42,677 nucleotides of DNA from Chloroflexota bacterium (GTDB lineage: Bacteria; Chloroflexota; Dehalococcoidia; Lucifugimonadales; Australimonadaceae). This document shows positions 1-42,677 of the stretch, one piece after another. Where the stretch lies: positions 1 through 42,677 of the forward strand of contig JAPPHT010000069.1 in assembly GCA_028874795.1 (NCBI GenBank), read 5' to 3'. Each line of letters begins with the position of its first letter. Position 1 is the first letter of the stretch. The position numbers were made by a program, and so were the translations under genes. The notes under the pieces are model-generated. The model worked only from the letters and a program-made list of their open reading frames with translations, searched no databases and was not told where the DNA came from.

Positions 1-656
1 AGCGGTTGATCGTGGAGCAGATACGCGAGCACATCCTGACCGAGAGCAACATGCGCGACCTCGTTCGGCTGGTGAACGAGGAGATGGACAGCGTGATCGC
101 CGGGGAGCGCGAGCGGCTGGAGGCTGCGGAGTTGGAGTTGGCCGAGGTGCGCCGGCGCATGGACCGGCTGTGGCAGTTGGTCGAGAAGACGGATATGACG
201 GTGGAGGACATCCTTCCGCGCATCCGTCACCACCAGGAGAACCAGGAGCGGCTGGAGCGCGCTGCTGATGAGGCTCGGGTGGAGTTGGATGCGCGGCTGG
301 CGGGTGTGCAGGACGCCGAGGTCGTTGCCGCGTACGCGCGTGAGATGGGTGAGTGGCTGCTGGAGAGTGGGCTAGCTGAGACGAAGGCCTTTCTACGGAC
401 GTTCGTGAAGGAGATCGTGGTGCGACCTGGGCTTGCAACGATCCACTACGCGGTTCCGACGCCGGAGGACAGTCCGATAGGGGGATCGGATGTGGCGGAG
501 GTCACGCTGGGGCGTCGATTTATGAAATCGGTATCGTCAGGGGAGCCTGTCGAACCACCCCTGCAGCCTCCGTTGCGACCGCCCCTCCGAGCGCCCCTGC
601 GCGCGGCGCCACGGAGCTACTCCTCGAGGAACGGGCCTCCGTGCAGGGTCCGGTAG
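1..656 (+). CDS. Large serine recombinase, C-terminal part (5'-truncated)
   Basis: The reading frame is open to the window edge, so the catalytic N-terminus (serine resolvase domain) lies outside. What remains is a long charged coiled coil (about residues 20-105, rich in E, R and L) followed by a short beta-rich segment (KEIVVRPGLATIHYAVP). This is the usual layout of the C-terminal zinc-ribbon/coiled-coil half of large serine recombinases, which integrate or excise phages and integrative elements. The last 40 or so residues are odd: a GEPVEPP stretch encoded by a dispersed repeat, then PPLRPPLRAPLR-type repeats, overlapping the convergent gene by 40 bp. The tail therefore looks like run-on through repeat DNA rather than native protein. 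Family call is moderately sure; element identity is unknown. Confidence 0.75.
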   Translation, partial: RLIVEQIREHILTESNMRDLVRLVNEEMDSVIAGERERLEAAELELAEVRRRMDRLWQLVEKTDMTVEDILPRIRHHQENQERLERAADEARVELDARLAGVQDAEVVAAYAREMGEWLLESGLAETKAFLRTFVKEIVVRPGLATIHYAVPTPEDSPIGGSDVAEVTLGRRFMKSVSSGEPVEPPLQPPLRPPLRAPLRAAPRSYSSRNGPPCRVR

Positions 657-2443
657 AGTGCGCGGAACTCCTCCCGCGCGGCTGCCGGAGCATGGTTCAG
701 AAAGGCGCGGTAGATCGCTTCCGTTCGCCCGTCATCGGTGCGGAGTCCTGAAGCGAGAGCCTTGCGGTCGGACTCCTGCAACGTAACGGACATCTCCCGC
801 CATGCCGCGGCCATCGCCTCCTCGCCGACCGCTTCGAGTATCTTCAACAGGAAGTACTCGCCCATCCGGTAGTCGCACCCTCGCCTGTTGCCGTCGAAGT
901 GTTCGAGCTCCCACAGGTTCGCTACACCCAGGCGATCGAAGCACCCGGAGAACGCAGTTAGCAGTTGGGACCTGCGTTCATCCAGTGTCACGACTCCTTT
1001 CCGGTGCCATACGACAGAGTCGACGAACTCGGCCCCACCTTCGAGAAACCAGGTCGGTCCTGTCATGAAATGGCCGAAATAGTAGTGGGCTGTCTCATGC
1101 GGCACGCTGATCACTGAGCCATCTTCGAACCGGGTCAACGTCATGAACGAGCCAAGGTGGGCGCCGCCAATCTCTCCGAGCAACAGGATCACATCGGTTG
1201 TTGGGAAGGGGACCGACATCAACGGTTCGGAGACACGCAGCGTGTCTTCGATGTTGGTCAACACGTCGTCGCCCGGTGGAAACGGCTCAGCCTGGAATAC
1301 CCAGATGTTCACGTCTCCGGCCAGGGGCAGCGAAACGGTGCTGGCCTGCGTGAAGCGGCTGTCGAGCAGGTCTTCGTACTGCTGGGTGTGGTTTCTGGCA
1401 GTACGGCCAAGCACAGTCAGAAACGCCGTCTCTTCGTCGTTCAGGCCGTCAGCGAACCAGGGTTGCCTCGTCAGGTGGTCGAGTGCAGCCGGTCCCAGCT
1501 CCGCGAAGTCGAAGATGCTGAGGAGAACGTGGAGCCCCTGGTCGCCGGTGCTGCGGAGCGCTTCCTCGCCCCAGTGCAGCGCCAGCCCGGGGTCCAGCCT
1601 GGCGGTCTCTCCCAGGGCATGAAGCGCATCACTCTCGACGAGAGTGATGTCGTCAGCGAACCGGGGAGTATCCAGGATCCGCTCCGCCAGCGCCGGGTGT
1701 ACTGAAGCGATGACCCGCAGTGCCTTGAGCGCCTGCCTCTCCGGGCTGGTGATGTTGTCCAGGAACCATGCCATGCCCCCTGTCGATCGCGCCGTTGCAG
1801 GGTCGGTCCCGGTGATCCGTTCCAGAGCTTCGAGTGCCTCCTGCTCGTCGATTGTCACTTCGTCGTTCAGCCAGGGAAGAGCCGTAACCAGTGCCGTGAG
1901 ATCGACGCCGTGACCGGCGATCCTCTCGAATACCCGCAAGGCAAGGGACTCCGTGATATCCACACCGTCCGCAAGCCAGGGGAGCCTGGCAACGGTATCG
2001 CCGGCGCCGGCATCTCGTATCCAGATGTTTGTGAGCAACTCCGATCCCGCCACGTCGTAGTCGCCCGCCGGGTTGTCGAACCACGGAAGCACCTCTGACA
2101 GTCGGGCGGCGGCGAGTTCCCCGGGCGTGATGGTCGGCGTCGGTGTGACTGTGGGCGTCCCCGTGGGAGTGGGTGTCGGGGTGGGCGTGGGAGTCCCCGT
2201 GGGGGTGGGCGTGGGAGTCCCTGTAGGAGTGGGCGTAGCGGTGGGTGTGGGAGTTGGCGTGGGCGTCGGAGTAGGAGTAGCGGTGGGCGTTGCTGGTGGT
2301 ACGGGGATGAGTGTCGCCGTGGGCGTCGGTGAAGGAGTGGTGCGCTCCGTAACCTGCACCACGCTGATGGTTGGCGGGGCGGAGTCGCAGCCGACGACGC
2401 CGATGGCAGATGCCGTCAGGATGAAGAGCGCGAGGGTGCGCAA
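617..2443 (-). CDS. Lipoprotein with Pro-Thr linker, internal repeats and HExxH metallopeptidase domain
   Basis: I place the start at a TTG (2443) because it gives a clean lipoprotein signal, MRTLALFILTASAIGVVGC, with a GGAG nine bases upstream; the open frame extends further to 2611 without a signal. After the lipidated Cys comes a long (PT)n linker (about residues 35-95), suited to spanning an envelope or cell wall. Residues about 100-330 contain degenerate repeats of about 45 residues (LPWLxD...ExxALxxLxxI). The C-terminal domain carries HETAH (449-453) followed by WFLEGGAEF, the zinc-binding HExxH plus downstream Glu of gluzincin peptidases (peptidase MA-like). It is predicted to be an extracytoplasmic, membrane-tethered zinc peptidase; the substrate is unknown. 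It is convergent with the recombinase fragment. Confidence 0.75.
   Translation of the reverse strand: MRTLALFILTASAIGVVGCDSAPPTISVVQVTERTTPSPTPTATLIPVPPATPTATPTPTPTPTPTPTATPTPTGTPTPTPTGTPTPTPTPTPTGTPTVTPTPTITPGELAAARLSEVLPWFDNPAGDYDVAGSELLTNIWIRDAGAGDTVARLPWLADGVDITESLALRVFERIAGHGVDLTALVTALPWLNDEVTIDEQEALEALERITGTDPATARSTGGMAWFLDNITSPERQALKALRVIASVHPALAERILDTPRFADDITLVESDALHALGETARLDPGLALHWGEEALRSTGDQGLHVLLSIFDFAELGPAALDHLTRQPWFADGLNDEETAFLTVLGRTARNHTQQYEDLLDSRFTQASTVSLPLAGDVNIWVFQAEPFPPGDDVLTNIEDTLRVSEPLMSVPFPTTDVILLLGEIGGAHLGSFMTLTRFEDGSVISVPHETAHYYFGHFMTGPTWFLEGGAEFVDSVVWHRKGVVTLDERRSQLLTAFSGCFDRLGVANLWELEHFDGNRRGCDYRMGEYFLLKILEAVGEEAMAAAWREMSVTLQESDRKALASGLRTDDGRTEAIYRAFLNHAPAAAREEFRALYRTLHGGPFLEE
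2128..2297 (-). repeat. GC-rich microsatellite encoding a (PT)n linker
   Basis: Imperfect hexanucleotide repeats (GTGGGC/GTGGGA/GTAGGA on the plus strand) lie in frame inside the lipoprotein gene and encode alternating Pro-Thr on the minus strand. Unit differences are mostly synonymous, so the protein is more regular than the DNA, which argues for selection on a flexible tether. Slippage here could change linker length. Confidence 0.8.
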
Positions 2444-2493
2444 CGGGTGCGTCTCCGGGACAAGCTCAGGAGAGTGTAGCAGGCGGTGCCGAC

Positions 2494-2537
2494 GACACCC
2501 GCTCCTTTCGCGGTCGCGCCCCGGCCCGTACGCTGGT
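2494..2537 (+). repeat. Dispersed intergenic repeat, copy A
   Basis: About 44 bp upstream of the lipoprotein gene, starting GACACCCGCTCCTTTCGCGG and ending TACGCTGGT. It matches copies at 3650-3701 (same strand) and 37423-37474 (opposite strand). No coding role is evident. Confidence 0.75.
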
Positions 2538-2587
2538 CGGTGACGGCGCGCAGCGCCAACGTCGATCGCTACCAGTCCCTCCTCATA

Positions 2588-2616
2588 TTGACCACGCCTC
2601 CTATGGGACATAGCCT
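2588..2616 (+). promoter_or_regulatory. Possible sigma70-type promoter for the toxin-antitoxin pair
   Basis: TTGACC (2588-2593) and TAGCCT (2611-2616) are separated by 17 bases, about 100 bp upstream of the antitoxin start. The -35 box is good but the -10 box matches the consensus at only three positions, so this is tentative. Confidence 0.3.
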
Positions 2617-2711
2617 TTGGTTGAGCCCCATTCTCCTATTGCCAGGGCTGGTAAGGAACGCAGCGGTGCGCAGACACGAGCGGGGCGGCTGGAGGCCAAC
2701 AAGAGAGGTGC

Positions 2712-3302
2712 ATGATGGCCATGAGCAAGGAGGAGGCAGTCATCCTGGGTCTGCTCTCCCAGCTCCCAGGTGCTACCGGCAGGACGAAGTTGGTGAAGCT
2801 GGTCTATCTGGTAGACAACCTCTGGGCCGAGCATACCGGGAGGCCTCTCACCGGCTATCGATATCACTGGGACAACTTCGGTCCGAATGCCGTCGGCAAT
2901 CAGATCGTCGCAACGCTTGACGGCCTGAGCGATTCCGGACTGCTCCGCTCTTCGCAAGGCTCGACCCCGTACGGGAATCCGGCCTACTACTACCGGACAT
3001 CGCAGGCTTGCGATCCCGCACAACTGCCATTGTCGTCCGATGAGTGGATGTTCGTACAGTCGATCACCAAACGGTTCGGGAAACTGAACCGGGAGTCCAT
3101 GGTGAAGGTAGCCAAGGCTACGTTGCCCATGAAGAACGCCGCCCAGGGCGACGTGCTGGTCCTGGAAGCCAACCCTGACATCGAAGCCATCCAGAAGCGC
3201 GTACTATCGAACGCCGACCTCATGGCGCAGGTAGACGAGTCGTTGCTTTCGGATGACCCGGGAATCTCGCTGGAGGAACTCAAAGCCTCCTATGCCCAAT
3301 AG
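2712..3302 (+). CDS. Panacea-domain (DUF4065/SocA-like) antitoxin
   Basis: A 196-residue soluble protein. Residues about 20-70 show the Panacea signature: a KLVKLVYLVD helix, then GYRYHWDNFGPNAV, where a Tyr/Phe-Gly-Pro core follows a Trp-rich strand. Panacea domains are known as promiscuous antitoxin modules that neutralise unrelated toxins (SocA, PanA families). The gene overlaps the next ORF by 11 bases, the usual arrangement for a co-translated antitoxin-toxin pair. Several ATGs lie close together (2712, 2715, 2721); GAGG at 2705-2708 sits best for 2715. The C-terminal 80 residues are less recognisable and may be the toxin-contacting part. Location beside a recombinase fragment suggests transfer. 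The family call is fairly firm; the activity is inferred. Confidence 0.75.
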   Translation: MMAMSKEEAVILGLLSQLPGATGRTKLVKLVYLVDNLWAEHTGRPLTGYRYHWDNFGPNAVGNQIVATLDGLSDSGLLRSSQGSTPYGNPAYYYRTSQACDPAQLPLSSDEWMFVQSITKRFGKLNRESMVKVAKATLPMKNAAQGDVLVLEANPDIEAIQKRVLSNADLMAQVDESLLSDDPGISLEELKASYAQ

Positions 3303-3552
3303 TCTCGTGGTCTTGCCAACAGCCCAGGCGCACATCGACCGGGCTGGAGGCGACGGCAGAGAAGAGATCCTCCCTTGCCTTGACGAAATACTGGCGAACC
3401 CGGAACCCGACGGTCAGCGCATATTGCGACTCAGGGAAGAGCCGCTGATATACGTGTATCTCTGCGGCATCTACCACATCTTGTTCGACGTGCAGAGGGG
3501 GCCAACACCGGATGTCCGCCTTCGTGTGCGGGCAGTCGATGCAGTCGTGTAG
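3292..3552 (+). CDS. Small RelE/ParE-like putative toxin
   Basis: An 86-residue ORF starting at an ATG inside the last codons of the Panacea gene, with GGAGG about 14 bases upstream, so translation is probably coupled. The pattern is compact alpha/beta: an N-terminal strand (SLVVLPTAQAHI), a helix around EILPCLDEIL, then strands ending YVYLCGIYHILFDVQ, which resembles the central Tyr/Arg-rich strands of RelE/ParE-fold toxins (compare their YRxxYxV). RelE homologues cleave mRNA on ribosomes and ParE homologues poison gyrase; the sequence does not settle which. The assignment depends on position and fold pattern more than on catalytic residues, which I cannot identify with confidence. It could be a non-toxic partner. 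Confidence 0.6.
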   Translation: MPNSLVVLPTAQAHIDRAGGDGREEILPCLDEILANPEPDGQRILRLREEPLIYVYLCGIYHILFDVQRGPTPDVRLRVRAVDAVV

Positions 3553-3649
3553 GGAGGGGGCGCAAACCACCCTTCGCTCCAGCCTCCGCCGGGGTGACGG
3601 ACCCCCTGTCCTGCCTTTGCTGTCCATCGCTGTTGATTGTCGGATTGCT

Positions 3650-3701
3650 GACACCCGCCCCTTTCGCGGTCGACCCCGCACCCCGTACGCTGGTTGCATG
3701 A
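3650..3701 (+). repeat. Dispersed intergenic repeat, copy B
   Basis: 52 bp starting GACACCCGCCCCTTTCGCGG and ending TACGCTGGTTGCATGA. It agrees with the inverted copy at 37423-37474 at about 43 of 52 positions by eye. It lies between the toxin gene and leuS. Confidence 0.75.
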
Positions 3702-4020
3702 TCGTCCCTCGACCAGTAGCGAGTGCGATGGAACAGAATGCAACGGAATGAACACCGGGGAGCGCGGCGAAAAAGGAATTCGATGAAATCTTGATGCCTT
3801 GCTCCTTCGAAATCGCGGGAAGCAGGCCACGGTCATGGAAATTGCCTTGGAACAAGATTTCAAGATTCCAGATAGGACATGGCCTTCACTCCTGGATCGC
3901 CGAACAAGATCTCAGAATTCACGGGGTATTGGAATCTTGCTCCTGGCCCCGACCTGCTCCCCTCGCCCTCTGGGACAGGGGCTGGGGGTGAGGGTTGCCC
4001 GTCCCCCACGCCTGCGCGCG

Positions 4021-4039
4021 GTATCAGTTACACTGATAC
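4021..4039. promoter_or_regulatory. Perfect palindrome upstream of leuS, overlapping a possible -10 box
   Basis: GTATCAGT-TAC-ACTGATAC: 8-bp arms with a 3-base centre, ending 27 bases before the leuS ATG. Its middle contains GTTACACTGA, which also occurs upstream of mfd (20716-20725). It could be an operator overlapping the promoter -10 (TACACT) or a small hairpin; no T-rich tail follows, so a terminator is unlikely. Confidence 0.45.
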
Positions 4040-4066
4040 TCCCAGTTCCTGCTATCGGAGCGACGC

Positions 4067-6544
4067 ATGACGACCCGCCAACGTATGGCCCCTCTTCGCT
4101 ACGACCCGCGCGAGATCGACCGCAAGTGGCAGCAGCGGTGGGCCGACGACAACCTCTACCACGTGAACGACGACGACCCCCGCCCCAGGTGGTACGCCCT
4201 CACGATGTACCCCTACCCTTCCGGCGACCTCCACATAGGCCACTGGTACGCCATGGCCCCGTCCGACGCCCACGCCCGCTTCATGCGCATGCGCGGATAC
4301 AACGTCCTCCACCCCATGGGGTTCGACTCCTTCGGCCTCCCGGCAGAGAACGCCGCCATCAACCGGGGTATCCACCCCGCGAAGTGGACGATGGAGAACA
4401 TCGAGCGTATGCGTTCCCAGCTCCGCTCCATGGGCGCGGTCTACGACTGGGACCGCGAGATCGTCACCTCTCAGCCGGAGTACTACGCCTGGAACCAGTG
4501 GTTCTTCCTCAAGATGTACGAGAGCGGCCTCGCCTACCGCGCATCCGCTCCCGTCAACTGGTGCCCCACCTGCCAGACCGTGCTCGCCAACGAGCAGGTG
4601 GTCGACGGCAAGTGCGAGCGCACCGGCGACGTCGTCATCCGCCGCGAGATGGACCAGTGGTTCTTCCGCATCACCGACTACGCCGACGAGTTGCTGGACT
4701 TCTCCAGCGTCGTGGACTGGCCTGAACGCATCAAGACGATGCAGACCAACTGGATAGGCCGCAGCGAGGGCGTCGACATCTCGTTCGACATCTCCGAGTA
4801 CGGCCTGGATGAGCGCGAGATCACGACCTTCACGACCCGCATCGACACCATCTTCGGCGTCACGTTCGTCGTCCTCGCCCCGGAGCACCCGCTCGTCGAA
4901 CGGCTCACGACGCCCGAGCAACGCGATGCCGTGCAGGCGTACGTCGGCCGCGCTCGAGAGGCCACCGAGATCGACCGCCTCTCCGTCGAGCGCGAGAAGA
5001 CCGGCGTCTTCACCGGCTCCTACGCCGTCAACCCGCTCAACGGCGACCGCGTGCCCATCTGGGTGGGCGACTATGTGCTGTTGACCTACGGCACCGGCGC
5101 AGTGATGGGCGTCCCCGCCCACGACGCCCGCGACTTCGACTTCGCGCTCAAGTACGGGCTGGAGATCCGCGTCGTCGTCGCGCCGCCGGGATGGAACGGC
5201 GGTCCGCTGCGGGAGGCGTGGCTCGAGAAGCGCGGCACACAGGTCAACTCCGGCCAGTTCGACGGCATGCCGAACGCCGAGGGCTACGAGGCCATCGCCG
5301 ACCATGTCGAGCAGCAGAGCTGGGGCAAACGCACCGTCGGCTACCGGATGCGCGACTGGCTCATCAGCCGCCAGCGCTACTGGGGCACGCCCATACCCGT
5401 TGTCTACTGCGACGACTGCGGTATCCGGCCCGTGCCGTACGGCCAACTGCCCGTCGTGTTGCCCGACGACGCCCAGTTCAAGCCGACCGGCGAGTCGCCG
5501 CTCCGCTACCACGACGGCTTCCTGCACACGACATGCCCGGACTGCGACGGCCCCGCTACCCGCGAGACCGACACGATGGACACGTTCGTGGACTCGTCGT
5601 GGTACTTCCTGCGCTACGTCAGCCCGGAGTTCACGGAGGGCCCGTTCGACCCCGCTCGCGTGAGCTCGTGGAACCCGGTCGACCAGTACACCGGCGGCGC
5701 CGAGCACGCGGTGATGCACCTGCTCTACGCCCGCTTCTTCACCAAGGTCGTCCGCGACCTCGGCCTCATCGACTTCGGCGAGCCGTTCCTCCGCCTCTTC
5801 AACCAGGGCACCGTGCTCTCGGACCACATGAAGATGAGCAAGAGTCGCGGCAACGTCATCGCGCCGGACGAGTACGTCCAAGAGCTGGGGGCGGATGTCG
5901 TGCGCCTCTACCTGATGTTCATGGGCCCCTGGGAGGGCGGCGGCGACTGGAGCGACTCCGGCATCAACGGCGTCGCGCGCTGGGTGAACCGCCTCTGGGA
6001 CCTCTGCCTCCGGGACCCCGACGCACTGCCCGAGGGCGAGGCCGCCTCCGACCGCGCCATCGTGCGCAAGACGCATCAGACCATCCGGTCGGTTGTCGAG
6101 GGATTGGAGCGCTTCAAGTACAACACCGCCCTCGCCACGATGATGGAGCTGACCAACGAGATGTCGCCCGCCTACGATGTCGGCGCCGTCTCGCGGGGCG
6201 CATGGAACGAGGCGGTCGAGTCACTGCTCCTGCTGCTTGCTCCGATGGGCCCGCACCTGGCTGAGGAGCTCTGGGAGCGCACGGGGCATGCGTACAGCGT
6301 CCATAACCAGCCGCTGCCGGAGTGGGACGAGGCGCTTGCCGCCATCGAAGAGGCAACGCTCGTGGTGCAGGTGAACGGCAAGGTGCGCGACCGCATCGCT
6401 GTCCCCGCCTCGATCAGCGAGGGCGACGCCAAGGAGGCCGCCCTCACCTCCCAGAAGGTGATGGCCTGGACGGACGGCAAGAGCGTGGACAAGGTCGTCT
6501 TCGTCCCCGGCCGCTACCTCGTCAGCGTCGTCGTCAAAGACTAG
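4067..6544 (+). CDS. leuS: Leucyl-tRNA synthetase
   Basis: An 825-residue class I aminoacyl-tRNA synthetase that charges tRNA-Leu with leucine in the cytoplasm. Signature motifs are present: HIGH (residues 56-59, in PSGDLHIGHWYAMAPSDAHA) and KMSKSRGN (from residue 589). The zinc-type CPTCQTVLANEQVV segment and the CP1 editing domain (TTFTTRIDTIFGVTFV, GTGAVMGVPAHD) lie between them, and the C-terminus ends in the NGKVRDRI segment typical of bacterial LeuRS. Length is normal for the bacterial family (about 800-870). GGAG sits seven bases before the ATG. It is flanked by repeat-rich gaps on both sides, so it is probably transcribed alone. No T-box-like leader is visible. Confidence 0.98.
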   Translation: MTTRQRMAPLRYDPREIDRKWQQRWADDNLYHVNDDDPRPRWYALTMYPYPSGDLHIGHWYAMAPSDAHARFMRMRGYNVLHPMGFDSFGLPAENAAINRGIHPAKWTMENIERMRSQLRSMGAVYDWDREIVTSQPEYYAWNQWFFLKMYESGLAYRASAPVNWCPTCQTVLANEQVVDGKCERTGDVVIRREMDQWFFRITDYADELLDFSSVVDWPERIKTMQTNWIGRSEGVDISFDISEYGLDEREITTFTTRIDTIFGVTFVVLAPEHPLVERLTTPEQRDAVQAYVGRAREATEIDRLSVEREKTGVFTGSYAVNPLNGDRVPIWVGDYVLLTYGTGAVMGVPAHDARDFDFALKYGLEIRVVVAPPGWNGGPLREAWLEKRGTQVNSGQFDGMPNAEGYEAIADHVEQQSWGKRTVGYRMRDWLISRQRYWGTPIPVVYCDDCGIRPVPYGQLPVVLPDDAQFKPTGESPLRYHDGFLHTTCPDCDGPATRETDTMDTFVDSSWYFLRYVSPEFTEGPFDPARVSSWNPVDQYTGGAEHAVMHLLYARFFTKVVRDLGLIDFGEPFLRLFNQGTVLSDHMKMSKSRGNVIAPDEYVQELGADVVRLYLMFMGPWEGGGDWSDSGINGVARWVNRLWDLCLRDPDALPEGEAASDRAIVRKTHQTIRSVVEGLERFKYNTALATMMELTNEMSPAYDVGAVSRGAWNEAVESLLLLLAPMGPHLAEELWERTGHAYSVHNQPLPEWDEALAAIEEATLVVQVNGKVRDRIAVPASISEGDAKEAALTSQKVMAWTDGKSVDKVVFVPGRYLVSVVVKD

Positions 6545-6691
6545 CCAGCCCTGTCATCCCACCGAAGGCTGGAATCCAGTGGCGGGGGGGGCCGGGGTGC
6601 CCCGTCGTTCCTGCGAGGCCTGAGCCTTGGCGCGCAACCTCGCAACCTGGGACGGGGCGTGATGTAGGGAGTGCAGAGGGGCGACGCCCCG

Positions 6692-6745
6692 CTGCCGGGG
6701 GCGTGGGGGTGTCCCCCACCAACATCCGGGCGGGTGGGTGGGAAG
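6692..6745 (+). repeat. Dispersed 54-bp repeat, copy D, with internal hairpin
   Basis: Starts CTGCCGGGGGCGTGGGGGTG and ends GGGCGGGTGGGTGGGAAG. It matches the inverted copy at 39318-39371 at about 49 of 54 positions. It contains GTGGGGG-TGT-CCCCCAC, a perfect stem. It lies in the leuS-downstream gap (6545-6788), which also has a CCAGCC...GGCTGG repeat relic just after the leuS stop. Confidence 0.8.
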
Positions 6746-6788
6746 GACTACCCTCCGGAGAGCATGCGGGAGGAGGCACGAGCCAACC

Positions 6789-7166
6789 ATGGACCCCATC
6801 GAACGCCAGCGGTTCCAGGCTCTCGTGCGGGGGATGCTCCCCGCACCGTTCGTCTACGTCGTCGTCGCCGTCATCTACTTCGCGATCGTTGACAGCGAGC
6901 CATTCTTCGGAGCACGGCTCGCCATCATCGTGGCGGTCGTCACCGGGATCACCGTGCCCATCGCCTCGCTCCTCGTAACTGCGAACGCGATGGCGACGGA
7001 GCGGCCCCCCGCGCGCCTCGCGCAGACGCTCCTGCTCTTCGCCCATACCCCCGGCATCGTCGGGTTCGTCCTTACGGTCGGGGCGGACCAGCTCTGGTAC
7101 TCGCTGGCCCTCGGCGCGGAAGGGTTCGCCATCCTGCTCGTCATCCGCGCCCGGTTCGGAAGGTAG
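6789..7166 (+). CDS. Small four-helix integral membrane protein, unknown function
   Basis: 125 residues. Four hydrophobic segments are visible, at about residues 17-35, 43-66, 76-96 and 98-118, with a short acidic and basic N-terminus (MDPIERQRFQALV). It ends in IRARFGR, so the C-terminus is probably cytoplasmic. I chose ATG 6789 because an AGGAGG lies 12 bases upstream and the longer frame from 6738 runs into repeat sequence. I recognise no family. It is separated from leuS by a repeat-filled gap and from the following AT-rich gene by 79 bases. Hydrophobicity makes it a credible gene. Confidence 0.65.
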   Translation: MDPIERQRFQALVRGMLPAPFVYVVVAVIYFAIVDSEPFFGARLAIIVAVVTGITVPIASLLVTANAMATERPPARLAQTLLLFAHTPGIVGFVLTVGADQLWYSLALGAEGFAILLVIRARFGR

Positions 7167-7245
7167 CGTCACATGTGCAAACAACAGTCCAGCTTTAACG
7201 ATAGAATCTTTTGAACCTTTATCGTGTCCTACAGGAGCAAGCACC

Positions 7246-8193
7246 ATGTCCACATCATCGCACAATTGTGCTATCTGGGAAACCCCGGCAGAAAGACAGT
7301 TTAGTAGAGGAATGTATGCCTTTGATTCTCCTCGTGCGGGAGGTGCATATCTAATCGACATGGACGCTATCGACCGCGTTTCATCACTTGCGGATGAAGC
7401 TAAGGCACGGCTTACCACCATGCTTGTTGATCAGCGACGTCAGGGGATTCCGGTGCCTCAAGTGACAAGAGACACACTCTATGTCGCCTCTTCGAGTGCA
7501 TCTCTTCCTGTTTATGAACGTGCCGTCAGGTTACTACATCACTTGGCTGATTCGATTGCCATCGGCCAAACTGGGAACATGAACTGTGCCGATTACAATC
7601 TCCTGATTGCATCTGAGTCTGTTCAGTCTCATGAGGTTCGAGCTTTCCTGGGTTATCTGGAGGACAACGGGCTAATACGTTGTCGACATTCTATGGGTGG
7701 GCATTTCCTGTGTGAAATTACGGTGGACGGTTACGGAAGAATTGAAGCCATCAGCACGCGCGTTGATTCATCGCAAGCCTTCGTAGCAATGTGGATTGAC
7801 GACGACATGAAAGACATCTACGAATCGGGTATTAAATCTGCAATCGAGAGTGCTGGGTACAGCCCGTACCGTGTCGATAAGGAGATTGTACAATCCCCTG
7901 ATACTGGAAAGATAGACGATACGATAATTGCGGAGATTCGCCGCTCGCGCCTCGTGGTTGCCGATTTTACTCATGGAGAGAACGGTATCCGTGGCAGTGT
8001 CTACTATGAAGCTGGGTTCGCACATGGCCTAGGAATCCCTGTCATCTACTCATGCAGGAAAGACCAGATTGAAAAGCTGCACTTCGACACGCGGCAGTAC
8101 TATCACATTGCTTGGGAAACACCTCAAGAGCTCCGCGGAGACCTCGAGAAACGGATATTGGCCATGGTGGGTGAGGGACCCAACAAACGCTAG
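7246..8193 (+). CDS. Putative nucleotide-targeting effector: unnamed N-terminal module plus nucleoside 2-deoxyribosyltransferase-like domain
   Basis: 315 residues, ATG with AGGAG eight bases upstream. Base composition is clearly AT-richer than its neighbours (TTT, TCT and AGA codons), a sign of recent transfer. Residues about 177-305 form a Rossmann-like domain: AFVAMWIDDDM, a helix (YESGIKSAIESAGY), a DKEI turn, SRLVVADFT (235-242) and GSVYYEAGFAHGLGIPVIY (250-268). The Glu in YYEAGFA corresponds to the catalytic Glu of nucleoside 2-deoxyribosyltransferases and related TIR-like NAD/nucleotide-cleaving folds. The N-terminus has a CxIWxTPA (8-15) and DSPRAGG (27-33) motif; the middle (about 90-165) resembles a winged helix. 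Such domains occur in bacterial conflict systems, so a role as a nucleotide-depleting or nucleotide-modifying effector is inferred. A metabolic role cannot be excluded. Confidence 0.7.
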   Translation: MSTSSHNCAIWETPAERQFSRGMYAFDSPRAGGAYLIDMDAIDRVSSLADEAKARLTTMLVDQRRQGIPVPQVTRDTLYVASSSASLPVYERAVRLLHHLADSIAIGQTGNMNCADYNLLIASESVQSHEVRAFLGYLEDNGLIRCRHSMGGHFLCEITVDGYGRIEAISTRVDSSQAFVAMWIDDDMKDIYESGIKSAIESAGYSPYRVDKEIVQSPDTGKIDDTIIAEIRRSRLVVADFTHGENGIRGSVYYEAGFAHGLGIPVIYSCRKDQIEKLHFDTRQYYHIAWETPQELRGDLEKRILAMVGEGPNKR

Positions 8194-8215
8194 GGATTGC
8201 GTGTGGTAGGGCCGC

Positions 8216-8869
8216 CTACTCCGGGCGCAGCAGCCAGACGCGGGCGGACGGATGCGGCTCGCCGGTCTCAGCCTCGATGTGCATCCCCGACTCCGCGAGC
8301 ACCCAGCGCCAGTCGTCCAGCGTGTACTTGTTGTGGATGCGGAACTGCTCGAGCGCCCGCTCGTACCGCAGCTCCTCAGGATCGCCCGGCTCGACCAGGC
8401 GGCGTGCGATGTAGTCCCGCATCGGCTCGCGGAACCAATCGAACAGCAGGATGTGCCCGCCCGGCTTCAGCACGCGCGAAGCCTGCTCCCTCAGGAACAT
8501 GAACGGGTCGTCGAACGTGTGGAGCACCGCCGCTATCGTCAGCAGGTCGACGGACGCGTCGTCATAGGGCAGCTGAGAAGTCTCGACGTTCGCCAGCACG
8601 ATCGAGGGCGCCGGCCCCCCATAGTCCAAGGCGCGGGCGTTCTCGACCATCGCCTCGTTGGCGTCGACGCCGTGGAGCGTCGCTTCCGGCAGACGCGCGG
8701 AGAGGTCGCGAAGGAAGAGGCCGGGCCCCGGCCCCACGTCCACGATCACGGGTGCGGGCGGAAGGACGGGTGCTACCTGTTCGTCCCAGAACCGCCAGAA
8801 GGCCTCGTTGAAGCGCACCGAGTAGCGCTCGATCTGGCGGCGCAGGGCACGATCGTCGCGCTGCGTCAT
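8216..8869 (-). CDS. Class I SAM-dependent methyltransferase (second of a tandem pair)
   Basis: 217 residues. The Rossmann SAM-binding core is visible: VIVDVGPGPGLFLRDL (motif I, GPGPG), the acidic HGVDANE after strand 2, and VDLLTIAAVLHTFDDP (motif IV region) followed by LRPGG-type VLKPGGHILLFDW. This is the methyltransferase 11/25 type, acting on small molecules in the cytoplasm; the acceptor is unknown. The start at 8869 overlaps the upstream methyltransferase stop as ATGA, so the two are translationally coupled. It shares FW-FWD/FFD, GPGLxLxDLxxRLPxATL and the C-terminal DxWRWxLAESG pattern with that neighbour, so they are tandem duplicates. Confidence 0.88.
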   Translation of the reverse strand: MTQRDDRALRRQIERYSVRFNEAFWRFWDEQVAPVLPPAPVIVDVGPGPGLFLRDLSARLPEATLHGVDANEAMVENARALDYGGPAPSIVLANVETSQLPYDDASVDLLTIAAVLHTFDDPFMFLREQASRVLKPGGHILLFDWFREPMRDYIARRLVEPGDPEELRYERALEQFRIHNKYTLDDWRWVLAESGMHIEAETGEPHPSARVWLLRPE

Positions 8870-9510
8870 CGCGGCACGCTCGCGAGAGCCACGTGGCTGA
8901 TGCGAGGGTGTGCCTCGCCGACGAGCTCGAACCCGCTTTCGGCCAGCAGCCAGCGCCACTCGTCCACCGTGAACCGGTTGTGGTACGGCTGGACGCCCAT
9001 GAGCGCCGGGTCGGCGTCGAGCCCGCCGCGGTTCTCGATGTAGTCGGCGAGGGTCTGTCGCCGCCAGTCGTACAGGAGGTACACACCGCCGGGTCTGAGC
9101 GTCCGACGCACCTCAGCGAACAACACGAGGGGGTTGTCCAGGAAGCAGGTCACGCTCGCCGTGACGCAGAGGTCGAGCGACGCGTTCTCGACAGGGTACG
9201 GCGCATCGTTCAGGTCGTGCTGCTCGAAAGATGGAGCACCGCCGGAGAATTCGAGCGCCTGCGCGTTCGCGAGCATGGCGTCGGACACGTCGACGCCGAG
9301 CAGCGTTGCGCCGGGAAGGCGAAGCGCCAGGTCCTGCAGGAGCAGCCCCGGTCCGCAGCCGAGGTCGGCGATGGCAGGCGCGTCGCCGATGCGGGGGAGT
9401 ACGGCGGAGTCGAAGAACGCCCAGAACTCGGGCGGGTAGCGGCGTCCACGGCTGGACGACATCCGCTCCACCATCGCGTTCTCGTTCCAGCGGGAGTCGG
9501 CGGTGGTCAT
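8866..9510 (-). CDS. Class I SAM-dependent methyltransferase (first of a tandem pair)
   Basis: 214 residues. Motifs: IADLGCGPGLLLQDLALRLP (GCGPG), LGVDVSDAM, SLDLCVTASVTCFLDNPL and LRPGGVYLLYDW. It starts eight bases after the CMD-family gene stop, with GGAGG across that stop, so the three leftward genes (CMD-like, this, and the 8216 gene) form an operon. It is paralogous to the next gene. The conserved DEWRWLLAESGF near the C-terminus is shared by both copies and may form a substrate lid. The two enzymes could act successively or as a heterodimer; the acceptor is unknown. Confidence 0.88.
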   Translation of the reverse strand: MTTADSRWNENAMVERMSSSRGRRYPPEFWAFFDSAVLPRIGDAPAIADLGCGPGLLLQDLALRLPGATLLGVDVSDAMLANAQALEFSGGAPSFEQHDLNDAPYPVENASLDLCVTASVTCFLDNPLVLFAEVRRTLRPGGVYLLYDWRRQTLADYIENRGGLDADPALMGVQPYHNRFTVDEWRWLLAESGFELVGEAHPRISHVALASVPR

Positions 9511-9517
9511 ACCCGGG

Positions 9518-9928
9518 CTACGCCTCCATCTTGACGGCTACGCCCTGCTCCTTGAAGACGTCGCTCGCGGCCTGCATGGCGTTGAACGCGGCGGGCAGGC
9601 CTGCATAAGGGATCGCCTGCAGGAAGACCTCAGCAATCTCCTCCGGCGCGATGCCGAGGTGCAGCGCGTAGCGCGTATAGGCCCCGACCTGCGGAGTGCG
9701 CCCCAGCGCCGTCATCATGCCGAGCACGATCATGCAGCGGGTCCTGAGGTCGATGCGTTCCCGCGACCATATCTCTCCAAAGTTGTACCCGATGACGAAG
9801 TCTTCCAACCCCGGGACCATGTCCAGCCCCGCGGCATTGCCGGTGCTCCGCGAGCCTTCCGAGCCGCTGATGGCCTTCCGTACCGCGCGACCGCGCGCCT
9901 TGCTCTCCTCCGCCTGGTGCAGCGTCAT
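9518..9928 (-). CDS. Carboxymuconolactone decarboxylase-family protein
   Basis: 136 residues, ATG with AAGGAGG nine bases upstream. The all-helical CMD fold is recognisable from FVIGYNFGEIWSR, RTRCMIVLGMMTALGR and YALHLGIAPEEIAEVFLQAIPYAGLPAAFNA. The helix carrying His in YALHLG plus the EEI segment match the PcaC branch, which lacks the CxxC thiol pair of AhpD, so a peroxidase role is unlikely. PcaC decarboxylates gamma-carboxymuconolactone in protocatechuate breakdown, but many family members have other or unknown roles. It heads the operon with the two methyltransferases. That pairing suggests a small-molecule modification pathway rather than beta-ketoadipate catabolism, and no other pca genes are near. 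Confidence 0.85.
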   Translation of the reverse strand: MTLHQAEESKARGRAVRKAISGSEGSRSTGNAAGLDMVPGLEDFVIGYNFGEIWSRERIDLRTRCMIVLGMMTALGRTPQVGAYTRYALHLGIAPEEIAEVFLQAIPYAGLPAAFNAMQAASDVFKEQGVAVKMEA

Positions 9929-10015
9929 TGAACAGTCCTCCTTGCAAGTGAACGTGTGCGCCGTGTCTGTGCCCGGCGGGCGCGATGCTACACGAGAAGG
10001 CGCGGTTTCGCCGCG

Positions 10016-12604
10016 TCACGAGAGCGAGAACGTCGAGCCGTCGGCCCCGCGCGAGACCTCGATGCGCACCGGGAACGCTTCCTTGATGTCGTCCATGTGG
10101 GTGATGACGAGGATGCGCTCGAACCGGTCCTCGATCGCCTGGATGACCTCGAGGATGCGGTCGCGTCCCTCGGCGTCCTGCGTGCCGAACCCCTCGTCGA
10201 TGAAGAGCGTCGGCAGCGGCGCGCCCGAGCGCCAGGCGAGCACCTTGCTGAGCGCGATGCGCACCGCGAAGTCGATGCGGAAGCGCTCGCCACCGCTGAA
10301 CATTTCGTAGGCACGGGAGCCGAGCTCGTCCGCGATGACGATCTCGAGCGTCTCGACTGCATCGCCGCCGCTCCTGCGTTCCTTCTGCGTCTCCAGCTTC
10401 AGCGTCATCCTGCCGTCTGTCATGCGGCGCAGCAGATCGTTGGCCTCGTCTTCCAGGCGCGGGATGGCGGCCTCCATCAGGAGCGCCTGGACGCCGCCCT
10501 TGCCGAACGCGAGCGCCAGCTCCGCGTACGCGCTCGCCTCACCGGTCAACGTGTCGCGCTGAGCCTCAGCCTCCGCAAGATCGGCGGCGGCCTGCTCTAT
10601 CTGGTGCATCTCATTCTCCAGCGAGCCCTTGAGGGCCTGCAGGCCGTCGCGCGCCGCGGACGCGGTCCGCAGTTGCTCCTGGACCTGGCTGCGCTGCGCT
10701 GTCCACGAGGGCAGTTCCGCCAGTTCATCCGCTATCGCAGCGCTCGCCTGCTCGGCGCGGGCAGCGTCGCTGGCCGCCTCCGACGCTCGTACGCGGGCAC
10801 GTTCGAGCGCGGCCGCATCGTCGTCCATACGATCGCGCGCCGCGACAAGCGCCAGCCGCTCCTCCTCCCAGTGGGCGAGTCCCTGCACCTGCATCTCCGC
10901 CGCGTTGAGCGCCGCGGGGTCGAACGAGAGCCCGACAAGCCGCTCCTGCAGGCCTCTCGCCGCCGCCTGCGCTTCATGGGCGTATGCGCCGTTCGCCAGC
11001 GCAGTCTCGTTCTCGCGAAGCAGGGGTACGGCCTGCTTCAACTGCACACCTGCCCGCTCGGCCTCCTCCACCCGCACCGCCAGACGGCTCTGCTCCTCCG
11101 CGATGTGCTGCTGCTCGGCGGCGAGTTCGCGTTGGGCGCGATCCACGCCTGCCGCGGCCTCGCCCGCCTGTCGTTCCAACTCCTCCACGCGCTGCTTCTG
11201 CACCTTGTGACGCTGGAGCAGCCCCTCTATCTCGCTCTCATAGGCCGTGCGAATCCGCTCCACGCCGTCCGGTCCCAGCTGAGTGCTACAGAGCGGGCAA
11301 GTCGTGCCGTCCGCGTGCTCGTGGCCAAGCACGTTGAGTTTGCTCCTTAGTTCCCTGCCATTCTGCTCCACCTGCTCGTTGTCGAGCCGGAGCGTCTGCG
11401 CTTCGAGTTCGAGTTGCCGCCGCGACTCCTCAGCCTGTGCCGCGTCGTTCCGACGGCTCTCCGTCGCCGCCTGACGTTCGGTCAACTCGTCCTGCGCACG
11501 CTGGAGCGACGGCAGCGACTCCGCTCGTGGCATGAGTTGCGTGTCGATATGCTGGCGTTGCGCCTGTATGTCGCTTTCCAGCCGGGCGCGGGCGTGCACG
11601 ATGGCGCTCTCCAGCGGCGCAAGCTCCGTCTGGAGCGCGTACGCCTGCTGTGCCGCACCCGCGAGCGACTTCGCGTGCTCGCGCGCCGCTTCCAAGGCCG
11701 CGACCCCCTGATCGATCTCACTGGCGCGCTCGATAGTGCGCTGCCACCCGACGAGGCGCTGGTTCAGAGTCGCAGCCTCAGTCTCTTCATCGGTCTGCCG
11801 CTGGCGCGCGCGACGGGCCTGCGCGTCCTGTTCGTCCCGTTCGATCTGTCGCCTCTCGAGGTGAGCAACCCTGTCGCGGAGCAGTTGCAGCCGCTCCGCG
11901 AGGCCGTTCACGGAAGTGACGGCTTCGGCAAGGTCGCGCTCAGCTTCGGCCAGCGCCCCGCGCGTGTCGCCGGCTCTCGCGGCGCGCTCGCGCAGGCGGT
12001 CGACGTTGATGGCGTTCGCATCGAGCCTGGCACGCGCGTCGCGTCCGCGGAGGCGGGCACGCTCCGCGAGCTCGTCGTACCGCCCAAGTCCAAGCACCTT
12101 CGCGAGGACGTCCTTCCGTACGCTAGGCGTGGCCATCGTGAACTCGTCGGCGCGTCCCTGCACGAGGAAGGCGCTGTTCACGAACGTCCCATAGTCCATG
12201 TTGATGATCCGCTCGATCTCCGATTCCGTCGCCCTGATGGTGTCCCCCGTGATGGCGCGAAACTCTCCCCCCGCGGTCTGTACCGCGAGCTCCAGTGAAC
12301 TCTGCGGGTTACGCCTGGCCTGGGAGTAGCGCCGGGAGACGCGGTAGCGTTCGCTGCCGACGTCGAATACCAGCTCAACCCGCATCTCGGTCTGGCCGTG
12401 GTGAAGGAGCTGCTCGTGCCGCTGGCCTCGGGCCTTCCCCCAAAGCGCCCATGTAACCGCGTCCAGGAGGGCGGACTTTCCGTTCCCATTCGGCCCGCAC
12501 AGGCACGCGACGCGGATGCCCTCAAGATGAAGCGTGGGGGCGGCATCGCGGTAGGAGAGGAAGTTGGAGAGCGAGAGGCTTATGGGAAGCAATGCAGTTC
12601 GCAC
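10016..12604 (-). CDS. sbcC: Rad50/SbcC-type SMC-like ATPase
   Basis: 862 residues, the size of the shorter Rad50/SbcC proteins. Walker A GPNGNGKS is at residues 37-44. A long coiled coil leads to a CPLC zinc hook (about 436-439), then a second coiled coil, the ABC signature FSGGERFRIDFAVRIALSK (from 769) and Walker B TLFIDEGFGTQD (from 799), followed by the VITHMDD switch. These proteins pair with the SbcD/Mre11 nuclease to process DNA double-strand ends and hairpins. The GTG start at 12604 lacks a good ribosome site; the N-terminal strand ISLSLSNFLSYRDA fixes the start approximately. The partner sbcD, usually immediately upstream, is absent here; a metallopeptidase gene occupies that place, 39 bp away. 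Confidence 0.93.
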   Translation of the reverse strand: MRTALLPISLSLSNFLSYRDAAPTLHLEGIRVACLCGPNGNGKSALLDAVTWALWGKARGQRHEQLLHHGQTEMRVELVFDVGSERYRVSRRYSQARRNPQSSLELAVQTAGGEFRAITGDTIRATESEIERIINMDYGTFVNSAFLVQGRADEFTMATPSVRKDVLAKVLGLGRYDELAERARLRGRDARARLDANAINVDRLRERAARAGDTRGALAEAERDLAEAVTSVNGLAERLQLLRDRVAHLERRQIERDEQDAQARRARQRQTDEETEAATLNQRLVGWQRTIERASEIDQGVAALEAAREHAKSLAGAAQQAYALQTELAPLESAIVHARARLESDIQAQRQHIDTQLMPRAESLPSLQRAQDELTERQAATESRRNDAAQAEESRRQLELEAQTLRLDNEQVEQNGRELRSKLNVLGHEHADGTTCPLCSTQLGPDGVERIRTAYESEIEGLLQRHKVQKQRVEELERQAGEAAAGVDRAQRELAAEQQHIAEEQSRLAVRVEEAERAGVQLKQAVPLLRENETALANGAYAHEAQAAARGLQERLVGLSFDPAALNAAEMQVQGLAHWEEERLALVAARDRMDDDAAALERARVRASEAASDAARAEQASAAIADELAELPSWTAQRSQVQEQLRTASAARDGLQALKGSLENEMHQIEQAAADLAEAEAQRDTLTGEASAYAELALAFGKGGVQALLMEAAIPRLEDEANDLLRRMTDGRMTLKLETQKERRSGGDAVETLEIVIADELGSRAYEMFSGGERFRIDFAVRIALSKVLAWRSGAPLPTLFIDEGFGTQDAEGRDRILEVIQAIEDRFERILVITHMDDIKEAFPVRIEVSRGADGSTFSLS

Positions 12605-12643
12605 CGACAGGAGATGGCCGGATTCTAGCAGCGCACGGTCCCA

Positions 12644-13903
12644 CTACGGACGCCAGCCCGCCTCCCGGGCCAGGCGTTCCAGTTCTCCAGCCTCGTCGAT
12701 GACGGCGACGCGGTCCAGGAACTCTGCGAGGTCCGCTGAGTCCACGCGGATAGTCCGCAACTGCGGCTCAATCGGGCTGATCGACGCCGGGCTGTCCGCG
12801 TAGGTGCCGTGGAACGCGAACCAGGCGGTGTTCAGCTTGCGGATGTTGTGGCCCTGTTCTACGAACCGCAACCGCCGCTCTTCCAGGTATGCCTCCGCCT
12901 CGTCGACCTTCCCCGCTTCCAGCAACTCTTCCAGCCGGGCACGCGTCTCCCGCATCTCGTACCGGAAGTCGAACACGCCCGGCTCCGGTGTTGGCCTGGG
13001 CTCACCAACCCTGGGGGGTTGCCAAGGTTCGCGGGTCACCACCTCGCCGGTCAGCAGCTCGAACGCGAGGTCGCTCAACTCCTCCGCGGCGATGTTGGCG
13101 ACGGTCTCGTTCACGCTCGTCAGCTCGCCACCGGCGAACCACGCACGGCCCAATGGATGGAAGATGAGCCAGTGGTGCACCCACTCGTGGCTGGCAACGA
13201 ACAGCGCGCCGCGGAGCGACGTGTCCGGCGTCACCTGCGCGGGATACGTCGCTACCCCGCCGATGCGCGCAACGATCGCGGAGACGTTGTCATCCAGAGC
13301 CTCCACCTTTCGCTCCAACTCATCCTGCTCAGGCAGGCTGATGTCGGAGGTCAGCAGCCGGTCGTCCAAGCGGACGATGGCGTCGCGAGGCGAGCGCACC
13401 AAGACGTGCCCGCCCTCCTGGAATGCAAAGTCCACCGGGGGCCAGCGTACGGGCCCGAACCGCGAAATGACGCCCAGATCGTCGGCGCTCCGAGATATCG
13501 CACCCTCGAGCGTCTCCTCCACCAGGGGCGAAAGTGCGGTGCGGCGGCGCTCCAGTCGCGTACGCTCCACCTCCAGCACCTCGACCTCCGCGTCGGACGC
13601 GCCGTCTGCAAGAGCGCGCTCAATCTCCCGGCGCTTGGCGCTCATCTCGTGGCTGACGCGGAAGAACTCCTCCACGCGCTCAAGCCGTTCCTCGTCGTCA
13701 GTGCGGCTGAAGACGCCCACGGCCAGCCGGAACCACTTGTCCGGAAAGTGGGTTATCTCCCAACGTACCAGGTCTTGCTCATAAGGACCTGAAGTGCGAT
13801 GCAGTTCAATGATGGCATCGCCACGCCCGACTCCCGCAGCCACCAGGAGCATCGCGGCAAGCGCCCACAGCCCGAGCGTATAGTTGCCTTTCAGCGCGCG
13901 CAT
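12644..13903 (-). CDS. Membrane-anchored HExxH metallopeptidase-like protein
   Basis: 419 residues with an N-terminal hydrophobic anchor or signal (residues 9-27, LGLWALAAMLLVAAGVG). Residues about 70-130 are a charged helical hairpin. The zinc motif HEWVH is at 239-243, followed by NETVANIAAEE (265-275), whose Glu is the likely third ligand of a gluzincin-type site. The remainder is helical and charged, with a second coiled segment (about 315-350). It is predicted to act outside the cytoplasmic membrane on an unknown substrate. It shares only the HExxH-E plan, not overall sequence, with the lipoprotein at 617-2443. It is first in the leftward block ahead of the SbcC-like gene and is divergent from the EF-G-like gene. 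Confidence 0.75.
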   Translation of the reverse strand: MRALKGNYTLGLWALAAMLLVAAGVGRGDAIIELHRTSGPYEQDLVRWEITHFPDKWFRLAVGVFSRTDDEERLERVEEFFRVSHEMSAKRREIERALADGASDAEVEVLEVERTRLERRRTALSPLVEETLEGAISRSADDLGVISRFGPVRWPPVDFAFQEGGHVLVRSPRDAIVRLDDRLLTSDISLPEQDELERKVEALDDNVSAIVARIGGVATYPAQVTPDTSLRGALFVASHEWVHHWLIFHPLGRAWFAGGELTSVNETVANIAAEELSDLAFELLTGEVVTREPWQPPRVGEPRPTPEPGVFDFRYEMRETRARLEELLEAGKVDEAEAYLEERRLRFVEQGHNIRKLNTAWFAFHGTYADSPASISPIEPQLRTIRVDSADLAEFLDRVAVIDEAGELERLAREAGWRP

Positions 13904-13956
13904 CCGCTAGTCTCCGCCTCGTCGTTCCGGCCCCTGCGCACGCTGCCAATCGCGCG

Positions 13957-13985
13957 TTGCACGTTCGTGGCCGGATAACTATTAT
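13957..13985 (+). promoter_or_regulatory. Sigma70-type promoter of the EF-G-like gene
   Basis: TTGCAC (13957-13962) and TATTAT (13980-13985) are separated by exactly 17 bases, 43 bases before the GTG at 14028. A transcript would begin at about 13992, which rules out the upstream in-frame GTG at 13989 as a usable start. Confidence 0.65.
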
Positions 13986-14027
13986 GCCGTGCAGACCCAC
14001 TCCGGCGTTCAAGGGGAGGCGCCTATC

Positions 14028-16058
14028 GTGGAACAGTTCACGACCCAGAAGATCCGCAACGTAGCGCTCCTGGCGCACTCAGGCGCAGGCAAGACGTCGC
14101 TCGCGGAGGCGATGCTCCACTCGACCCAGGCCATCAACCGCCCGGGGCGCGTCGAAGACGGCAACACCGCTTCCGACTTCGAGCCCGAAGAGCAGCGAAG
14201 GCAGACCAGCCTGCAGATCTCGATCCTCCCGTGCGTCTGGAAGGGTGTGAAGATCAACGTGATCGACACACCCGGATACGCGGACTTCATGGGAGAGACC
14301 GTTTCAGCGCTGCGCGCCGCGGACGCCGCGGTGATCGTGCTCTCCGCGCCCGGCGGAGTAGAGGTGGGCGCGGAGCTCGCATGGCACCGGGTGCGTGAGC
14401 TCGGTATCCCGGCCATCGTGTTCGTCAACAAGATGGACCGAGAGCACGCCGACTACGAGTCCACGATGGCGCAGGTCCGCTCGCACTTCGGTACGCGGTG
14501 CGCGCCCATCAACCTGCCCATCGGCGCGGAGGCTGCGTTCAGTGGCGTGGCAAGCTGCGTCGGGGGCAGCGCACCCCCTGGTATGGAAGACGACATGGTC
14601 GCAGCGAAGGACCAGCTCGCCGAGGCCGTCGCCGAGACCGACGACGACCTCACGATGAAGTTCCTGGACGAGGGCGAGCTCAGCGACGACGAGATAGCGC
14701 AGGGCCTGGTCATCGGCGTAAGGACGGGACAGACCGTCCCCGTGCTTGCAGGCTCCTCCATCACCGAAGTGGGGATCAAGGAGTTGATGGACGCCATCGT
14801 GGACTACATCCCCTCCCCCGCCGAGGTTCCGGCCGTAGACGCCACGAAGAACGGAGCGGACCTGGAGCTGACCGCAGACGCGGGCGGGCCGCTTGCCGCG
14901 TTCATCTTCAAGACGACCGCCGACCCCTTCGTGGGGAAGCTCTCCTTCTTCCGTGTGATGAGCGGCACGTTCTCCGCGAACGGCGAGGTGTTCGACAGCG
15001 GTTCGGGAGAGACTGAGCGCATAGGCCAGGTGTTCGTACCCGTAGGCAAGAGGCAAGAGAGCGTCCCGAGCCTGGCGGCGGGAGACATCGGCAGCGTTTC
15101 CAAGCTTGCGCATGCAGTTACCGGCGACACCCTCACGACGAAAGCCGATGCGGTCTCCCTCCCACGCATGGCGTTTCCGGAGCCCGTCTTCCGCATAGCC
15201 GTGCACCCCAAGAGCAAGGCGGACTTTGAGAAGCTCTCCTCCTCGCTGGCGCGTCTTACCGAAGAAGATCCATCACTCGTTCTGAACCGCGACCAGGCTA
15301 CAGGCGAACTCGTCATAGCAGGCCAGGGCAACACGCACATGGAGGTCATGGCGGAGCGTGCGAAGCGCAAGTTCGGCGTAGAGCTGGAGCTCGCACCGCC
15401 GCGCGTGGCATACCGCGAGACCATCTCTCGCGTCACGAATGTCGAATACAAGCACAAGAAGCAGACCGGCGGCCACGGCCAGTACGGGCACGTGCTGCTG
15501 CGGCTGGAGCCTCGCGGGAGGGGTGAAGGATTCGAGTTCGCTTCAGAGGTCGTTGGGGGGAACGTGCCACGCGAGTACGTCCCCGCCGTTGAGAAGGGCA
15601 TCCAGAAGACGATGGAGGAGGGCGCGCTTGCGGGCTTCCCGATCGTGGACGTGAAAGTGGTTCTAACGGACGGGAGTTCGCACTCAGTGGACTCGTCCGG
15701 TCAGAGTTTCGAGATCGCCGGCAGCATGGCGATGAAGAAGGGCGTGGTGGAAGCCTCGCCCACTCTACTGGAGCCCGTGATGCGCATGGCCATAGAAGCG
15801 CCAGAGCAGTTCGCAGGCGCGGTAGTGAGTGACCTGAATACACGACGCGCGCACATATCGGGCATGACCCCGGTGAGCGGCGTCGCTCACATCGAAGCCG
15901 AGGTGCCGCAATCTGAGGCGCAGCAGTACTCAACCCATCTGCGGGCGCTCACGCAGGGACGCGGGACCCTTTCCATGCAGTTCGACCATTACGGCGAGGT
16001 CCCTGCGCACCTGACTCCGAAGATCGTGGAGGAGTCCCAGGAGCCGGCCAAGGCATAA
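14028..16058 (+). CDS. Elongation factor G-like translational GTPase
   Basis: 676 residues from GTG 14028, chosen because GGGAGG lies eight bases upstream and the promoter sits just before it. The G domain begins NVALLAHSGAGKTSLAEAML; here AHSGAGKT replaces the AHIDAGKT of canonical EF-G. It continues with DTPGYADF (G3) and NKMD (G4). Domains II-V follow, including GGHGQYGHVLLRLEPRGRG of domain IV and a C-terminal ferredoxin-like domain V. The HSGAGKT type marks the EF-G2/EF-G-like paralogue group whose members may lack full translocase activity. Canonical EF-G normally lies with rpsL, rpsG and tuf, none of which are present, supporting a paralogue. It could still substitute for EF-G. Confidence 0.92.
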   Translation: MEQFTTQKIRNVALLAHSGAGKTSLAEAMLHSTQAINRPGRVEDGNTASDFEPEEQRRQTSLQISILPCVWKGVKINVIDTPGYADFMGETVSALRAADAAVIVLSAPGGVEVGAELAWHRVRELGIPAIVFVNKMDREHADYESTMAQVRSHFGTRCAPINLPIGAEAAFSGVASCVGGSAPPGMEDDMVAAKDQLAEAVAETDDDLTMKFLDEGELSDDEIAQGLVIGVRTGQTVPVLAGSSITEVGIKELMDAIVDYIPSPAEVPAVDATKNGADLELTADAGGPLAAFIFKTTADPFVGKLSFFRVMSGTFSANGEVFDSGSGETERIGQVFVPVGKRQESVPSLAAGDIGSVSKLAHAVTGDTLTTKADAVSLPRMAFPEPVFRIAVHPKSKADFEKLSSSLARLTEEDPSLVLNRDQATGELVIAGQGNTHMEVMAERAKRKFGVELELAPPRVAYRETISRVTNVEYKHKKQTGGHGQYGHVLLRLEPRGRGEGFEFASEVVGGNVPREYVPAVEKGIQKTMEEGALAGFPIVDVKVVLTDGSSHSVDSSGQSFEIAGSMAMKKGVVEASPTLLEPVMRMAIEAPEQFAGAVVSDLNTRRAHISGMTPVSGVAHIEAEVPQSEAQQYSTHLRALTQGRGTLSMQFDHYGEVPAHLTPKIVEESQEPAKA

Positions 16059-16080
16059 CCAGCCGCTGGCCTTTCTCTCT

Positions 16081-16105
16081 GGCGCCCTGCCGAGCTGAGG
16101 GCGCC
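16081..16105 (+). terminator. Hairpin after the EF-G-like gene
   Basis: GGCGCCCT (16081-16088) pairs with AGGGCGCC (16098-16105) across a 9-base loop, 22 bases after the stop codon. It is followed by GCCTTCCGTT rather than a clean T-tract, so termination efficiency is uncertain. Confidence 0.5.
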
Positions 16106-16164
16106 GCCTTCCGTTATCCCCCGGCGGACAGGCTTCTGTAGCACAACGCTGAAGGAGCATGCCT

Positions 16165-16899
16165 ATGCAGGGAGTTATCCTCGCTGCCGGCGACGGCGGC
16201 AGACTCCGGCCATTCACGTACCGGACGCCGAAACCGCTGATCCGGCTCAGAGACCGTCCACTCATCTCATACCCGCTCGCGGCGATGGCGGAGGCGGGCA
16301 TACGTGAGGTCGGCATCGTGGTGGGCTATCGGGCGGAGCAGATCGTCGAGGGGCTCACAGGCTGGGCGCCGGACGGCGTGCGGCTGGAGTTCATCCACAA
16401 CCCGGAGTTCGAGGGCGGCAACGCGGTCTCCGTGCGCGCCGCGCGGGACTTCGCCGGCGGCGGACCCTTCATGCTGGCCATGAGCGACCACATCATCGAA
16501 CCGGGCGTGGCCATCCGGCTGACGACAGAATCCGAGCACCCCGCGCTGCTGGGCGTTGACTCGGCCGCGTCCATGGACAGCCAACTCAGCGACGCTACGA
16601 AGGTACTCGTGGACGGCGACGGCTTCCTCCGGCGCATCGGCAAGGGACTGCGGCGGTGGAATGCGGTGGACATCGGCGTGTTCGTGTTCCAACCGTCCAT
16701 CTTCGCCACCCTTGACCATCTCTACTCCCAGGAGGGCGCGGGGTTGGAGTTGAGCCGTGTGATGCAGCATCTGGCGAACAAGCCGTGCGGGGTTACGACG
16801 CGAGACATAGAGGGCCTCTTCTGGACCGACATCGACACCCTCGCAGACTTCAAGAGCGCTTATGACCACCTCAACTCTGCCGCAGACCTCCCCGTATGA
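16165..16899 (+). CDS. Sugar/inositol-phosphate nucleotidylyltransferase
   Basis: 244 residues. ATG 16165 is preferred over 16159 because AGGAG (16153-16157) is seven bases before it. The N-terminus MQGVILAAGDGGRLRPFT with downstream PKPL is the nucleotide-binding signature of NTP_transferase enzymes; MSDHII supplies the metal-binding Asp, and the second metal Asp is probably in FWTDIDT. It activates a phosphorylated sugar or polyol with an NTP, releasing pyrophosphate. The overlap of 38 bp with a CDP-alcohol phosphatidyltransferase mirrors the bifunctional CTP:inositol-1-phosphate cytidylyltransferase/DIPP-synthase proteins, so CTP plus a polyol phosphate is the favoured substrate pair. This is inference from pairing; a plain sugar-1-phosphate substrate remains possible. 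Confidence 0.85.
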   Translation: MQGVILAAGDGGRLRPFTYRTPKPLIRLRDRPLISYPLAAMAEAGIREVGIVVGYRAEQIVEGLTGWAPDGVRLEFIHNPEFEGGNAVSVRAARDFAGGGPFMLAMSDHIIEPGVAIRLTTESEHPALLGVDSAASMDSQLSDATKVLVDGDGFLRRIGKGLRRWNAVDIGVFVFQPSIFATLDHLYSQEGAGLELSRVMQHLANKPCGVTTRDIEGLFWTDIDTLADFKSAYDHLNSAADLPV

Positions 16900-17485
16900 C
16901 GGGCTGGTCTCGCGCCACCTGAACCGCCGCATCTCCCGGCCCATAGCCAAGCTGCTCGCGCACACGCCGGTCACACCGAACCAGGTAACCGTCTTCAGCC
17001 TGGGCATCGCGGTCGCTTCACTGGTCGCGTTCGCGACGGGCAATCCCATCGCAGGGGGACTGCTGGCGCAGGCAGGCTCCATCATCGACGGCGTGGACGG
17101 CGACCTTGCGCGATTCGCAGACAAGAGTTCGAAGTTCGGTTCGTTCTTCGATGCGGTCGTCGACCGCTTCTCGGACTCACTCGTCATGCTGGGGCTGACG
17201 GTCTGGGCGGCGAGCGGCGCGGAGACCATGTTGCCGTGGATCGCGGGGTTCGCCGCGCTCGCAGGTTCGTTCGCCGTCACCTACACGCGCGCACGGGTCG
17301 ACGAGTCCCGCCGGACGATGTTCGACAACGGCATTACGTCGCTGGCGTCGCGGGACGTGCGGCTGCTGCTCATCATGATAGGAGCAGTGGCGGGATACGG
17401 CGTCGAAACACTGCTTACGCTGGCCGTGCTCGCAATTGCGGTCGTACTGCTTCGCGTCGTCAGCGCTCGGCGCGTCCTGGAGTAG
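16862..17485 (+). CDS. CDP-alcohol phosphatidyltransferase
   Basis: 207 residues with several membrane helices (about 40-60, 105-130, 135-150, 165-200). The family signature is complete: D76-x2-D79-G80-x2-A83-R84-x8-G93-x3-D97-x3-D101, the metal- and CDP-binding site that moves a phospho-alcohol from a CDP carrier onto an acceptor hydroxyl. It starts inside the nucleotidylyltransferase gene in a different frame, so translation is coupled. Together the two chains (about 450 residues) equal in size and order the fused inositol-1-phosphate cytidylyltransferase/di-inositol-phosphate synthase enzymes known from hyperthermophiles. The product may be a phosphodiester solute or a polyol phospholipid head group. 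Confidence 0.92.
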   Translation: MTTSTLPQTSPYDGLVSRHLNRRISRPIAKLLAHTPVTPNQVTVFSLGIAVASLVAFATGNPIAGGLLAQAGSIIDGVDGDLARFADKSSKFGSFFDAVVDRFSDSLVMLGLTVWAASGAETMLPWIAGFAALAGSFAVTYTRARVDESRRTMFDNGITSLASRDVRLLLIMIGAVAGYGVETLLTLAVLAIAVVLLRVVSARRVLE

Positions 17486-17490
17486 CTTCC

Positions 17491-17685
17491 TTGTTGAACG
17501 GGTGCACGACCACGCGCATCTTCTGCCGGCCCAACTGCCCGCCGGGGCGGCGCACGAAGCCGGAGCACCGGGTCACCTTCGCCGACGAGCGCGAGGCCGC
17601 CGAGGCGGGATACCGTCCGTGCCGCGTCTGCACACCGCTGGACGGCCCGCCCGGCCCGTGGACCCGCAAACTCAGACGAGGCTAG
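17491..17685 (+). CDS. Orphan Ada-type metal-binding (methyl-acceptor) module
   Basis: A 64-residue protein from TTG 17491, supported by GGAG eight bases upstream and by starting five bases after the phosphatidyltransferase stop. TTTRIFCRPNCPPGRR and later GYRPCRVCTP supply the C-x3-C and C-x2-C pairs that bind zinc in the N-terminal domain of Ada, where the first Cys accepts methyl groups from DNA phosphotriesters. In Ada this is followed by an AraC-type helix-turn-helix; here the protein simply ends (LRRG), so no DNA-binding regulator domain is present. It may be a minimal methyl sensor, a repair module or a structural zinc protein. The stop codons of this gene and the convergent portal gene share a CTAG. 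Confidence 0.78.
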   Translation: MLNGCTTTRIFCRPNCPPGRRTKPEHRVTFADEREAAEAGYRPCRVCTPLDGPPGPWTRKLRRG

Positions 17686-18863
17686 GAAAGCCCTCTTTCC
17701 CGGCGTGCCTCTTCGGTCGTAAGGATGCCCGCCTGCACAAGGGCGACCTGACGCCTGGTGCGCTCACTCTCCGTCTCCGACAACGCCTCGACCTGCGTGA
17801 GGTCGAACGCCACGGACAAACCACGCGCCGATGGTCCCAGCCTCGGGAGCAGTCCTTCCGAGATCGCGCTCGCAAGGAACGTGAGCTCCGGCACCATCGT
17901 CTTTTCCCAGAACATGCGGCGCGCCTCCCGCACGTTGTTGAGCGTCGCGTGGCTGAAGTCCTCAAGCAACGGCAACGGTACGCCGTACACGCGAGCGACG
18001 CCTTCGAGGCTCCAGCGCAGCCCGGCGAGCCACTCCATGTCCCGCTGGCTCAGCCCGAGCCGTTGCACGTCCCAGCCGTCGCCGGCCACAAGCGGGCGAT
18101 TTGCCCGGCCTGGTCCGGCATGACGCGCCTCCAGCCTCGAGTAGAACTCCGCAATCTGCCCGTCTGTCACCGGCCCGCTCGCCCGGAAGACAAGGTCCTG
18201 CGGCTGGGCTCCGTTGCGGAAGAACTCTCGGTTGAACCGCAGTGCGTCCATTCCCATGTCCGCGGTAAGCCGCGCGGCGGCCATGGGCGCGAACCCTGCA
18301 AACTCCTCCAGTGGGTTGAAGTAGCGGAACCAGACCACCTCCTCCGGCAGCAGAGCGGTCTCCCGACCACGCTCCTCATAGACGAACCCCGCAACGTACC
18401 GCTCCGGGTCACGCACGACCCGCACGCGGTCCGGGCGCAGCACGCATATCTCGTCCGGCACCGCGGAGTGCGACGCGCTCGCGGAGCGTCCCAGGTACCA
18501 GAACGCTGCTCCCCACAGACAGAGGTACGTCTCCGTTGCGATGAGCAGGTCGCTCCTGCTCCACCAGCGGTTGACCGTATCCAGCAGCCGCTGCGTGGGA
18601 TGCTCCGGCCCCACCCATCGCCACGCACCTGAAGCGTCGATCTCCCGTACCTGCAGCGGAGGTCGCGAAGCCGCCTCCGCGCGGAGCTTGACCGCCGCAT
18701 ACACGTCCGCGCTCCGCGCGTAGTATTCGCCGTAAGCGGACGACTGCCACTCCTGGCCGACGCCCCTGTCCGGCAAAAGCGCGCGCATAGCCGCAGCCAG
18801 GGGAGCGTTCGCACGCCGCAACGGCACGATTCCCTCCATCACTTCCCGCAACAATCCAAGCAT
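17682..18863 (-). CDS. Phage portal protein (HK97-like), isolated
   Basis: 393 residues from ATG 18863, which has AGGAGGCAGG directly upstream; the frame stays open to 18962 but that stretch crosses a terminator hairpin. The protein follows the HK97 portal plan: an N-terminal WQSSAYGEYYARSADVYAAVKL segment, the YLCLWGAAFWYLGR region, VWFRYFNP, and the clip/stem region with WLAGLRWSLEGVARVYGVPLPLLED, then a C-terminal TEEARRERGL tail. In phages it forms the dodecameric ring through which DNA is packaged. No terminase, protease, capsid or tail gene is nearby, and its composition matches the host. It is either a prophage relic still in an open frame, or a domesticated or gene-transfer-agent-type component. 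Confidence 0.85.
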   Translation of the reverse strand: MLGLLREVMEGIVPLRRANAPLAAAMRALLPDRGVGQEWQSSAYGEYYARSADVYAAVKLRAEAASRPPLQVREIDASGAWRWVGPEHPTQRLLDTVNRWWSRSDLLIATETYLCLWGAAFWYLGRSASASHSAVPDEICVLRPDRVRVVRDPERYVAGFVYEERGRETALLPEEVVWFRYFNPLEEFAGFAPMAAARLTADMGMDALRFNREFFRNGAQPQDLVFRASGPVTDGQIAEFYSRLEARHAGPGRANRPLVAGDGWDVQRLGLSQRDMEWLAGLRWSLEGVARVYGVPLPLLEDFSHATLNNVREARRMFWEKTMVPELTFLASAISEGLLPRLGPSARGLSVAFDLTQVEALSETESERTRRQVALVQAGILTTEEARRERGLS

Positions 18864-18915
18864 CTCCTGCCTCCTGTCTGTGGTGTCCGGCGGCGTCAGG
18901 TGCGAGAACGCGAAA

Positions 18916-18943
18916 GAGCCCCGGCCTTTCTGGACCGGGGCTC
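18916..18943 (-). terminator. Intrinsic terminator downstream of the RCC1-repeat lipoprotein
   Basis: GAGCCCCGG (18916-18924) pairs with CCGGGGCTC (18935-18943) with a 10-base loop. Read on the minus strand the stem is followed by TTTCG, a short T-run, and it lies about 80 bases after the lipoprotein stop at 19024, so it probably ends that transcript before the portal gene. Confidence 0.6.
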
Positions 18944-19023
18944 TCCCCGACGTATCGCTCACCGCTATGCCACCGCTCGTACCATGCTAGACAGCGAAGG
19001 CCCGAACGCGCAACGGGCGGATG

Positions 19024-20658
19024 TCACGAGGCCGGCTCTGCGGTCTCCACTCCCGTCCTCCCAACCGCGAAGCGCTCGCCTTCCGGCGGCGACGCCTGGC
19101 CGTAGGCATCGAGTCCCCAGCAGACCGCTGTGCCGTCCACCTTCAAAGCGCAGGTGTGCACTCCCCCGCTGCTGATCGCCGCGTACCGCGCGTCCGGGTC
19201 CGGCGGCGACGCCTGGCCCTGCGCGTCGCTGCCCCAGCAGACGGCCGCGCCGTCCGACCGGAGCGCGCAGGTATGCCTGACGCCGCTGCTGATGGCGCTG
19301 AAGTTTACGCCCTGCGGCGGCGACGCCTGGCCCATCTCATCGGAGCCCCAGCAGACAGCCGCGCCGTTGGTGTCGATGGCACAGGTGTGCAGTCCCCCCG
19401 CGCTGATGGACGTGAACGTTGCGCCTTCCGGCGGCGAGGTTTGTCCGTAGCGCGCGTCGCCCCAGCATATCGCGGTGCCGTCCCCGCGGATCGCGCACGT
19501 GTGCTGGCCGCCGCTGTCGATCAGGTCGAACAGTTGGTTCGGCGGCGGCATCGACCTCCGCAGGCCGTCCCAGTCGCTCGTTTCCCGGCCCACCGGCGTG
19601 GGGGTCGGCACCCCCGCAAGCTCCGGGCCGTCACTGCCCCAGCAGAAGGGCACACCGTCGCGGCGGAGGGCGCAGCTATGCAGCGTGCCGCTGTCGACGG
19701 ACACGAAGAGGTCACCGTAAGCACGGACGAGCGGCGTGGACTGTCCCTCGCTGTCGTCGCCCCAGCAGAGCAGGGTACGGTCCGGACGCAGGCCACACGT
19801 ATGGAAGCCACCTGCGCTGATGGACGTGAACAGCAGCTCCTCCGGTGGGAGCGGCTCGTCTTCCTCGTTCCGAAGCTTCTCCGGGGAGGACTGGTCATAG
19901 ACATCGCTGCCCCAGCAGACGACGGTCATGTCCGGGCGGAGCGCGCAGGTATGGTCGGTGCTGCTGCTCAGCATCGTCGGCTGGTTGCGCCAGGAGAATG
20001 TCGAGTCCCAGGGCGGCGGATCGCTTGCAGGCGATTCGAGCGTCCACGTGCCGCAGCCGAGCGACGTGACGACGGCTACGTCGGTGGGCAATATCGCGAC
20101 CCGCAGCACACCGCTGCTCGCGGAGCCGGAGCCGAGAATCTCCCCGGGACGGGAACGGATGTTGGACGCTCGGAGCCATTCGCAGTGTGCGGATAGTTCC
20201 GGGCTCACGTAGATGCCGGGCACGATATCGACGTTCACCCGCCACCTCCCGGACCTGAACGAGGTCCAAGGCTTGGGGATGGGCGTGGGGGTGATGGTGG
20301 GGGTTGCTGTTGGAACAGGCGTCCGCGTTGGCGTAGCGGTTGGTGGTACGGGGGTAGGCGCCGCAGTGGGCACAGGTGTGCGGGTGGGAGTCGGCCTCGG
20401 CGTGGGGGTTGGAGTCGGGATCGGAGTCGCGGTGGGGGTCGCGGTCGGCGTGGGGGTTGGAGTCGGGGTGGGAGCTGCACGAGTCGGCGTGGGCTCCGGC
20501 GTGTCCGTTGGCAGCGGGACCGGCGTTGGATCCGGCGCGACGCACGCCGTGGAGGCGAGAAGCCAGGCACATACGCACGCCAACAGGGCACGCGAGAACG
20601 AGCGCCACGAAGAGATGCCCGCAAGGCGGACGGCAGGGAGGGTGCGTAAGAGCGACAT
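19024..20658 (-). CDS. RCC1-repeat lipoprotein with Pro-Thr tether
   Basis: 544 residues. An N-terminal signal ends in LLASTAC, a lipobox with Cys about residue 39. A (PT)n linker covers roughly residues 45-130. Next comes a 70-residue domain ([17 protein letters not shown]...CEWLRAS...GCGTWTL) resembling a small beta domain common in secreted actinobacterial and Chloroflexota lipoproteins. The C-terminal half has seven RCC1-like units of the form SGGxHTCALxxDGxAVCWGxDxxGQxSPP, enough for a complete seven-bladed propeller. The paired Cys in each blade (HTCA and VCWG) suggests disulphides, fitting an extracytoplasmic location. A surface binding role is likely; the ligand is unknown. The start has only a weak ribosome site. 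Confidence 0.88.
20276..20527 (-). repeat. GC-rich microsatellite encoding a (PT)n linker
   Basis: Imperfect GTGGGG/GTTGGA/GTCGGA-type hexamers on the plus strand encode Pro-Thr repeats of the RCC1 lipoprotein on the minus strand. It resembles the linker DNA at 2128-2297 and is a hotspot for slippage or recombination between the two genes. Confidence 0.75.
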
Positions 20659-20714
20659 AACCCTCAGGGAACATTAGCCACGCGCCCCACCCCAGTCAAC
20701 GAGACAGCGTAGCC

Positions 20715-20723
20715 TGTTACACT
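20715..20723 (+). promoter_or_regulatory. Possible extended -10 promoter for mfd
   Basis: TGTTACACT has the TGnTAnnnT form of an extended -10 element, about 90 bases before the mfd start. No good -35 box is seen. GTTACACTGA is shared with the leuS upstream palindrome. Confidence 0.35.
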
Positions 20724-20814
20724 GAACCCTTGCCGGAGCCAAGCCGGCGATCACAACGTCCCCCGCGATGACGCGTGGGGCGCTTGTCTGTGTCTATCGC
20801 GCGGAGGAGTCTTC

Positions 20815-23800
20815 TTGAGTCTCACAGGACTGCTCGGTCCGCTGGGGCGGGCGTCGGCTTACCGGCGCACTGTTGCATCGATGGCCGCGGGCGGCGCACA
20901 TGCCGTCGTCGCGCCGGACGCGGCCAAGCCGCTGGTGATCGCCGGTCTGTGGCGCGACCTCCGGCGCCCGCTGCTCGTGCTCTGCCCCCACCCGGACGAC
21001 GCGCGCCGACTGTTCGACCAGCTCGAGGCGTACTGCGGCGAGGGCGCGCCCCTGCTGCACTTCGCGGAGGCAGAGGTGCTGCCGTACGAGCGGCTCTCCG
21101 TCGAGGCCGGCACGATGCACGAGCGGATCCGCGCGCTCGGAGCCCTGCGCGAGAACGAAGGGCCTCCGCCGCTGATCATCGCCTCGGTCACGGGGGTCCT
21201 GCAGAAGACACTTCCGCCCGCGGTGCTGCAGCAGACGGCGCATGCGATAGTGCGCGGGCAGCGCCTGGCCGTGGAGTCCGTCCTCACCCAATGGGCGCGG
21301 ATGGGGTACACCACAAGTCCGCTGGTAGATCATCCCGGCACGGCGGCGCGGCGCGGCGGCATCGTGGACGTCTACGGGCCCGGCCACGACTCCCCCGTGC
21401 GGATCGATCTCTGGGGCGACGAGATCGACTCGATCCGAGCGTTTGATGCGAACTCGCAGCGCTCAGGCGAACATCTGGATTCGGTTACGATGCTTCCAGC
21501 GGGCGAGGCGCTCCCGGCCCTTGCAGACCACGTCCGAATCGACGAACTCGTTCGCTCGCTGGACTTCGCCAACACGGGCACGTCCGAACGCGACCGCATC
21601 CAGGACGAACTCGCAGACCTGCTCTCCGGGCTGTCGCTGGACAACGCCTCGTTCTACGCAGGCTTCCTGCTGCAACACACGCTGCTCGACCACCTGCCGG
21701 ACGACATCGTCGTGATCGTGAACGAGCCCGCCGAGGCCGACGAGGCAGCGCGGCACGTGGAGGGCGGCGCGGAGAAACTGCGTCTCGCCAAAGAAGAGCG
21801 CGGCGTTCTGCCGATGGGATTCCCCGCGCCGCTCGCTGACTGGGACAGCGTGTCACGAGCGCTCGAGTCCCTCCCCTGCCGGTTGGAGCTGAGCCGCTAC
21901 CACCAGGCTGAGACCGGCGGGCCAGCCTTGACCCTGCCGTTCGATGCCGCGCCGTCCTACCACGGCGGCATCGACGCCCTCGCCGAAGCAGTGCAGGCGG
22001 GGCACCGCGGCGCGGTCGTAATCGCGACGCAGCACTCACAGCGGCTGCGGGAACTGCTCGCCGAGGCGGACGTGGGCGCGGCGGAGGAGCGGACGCTGGA
22101 CGCCGCGCCGGAGCAGCCCGTCACCGTCGTACACACCACCATTGCTGGCGGATGGACGCTCTCGGCGGACGAGGGTGGCGAGCCGCTCGTGACGCTGCTC
22201 TCCGACGCGGAGGTGTTCGGCGCGCGGAAGCAGCGCGTCACGCGAGCGCGGCGGCACGCGCAACGATTCCAGGCAACCACCGTCGAGGAGTTGACGCCCG
22301 GGGCGTACGTCGTGCACGTCGACCACGGCGTCGGACGCTTCGCAGGCACGGGTTCGCGGACGGAAGATGCGGATGCGCCAGCAGGACGAGAGTACCTCAT
22401 CCTTGAGTACGCCGGCGGCGACCGCCTGTACGTGCCAATGGAGCACCTCGCGAGGCTGTCTCCTTACGCCGGAGGAGAGGAGAAGCCACCGTCGCTGACC
22501 AGCCTGGGCGGGCAGGAGTGGACGCGGGCAGTCTCCCGGGCGCGCGAGTCCACCAAGCGGCTCGCCATCGACCTGCTGGCGCTGTACGCGCGTCGCGAGT
22601 CCGCCGACGGTTTCCCGCACGGAAGCGACACGCCCTGGCAACGGGAGATGGAGGACGCGTTCCCATTCGTGGAGACACCGGACCAGCAGCGCGCCATAGA
22701 CGATGTGAAAGAGGACATGGAAATCGCGCGTCCGATGGACCGCCTGGTCTGTGGCGACGTGGGCTATGGCAAGACGGAGGTAGCGCTGCGGGCGGCGTTC
22801 AAGGCGGTGATGAGCGGGAAACAAGCGGCGGTGCTCGTGCCCACAACCGTACTGGCCCAGCAGCACCACCGCAGCTTCGTGGAGCGCCTGGGTCCCTTCC
22901 CCGCGCGGGTGGAGATGCTCAGCCGGTTCCGTACTTCGAAGGAGCAGGACGAGGTCGTGCGCGGTCTGAAGAGCGGCGAGGTGGACGTGGTCATCGGCAC
23001 CCACCGGCTCGTGCAGAAAGACGTGGACTTCAAGGACCTCGGCATCGTCATTATCGATGAAGAACACCGCTTCGGAGTGGCACACAAGGAGCGCCTGCGC
23101 GAACTCCGCACCGAAGTGGACGTGCTCACGCTGACCGCAACTCCCATCCCGCGCACGCTTCACATGGCGATGTCCGGCATACGGGACATCTCAACCATCG
23201 AGACCCCGCCTGAGGAGCGTCTGCCCATCAAGACGTACCTCGCTGAGCGCTCGGACGACCTCGTGAAGGAAGCGGTGCAGCGAGAGCTGGACCGAGGCGG
23301 CCAGGTCTTTTTCCTGCACAACCGGGTGAAGAGCATCCATCTTGCCGCGGCACACCTGCGTGACCTTGTGCCGGAGGCGCGGATCCTGATCGGCCACGGA
23401 CAGATGCCGGAGGAGGAACTATCCGAGATCATGGAGCGCTTCGCCGACGGCGAAGGGGATGTGCTAGTCTGCACTACCATCATCGAGTCCGGCCTGGACA
23501 TCCCGAACGTCAACACCCTGGTTGTCGACCACGCGGACCGCTTCGGGCTGGCGCAGCTCTACCAGTTGCGCGGCCGCATCGGGCGGCGCTCGCAGCGCGC
23601 CTACGCCTACCTCCTCGTCGAGCGTGGGCGGCGGCTGACCGACACAGCGAGGCGCAGGCTGGAAACCATCATGGCAGCGACAGAGCTGGGCGCCGGATTT
23701 CGCATCGCGATGAAGGACCTGGAGATACGGGGCGCGGGCAACCTGCTCGGCGGCGAGCAGAGCGGACACATACAAGCCGTAGGGTTCGATCTCTACACGC

Positions 23801-24351
23801 GGTTGCTTTCAGAGGCGGTCGCCGAGTTGCGGGCGATGCGCGAGGGCGGGCCGCCGCCTTCACCGCCGACGCCCGACCCGGTGATCGACCTCGGCCTGCC
23901 CGCCTCGATCCCCGAGGATCTCGTCCCTCATATGCCGGCGCGGATGGCGATGTACCAGCGGCTCGCACGCGCCACGACCGTCGCCGACGTCGACGACCTG
24001 CCGCGCGAGTTCATGGAGCGCTTCGGGCACCGCTTGCCGGACGAGTTGCACAACCTGCTATTCGGCGTGCGCGTGCGGGTGCTTGCGAGAGCCGCGGAAG
24101 TGGAGTCGGTAACGCGCCGCGCCGACCGCGTCACGCTGAAGCTGGTGGACGAGGCGGGAGGAGCGCGCACCGCGCTGGAACGCGCGCTCGGACATGGGAC
24201 GACGGTGGGAAACCAGCAGGTGCACGTTCCGCTTGCGCAGCAAGAGATGCCCTGGGGACAAGCACTGCTGGAAGTGCTGGAGGAGCTTGCCGCGTTCCGA
24301 GAGCGGACTGGCGAGTTGAGCGCGCTGCTCGCTCAGGCATCGGCGCGGTAG
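20815..24351 (+). CDS. mfd: Transcription-repair coupling factor
   Basis: 1178 residues, the normal length. It releases RNA polymerase stalled at DNA lesions and recruits UvrA. The TTG start has GGAGGAG six bases upstream. Domains in order: UvrB-like N-terminal region (VLCPHPDDARRLFDQLEAY, EVLPYERLSVE), the RNA-polymerase interaction domain (YVVHVDHGVGRFAG, LEYAGGDRLYVPMEHL), then the RecG-like translocase with Walker A GDVGYGKT (residues 647-654), DEEH box DEEHRFGV (from 748), the TATPIPRTLHMAMSGIRD motif III region, and motif VI DRFGLAQLYQLRGRIGRRSQ. The C-terminal TRCF domain ends the protein. It appears monocistronic, divergent from the RCC1 lipoprotein. Confidence 0.98.
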   Translation: MSLTGLLGPLGRASAYRRTVASMAAGGAHAVVAPDAAKPLVIAGLWRDLRRPLLVLCPHPDDARRLFDQLEAYCGEGAPLLHFAEAEVLPYERLSVEAGTMHERIRALGALRENEGPPPLIIASVTGVLQKTLPPAVLQQTAHAIVRGQRLAVESVLTQWARMGYTTSPLVDHPGTAARRGGIVDVYGPGHDSPVRIDLWGDEIDSIRAFDANSQRSGEHLDSVTMLPAGEALPALADHVRIDELVRSLDFANTGTSERDRIQDELADLLSGLSLDNASFYAGFLLQHTLLDHLPDDIVVIVNEPAEADEAARHVEGGAEKLRLAKEERGVLPMGFPAPLADWDSVSRALESLPCRLELSRYHQAETGGPALTLPFDAAPSYHGGIDALAEAVQAGHRGAVVIATQHSQRLRELLAEADVGAAEERTLDAAPEQPVTVVHTTIAGGWTLSADEGGEPLVTLLSDAEVFGARKQRVTRARRHAQRFQATTVEELTPGAYVVHVDHGVGRFAGTGSRTEDADAPAGREYLILEYAGGDRLYVPMEHLARLSPYAGGEEKPPSLTSLGGQEWTRAVSRARESTKRLAIDLLALYARRESADGFPHGSDTPWQREMEDAFPFVETPDQQRAIDDVKEDMEIARPMDRLVCGDVGYGKTEVALRAAFKAVMSGKQAAVLVPTTVLAQQHHRSFVERLGPFPARVEMLSRFRTSKEQDEVVRGLKSGEVDVVIGTHRLVQKDVDFKDLGIVIIDEEHRFGVAHKERLRELRTEVDVLTLTATPIPRTLHMAMSGIRDISTIETPPEERLPIKTYLAERSDDLVKEAVQRELDRGGQVFFLHNRVKSIHLAAAHLRDLVPEARILIGHGQMPEEELSEIMERFADGEGDVLVCTTIIESGLDIPNVNTLVVDHADRFGLAQLYQLRGRIGRRSQRAYAYLLVERGRRLTDTARRRLETIMAATELGAGFRIAMKDLEIRGAGNLLGGEQSGHIQAVGFDLYTRLLSEAVAELRAMREGGPPPSPPTPDPVIDLGLPASIPEDLVPHMPARMAMYQRLARATTVADVDDLPREFMERFGHRLPDELHNLLFGVRVRVLARAAEVESVTRRADRVTLKLVDEAGGARTALERALGHGTTVGNQQVHVPLAQQEMPWGQALLEVLEELAAFRERTGELSALLAQASAR

Positions 24352-24394
24352 GCTGCCCGGCAGCGCTCGCACTGCCCACGCGTCTCCAGCGCCA

Positions 24395-24718
24395 TCAGCC
24401 CTCGACGACCCGGTATGCGCGTCCGTTGGAGGGGCCGCGTCGAGGACCCCTGCGACCGCCGCGGTTGAAATGCTGCCGGGGCTGAGGTTCGTCCGCTATC
24501 GCGGGCCAGGGTGTGGGACTGCCTCGCAACTCTTCGAGGAGCTTGGCCTCGTCAGGCTCGACCTCGCCCGCCTCTTCCTTCAGCCGAAGGAGCGTCATGG
24601 TGAGCCCTCGGTTCTCCTCTGACAGGTTCGCGAAATACACCTGGTATGACATATGCCTCGCCTTAGCGGCTGACGCCGCTGCGTCCGGATGTTCCAGCCG
24701 TTGGGGAATCTCCACCAT
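24395..24718 (-). CDS. Small basic-tailed hypothetical protein
   Basis: 107 residues in the full frame. The real start may be internal ATG 24652 (MSYQVYFANLSEENRG), which has GAGG a few bases upstream and gives 85 residues. The first half is helical and acidic (NRGLTMTLLRLKEEAGEVEPDEAKLLEEL); the second half is rich in Arg and Gly (RGGRRGPRRG), as in disordered nucleic-acid-binding tails. No family is recognised. It is convergent with mfd, 43 bp from its stop. The frame is plausible but not certain to be a gene. Confidence 0.45.
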   Translation of the reverse strand: MVEIPQRLEHPDAAASAAKARHMSYQVYFANLSEENRGLTMTLLRLKEEAGEVEPDEAKLLEELRGSPTPWPAIADEPQPRQHFNRGGRRGPRRGPSNGRAYRVVEG

Positions 24719-25049
24719 TATCGCAGGCTCGGGCTACTCCGCCAAGCGCACAATGGCGCAGGGAACAGTCCCAGTACCATTCCCTCTGCAACACCCGCCA
24801 CTTACGCCGTCGCGGGGGACGGCGTACCCTGTCTCCAACAGCACTGGAGTGGCGGTCCCCCGCTTCGCCTTCACCCTCTGGGGGCGCAGTTTCGTCCGGT
24901 AGCATTCCAGGCACACGGAGTTGCAACGGAAGGAACAGAACGTAACGAGCGGGTTACACGCCTCCACAGGGCCGAGAAGGGAAAGTGACGGTATGCAGCA
25001 GAATGAAACACTTGAAGAAACGTAAGCGCGCAGCAGCAAAGAGAACAGC
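24719..25049. other. 331-bp gap with a weak Cys-rich ORF on the minus strand
   Basis: No firm gene. On the minus strand a frame from GTG 24967 to 24734 would encode about 77 residues with a C-x3-C-x3-C-x2-C cluster (FCSFRCNSVCLECYRTKL) followed by a basic stretch, which resembles a small zinc finger. It has no visible ribosome site, and another frame nearby also looks partly protein-like, so it could be a frameshifted relic. The plus strand shows no clear promoter for the gene at 25050. Confidence 0.4.
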
Positions 25050-26168
25050 ATGACCAGCCTGCCCCACGCCGACGTGGTAGGCAGCATGCTCAGGCCTCCG
25101 GAACTGCTCGCTGCTCGCAATGACCTCGACGCCGGGCATATCGGGCCTGAGGAGTTCAAGCGCGTCGAGGACGCCGCGGTCGATCAGGCCGTTACAGCGC
25201 AGGAGGAGGCAGGACTCGGCATCGTCACCGACGGCGAGATGCGCAGACTCTCGTTCCAGAGCCAGATGCCTGAGGCGGTGGAGGGGTTCGGCGAGTTCGA
25301 TGTCGACGCGTTCCTGTGGGGTGACTGGAAGGGCGACGAGCAGGTGGGAGACTTACGAAAGGAACGCCCTCCCACGCTCGGTGTCACCGGCACGCTTCGG
25401 CGCAAGCGTCACCTCTCCGCGGAGGAGTTCACCTACCTGCGAGGGCGCACCGCCCGCGTCCCGAAGGTAACCCTGCCAAGTCCCAGCCTGTTCGCCAACT
25501 TCTGGTCGCCCGCGAAGTCAGCCGCAGCCTACCCGAGCCTCGATGCATTCCTGGCTGATGTCGCGCAGATCCTTCGCGAAGAGATAGAGGAACTGGCCCG
25601 CCTCGGCGCGACGTACATCCAACTCGATGCCCCGCAATATCCGCTCGTGCTCGACCCGGGTTGGGCCGCGTTCTACCAGAGCCGGGGTTGGACAGCCGAG
25701 AGCTGGGTTGCTCAAGGAGTCGAGTTGGACAACGCCGTGATGGACGGTTTCTCCGACATCACCTTCGGCTTCCACCTCTGCAAGGGCAACCAGGGCAGTC
25801 GCTGGCTGGCCGAGGGCGGCTACGACAGGCTCGTCGAACCCGTGCTGCGCCGCATCAACGCCCAGCGTCTCCTGCTGGAGTACGATGACGAACGCTCAGG
25901 CTCCTTCGAGCCGCTGCGCCTCGTACCCAACGACAAGACGGTCGTGCTTGGGCTGGTAACGACAAAGTCGCCGCAGCCGGAGACTCCGGAAGGGCTTGGC
26001 GAACGTATCGCCGAGGCCGCTCGGCACTTCCCCCGGGAGCAGATCGGAATCAGCCCGCAGTGCGGCTTCGGGACCTCCATCGTTGGGAACAAGCTCAGCA
26101 TCGCGGAGCAGAACGCGAAGCTCCGCGTGGTCGCGGCAACCGCCCACCTGGTCTGGGGTGACGGATAA
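25050..26168 (+). CDS. MetE C-terminal-type (core) methyltransferase
   Basis: 372 residues, equal to the catalytic C-terminal domain of cobalamin-independent methionine synthase with no N-terminal half. VVGSMLRPPELL opens the TIM barrel. Zinc ligands are visible: HLC in GFHLCKGN, a downstream Glu in LEYDDERSG, and the Cys in ISPQCGFGTS. Short MetE-core proteins transfer a methyl group to a thiol; some make methionine from homocysteine using a corrinoid or other methyl donor in place of methyltetrahydrofolate (reported as core-MetE in Dehalococcoides), others belong to the YxjG/YxjH group. Which applies here cannot be told from sequence. It is a single gene; the ATG has only a weak AGAG upstream. 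Confidence 0.88.
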   Translation: MTSLPHADVVGSMLRPPELLAARNDLDAGHIGPEEFKRVEDAAVDQAVTAQEEAGLGIVTDGEMRRLSFQSQMPEAVEGFGEFDVDAFLWGDWKGDEQVGDLRKERPPTLGVTGTLRRKRHLSAEEFTYLRGRTARVPKVTLPSPSLFANFWSPAKSAAAYPSLDAFLADVAQILREEIEELARLGATYIQLDAPQYPLVLDPGWAAFYQSRGWTAESWVAQGVELDNAVMDGFSDITFGFHLCKGNQGSRWLAEGGYDRLVEPVLRRINAQRLLLEYDDERSGSFEPLRLVPNDKTVVLGLVTTKSPQPETPEGLGERIAEAARHFPREQIGISPQCGFGTSIVGNKLSIAEQNAKLRVVAATAHLVWGDG

Positions 26169-26211
26169 TGCTCGGCCCCACCACGGGTTGCCGTTATGAG
26201 GGTCTTCGGAA

Positions 26212-26658
26212 TCAGGAACCGTTGCGCGACCAGAGCGTGTGATACGGCCCCTGCCCACGGATCATCGCGATGGTGGAGCGCCGCTCCCACTGCCGCAGCT
26301 CGTCCAGTGCCTCGTCGTACTGGCGCTGGACCGAGTCGAAGCCGGAGCCGCCAACGCGACGGTGCAGCATCTCGCAGATACCCGACTCTTCGAGGCTCCG
26401 TATCGAGCCGATCCATGGTATGGCGGCGAGCTCCCGCGCGTGAGGCATGTTGGGGCGGGCACGGTTGACGTGACGCAAGCGGCGCTCAGCCGAGCCCAGC
26501 GGCGGCGAGACTGAGATGCGTGGGGGGTCTTCTGCGGTGCTCCGATTGTCGTAGACCAGGCACTGGTTGATGAGGGGGAGGATGATGCAGACGACCTCCG
26601 ACGTCTCAGCGTGTTCAATCGCCTCGGCCATCTCGCGGTCGTATTCCTGATCTGCCAT
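26212..26658 (-). CDS. Hypothetical protein downstream of etfBA
   Basis: 148 residues, ATG 26658 with GGGGAGG eight bases upstream, 26 bp after the etfA stop, so it is probably the third gene of the etf operon. It is soluble and mixed alpha/beta: an acidic N-terminus (MADQEYDREMAEAIEHAE), a hydrophobic strand VVCIILPLINQCLVYDNR, an Arg-rich middle, and a helical C-terminus QRQYDEALDELRQWERR followed by IRGQGPYHTLW. No cofactor motif or known family is recognised. Operon position suggests a link to electron-transfer flavoprotein function, but that is inference only. Confidence 0.7.
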   Translation of the reverse strand: MADQEYDREMAEAIEHAETSEVVCIILPLINQCLVYDNRSTAEDPPRISVSPPLGSAERRLRHVNRARPNMPHARELAAIPWIGSIRSLEESGICEMLHRRVGGSGFDSVQRQYDEALDELRQWERRSTIAMIRGQGPYHTLWSRNGS

Positions 26659-26684
26659 CGTCCGTCCTCCCCTCTCGCTTAATC

Positions 26685-27650
26685 CTACCCCAACAGCTCG
26701 TGCAGTTGTTCCATGAAGGCGGGCAGCACTTTCTGCCAATCTCCGGCGACACCGAAGCGGGCCTCCTTGAAGATGTTGGCGCCAGCGTCCTTGTTGATGG
26801 CCACAAGCGTCCGGGAATTGCTGCACCCGGCCATGTGTTGGCTCGCACCGGATATCCCGACCGCGATGTACAGGTCCGGCGTTACGGTCTTCCCCGTGAG
26901 GCCGACCTGGTAGCCTGACGGCACCCAGCCGGCGTCGCACGCCGCACGGGATGCGCCGACCGCACCGCCCAGCAGGCCTGCCAGCTCCCGCAGCGCATCG
27001 AATGGTTCCGGGCCACCAAGGCCGCGCCCGCCGGAAACGACGACACGGGCATTCTCCAGCCGGACGCCCTCCCCTGTCTCCTCGGCTCGTTCCAGCACGC
27101 GGGTGCGGACGTTCGGTTCGAACGCCAGCGGCTGTACCTCGCCGCTACGCGACGCATCCGGCGCGAGCGCATCCACGCTCTTGGGTCGCAGCGAGGCGAC
27201 AGCCGGAGTGCCGAGACAGGCAATCGAGGCCTCCGCGTTACCGCCATAGACGGGGCGGGTTGCGATGAGGCGTTCCGATGCGTCGAGGGCAACCGCGGAG
27301 CAGTCCGACGCCAGAGCAGTGCCGAGCCGGAAGGCCAGTCGCGGCATCACGTCCCGCCCGGTGAGAGTCTTCGCGCCGATAACATAGCGGGCGCCGCTCT
27401 GCTCGGCTGCGGCCTGCGCCGCGTCCACCAACGCGTCGAACTCGCCGGTGGCGGCGGGGCCATCGACAACCGTGTAGACGACGTCTGCTCCAGCCGCGAT
27501 GGCGGTGTCGGCCGCAGTCATAGCCTGCGCACCGGGCAGCAGTGCAGTCACCTGGTCGACTCCGAGGCCGCGTGCAGCAGCGATGCATTCAAGCGTCGCG
27601 GACGCCGGTGCGCTGTCGACGACCTCGCCTATGATGAGTGCGTTCGCCAT
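26685..27650 (-). CDS. etfA: Electron transfer flavoprotein alpha subunit
   Basis: 321 residues. The C-terminal FAD-binding domain is diagnostic: VVSGGRGLGGPEPFDAL, then SRAACDAGWVPSGYQVGLTGKTV, LYIAVGISGASQHMAG and VAINKDAGANIF. With EtfB it forms a heterodimer that moves electrons from flavin dehydrogenases such as acyl-CoA dehydrogenases to a membrane quinone reductase. Its ATG overlaps the etfB stop by one base (TGATG), so the two are translationally coupled. No acyl-CoA dehydrogenase or ETF-quinone oxidoreductase is in the window, so the partner is encoded elsewhere. Confidence 0.96.
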   Translation of the reverse strand: MANALIIGEVVDSAPASATLECIAAARGLGVDQVTALLPGAQAMTAADTAIAAGADVVYTVVDGPAATGEFDALVDAAQAAAEQSGARYVIGAKTLTGRDVMPRLAFRLGTALASDCSAVALDASERLIATRPVYGGNAEASIACLGTPAVASLRPKSVDALAPDASRSGEVQPLAFEPNVRTRVLERAEETGEGVRLENARVVVSGGRGLGGPEPFDALRELAGLLGGAVGASRAACDAGWVPSGYQVGLTGKTVTPDLYIAVGISGASQHMAGCSNSRTLVAINKDAGANIFKEARFGVAGDWQKVLPAFMEQLHELLG

Positions 27651-28444
27651 CAGAGCACCCGCTCCTCGCGGAGGCGCAACGCAAGCTTGCGTCCGGCATC
27701 CGCTTCGTCCTCACCGGTGATCATCTCCGTCTGCACGGAACGCTGCGGTTTCTGTAGAGACACGAGTTCGAAGGCTGGCGGAGCAGCGCCATCGAGGTCC
27801 AGATCAGCGGCACTCCACACGGTCGGTTGCACGCGCCGGGCAGCCATGATGCCCCGCATGTTGGGGTAGCGAGGTGTGCCGAGCTCATTCGAGACGGTTA
27901 CGACTGCCGGCAGCGGCGCCTCGACGGTCTCATGGCCGTCCGGCAGGACGCGCTCGACGCGGACCGAGCCGTCCAGCACCTCAACCTTCCTCCCAATCGT
28001 CGCTACGGCCCAGCCGAGGGTCTCCGCGACGCCGAGCGGCACCTGCGCGTTGTCCCAGTCGCTCGCCTGCCTACCGGAGATGACGAGGTTCACGTCACCC
28101 AGTTTGCCTATGGCCGCGGTAAGGGCGGCGACCGCCATGGTCGGGTCTATGGAATTCTCGAAGGCCGGGTCCTGCAGCAAGACCAACTCGTCTGCACCCA
28201 TCGCGAGCGGTTTCTTGATGACATCCAAGGCGAAGTCCGTACCGTATGAAAGCACGGTAACCCTGGCGTCCCCGTGGGCCTCCTTGATGCGGAGCGCAGC
28301 CTCTACGGCTTGCTCATCGTATCCATTGACGACAGGGGGGATGTTGCCTGAGGTGGAAACGGCGTTGTCAGCGACATTGAACGCGGAGAGAGGGGTTTCC
28401 GGGTCGAGCACTTGTTTGGCGGTCACCACTATGTGTAGGGTCAT
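27650..28444 (-). CDS. etfB: Electron transfer flavoprotein beta subunit
   Basis: 264 residues from ATG 28444 (MTLHIVVTAKQVLDPE); the frame stays open to 28465 but this start matches the family N-terminus. Recognisable segments are NGYDEQAVEAALRIKE, VLSYGTDFALDVIKKPLAMGADE and the AMP/flavin-binding region VISGRQASDWDNAQVPLGVAETLGW. The C-terminus carries the conserved LPAVVTVSNELGTPRYPNMRGIMAARR. It is first in a leftward operon with etfA and the 148-residue unknown gene. An 8-bp-arm palindrome lies about 57 bases upstream, in the shared region with the divergent glycosyltransferase gene. Confidence 0.96.
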   Translation of the reverse strand: MTLHIVVTAKQVLDPETPLSAFNVADNAVSTSGNIPPVVNGYDEQAVEAALRIKEAHGDARVTVLSYGTDFALDVIKKPLAMGADELVLLQDPAFENSIDPTMAVAALTAAIGKLGDVNLVISGRQASDWDNAQVPLGVAETLGWAVATIGRKVEVLDGSVRVERVLPDGHETVEAPLPAVVTVSNELGTPRYPNMRGIMAARRVQPTVWSAADLDLDGAAPPAFELVSLQKPQRSVQTEMITGEDEADAGRKLALRLREERVL

Positions 28445-28500
28445 AAGTGCCTGACCTCGCTGCACTTGGTGTCGATGTCAGAAGAGATTGAGAAAGAAAG

Positions 28501-28530
28501 CACAATCGGATGGTAGCACCCACGATTGTG
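28501..28530. promoter_or_regulatory. Palindrome between divergent etfB and glycosyltransferase genes
   Basis: CACAATCG (28501-28508) and CGATTGTG (28523-28530) are perfect inverted repeats with a 14-base spacer. The position in a 133-bp divergent promoter region suits a dimeric regulator binding site. No matching regulator gene is nearby. Confidence 0.45.
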
Positions 28531-28577
28531 TCCCCACAAGCCCGCGAGTACCTCGCTCGCACAGGAGAGAGTGCGCC

Positions 28578-30338
28578 TTGAACACCACCTGCCCCCGATG
28601 CGACGCCCTGAATGCGGTACATCACCGCTTCTGCGTATCATGTGGAAGCGCACTGGTCCCTTCGGGACAGGGCCTTCCCCATGCGAGCGAAGTCGTCCGC
28701 CAAGCGGGACCGCAATCGCCGGGCCAGCGTCCGCCGCGTGCCAGAAGTCGGGCCGGCGCCCGGGCGTACGCCGGCCATGTGCCCTCACTCCTTCGTTGGG
28801 GACCAGACACCGAGCAGACGGCGGCCCTCATCGGGCTGGGCTGCGTCCTTCTGCTCGCAGCTCTCGTCCGTATCATCGGTATCACCGACAACCCGCCGGG
28901 CTTCTTCACCGATGAGGCCTCCATCGGCTACAACGCCTACACTGTCCTCAAACACGGTGTGGACGAGCACGGCGAATCCTGGCCGGTGCTGTTCGAAGCG
29001 TTCGGAGAGTTCAAACTCCCGGTCTATATCTACGGGACCATCCCTTTCGTTGCTACGTTGGGGCTGACCGAATTCGCTGTCCGGCTCGCTTCCGCAGCCT
29101 TCGGCATCGCCACCATCATAACCGTCTTCCTCCTGGCGGGCGCTGCCTTTCAGCACCGCGCCGTCGCCCTCGCTGCCGCGTTCTTCCTCGCCATCATGCC
29201 ATGGCACATCCACTACAGCCGCACCGGATTCGGCGAGCTAATCAGCTTCGTACCCTTCGTCACCCTCTCTCTCTACCTGTTCATAAGGGGAATACGCGAT
29301 GACAGCCGCCTACTGGTCCTGGCCGGAGCAGCCTTCGGCGTCACGCTGTATACCTACCGAGCGGCCTGGGTAGTGCTGCCGTTGCTCCTTATACTGATCG
29401 TCGTCCTTTACTGGCGCGAACTGATGGACAAGAGGACGCACGCTCTCTCCGGAGCGGCCGTACTGGCAGTCATATCCATCCCGATACTGCTCCATCTTCT
29501 GTCGGACAGCGGCGATCGCTCCCAGGACGCGGGAATACTGAAGCTTGGCCTGGGCACGGGTGAGACCATCAATCTCTTCATAAAGCAGTACCTGTCGCAC
29601 TTCTCACTGTCTTTCCTCTTCTTCGAGGGCGATGAACACTTCATCACGCGTCACTACCTTCCAGGGTACGGTCACCTCCATCTGGTGCAGTTGCCACTGG
29701 TCGTCTTCGGCCTCGTGGGGGTGGCACGCCACCCGACCAGAGAGAAGATGCTCGTCGTCGCCGTACTGCTCTTCTACCCGTTGGGCGGCGCCTTGAGCAC
29801 AGACAGCCCGGTGAGCAGCAGGTCCATCCTCGGCACCGCGGCGATGGCCATCCTCTCCGGCTATGGACTCGTCGTCGTGGCAAGGTGGGCGGCCAACATT
29901 GACCAGAACTACGCCAGAGTAGCAACCGCGGGTACGGTTGGCCTGATCGTCGTTCTCGCGTGCTACGGGTTCGGGGACTATATCGGGAAGTATCGCGAGT
30001 ACCCGAACGTCTCAGCGGACTACTGGGGGTGGCAGGACGGACCGCAGGAGATCATCGAGTACTTCGAATCAGTTGAAGCTGACTACGACCAGCTGATAAT
30101 GACCGGCGAGTTCAACGCTCCCCATATGTTCTTCTGGTTCTACGCGCCTGAAGGTTGCAACAAGTGCCAGATAGGAGAGGCGGACCGCTTCGATTCATCC
30201 CAACGGCAATTGTTCGCCTTGAAACCGCACCAGATAGCGCAGATAAACCCTTCGTACGATATCTCCACCAAACATACCGTCGCGTACCCAGACGGGAGCA
30301 TTGCGTTTCGACTCGTCGAGATAGCAGCGTCCGGCTAG
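28578..30338 (+). CDS. GT39/PMT-family membrane glycosyltransferase with N-terminal zinc ribbon
   Basis: 586 residues from TTG 28578, chosen because GGAG lies ten bases upstream and the protein then opens with a zinc ribbon CPRCDALNAVHHRFCVSCG (residues 5-23). A Pro/Arg-rich linker follows, then about 10-12 membrane helices from residue 80. The first external loop has GFFTDEASIGYNAY, whose Asp-Glu pair is the catalytic signature of dolichyl-phosphate-mannose or polyprenyl-phosphate-sugar dependent glycosyltransferases (ArnT/PMT fold). A soluble extracytoplasmic domain ends the protein, with a CNKC pair. It probably glycosylates a lipid or protein on the outer face of the membrane; the sugar and acceptor are unknown. 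The cytoplasmic zinc ribbon is an unusual addition. Confidence 0.85.
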   Translation: MNTTCPRCDALNAVHHRFCVSCGSALVPSGQGLPHASEVVRQAGPQSPGQRPPRARSRAGARAYAGHVPSLLRWGPDTEQTAALIGLGCVLLLAALVRIIGITDNPPGFFTDEASIGYNAYTVLKHGVDEHGESWPVLFEAFGEFKLPVYIYGTIPFVATLGLTEFAVRLASAAFGIATIITVFLLAGAAFQHRAVALAAAFFLAIMPWHIHYSRTGFGELISFVPFVTLSLYLFIRGIRDDSRLLVLAGAAFGVTLYTYRAAWVVLPLLLILIVVLYWRELMDKRTHALSGAAVLAVISIPILLHLLSDSGDRSQDAGILKLGLGTGETINLFIKQYLSHFSLSFLFFEGDEHFITRHYLPGYGHLHLVQLPLVVFGLVGVARHPTREKMLVVAVLLFYPLGGALSTDSPVSSRSILGTAAMAILSGYGLVVVARWAANIDQNYARVATAGTVGLIVVLACYGFGDYIGKYREYPNVSADYWGWQDGPQEIIEYFESVEADYDQLIMTGEFNAPHMFFWFYAPEGCNKCQIGEADRFDSSQRQLFALKPHQIAQINPSYDISTKHTVAYPDGSIAFRLVEIAASG

Positions 30339-30352
30339 GCGCGCAGAGGGCA

Positions 30353-32146
30353 TCAGTGGTACGTCCGGAGATACTCGAGTATCTCCATCATCACCTTGCA
30401 GTCCACCTCGTTATAGGTAGCGATTTCGCCCATCAGTGGGATATCGATGAGTCGGACGCCGTGCCGGGCGGCTTCCTCGTCGCAACGCCACGCACCGACC
30501 ATCGCACCCATTCCGTCTACCTTCGAACTGCCCCAGTCGGTCGCTATGAGTCCGTGTTCACGAAACGCCCGCGCGACAGCCTTGAGTCCGAAGCCCATCG
30601 CACCGCGGATGACAACCGGCTCCTTTCGAACAACCCTGCGCAGGAGATCGAACCAGTTGACTACAGGCCAGCCCTTTTGGGGGTGCCGCCTCTTCGCCGA
30701 GTTGTAGGCGGTCTCGTAATTGATCTCCTCCGCAGGCGCCCAGTGGAAGAGGCGAGGCTCGTCTCCGCTGCCGAGCCGGGACTGCGTCTGCCGCATGTGC
30801 GCGAGCCACGCGTCTATGGCACGCGCCTCGCTCGACTCGTCCAAGCGATCGGCGGTGAACTGTTCGAACCGCCACGCTCCGCCCTCCATGTGTCCGCAGC
30901 CGATCATGAAGATTATGGGTTGGCCCCCGCACTCAGGGAATCCGGTGAAGTCGTCGTTCAAGTCGGTCACGTACTCAAAGTCCACGAAGAATTCGAGGGG
31001 AGGCCGCTCACGCCATTCGCCCTCCGCAGTGCGAACGTGGGCCGGCCGGACCACAGGGCCGTCGTTTCGATGGACGTCCAGGATGGCTTCGAGGACCGGC
31101 TGATAGGTCTGGCCGGTAACTCCGAGGGTCTCGGCGGTCGCGCGCGGGTCCCGCCAGGAGGTGATCCCTGCGCGCACCGCCCTATCGCGTTTCTCGGGAC
31201 CGACCTGCCAGAGCTGGGTCAGGTCGTGGAGCTCCTGCACGATCCGTTTGCCCGCGTTCTCCCACGGCCAATCCGCGTCGGAAGGCCACAGTTCCGGCAC
31301 GGTTGGGGTGGGCAACGGATGCCACTGCCCACCTTCAGCGCGCAGCTTACGAACCCAAGCGCCAGCAGCTTCCACGTGCGCCCGTAGCTCCGCATCCATG
31401 GTCACGGGGCCAAGACGCTCCATAGCGTTCTCGCGGCGTTCCTGGCCTTGCTGCCAGCGGCGGCCGAGCAGGAAGGCGTGTCGCGGCGTGTAACCCTGAA
31501 GGCGGGAGAGCGCGTCATTGTAGACGTATAACTGCGCCTTGTACGCAGGAGAAGAGCCGCTGTTGGCGACCTCGCCCTGCTTGGAGAGATGGACCGTCGT
31601 GAACTTCGCATCCACAACGATGTAGTGCCACGCACCACCCAGGTCCGGAGCGGGAGTCTCAGCTTCTCCGGGAGCGAGGTGTTCGGGAAACAGCTTGTCG
31701 AAGATGTCGGAGCGCATGAGGAAGTCCGCAGCGCCATAGGTCTTTGTTTCCGGATTCCACAGCACGGCCTGGTGGACGATGGGACGGCCATCCGCGAGCG
31801 CGTGGAACGTCCGCTGGGCAGCGCTCAACTCCCGGACGTCTTCCGGTTCGCGGGAGATCGTGGTGAGTTCGTGGAAGGAGGACAGGTGCCTGGCGACGGC
31901 TTCCTCGAACCTGATCCCTTGCTCCATGATGAACGGGGCGAACACGAGGCGCTCGTCGTAGCCGTCGAACGTTTCGTCCCGCGCGAAGCCGTTGTCTTCG
32001 CCGTACAGGCTGAGCCAGTCGCCCAGGGTGTTCTTCAGGAGATGGCCTCTGAGTCTTGTGGCCGAAACCCAGTCGCTCCACGCCTCTGGAGAAGCGGGAG
32101 AAGCGTCTACGCCAGCATCGTTGTGAGTAAGTGCGTCGATCCCCAC
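30353..32146 (-). CDS. RecB-family nuclease fused to RNase H-like exonuclease (TM0106-type)
   Basis: 597 residues. The N-terminal half carries a PD-(D/E)xK nuclease core: AADF with D141, VVDAKF with D179 and K181, and the RecB-type QxxxY motif at Q205-Y209 (AQLYVY). The C-terminal half is a YprB/RNase_H_2 domain of the DEDD class: FFVDFEY supplies D389 and E391, FMIGCG and FHWAPAEE follow, and TYNEVDCKVM supplies the last Asp near 582. This pairing is the TM0106-like family, whose biological role is unknown; DNA or RNA end processing is presumed. It starts nine bases after the TolB-like lipoprotein gene. The GTG start lacks a ribosome site, so the true start is uncertain. No Cas genes are nearby. 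Confidence 0.82.
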   Translation of the reverse strand: MGIDALTHNDAGVDASPASPEAWSDWVSATRLRGHLLKNTLGDWLSLYGEDNGFARDETFDGYDERLVFAPFIMEQGIRFEEAVARHLSSFHELTTISREPEDVRELSAAQRTFHALADGRPIVHQAVLWNPETKTYGAADFLMRSDIFDKLFPEHLAPGEAETPAPDLGGAWHYIVVDAKFTTVHLSKQGEVANSGSSPAYKAQLYVYNDALSRLQGYTPRHAFLLGRRWQQGQERRENAMERLGPVTMDAELRAHVEAAGAWVRKLRAEGGQWHPLPTPTVPELWPSDADWPWENAGKRIVQELHDLTQLWQVGPEKRDRAVRAGITSWRDPRATAETLGVTGQTYQPVLEAILDVHRNDGPVVRPAHVRTAEGEWRERPPLEFFVDFEYVTDLNDDFTGFPECGGQPIIFMIGCGHMEGGAWRFEQFTADRLDESSEARAIDAWLAHMRQTQSRLGSGDEPRLFHWAPAEEINYETAYNSAKRRHPQKGWPVVNWFDLLRRVVRKEPVVIRGAMGFGLKAVARAFREHGLIATDWGSSKVDGMGAMVGAWRCDEEAARHGVRLIDIPLMGEIATYNEVDCKVMMEILEYLRTYH

Positions 32147-32155
32147 GCAGGGAGG

Positions 32156-33190
32156 TTACCAGTCCGGCAGGGTTGCGGGGGCGCCGGACGTGAGCTGCTG
32201 CTGGCCGTCCGTCCTGGCAAGGAAGAGAGCGGTCTGGTTCTCAGGACCTGAGGGGAATACGAGGCTTTCGTCAGGGCCCCACTTCACGGAGAGTTCGTTA
32301 ACGGCGTTCTGTGTGACCATCGTCAGGCCGCCGCCACTCGGGGAGATAGTGTAGACATCGGCGTTTCCAGAGCGATCGGAGATAAACGCGATGCTGCTGC
32401 CATCCCGAGACCAATCGGGCATGTAGTCTTCTGAGCTGTGCTGTGTGAGGCGAAGCGGCTCCGAGGTGGGCCCAAGAGGGCTTACATTGACGACGTAGAT
32501 GTCCTGCTGTCCGTCGTTCTGGGTAGAAACGTAGGCGATGCGCTTGCCGTCCGGCGACCACGTTGGGAAGTGGTGAGGACCGGCAGTGAGCTGGACGATG
32601 TTCACATTCGAGGGGTCGCGGAGAAATATGCCACTGGACCCGCCTGCCGCATCGAGCTTGGCAAACACGATGAGGTTGTCGGTGGGAGACCAGGCCGGGT
32701 CAGTCTCACCATCGCTCCCGAACAAGACAGGCTCACCCATGAGCGTATTGAGGTCAACATGTTGGACGGTGCGTCGGCCATCGAAGTCTTCGGAGGTGTA
32801 GGCGATGCGCCTGCCATCTGCCGACCAGGAGACCTGGGACTCATCGAACACCGAATTGGTGATGCGAACGACACTCGGGTTGTCTTCGGACGCAACGGCC
32901 ACATATACCTCGACGTTACCGTCCCGGTTGCTGAGGAATGCGATGCGTTGCCGGTTGGGGTCCCATACGGGAGAGAAGTTGTCGGAAGAAAGCCCGGCGG
33001 GATCATCGGTAAGTATGAACGCATGCGTTCCATCCGGGCTGGCCACAGCGATGTCGCGCGCTCCGGGATGTCCGGAGGTGTAGGTGATGTAGTCCGGCTG
33101 GGGGAAGACGTTGCATGCAGGCAGCGGCATCCCCAGAAGAAGGACGGCTGTGAACAAGGCGATGGGCGCGCGAGCGATGTGATACCGCAT
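32156..33190 (-). CDS. TolB-like beta-propeller lipoprotein
   Basis: 344 residues. Start ATG 33190 gives a lipoprotein signal ending LLLGMPLPAC. The rest consists of repeated TolB/PD40 blades, each with the motif xxPxWSPDGxRIAYxSxxxxxxxIYVV (for example WSADGRRIAYTS, WSPDGKRIAYVS, WSRDGSSIAFIS), about six blades. Such propellers are extracytoplasmic binding modules. It is not the TolB of a Tol-Pal system, as no tol or pal genes are present. It lies between a small membrane protein gene and the nuclease gene on the same strand, probably in one leftward transcript. Confidence 0.88.
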   Translation of the reverse strand: MRYHIARAPIALFTAVLLLGMPLPACNVFPQPDYITYTSGHPGARDIAVASPDGTHAFILTDDPAGLSSDNFSPVWDPNRQRIAFLSNRDGNVEVYVAVASEDNPSVVRITNSVFDESQVSWSADGRRIAYTSEDFDGRRTVQHVDLNTLMGEPVLFGSDGETDPAWSPTDNLIVFAKLDAAGGSSGIFLRDPSNVNIVQLTAGPHHFPTWSPDGKRIAYVSTQNDGQQDIYVVNVSPLGPTSEPLRLTQHSSEDYMPDWSRDGSSIAFISDRSGNADVYTISPSGGGLTMVTQNAVNELSVKWGPDESLVFPSGPENQTALFLARTDGQQQLTSGAPATLPDW

Positions 33191-33286
33191 GAGAGAAACC
33201 GCTTCTAAGAATACTACGGGCAACAGAGCGGGTGCGATGTCTTAGTGACGGCAGTTGTTTGGAATCCGCCGCCATCCATCGTGCGT

Positions 33287-33658
33287 TCAAAAGGGCAGCC
33301 ACGGGGGCTGCGGAGGAGGCGTAGAGCCCCTTGGCCTGCGGCCGGGCGAGAATAATCCGTAAGCCAACCCACCGACCGCCCCGAGCGCCCCGCCGCCGGC
33401 AACGATGGCGATGGGCAGCCACACAGGTGGGTCGGTGAACTGGTCAGGGCAGGTCAGCGTGACGTCACCCCCCGCCTCAGCCCTTTCGATGGCCTCGATG
33501 CACCGCTGCGCCTCGGCCACGAACACGGACTGGATGAAGAGCGCTGGGACGCCACTGAGGCCTGCTCCCGCCAGGCCCACGATGAGCGCGAACGCGAACC
33601 CCCGGTAGAGCCGTCGACCGAACCCGGGAGCAGGGCGCTCCTCAGGGGTCTGTGTCAT
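33287..33658 (-). CDS. Small two-helix membrane protein
   Basis: 123 residues, ATG 33658 overlapping the AlkD-like gene stop as TGATG, so translation is coupled to it. Two hydrophobic segments are visible (about residues 18-42, FAFALIVGLAGAGLSGVPALFI, and 78-102, WLPIAIVAGGGALGAVGGLAYGLF). Between them is a loop with two Cys (QRCIEAIERAEAGGDVTLTC), which could form an external disulphide. The C-terminus is Pro-rich and basic. No family is recognised. Confidence 0.7.
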   Translation of the reverse strand: MTQTPEERPAPGFGRRLYRGFAFALIVGLAGAGLSGVPALFIQSVFVAEAQRCIEAIERAEAGGDVTLTCPDQFTDPPVWLPIAIVAGGGALGAVGGLAYGLFSPGRRPRGSTPPPQPPWLPF

Positions 33659-34416
33659 CAGCCCAACACTCTCCCACGCTCGGCAGGCGGCAGCTTGGTA
33701 GCAGCGGTCTGAAGGACGAGTCGCGGGCTCTGGTCCCTCCACTCCATGAGGAACTCGACCACGCGGTCGGCCCTGAGACGCGTCGCTTCCATGAGCATCG
33801 TGCCCACTCCGCGCTGCACCTCCTCGCTGTCGTCCAGCATCACGATCTCGGCAACTTCAAGGGCATCCGAGGTGAAGCGCCCTTCCCGCACCAGCGGGCC
33901 GAATGCGGAAACGGCGGCGCGGCGCTTGGACGGGTTCGACGAGCGCGCCCACTCCCTCATAGTCTTGACGAGCGAGGGCTTGGCGGCGAGGGACGGGCTG
34001 AGGCAACTGGCGCCGAGCGCGTCAGCCGTCTGCGGGGCGGTCAGCGTATCTCCCCAAGGCTCGATGCGCTGGAAGTCGTCGCCGGTGATGAGGCGCGCCA
34101 GCGCGCCGACAATCTGCGCGCCGACAAGTCCCTCCTCTACGTTGCCGGTGCGGAACAGGTTGTCTGCGATGGCGAGGGTCGCAGGAAGCCCTGCTGCGCG
34201 TAGTCGACGGACGAGGTCCAGGCCGATGCGGTAGACCTCCGCCGACGGCACGCCGTAGCAGGGCACATCGCGGCCAACCTCTCTCCTCAATCGTTCTGCT
34301 GCGTCCCTGCGGCCTGCCTGCCGCAACCGGCGCCGCACGTCCTCCGCGCTGCTTTCCACAAGCGCGGGGTCGGGAGGGGCCGCGGGTGCGGCGCGTTGGT
34401 AACGGCGATTGGTCAT
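33658..34416 (-). CDS. AlkD-like DNA alkylation repair protein
   Basis: 252 residues. The helical HEAT-like repeat fold of AlkD DNA glycosylases is suggested by CYGVPSAEVYRIGLDLVRRL, the central EPWGDTLTAPQTADAL (the family has Trp and a catalytic Asp in W-x-D...D), and the downstream WARSSNPSKRRAAVSAF repeat. Family members excise N3- and N7-alkylated purines without base flipping. The N-terminal 25 residues are Pro/Ala-rich. Catalytic residues are only loosely matched, so it may be a diverged member. It is the first gene of the leftward group ending with the nuclease, which would link it to DNA repair. Confidence 0.78.
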   Translation of the reverse strand: MTNRRYQRAAPAAPPDPALVESSAEDVRRRLRQAGRRDAAERLRREVGRDVPCYGVPSAEVYRIGLDLVRRLRAAGLPATLAIADNLFRTGNVEEGLVGAQIVGALARLITGDDFQRIEPWGDTLTAPQTADALGASCLSPSLAAKPSLVKTMREWARSSNPSKRRAAVSAFGPLVREGRFTSDALEVAEIVMLDDSEEVQRGVGTMLMEATRLRADRVVEFLMEWRDQSPRLVLQTAATKLPPAERGRVLG

Positions 34417-34530
34417 GGCTTGCCAGGCATTCTAGCGGAGCGGCGGCGGCACGCGCGCAGCGGATGGCACAGCAGGGGGCAGGAGAGATGCTCCTGCCCC
34501 GGGATGCTGCTCCGGCGCTCAGACCACGTG

Positions 34531-35865
34531 CTACCAGGTGGCGGTCTGCAGGTCCCTGATCTTCTTGTCGTGCACCCAGTTCTCTTCCGGGGAGAGGAGG
34601 ACGTCCCCGGCGCGCAGATAGTAGACGCTTCCGTGGGATGCCGCGTACGGCTCTTCGCCATCCTGCAGGGCATTGGCTTCCTTCAGCAACCGCCGGCGGG
34701 ACTTGATGATGCCGATGTCCGTGGTGCCCAGGTGCTCCTTGTTCCGCGGCGTAATGTGGCCCATGCCCTCCTGCACCGAGAGGTCCTGTTCGCCGGTGCC
34801 GGTGATGCCGGTGAAGGTGAGGCGCTTCTGGTAGTCGCGGCTGACGAGGTAGTCGTTCTCCTTGTTCCTGAGCGGGAAGTGCTCCGCGAAGACGGGCACG
34901 GAGTCCGCGGAAGAGCCGATGCGGAAGAAGCCGGGGAGCGACGCGGCGTGGAGGCCGGAGCCGTTCCGCCACTCCTCGATGGAGCCGGCCGGCAGCGGGT
35001 TCGTGAGGTTCCAAACGTACGTCCACCTCATGTTGTGGTAGTCGTCTATCGGCACGAACGCATGGAAGAACTTCTGAGAGGGGGACGACGGGGGCATCGT
35101 GTAGAACGGCAGCAGGAAGAGGTTGTAGCGCCAGTAGAACTGGCCCTCGCCCGTGTCGCGCCGCGCGCCGGTGATGACGCCGTAGTCCGTGTCCTCGGCG
35201 AAGAATTTCGGGTGCTGGTCGCGAGCGTGGTACTTGTCGCGCAGGTTCTGGGAGCGCTCCCACGTCGAACGCCAGGCGTCGGTCATGTGGTACGCGTCCA
35301 GCGTGGCATGCAGGTAGTTTGAGTGGGCGGAGTCGATGCCGCCTTCAATGGCCTGCGCGTAGTTGGTCTGCTGCCAGTTCCAGGAGACGAACCGATGGGA
35401 CTCCGGCACTCGGAGGTATTCGAAGTCCGGCATCTCCGGCTTGAGGTCTTTGGGCCCCATGTACGCCCAGAGGATGCCCCCTGCTTCCTCTACCGGGTAG
35501 GCCGCGATCTTGATCTTGTCCTTGTAGCTGCTCTCGTCGGTCTCGGTCGGCATGTCGACGCAGTTGCCCTGCGCATCGTACTTCCATCCGTGGTACGTGC
35601 AGCGGAGGCCGTTCTCCTCGTTGCGTCCGAAGAAGAGGTCCGCCCACCGGTGAGGGCAATTGCGCTGGATCAGGCCGACCTTGCCCGCGGTATCGCGGAA
35701 AGCGATCAGATCCTCGCCCATCAACCGGATGCGCACGGGGTCGCCGTCCGCCTCGGGGACGTCGCTGGAGAGCCGGAAGGGCAGCCAGAACCGGCGGATG
35801 TACTCGCCCATCGGCGTTCCAGGGCCCACCTGGGTCAGTTTCTCGTTCTCTGCAATCGAGAGCAT
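34531..35865 (-). CDS. Rieske non-haem iron oxygenase, alpha subunit
   Basis: 444 residues. The [2Fe-2S] Rieske site is complete: C70-P-H72 and C89-T-Y-H92 (CPHRWADLFFG...CTYHGWKYD). The catalytic iron triad matches D178-x2-H181-x4-H186 (EGGIDSAHSNYLH). The architecture is that of phthalate 4,5-dioxygenase-type single-component oxygenases, which hydroxylate or demethylate aromatic or cyclic substrates in the cytoplasm using a separate reductase. No reductase or ferredoxin gene is in the window. The ATG has GGAGG ten bases upstream. It is followed on the same strand, 53 bp upstream, by a zinc dehydrogenase gene, so the two may share a transcript. The substrate is unknown. Confidence 0.93.
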   Translation of the reverse strand: MLSIAENEKLTQVGPGTPMGEYIRRFWLPFRLSSDVPEADGDPVRIRLMGEDLIAFRDTAGKVGLIQRNCPHRWADLFFGRNEENGLRCTYHGWKYDAQGNCVDMPTETDESSYKDKIKIAAYPVEEAGGILWAYMGPKDLKPEMPDFEYLRVPESHRFVSWNWQQTNYAQAIEGGIDSAHSNYLHATLDAYHMTDAWRSTWERSQNLRDKYHARDQHPKFFAEDTDYGVITGARRDTGEGQFYWRYNLFLLPFYTMPPSSPSQKFFHAFVPIDDYHNMRWTYVWNLTNPLPAGSIEEWRNGSGLHAASLPGFFRIGSSADSVPVFAEHFPLRNKENDYLVSRDYQKRLTFTGITGTGEQDLSVQEGMGHITPRNKEHLGTTDIGIIKSRRRLLKEANALQDGEEPYAASHGSVYYLRAGDVLLSPEENWVHDKKIRDLQTATW

Positions 35866-35918
35866 GGTCCCGTTACCTCCTGGTGGAGACGTTGTCGTTC
35901 GCCGTCAGTCGTTCCTGC

Positions 35919-37040
35919 CTACTCCCACGGCAGGACGGATACGTGGATGGCGTCGTCCACGCCTTCTCCGGCGACGGCGCGGATGGCGGTGTGGACGTCC
36001 ACGAGCCCGAACGTGTGGGTCCGCATGAGTTCGAGCGGGAAGCGGTGCGACGCGATCTGACGCAGCGCGAGCTCGACCGCCTCGAAGCTGTGGCCGCGCG
36101 CGCTGGCGAGCGTCATGTACTTGCGGGTAAGCCTGCCGATGGGGAAGTCCGGGAAGATGGGGACCTCCGCCTGCGCGACCATCCTGCCACCCTTGCGCTT
36201 CGTCGCCTCAATGGCGAGGAGCGTGGGGGCCTTGCCTGCGTGTGAGGTGCAGTCCACCACCACATCCACTCCGGCCTCCGAACCGCCGCCGGTGATCTCC
36301 CTGATACGGGGCAGCGGGTCTTCCTCATCGATGTCGATGGTGAAGTCCGCGCCGAGCGCGCGGGCGACCTCCATCCTCTTCGCATCCTTCGGGCCCTTGC
36401 CGGTGACGATGATGCAGTCCGCGCCTGCCTGCTTCGACGCGACGACGCAGGCAAGGCCCTGTTGGCCCGGGCCCTGGATGAGAACACTCTTCCCGTAGCC
36501 GACCTGCCCCTCGATGAGCGCCCACTGGATGCCGTTGCCCATCGGCAGGGCCATTGCCGCCTCTTCGGCGGTGAGGTTCTCCGGCACCTTGTGTAGCGGC
36601 GCATTCGGGGGAACGTAGAGGTACTGCGCGTAGCCGCCCCAGAGCGACGGCGCGACCTCGACAGAGGTGGAGCCGTATCGGATGGCGGCGTCGTTCGCGG
36701 AGGCGTCGGTGGCGAAGCAGTGGCGGTACTCGCCGACGCGGCAGAACTCGCAGCGACCGCACGGCAGGTACTCTTCGAGAGCGACCATGTCGCCCTCCTT
36801 CACACCCCAGCGCTCCCCAAAGACGTGGCCGACCTTCACGAGATAGCCAACGTTCTCGTGACCCATGATGACGGGGCCACCCTTCATCTCCCGCTCGTAG
36901 CCGCCGACGTCGCTGCCGCAGACGCCCGCTGCCTCGACCTTCAGGAGCGCGCCGTCGACCGGAATATCCGGGAGATCGAACTCCATCTGCTCGGTCTGGT
37001 TGGGGCCCACCTTCGCTGCGACCAGTGCTTTCTCAGCCAT
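35919..37040 (-). CDS. Zinc-dependent medium-chain dehydrogenase
   Basis: 373 residues from ATG 37040, with GGAGG nine bases upstream. It has the alcohol-dehydrogenase plan: catalytic zinc ligands C41 (GVCGSD) and H61-E62 (GHENVG), and structural zinc Cys at 94, 97, 100 and 108 (CGRCEFC...RHC). A Rossmann NAD(P) motif GPGQQG follows near 160. The enzyme oxidises an alcohol or polyol, or reduces a carbonyl. It precedes the Rieske oxygenase in the transcript direction, so it may oxidise the diol or alcohol product of that enzyme; this is inference from position. Confidence 0.92.
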
Positions 37041-37352
37041 CGCGCCTCGCCTCCGCAAGTTTTCGATTCATGCCCCCGCCCGGGCTACGCCCGCCCGCGG
37101 ACATACACGGGGACAAGATACCCCTAGGGCCCAAGGGGGTCAACGTTTGAGGGGTGCGTCCGTTGGAGCGGCTTCCGAACAAGGATGTCAACGGGGGGCG
37201 CCATGAGATCCTTAGTCCCGATCTCCAGGAGTAGACGAGGATGCCGTTCTGACATTCTTAATCCGTCCGTGGCAGGCGTTTTCATGGCCGTGGCCTGCTT
37301 CCCGCGAACAAGGCAATAACAATCTCATACGTTTACGAAACAAGCTCCAGTT

Positions 37353-37393
37353 GCCATAGGCCCTGTCTATGGCTGGGCCCGCGAGCCATAGAC
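37353..37393. repeat. Overlapping, mutually exclusive hairpins
   Basis: GCCATAG (37353-37359), CTATGGC (37367-37373) and GCCATAGAC (37385-37393) alternate. The middle copy can pair left (7-bp arms) or right (10-bp arms: GTCTATGGCT 37365-37374 with AGCCATAGAC 37384-37393, 9-base loop). This is an attenuator-like geometry with no adjacent gene. Confidence 0.5.
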
Positions 37394-37422
37394 GCGGTTT
37401 ATGGGTGCTGCCAGTGCGACGG

Positions 37423-37474
37423 TCATGTAACCAGCGTATGCGGCCGGGGCGCGACCGCAAAAGGGGCGGGTGTC
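37423..37474 (-). repeat. Dispersed intergenic repeat, copy C (inverted)
   Basis: The reverse complement begins GACACCCGCCCCTTTTGCGG and ends TACGCTGGTTACATGA, matching copies A and B near the left end of the window, about 34 kb away. Confidence 0.75.
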
Positions 37475-37600
37475 GCAAGAATCCACCTTCCCGCCTTCGC
37501 GGGAACGACGGAGGGAACCCCCGAGAGGTTCATCGACTCCCCTGCGTTCCGCTCGGAATGACCCTCCCGTTCCGCTCCGTCCTGTTCACCGCTATCCCGG

Positions 37601-37623
37601 CCTTCCCCCATCAAGGGGGAAGG
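37601..37623. repeat. CCTTCCCCC palindrome, copy 1
   Basis: CCTTCCCCC (37601-37609), ATCAA loop, GGGGGAAGG (37615-37623). It is identical over 23 bp to the copy at 38139-38161; the two bracket ridA. Confidence 0.85.
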
Positions 37624-37711
37624 GGCCACACCCCTCCAACGCACAGCAGCGCGCCGCGCTGTAGACTCAGCGCATCACCGGCAGGGCCATCGCCCGGAGC
37701 AGGAGGCAGAC

Positions 37712-38098
37712 ATGGGACGCCGTCAGGTCATCGACATCGCTGGAATGGGCCACCGCGCGCCGATCTCGCTCGGGGTGCGGATCGACAACGTCGTTTACAC
37801 GTCCGGCATCAGCGGGCGGGATACCGAGAAGGGTGAGATGCCGGAGGACGCCGCGGGCCAGGCGAAGTGCATGTTCCAGAACATCAGGCAGGTGATGGAG
37901 GCCGCCGGCGGGTCGACCGACGACATCATCTACATGCAGCTGCGCCTGAAGGACCGCGCGCTCCGCGAGTTCGTGGACCCCGAGTGGCTGGCGATGTTCC
38001 CGGACCCGGAGGACCGTCCCGCCCGTAACGCTGAGGCAGCGGAACTCGGCGGCGGCATGCTGATGCAGTGCCAGATCATGGCGGTGCTTCCGCAGTAG
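37712..38098 (+). CDS. RidA/YjgF-family protein
   Basis: 128 residues, ATG with AGGAGG five bases upstream. The trimeric RidA fold is recognised from ISLGVRIDNVVYTSGISGRD, AKCMFQNIRQVMEAAGGSTDDII and the C-terminal RPARNAEAAELGGGMLMQCQIMAVLP. The Arg in RPARN corresponds to the active-site Arg that helps hydrolyse reactive enamine/imine intermediates in RidA proper. Insertions around ALREFVDPEWLAMFPDPED suggest a diverged subfamily. Members in catabolic neighbourhoods often act as imine or enamine deaminases. It is a single gene between two identical palindromes, oriented opposite to its neighbours. Confidence 0.9.
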   Translation: MGRRQVIDIAGMGHRAPISLGVRIDNVVYTSGISGRDTEKGEMPEDAAGQAKCMFQNIRQVMEAAGGSTDDIIYMQLRLKDRALREFVDPEWLAMFPDPEDRPARNAEAAELGGGMLMQCQIMAVLPQ

Positions 38099-38137
38099 GG
38101 AGGGCTGCGCTCAGCGCAGGGCGCACCACTCCGCCCA

Positions 38138-38162
38138 GCCTTCCCCCATCAAGGGGGAAGGC
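38138..38162 (+). terminator. CCTTCCCCC palindrome, copy 2; possible ridA terminator
   Basis: GCCTTCCCCC (38138-38147) and GGGGGAAGGC (38153-38162) with ATCAA loop, 40 bases after the ridA stop. It is a strong hairpin but has no T-tract, and the same element occurs upstream of ridA, so it may be a repeat first and a terminator second. Confidence 0.5.
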
Positions 38163-38489
38163 CCAACGCGGCCCGAGAGATGCTTCGACTCCGCTGGCGC
38201 TCCCCTCAGCATGACAGACCCCACTCCCACCTCATGGGCTGCGAGATTCCTGCCTCCGCAGGAACGACCCGTGGCCCTGTCGGGCCGTGTAAGGGTATGC
38301 AAATGAGGCCGCTGCCGTTGCACTGCGCCTTGCTCAACATGGGACGTACCCTATCCCCTCCACCCAGCCCCGCGTGCGGTGCCCGCGCACTCTGGATTCC
38401 CGCCTGTGCGGGATGGTTCGACAGGCTCACCATGAGCGGGGCTGTTTCATGGGAACGACGGCGAGGCGGCACACTGCGAAGAGCAGGGG
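38163..38489. other. Repeat-filled intergenic region
   Basis: No gene. It contains GAGATGCTTCGACTCC...CTCAGCATGACA (about 38176-38216), GATTCCTGCC-TCCGCAGGAACGAC (about 38244-38268) and GATTCCCGCCTGTGCGGG followed by TTCGACAGGCTCACCATGAG (about 38395-38436). These resemble the intergenic palindromic repeats common in this kind of genome; the last also appears inside the recombinase tail. Confidence 0.65.
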
Positions 38490-39266
38490 CTAGTCTTCCA
38501 GCGGGACGATCCTGCCGTCCTGCACGGTGATCTGCTTACCGGTGAGCTCCATCGGCGTGTCGCAGGCGAGGATATAGCGGTCCTCAACGATGTCGCCGAC
38601 CCAGTTCATGGTGGCGCGGTTCTCGACGGGCGTCTCGTCCGTTGCGATGGCGCGACGCCCATCCGTGCTGGGGCGGCCGCTGCCCGGTCCCATGCTGACG
38701 ATGCAGATGTTGTTCTCACGCTCCTCCATGGCGACGTCCGCGGTGAATGCGCGAATCGCGACCTTGGAAGTGCGGTAGACGCACGCGCCAATGGAGTCCG
38801 GCATACGGTCGTTCCGGACGTTGCCCTGGCCGAAGTTGATGATGTGGCCGCCGCCCTGCTCCCGCATGTAGGGAATAGCGTGCTTGGTGCAGTGAAAGGT
38901 GCCGATGAGGTTCGTGCGGATGACGTTCTCGAAGAACGAGGACTCCATGTCCACGATGCGCGGCCAACGGGGCGAACCAGCCTGGAAGTGGGTAACGATG
39001 GCGGCGTCGTTGATGAGCACGTCGATGCGGCCGTAGTGCTCATGCACGCGGGCCATCATCTGGCGCACCTGCTCCTCATCGCGGATGTCCACCTGGACAG
39101 GGAACACCGCCGCGCCCCGCTCCGCGACCTCCGCCGCGACCGTCTCCATGGGCGCGATGTCCGCGATAGCCAGGCGCGCGCCGGCCTCGGCGAACACGCG
39201 GGCGTTGTAGCGGCCTATGCCCATCGCGCCGCCGGTGATGATGACAACCTTGTCCTTAACGGGCAT
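38490..39266 (-). CDS. Short-chain dehydrogenase/reductase
   Basis: 258 residues, ATG with AGGAGG four to five bases upstream. The NAD(P) Rossmann motif is TGGAMGIG (11-18), followed by ADIA after strand 2 and NDAAIV (the NNAG equivalent). The catalytic YxxxK is present as YRTSK. The catalytic Ser expected about 13 residues before the Tyr is not found: the strand reads HIINFGQGNVRND, with no Ser in place. The enzyme may therefore be altered in activity or use another residue. It probably acts on a hydroxyl or keto group in the neighbouring catabolic pathway; the substrate is unknown. Confidence 0.9.
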   Translation of the reverse strand: MPVKDKVVIITGGAMGIGRYNARVFAEAGARLAIADIAPMETVAAEVAERGAAVFPVQVDIRDEEQVRQMMARVHEHYGRIDVLINDAAIVTHFQAGSPRWPRIVDMESSFFENVIRTNLIGTFHCTKHAIPYMREQGGGHIINFGQGNVRNDRMPDSIGACVYRTSKVAIRAFTADVAMEERENNICIVSMGPGSGRPSTDGRRAIATDETPVENRATMNWVGDIVEDRYILACDTPMELTGKQITVQDGRIVPLED

Positions 39267-39602
39267 GCTTCCTCCTTCACAGCGAAGTTTGCATAACTCT
39301 GTTCAACGGAGCGTATTCTTCCCACCCACCCGCCCGGAGCGTTGTGGGGTACACCCCCACGCCCCCGGCAGAGATTCCTCTGCGCTCCTTCTTCCGCTCC
39401 ACCCCTGCGTAACTGCATGCGCGGATTGCAGCGGGGCGCCTCCAGTACCCTCTCCCTAGCCCTCTCCCCTTGTAGGGCGAGGGGACCAGACCCCTGAGAG
39501 GATGTTGCGCGCTAAAGCGCGGGGCTCCGCTCAACATGACATTGTGCAAGGTCTCACGGAGGGGGAGGGAATCGAGCTCAGGAGAGGGTTAGAAGGCGCT
39601 GG
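39267..39602. other. Intergenic region with repeats
   Basis: No gene. It holds dispersed repeat copy E (39318-39371), a CCCTCTCCCTAGCCCTCTCCCCTTG...GAGGGG element (about 39449-39485), and a GAGGATGTTGCGCGCTAAAGCGCGGGGCTCCGCTCAACATGACA element (about 39498-39541) that contains the palindrome GCGC-GCTAAAGC-GCG. Confidence 0.6.
39318..39371 (-). repeat. Dispersed 54-bp repeat, copy E (inverted)
   Basis: The reverse complement begins CTGCCGGGGGCGTGGGGGTG and ends GGGCGGGTGGGTGGGAAG, matching copy D at 6692-6745 at about 49 of 54 positions. A GTGGGG...CCCCAC hairpin is kept despite the changes. Confidence 0.8.
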
Positions 39603-40601
39603 CTAGGTCCACTCGGCGAAGCCCATGGCGCAGCCGTTGCCAGCTTCCGTGCGGTAGCAGGGGACGTAGTCGACCATGTTGAGGGCCAGGCCGGCGCCGG
39701 ACATCGCGCCCGCGAGCGCGATCCAGTTCTTGATCTCGGAGGTGCCGGCACGGAAGCGAACGTCCGGGTAGTCGGTGAGCTTGGCGACATCGTCATGCTT
39801 CAGCCCGTCCATGATCCGGTAGTCCAAGTCCTCCTCGATAACGGTGTGGCTGAGCCCGCCGGAAGCGAAGACCGCGACGCGCTTGTCCGAGTCCCAGTCC
39901 TCAATGGCCCTGCGGAGGGTCTGACCGAAGCGGTAGCAGCGGGACGCAGTAGGGGTGTTCGGCGGGTAGTAGGTGTTGACGAGGACCGGCACACTGGGCG
40001 TAACGACGTTGTACATGAGCCGGCGGTAGACATAGTAGAAGGCGTGGCCGATGGAGCCGTCGCCGTCGCGACCGGGCGGGAGCTTGCTCGAACGCGCCAC
40101 GTCGAACTCGTTCTCGATGAACGTCTCGATGAGGTACTGGCCGAGTCCAGCGTCTGCCGGATGCGTCAACCGTTCGGCAGGCCGTCTCGCGACCACCGGG
40201 TCGCTGAGGACACCCCGCATACCACCGGGGTTGGGGTTGTCGTCGATGCTGTCCCCGTAGTAGATGGAGATGGCGGGCATGTTGTCGTCGTCGAATGACT
40301 CCTTCTGGTCGTCACCCAGGATGATGCAGACGTCCGGAGCCACGGCTGCCAGCGTCTCCCCCAGGTGGCCAATGGCGCTCTGGCACGCGTCCCACCGGGT
40401 CTGGAACTTCTCGTCCGTGCACTCCCTCTCGAAGTGCTCTCCGGCGCGCAGTTCGGCAAGCTCGCCGAACGAGTAGGTGTTGCCCGCGAACCAGTGCACC
40501 GCCTGCGTACGGCCACGGTCTCCGTAGGCCCGCCAGTTCTCAGGTGGCATCTCCAACTGCGGAGCATGCGAGGAGGCCATACCAAGAACGATCTCTGCCA
40601 T
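39603..40601 (-). CDS. LigB-family extradiol ring-cleavage dioxygenase
   Basis: 332 residues from ATG 40601; the ATG one codon upstream is closer to the GGAGG than usual. The class III extradiol dioxygenase catalytic subunit is recognised from the N-terminal ASSHAPQLEMP (iron-ligand His), the PDVCIILGDDQ strand, and ASGGLSHTVIEEDLD, which holds the conserved catalytic His. Such enzymes open catechol-type rings next to the hydroxyl groups using Fe(II) and oxygen, as in protocatechuate 4,5-dioxygenase LigB. The small LigA-type subunit is not fused or adjacent; the C-terminal WIALAGAMSGAGLALNMVDYVP is only loosely LigA-like. It is divergent from the MmgE/PrpD gene. Confidence 0.9.
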   Translation of the reverse strand: MAEIVLGMASSHAPQLEMPPENWRAYGDRGRTQAVHWFAGNTYSFGELAELRAGEHFERECTDEKFQTRWDACQSAIGHLGETLAAVAPDVCIILGDDQKESFDDDNMPAISIYYGDSIDDNPNPGGMRGVLSDPVVARRPAERLTHPADAGLGQYLIETFIENEFDVARSSKLPPGRDGDGSIGHAFYYVYRRLMYNVVTPSVPVLVNTYYPPNTPTASRCYRFGQTLRRAIEDWDSDKRVAVFASGGLSHTVIEEDLDYRIMDGLKHDDVAKLTDYPDVRFRAGTSEIKNWIALAGAMSGAGLALNMVDYVPCYRTEAGNGCAMGFAEWT

Positions 40602-40734
40602 CATTCACCTCCTGTTCATCAATGCAGGCTGAGTGTACACGCAACCTGCCCGTGGGACGACTACGCCGGGATGCCCTCGTCGCAGCGCCTCACGAACGCC
40701 TCGCAGGCCGGGTGCTCTGCTAGCATTCCGTGCC

Positions 40735-42113
40735 ATGGACGCGCTGACGGAGCACCTCAGCTCTTACGTCGCCGGGCTGCGTTACGACGACATCCCGCCG
40801 GATGCCGTGCACGGGATGAAGGTGCGCCTCGTTGACACGTTGGGATGCGCGGTCGCCGGGCTGAACGGCGAACCGGTAGCGGTGGCACGGGCGCTGGCGC
40901 GGGAGGCCGCGAGCACCGCCCCCGGGCGGGTGTGGTCCACCGGCGAGCGCACGACGCCGGAGCTCGCGGCATTCGCTAACGAGCTGATGGTCCGCTACCT
41001 CGACTTCAACGACACGTACTTCGCGATGGAGGGCGGGCATCCCAGCGACACGATCGCGGCGACGCTCACGCTGGCGGACGCGGCAGGCGTAAGCGGGCGG
41101 GACGCGCTCGTTGCGATGGTTTCGGCGTACGAGGTGTTCTGTGGGCTGGGCGAGGTGCACAAGCCCTCCACGAAGTTCATCGACCACTCGCTGCACGTGG
41201 CGCTCGGCTCGGCGGCGGGGGCGTCGAAGGTGCTGGGGCTGGACGCCGAGCGCACCGCGCACGCCATCTCCATCGCGCTCACCGCGAACCTGGGGCTGCG
41301 GATAGCCCGCGACGGGAAGCTCTCCATGTGGAAGGCCGGTTCAGCGGCCAACTCCGCGCAGGCTGGAGTCTTCGCGGCGCGGTTGGCGGAGAAGGGGATG
41401 ACAGGGCCGGACGAGGCGTTCCACGGAGAAAGTGGGCTCGCCGGGGGGTCCTGGGCACACGGACGCCGCTGCCCCGGCTCGGCGGAGCATCGAACCCGTT
41501 CCACACGACCGTCAGCAGCATCAAGGCGTTCCCGGCTCAGTTCAACGCGCAGGCCGTTATCTGGGCGGCGCTTGGACTCCGGGCGCAGCTGGGAGACGCA
41601 CTCCCGGAGAGGATCTCAGTGGCCAGCTACCGGCAGGCGGTGACAAGCTCCGCGGACCGGGAGAAATGGCACGTGCACGACCGGGAGACTGCCGACCACT
41701 CCATCCCGTACCTGGTCGCGGTGGCCCTCCTCGACGGGGAGGTGACTGCGCGGCAGTTCACAGAGGAGCGCATCGCTGACCCCGCCGTTCACCAGATCAT
41801 CGAGCGAGTCGAGGTGGCAGAGGACCCAGCGATGACCGCGTTGTTCCCGCAAGCTCAGGCGGCCCGCATCGAGGCGGCGGCGGGAGGCGAGACGTACGTG
41901 GTGGAGATTGAGAACGCGAAGGGGAACGCCGCGAACCCGTTGTCGGACGAAGAGGTCGAGGCCAAGTTCCGCTCACTCACGGAGGGTGCGATATCAGTGG
42001 AGCAGGCCGATTCCCTGCTGTCGCAATTGTGGGCACTGGAGGACGAACCCTCGGTGTCCGGCTTGATCGACGCGATGTCTCGCCCTGAGAGTTCCAAGAG
42101 GCAGCCGGCATGA
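40735..42113 (+). pseudogene. MmgE/PrpD-family gene with a frameshift
   Basis: The N-terminal part (ATG 40735, MDALTEHLSSYVAGLRYDDIP) and the C-terminal part (to 42113) are both good MmgE/PrpD sequence but lie in different frames. Reading switches at a G6 run (41443-41448): adding one G joins HGESGLAGG to VLGTRTPLPRLGG and on to NPFHTTVSSIKAFPAQFNAQ without a break, giving about 460 residues, the family length. The family includes 2-methylcitrate dehydratase and cis-aconitate decarboxylase. One missing base in a homopolymer suggests either a sequencing/assembly error or a recent inactivating or phase-variable slip. In the intact form it would be a dehydratase-type enzyme of the catabolic neighbourhood. 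Confidence 0.85.
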
Positions 42114-42501
42114 CGCGCTCCCCGGCGCCCATGGTCACGCACCCCCACGGGTCTCAGTCCCGCGCGACGGAGGGACCGTCCGAACCGCCTCAGGCATGAG
42201 GCACGGGGTGGTGGGGAAGGGGTGCTGTACTGCGAAGCTTCAAGTGGGTGGCGCCTCCCAGCTGATGCGGCTGCAGCGCCTGTGACCGGTTGGGCGAGAG
42301 TCGTACAGGGGAAGCACGCAGTCTGGATATCGAAGTCGGGCCCATGCGAGTTACCTAAGACCCTTGGAATCCAGCCCTCGAAAGGAGCACACGGCAACAA
42401 CTTCGATCAGATCGAGTGACGTTGAGGTCTGTGAGGGTCTCGTTGACGCTCCTTTCCCCTTTTGGTATTGTCCCAACAATCATGGTTCGGGGAGGACCAC
42501 C
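42114..42501. other. 388-bp intergenic region
   Basis: No gene is supported. A small hairpin GCCTCA-GGCA-TGAGGC (42187-42202) follows the MmgE/PrpD gene and could help end its transcript. The rest is unassigned until the promoter at 42443-42471. I looked for tRNA and riboswitch-like structure and saw none convincing. Confidence 0.5.
42443..42471 (+). promoter_or_regulatory. Strong sigma70-type promoter for the last lipoprotein gene
   Basis: TTGACG (42443-42448) and TATTGT (42466-42471) with exactly 17 bases between. It is the best promoter in the window; transcription would start near 42478, 24 bases before the ATG. Confidence 0.75.
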
Positions 42502-42633
42502 ATGCCCACGAATCGTTCACGCTCCTGCACACCCTCGCTCAGCTGGGCACGCATCCCTCTCGCTCTCGCCGCTGCCCTCCTGCTCTCCGCCCTCGCTGCA
42601 TGCGGCGCCGACCCCACTCCTACGGAAGCATAG
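42502..42633 (+). CDS. Short lipoprotein, probably truncated
   Basis: A 43-residue ORF, ATG with GGGGAGG six bases upstream and a strong promoter. It encodes a lipoprotein signal (IPLALAAALLLSALAAC) followed by GADPTPTEA, then TAG. The PTPTE start of a Pro-Thr linker suggests the N-terminus of a longer surface or solute-binding lipoprotein like others in the window. A stop so soon, beside a G12 run at the contig end, points to assembly error or true truncation. A genuine entericidin-size lipoprotein is the alternative. Confidence 0.55.
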   Translation: MPTNRSRSCTPSLSWARIPLALAAALLLSALAACGADPTPTEA

Positions 42634-42636
42634 CAT

Positions 42637-42648
42637 GGGGGGGGGGGG
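42637..42648. repeat. G12 homopolymer near the window end
   Basis: Twelve consecutive G, 29 bases from the end of the window. It may be a real slippage tract or a sequencing artefact that ended the assembly. A further ATG at 42672, with GTGAGGAC just upstream, could start another gene beyond the edge. Confidence 0.8.
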
Positions 42649-42677
42649 AAGTCCATAAAAGGGGTGAGGACATGCCA

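What the first reader, a model, noticed from the sequence alone, without database searches (positions are those of the whole stretch)
2712..3552. Panacea antitoxin with a small RelE/ParE-like partner next to a recombinase
The Panacea-type protein and the 86-residue ORF overlap by 11 bases, the typical arrangement of a toxin-antitoxin pair. Panacea partners are very diverse, and this toxin only loosely resembles RelE/ParE, so it may be a new toxin type in this family.
Basis: partly seen in the sequence, partly recalled or inferred. Interest (0 to 1): 0.6.

Follow-up and report, generated by a model that had tools for sequence, protein, structure and literature searches.

The report
Panacea antitoxin with RelB-like tail
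Two overlapping bacterial genes form a probable toxin-antitoxin pair in which a small RelE-fold toxin is held in check by a Panacea-domain protein, apparently through a borrowed RelB-like tail at the end of that protein; the parts are known kinds, the combination is a new variant and nothing has been tested at the bench.

Summary
Window 2712-3302 encodes a Panacea protein (Pfam SocA_Panacea, above cut-off). An 86-aa ORF (3292-3552) follows with an 11-nt overlap. No curated family names the small protein, but it is real and conserved: seven other Panacea relatives in the same class each have a matching small ORF next to Panacea (six downstream on the same strand, one convergent; one of the seven is broken). 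A profile built without the window finds the window copy (17.9 bits, 0/5000 shuffles as good). AlphaFold gives a relative a confident RelE/ParE fold (PDB best Z 11.3), so it is not a new toxin fold.

The new point is the antitoxin. Relatives of this toxin without Panacea are preceded by 54-65-aa RelB-like antitoxins. The last 45 residues of the window's Panacea protein match their C-termini (0/1000 shuffles; the only equally good C-termini among 491 were other antitoxins of this toxin family). Panacea proteins with other partners lack this tail. I infer that the tail neutralises the toxin and that the winged-helix Panacea core is a sensor or platform. Toxicity, neutralisation and target are untested. 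The window toxin lacks a basic residue common in its family, so it could be weak or inactive.

The parts
2712..3302 (+). Panacea (SocA/DUF4065) antitoxin, 196 aa; relatives' starts line up with the internal ATG at 2721; SD-like GAGAGG at 2703-2708
   Evidence: Pfam PF13274 29 bits over cut-off 25.7; relatives 28-37% identical with KLVKLVYL, GPNA and other invariant residues
2712..3167 (+). Panacea core domain (residues 1-152), predicted winged helix
   Evidence: AlphaFold pLDDT mostly 81-95; best PDB match DarTG complex chain 7yk3_B, Z 11.7, rmsd 4.2 over 132 residues, then winged-helix proteins
3168..3299 (+). C-terminal RelB-like tail of the antitoxin (residues 153-196), inferred toxin-neutralising element
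   Evidence: Matches the profile of stand-alone antitoxins of the same toxin family: 8.8 bits, 0/1000 shuffles; 4 of 491 other C-termini score as high and all 4 lie directly upstream of toxin relatives; hhalign probability 96, E 2.6e-9 on a three-tail profile; three low-confidence helices in the model
3292..3552 (+). RelE/ParE-superfamily small protein, 86 aa, inferred toxin
   Evidence: Leave-window-out profile 17.9 bits, E 0.003, 0/5000 shuffles; RelE fold predicted for relative L014; PHROG RelE-like toxin E 0.076
3292..3302 (+). 11-nt overlap of antitoxin stop and toxin start, suggesting translational coupling
   Evidence: Sequence; the same 11-nt overlap is seen directly in L010

Best explanation
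The pair is a type II toxin-antitoxin module (PanAT class). Upstream is the antitoxin: an N-terminal winged-helix Panacea core plus a C-terminal RelB-like tail. Downstream, translationally coupled through an 11-nt overlap, is a RelE/ParE-fold toxin. Shown by computation: both genes, their conserved linkage, the family fold, and the tail's relationship to stand-alone RelB-like antitoxins of the same toxin family. Inferred: the tail wraps the toxin as RelB wraps RelE ('linear neutralisation'), while the Panacea core senses a trigger or regulates. Inferred and less certain: the toxin inhibits translation as a RelE-type mRNA endonuclease; a ParE-like gyrase effect is not excluded.
For: Panacea hit above cut-off. 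Seven relatives found by Panacea homology alone (L005/L016, L006, L007, L008, L009, L010, L015) each have a ~90-104-aa neighbour of the same kind: six downstream on the same strand (L009 interrupted by a stop), one convergent. Leave-window-out toxin profile: window copy 17.9 bits, 0/5000 shuffles. AlphaFold of L014: beta-alpha-alpha-beta-beta-beta-beta, pLDDT 82; PDB top RelE2, RelE1, archaeal RelE, YoeB, Z 10.6-11.3, 81-85 residues, rmsd 2.4-2.9; Foldseek E 1.1e-4 to T. thermophilus RelE; the profile's weak PDB hits are mostly YoeB and RelE. L015's partner matches ParE_toxin along its length, below cut-off. Toxin relatives without Panacea follow short antitoxins, one weakly hitting NCBIfam RelB (E 0.02). 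Window tail matches their profile, 0/1000 shuffles; the joint tail profile's best PDB hit, weak (E 0.065), is the C-terminus of M. tuberculosis RelB1, partner of RelE1, one of the toxin's best structural matches. Panacea proteins with other partners show no tail: PemK-linked L011 and the genome's second Panacea L051 (p 0.2-0.5). Divergence of Panacea core and toxin is correlated over six loci (r 0.67, 4/720 permutations).
Against: No toxicity or neutralisation data. The window toxin is the most divergent member: no curated family hits, and only 8 bits with the profile of the five Panacea-linked relatives. It reads AVDA where 9 of the 15 relatives compared have a basic residue (NIGR-like), and it is shorter at the C-terminus. 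The fold was predicted for a relative, because the tool's alignments placed the window's last strands poorly. The tails of L005, L006 and L009 do not match the RelB-like profile significantly (p 0.03-0.17), so the tail either diverged or is not universal in this branch. No co-fold was possible. No promoter or terminator consensus was found.
Confidence: 0.66

Rival explanations
1. Conformational neutralisation: the Panacea core itself binds the RelE-like toxin, and the C-terminal resemblance to RelB-like antitoxins is weak convergence of amphipathic helices.
For: In some Panacea antitoxins the core binds the toxin directly (PMC10440598). Tails of L005, L006 and L009 are not significantly RelB-like although their partners are of the same family.
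Against: The window, L008 and L010 tails beat all shuffles, and equal background hits were only other toxin-linked antitoxins. AlphaFold separates the tail from the core. Panacea proteins with other partners lack the match.
Confidence: 0.2
2. A decayed module: the window toxin has lost activity (missing basic residue, shortened C-terminus) and the Panacea protein is kept for another role or is on its way out.
For: AVDA in place of NIGR and the earliest C-terminal end of the Panacea-linked set; relative L009's toxin is interrupted by a stop, so decay happens in this family. The module is absent from the five same-genus genomes searched.
Against: The reading frame, the overlap and the match to the family profile are intact. 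Several family members lack the basic residue too (L006, L026, L029).
Confidence: 0.25
3. The partner is a ParE-type gyrase inhibitor and not a RelE-type ribosome-dependent RNase.
For: RelE and ParE share a fold; ParE toxins are in the structural match list and L015's partner hits Pfam ParE_toxin. Lack of the basic residue suits a non-catalytic toxin.
Against: The best sequence and structure matches are RelE and YoeB RNases, and the antitoxin tails look RelB-like, not ParD-like.
Confidence: 0.25

Closest known systems
PanAT systems (Panacea/DUF4065 antitoxin with diverse toxins; Kurata et al. 2022, PMC8832971)
   Same: Panacea-domain antitoxin adjacent to a small toxin gene; ParE-like toxins already listed among partners
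   Different: This branch carries a RelB-like C-terminal tail and a RelE-fold toxin that has no Pfam or NCBIfam model
Panacea antitoxins with linear neutralisation (Phd-C, ZBD, PAD1; PMC10440598)
   Same: A separable element attached to Panacea is inferred to do the neutralising
   Different: The element is RelB-like and pairs with a RelE-fold toxin; the paper's main text names Phd-C/Doc, ZBD/MqsR and PAD1/toxSAS
RelBE (M. tuberculosis RelBE1/RelBE2; E. coli RelBE)
   Same: Toxin fold (Z about 11) and, weakly, antitoxin C-terminus
   Different: The platform carrying the tail is a Panacea winged-helix core; the window toxin has AVDA where family members usually have NIGR
YefM-YoeB
   Same: Best weak sequence matches of the toxin profile in the PDB are YoeB
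   Different: Antitoxin platform is Panacea, not Phd/YefM

Membership tests
Panacea (SocA/DUF4065) antitoxins | SocA_Panacea domain over curated cut-off | tested here: met
   29 bits vs 25.7
Panacea (SocA/DUF4065) antitoxins | Adjacent conserved small toxin gene | tested here: met
   Matching small neighbour in 7 of 7 relatives of the same class
Panacea (SocA/DUF4065) antitoxins | Neutralises the toxin in vivo | not testable with these tools
   Needs expression assay
RelE/ParE superfamily | beta-alpha-alpha-beta(3-4) fold matching RelE/ParE structures | tested here: met
   Met for relative L014: pLDDT 82, Z up to 11.3; the window copy is linked to it by profile only
RelE/ParE superfamily | Window protein hits a curated RelE/ParE model (a matter of detection rather than a defining feature) | tested here: inconclusive
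   No Pfam or NCBIfam hit; PHROG RelE-like E 0.076; only a profile of its own relatives detects it clearly
RelE-type ribosome-dependent RNase | Basic residue at the end of the last strand (NIGR-like position) | tested here: not met
   AVDA in the window copy; R or K in 9 of 15 compared relatives; position judged by sequence alignment only, so the window toxin is filed under the superfamily and not under the RNases
RelE-type ribosome-dependent RNase | Ribosome-dependent mRNA cleavage | not testable with these tools
   Biochemistry needed
RelB-type neutralising tail | Homology of the antitoxin C-terminus to antitoxins of the same toxin family | tested here: met
   0/1000 shuffles; specific among 491 C-termini; hhalign 96%
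RelB-type neutralising tail | Tail alone binds and neutralises toxin | not testable with these tools
   No complex prediction tool; bench test proposed

The most novel reading that the evidence does not exclude
Panacea proteins have taken up the toxin-binding tail of RelB-type antitoxins, putting it on a winged-helix sensor, so that an ordinary RelE-fold toxin comes under control of a (possibly phage) trigger sensed by Panacea.
Probability: 0.35. Interest if true: 0.6.

Novelty: new variant of a known kind. Interest (0 to 1): 0.42.

Why it matters
What the Panacea domain does in antitoxins that neutralise through another element is open; PMC10440598 proposes a sensor role. Here the same toxin family is found with bare RelB-like peptides and with RelB-like tails on Panacea. 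That natural pair of contexts lets one ask directly what Panacea adds, with the bare antitoxins as built-in controls.

Tried and rejected
tblastn of the 86-aa protein in genome contigs found no relative and in related genomes found only itself and one poor hit; profiles were needed. Phage, plasmid and viral collections gave no relatives. Direct AlphaFold of the window toxin was not run: the tool's alignments placed its last strands badly, so relative L014 was folded instead. Codon comparison of two near-identical copies (L005/L016: Panacea 5 synonymous, 8 nonsynonymous codons; toxin 3 and 2) is too small to infer selection. First shuffle tests failed because of a wrong HMMER option and were repeated. 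The 2494/3650 repeat was considered as insertion-site repeats of the pair; a similar copy at 37475 and single copies upstream of leuS in sister genomes point to a dispersed element instead. A PDB sequence-profile search with Panacea found nothing. Supplementary datasets of the Panacea papers could not be opened, so a RelE cluster with this tail may already be listed there.

Full report
Observation. The window (contig C22 of a 3.3-Mb genome; titles of related records place it in Dehalococcoidia, Chloroflexota) holds a 196-aa ORF at 2712-3302 and an 86-aa ORF at 3292-3552, overlapping by 11 nt. The first passes the Pfam SocA_Panacea cut-off. The second matches no Pfam, NCBIfam or PADLOC model and only weakly the PHROG RelE-like toxin family (E 0.076, collinear over 66 residues).

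Linkage. Searches with the Panacea protein alone found relatives (28-41% identity) in a handful of genomes of the same class. Of seven distinct loci in that class, all have a ~90-104-aa neighbour of one kind: six immediately downstream on the same strand (in L009 interrupted by a stop codon) and one convergent (L015). L010 has the same 11-nt overlap as the window. A more distant Panacea from Dormibacterota (L011/L018) has a PemK toxin instead. None of the five same-genus genomes searched has the pair; leuS, the downstream neighbour, is present in all five, and in one (G004) similarity to the window ends at 3577, 25 nt after the toxin stop. So the pair lies at the edge of a variable segment. 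Distances between Panacea cores and between toxins are correlated across six loci (r 0.67, 4 of 720 permutations).

The small protein. A profile of 11 relatives without the window finds the window copy with 17.9 bits over residues 4-70 (E 0.003 at 20000 sequences) and none of 5000 shuffles scores as high. AlphaFold of the relative in L014 (pLDDT 82, pTM 0.73) has the order beta-alpha-alpha-beta-beta-beta-beta. Nearly all of the 50 best PDB matches are RelE/ParE-superfamily proteins: M. tuberculosis RelE2 Z 11.3 (81 residues, rmsd 2.4), RelE1 Z 11.1, archaeal RelE Z 10.7, YoeB Z 10.6; Foldseek agrees (T. thermophilus RelE, E 1.1e-4). The profile of the family reaches YoeB and RelE in the PDB, weakly (E 0.05-0.2). 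The convergent partner in L015 matches Pfam ParE_toxin along its length, below cut-off. The fold is therefore RelE/ParE, not new. The window copy is divergent: it reads AVDA where nine of 15 compared relatives have a basic residue (NIGR-like), and it ends early. Whether it is an active RNase is open.

The tail. A class-wide profile search found close toxin relatives without Panacea. Where the upstream gene could be read, they follow short ORFs of about 54-65 codons sharing a C-terminal pattern (D-x-x-F-M-x-x-V ... E-E-L-K-R-K); one hits NCBIfam RelB weakly (E 0.02). The C-termini of the Panacea proteins of the window, L008 and L010 share that pattern. Scored with a profile of five stand-alone antitoxins, the window tail gets 8.8 bits (0/1000 shuffles), L008 17.8 and L010 14.7 bits; of 491 other C-termini four reach the window's score, and all four are ORFs directly upstream of toxin relatives (locations). 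L007 is marginal (2/1000 with one profile, 37/1000 with the other), L015 is supported by one profile (1/1000) and less by the other (19/1000), and L005, L006 and L009 are not significant. Panacea proteins with other partners, L011 and the genome's second copy L051, show no match. Profile-profile comparison of seven stand-alone antitoxins with three Panacea tails gives probability 96% (the tail profile is small and its members were chosen after they were seen to match, so this number is supportive rather than independent). The joint profile's best PDB hit is the C-terminus of M. tuberculosis RelB1 (E 0.065), partner of RelE1, itself one of the best structural matches of the toxin. AlphaFold of the window Panacea gives a confident core (1-152) and a low-confidence, helical tail (155-196).

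Mechanism. Shown by computation: the gene pair, its conservation, the toxin family fold, the tail's similarity to antitoxins of the same toxin family. Inferred from RelBE biology: the tail wraps and blocks the toxin; translational coupling sets the ratio of the two products. Inferred from PMC10440598, which reports that Panacea antitoxins with extra elements (Phd-C, ZBD, PAD1) neutralise through these and proposes a sensor role for Panacea: the Panacea core here may sense a trigger. L010 sits near a phage major head protein gene, so at least one copy is probably prophage-borne; a role in phage conflict is plausible, not shown.

Comparison and novelty. ParE-like partners (PMC8832971) and RelE/ParE folds (PMC10440598) are already in the Panacea/TA networks. 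A RelB-like tail on Panacea paired with a RelE-fold toxin was not found in the passages of either paper searched here; their supplementary data could not be read. I rate it a new variant of a known kind.

Noticed in passing
G000:C79:245927-246259 (L051): The same genome has a second, more typical Panacea gene (62 bits) with its own 93-aa downstream ORF overlapping by 1 nt and no Pfam hit; its Panacea lacks the RelB-like tail.
   Followed up: partly
window 7246-8193: 315-aa protein with a C-terminal stretch matching a PADLOC TIR effector model (E 4.7e-9) and weakly a nucleoside deoxyribosyltransferase model: possible defence gene.
   Followed up: no
window 2494-2539, 3650-3696, 37475-37442 (-): Dispersed element GACACCCGCCCCTTTCGCGGTCG..CCGTACGCTGGT, also upstream of leuS in sister genomes.
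   Followed up: partly
Panacea model, window 2712-3167: Best PDB match of the Panacea core is a chain of the M. tuberculosis DarTG toxin-antitoxin complex (7yk3_B, Z 11.7, rmsd 4.2 over 132 residues), above the generic winged-helix matches.
   Followed up: no
L065:903-1812: In another class of the phylum a RelE-like relative is preceded by a 193-aa protein with a Panacea/YwgA-looking N-terminus but no Pfam hit, whose C-terminus resembles the RelB-like tail.
   Followed up: partly
L048, L031, L033 (own genome C79 and sister genomes): 157-209-aa antitoxins made of duplicated RelB-like tail units precede toxin relatives, next to what looks like an FAD-binding dehydrogenase subunit gene.
   Followed up: no
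window 617-2611 (-): 664-aa ORF with a Thr/Pro-rich repeat tract and an HETAH peptidase-like motif but no Pfam hit.
   Followed up: no
L054-L058, upstream of leuS: The site upstream of leuS carries different genes in the same-genus genomes, so it looks like a variable spot.
   Followed up: partly

Follow-up and report, generated by a model that had tools for sequence, protein, structure and literature searches.

We start from the closest described systems, the gene transfer agents (GTAs), which are formally recognised primarily in Alphaproteobacteria and Brachyspira according to the cited part of PMC12946183. RcGTA is encoded by at least 24 genes at five loci and keeps 17 head-tail genes together (cited passages of PMC11409702), whereas in the genus under study the portal, capsid and adaptor genes lie apart. 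A small set (terminase, portal, capsid, protease and two more genes) is present in all Orientia tsutsugamushi genomes studied, where it is scattered at several places and its activity is untested, as stated in the cited passages of PMC10732058. For the Caulobacter GTA (CcGTA), the passages drawn from PMC11150451 describe a GTA regulator that overcomes a terminator-type structure placed after the promoter, and one regulator that acts on about 18 GTA-related promoters. Our literature search, judged mostly without full texts, returned no GTA described for SAR202, Chloroflexota, Dehalococcoidia or Chloroflexi; searches on SAR202 terminases or prophages and on dispersed GTA portals or terminases likewise returned, mostly without full texts, nothing describing such a set. 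The GTA mention in the cited part of PMC12507015 is the title of a reference.

The locus considered here resembles RcGTA in that the genes lie in the host chromosome at several loci, and in that the portal profile finds the RcGTA portal Rcc01684 as its top hit among PDB sequences (E 8.9e-42), a likeness that holds also for other HK97-type portals. It differs in that the TerL family profile, with rows from relatives, matches among PDB sequences the "Gene 2 protein" terminases, which we take to be Sf6 gp2, and not the terminase of RcGTA; Terminase_6 was absent from the one family member scanned with Pfam. The RcGTA capsid is not among the PDB matches of the capsid profile, which finds other phage heads. 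Judged on PDB sequences, TerL and capsid thus do not have their closest relatives in the RcGTA family. The RcGTA particle is tailed, in contrast to a genus in which profiles found no tail genes. The likeness to the Orientia tsutsugamushi set, drawn by description, is that of a small, conserved and dispersed GTA gene set; the phylum is another, and no promoter-plus-leader pattern is mentioned in the cited passages of PMC10732058. With CcGTA the shared arrangement is a promoter and then a terminator-type hairpin, known here from sequence alone; the CcGTA terminator stands after the first gene of one cluster (cited part of PMC11150451), whereas the hairpins here stand in the leaders of separate operons.

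Among 10 phage records listed per protein, the highest identities are 28% for the portal and 23% for the capsid. Of three matches on viral contigs, the best is on an IMG/VR contig; its portal is 46% identical and sits, by eye, among glycosyltransferase-like and other genes; gene clustering found no match to our capsid there (17.6 of 26.2 kb covered). Portals 70-92% identical occur at eight named loci in MAGs labelled Chloroflexi, Chloroflexota, SAR202 cluster or Dehalococcoidia.

The portal gene among host genes

The window, by which we mean the whole stretch of DNA analysed (42,677 nt), carries the features collected in Table 1.

Table 1. Portal gene, its leader features and flanking genes (window coordinates)
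Feature	Position	Strand	Basis
Portal protein gene, HK97/RcGTA-type, 393 aa, intact	17682..18863	-	Pfam, PHROG and PDB profile matches
Ribosome binding site AGGAGG with spacer	18864..18875	-	sequence
Leader hairpin AGAGCCCCGG-loop-CCGGGGCTCT, then short T tract	18913..18944	-	sequence
-10-like hexamer TAGCAT (putative)	18984..18989	-	sequence; inferred
Promoter-type element TGACATCCGCCCGTTGCG, common to other virion loci of the same genome	19009..19026	-	sequence
CDP-alcohol phosphatidyltransferase gene, host, flanking	16862..17485	+	Pfam
RCC1-repeat protein gene, host, flanking	19024..20658	-	Pfam

A sequence-only reading of this DNA had described a full-length portal gene with an excellent ribosome site and host-like composition, standing alone between host genes, and this description is confirmed. 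The Pfam Phage_portal profile matches the ORF at E 3.4e-59 over profile positions 2-320 of 321, the PHROG portal match reaches 1.4e-61, and the plus-strand frame of the same interval is broken by an internal stop; the earlier reading had named no strand. The ATG at 18863 has its AGGAGG at a spacing of 6 nt, and the GC content near the portal is 0.67-0.69, against 0.65-0.70 in adjacent segments. PF04860 matches only this portal in the whole genome (3.33 Mb, 90 contigs). A predicted portal structure from a 9-row alignment had a pLDDT of 44.5, too low for use, and was set aside.

The surrounding genes are those of the host: EF-G, a nucleotidyltransferase, the CDP-alcohol phosphatidyltransferase, the RCC1-repeat protein and a large ORF (20815-24351), which gives PHROG helicase matches and which, from its length and sequence, we take to be Mfd. 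None of the 10 proteins between 10016 and 26168 received a head, packaging or connector label in a PHROGs scan, and the sole "tail" label in that interval is a weak match (5e-4) of the RCC1-repeat protein. The contiguous phage genome of an HK97-type prophage is not what is found, the other virion genes being on other contigs.

Absence from close relatives would have spoken against domestication, and the opposite is observed. The portal is present in 20 of 59 genomes of relatives and, once each, in all six of its own genus, the five congeners' portals being 86-92% identical to that of the genome studied (G000). The order RCC1 gene, portal, nucleotidyltransferase, EF-G, a synteny that the earlier reading had proposed to look for, is kept in five of the six; the G001 locus is without the RCC1 neighbour and has three additional genes on the opposite side, with the EF-G, nucleotidyltransferase and CDP-alcohol transferase genes still nearby.

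Partner head genes, their clustered forms and tail genes

The same reading had suggested a search for terminase, capsid and protease genes elsewhere in the genome, and all of them were found, together with an adaptor. Using profiles built from relatives and then searched against the genus genomes, we find TerL, capsid, protease and adaptor in each of the six, away from the portal. In G000 the protease, an 82-aa gene and the capsid lie on contig C4 (about 55.9-58.4 kb), a 153-aa gene, the adaptor and a 95-aa gene on C17 (4.3-5.9 kb), and TerL on C79, C41 and C84, the last copy being split into two overlapping frames. Each genus genome has one protease locus, one full capsid locus and one adaptor locus; G001 has an extra short capsid fragment about 3 kb from its protease-capsid locus, and the capsid start of G003 is broken up. 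The neighbours of the protease-capsid locus are identical in five of the six genomes, with one of them shared by G001. In G000, G003 and G005 the adaptor locus is flanked on one side by lysS, greA and coaD (names assigned by eye); in G002 and G004 the contigs end there, and G001 differs.

TerL matches number eight in the single-contig G001, six in G005, and three, nine and five in G002, G003 and G004, where several are fragments. Among the pairs listed, seven of the eight G001 copies show about 85-90% DNA identity across roughly 2 kb, and the conserved block corresponds roughly to the gene itself; short dispersed repeats surround the copies. TerL is the only virion gene clearly multiplied, its copies lying among host genes (L121-L128 in G001, L116-L118 in G000, L184-L189 in G025). 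A terminase-small-subunit-like gene (phrog_2538, 6.7e-7), itself with a promoter-type element, lies near a G005 TerL copy (L130:7343-7744). A different TerL type, Pfam Terminase_6, stands near the portal in G020 and G022 and was missed by profile A1.

Clear phage genes just outside the portal in related contigs had also been named as telling against domestication. Such genes do occur in sister genera, and we read them as the clustered form of the set, given that in the own genus these genes are spread over several loci. One contig of the sister-genus genome G012 carries TerL, a 67-aa membrane protein, portal, protease and capsid; the cluster of G006 spans TerL to protease and that of G015 capsid to adaptor. 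In G050, a relative at order level, a stretch of 9 kb takes in TerL, portal, protease, capsid, adaptor and tail terminator, and in a class-wide sample the distance from portal to capsid is at most about 10 kb in some genomes. Protease and capsid are also unlinked from the portal in G025, G036, G044, G047 and G054, other order-level relatives, so that the scattering is old or has been repeated.

In both G001 and G005 a small membrane protein gene is grouped with genes for an IrrE-type protease (Pfam Peptidase_M78) and an XRE-type repressor (identified by eye in G005), and the repressor and IrrE-type protease also lie beside the gene cluster of G006. They are a possible regulator module of the set (L272:12022-13543, L126:10014-11281, L053/L030).

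Tail terminator, major tail protein and tail-tip-like protein were found in seven, six and five of the 59 genomes, and by profile search in none of the six of the own genus or the 16 of the own family. Within the reach of the tail profiles the own genus has head genes only, and strong divergence could hide tails. Major tail and tip genes lie away from the capsid in G025, G044, G047, G050 and G054; those of G047 are beyond the ATP synthase operon, and the G044 tail-tip match contains a stop. PDB searches with the major tail, tail terminator and tail-tip profiles returned nothing useful, the tail-tip profile giving weak levanase matches (0.0015 and worse). To our knowledge all known GTAs are tailed, and the finding of no tail genes in the own genus therefore weakens a GTA reading.

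A promoter-type element and leader hairpins

We turn to the leaders of these operons. An element TGACAnnnGCnnGTTnCG lies upstream of the portal, protease and adaptor operons, with a TAnnnT hexamer 18-19 nt beyond it at the protease, at the adaptor and at the G000 portal; the hexamer was not seen at the G004 and G005 portals or at the G005 TerL genes. A matrix trained on the six portal sites alone was scored on 507 upstream regions, 459 of them controls, several of the top-scoring controls being possibly related genes that are still counted as controls. Ten non-portal leaders were scored, the adaptor leaders of G001 and G003 being left out. Eight of these ten protease and adaptor leaders are outscored by just 3 to 29 of the 459 controls: 3 for the G001 protease, 6 each for the G000, G004 and G005 adaptors and the G005 protease, 8 for the G004 protease, 24 for the G000 protease and 29 for the G002 protease. 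The matrix misses the G002 adaptor (120 controls above) and the G003 protease (144 above), which may be due to gene starts or contig ends. With the training reversed, each portal of the six is outscored by 2 controls. A matrix built from all sites gives the G001 TerL copies low scores, two of eight exceeding the 95% point of controls.

In 800 kb of G005 a score of 13 is found at 43 sites, against 25, 15 and 14 in Markov controls, and a score of 19 at 25 sites, against 0, 1 and 0. The element stands at all seven virion operon heads examined in G005 versus 18 of 739 other genes, a count that leaves out two TerL copies on contig C9 and omits L131, since L237 holds the same gene. The training of this matrix included G005's own portal, protease and adaptor leaders and excluded its four TerL heads, all four of which have the element (p 5.8e-7). 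In G000 it is found at six of six virion loci examined, the one at TerL on C41 being weak and 410 nt upstream.

As a marker of a GTA-only regulon the element was rejected: in the 800 kb of G005 it also precedes host genes or long leaders. Many of its sites are of this kind, and it is therefore a promoter class rather than a private signal. At element sites without a nearby gene, tRNA genes gave no explanation (none in 20 loci). A strong consensus, approximately TGACACCCGCCCCTTTCGCGGTCG-N-TACGCT, is seen before host genes with leaders of 130-460 nt, at 2493, 3649 and 24789 (plus) and 37475 (minus) in the window and many times in G005 (L233-L272); several of these host-gene leaders contain repeats such as CTATAGACnnnGTCTATAG or AATGTCCC.

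Hairpins resembling that of the portal leader are also present in the protease and adaptor operon leaders of G000. Under a strict terminator scan of these three leaders the protease passes, and the portal (5 T in 8) and the adaptor fail. In G005, a hairpin of at least 8 pairs with at least 4 T, a rule chosen after the first result table was known, lies between element and start in six of the seven virion leaders and in none of the 18 other element-bearing genes (p 4e-5); under a looser rule (7 pairs, any tail) the counts are 6/7 and 2/18 (p 0.001). By eye, G001 has no such hairpin ahead of its portal, protease or adaptor.

Selection, shared history and competing readings

The portal has a dN/dS of 0.085 (0.053-0.106; Nei-Gojobori, 15 pairs), and the check that the sequence-only reading had asked for thus places it equal to the housekeeping neighbours EF-G and Mfd (0.086 each), with 0.18 for the RCC1 gene. 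Its partners give 0.150 (capsid), 0.147 (protease) and 0.33 (adaptor). Counting a genome as positive even for a fragment or weak match (the G027 portal is 23% identical, and the G014 TerL is two fragments), all five head genes are found in 14 of the 59 genomes, none in 36 and some in nine. Portal and capsid are both present in 17, portal alone in three, capsid alone in two and neither in 37 (p 6.1e-10), or 9/3/1/27 by family (p 7.3e-6), and all ten gene pairs co-occur with p <=4.2e-8 by genome and <=8.1e-5 by family. Portal-bearing genomes have the larger median size (2.9 versus 1.9 Mb), which partly confounds the co-occurrence. At E 1e-40 the class-wide sample of 393 genomes has the portal in 22, the capsid in 14 and both in 13. 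Trees of the portal and of the capsid, each from 20 genomes, correlate with a Mantel r of 0.968 (p 1e-4). They share 10 of 17 splits, including every split with support 99-100 in either; the seven unshared in each have support up to 93 (portal, where three carry 90-93) and 76 (capsid). Though unlinked, portal and capsid have largely the same history.

The portal is probably part of a domesticated, vertically inherited virion-head set, GTA-like in kind, in SAR202-type Dehalococcoidia; SAR202 is a lineage abundant in the sea and associated with sponges. We favour a GTA-like system as the best explanation because conserved portal, TerL and protease genes, which would make sense only with DNA packaging, are combined with dispersal, selection and common history. 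The phage-type head genes are host-encoded and conserved in all six genus genomes, with purifying selection on portal, capsid, protease and adaptor, and they occupy separate portal, protease-capsid, adaptor and TerL loci. A decaying prophage, broken up by rearrangement so that the portal is a late survivor, would fit with the prophage-like clusters of relatives, with the tail genes not found in the own genus and with the split or fragmentary TerL matches, but it is improbable, because decay would not keep unlinked genes intact together: the same gene set is in six of six genomes with dN/dS values of 0.085-0.33, trees of unlinked genes are largely congruent, and the operons have a common leader architecture. 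The earlier preference for domestication or a dispersed GTA component over a decayed prophage is in this respect borne out by the partners found elsewhere, the presence in every genus genome and the portal's dN/dS.

We consider it rather unlikely that the capsid serves another use, as a tail-less DNA-packing particle (for killing, DNA storage or defence) or as a nanocompartment. Own genus and family do show head genes only, and there are several TerL copies against one full capsid gene and one portal gene; however, a plain nanocompartment would need no portal, TerL or protease, and some order-level relatives keep tail genes at further loci. An encapsulin would be a shell without portal or terminase, and here portal, TerL and protease co-occur with the capsid. 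The multiplied TerL copies, seven of eight alike in G001 among the pairs listed, could also point to a satellite or complete temperate phage that uses the scattered genes and is still self-mobile. This we hold to be very improbable: most genus genomes have the portal and the capsid at orthologous places among host genes, which is unexpected of a mobile genome, and there are no close phage relatives among the 10 phage records listed for each.

Returning to the GTA-like head set, a fuller form of this reading, which we put forward tentatively, is that SAR202-type Chloroflexota have an independent GTA lineage whose operons, separated in this genus, could be controlled jointly by leader hairpins and a promoter type that they share; the particle may lack a tail, and multiplying terminases would pack host DNA. 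Once the operons are on together, the portal would form a ring at one capsid vertex; TerL would dock on it and pump host chromosomal DNA into the HK97-type head, while the protease would mature the shell and the adaptor close the vertex. More speculatively, the leader hairpins might hold back expression of the operons pending a read-through factor, a role that GafZ has in the Caulobacter GTA, and the XRE repressor with the IrrE-type protease found beside the sister-genus cluster might time their release. If true, capsid-mediated DNA exchange reaches beyond the groups with formally recognised GTAs. The case also shows that a phage gene found alone among host genes may be more than a remnant. 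The dispersed set would also be a test of how a domesticated phage still works once its operon has been taken apart, since every gene then depends on a promoter and leader control of its own, and these can be read here.

Two further features of the surroundings are recorded. DNA methylase genes adjoin TerL, capsid or the clustered form (L123:5571-7397 and L114:18742-19578, by Pfam N6_N4_Mtase; L053:10680-12323, by eye). In G020 (L141:11010-11955), the real adaptor gene is immediately preceded by two tandem chimeric ORFs that begin as adaptor and end as capsid, and they look like a recombination scar.
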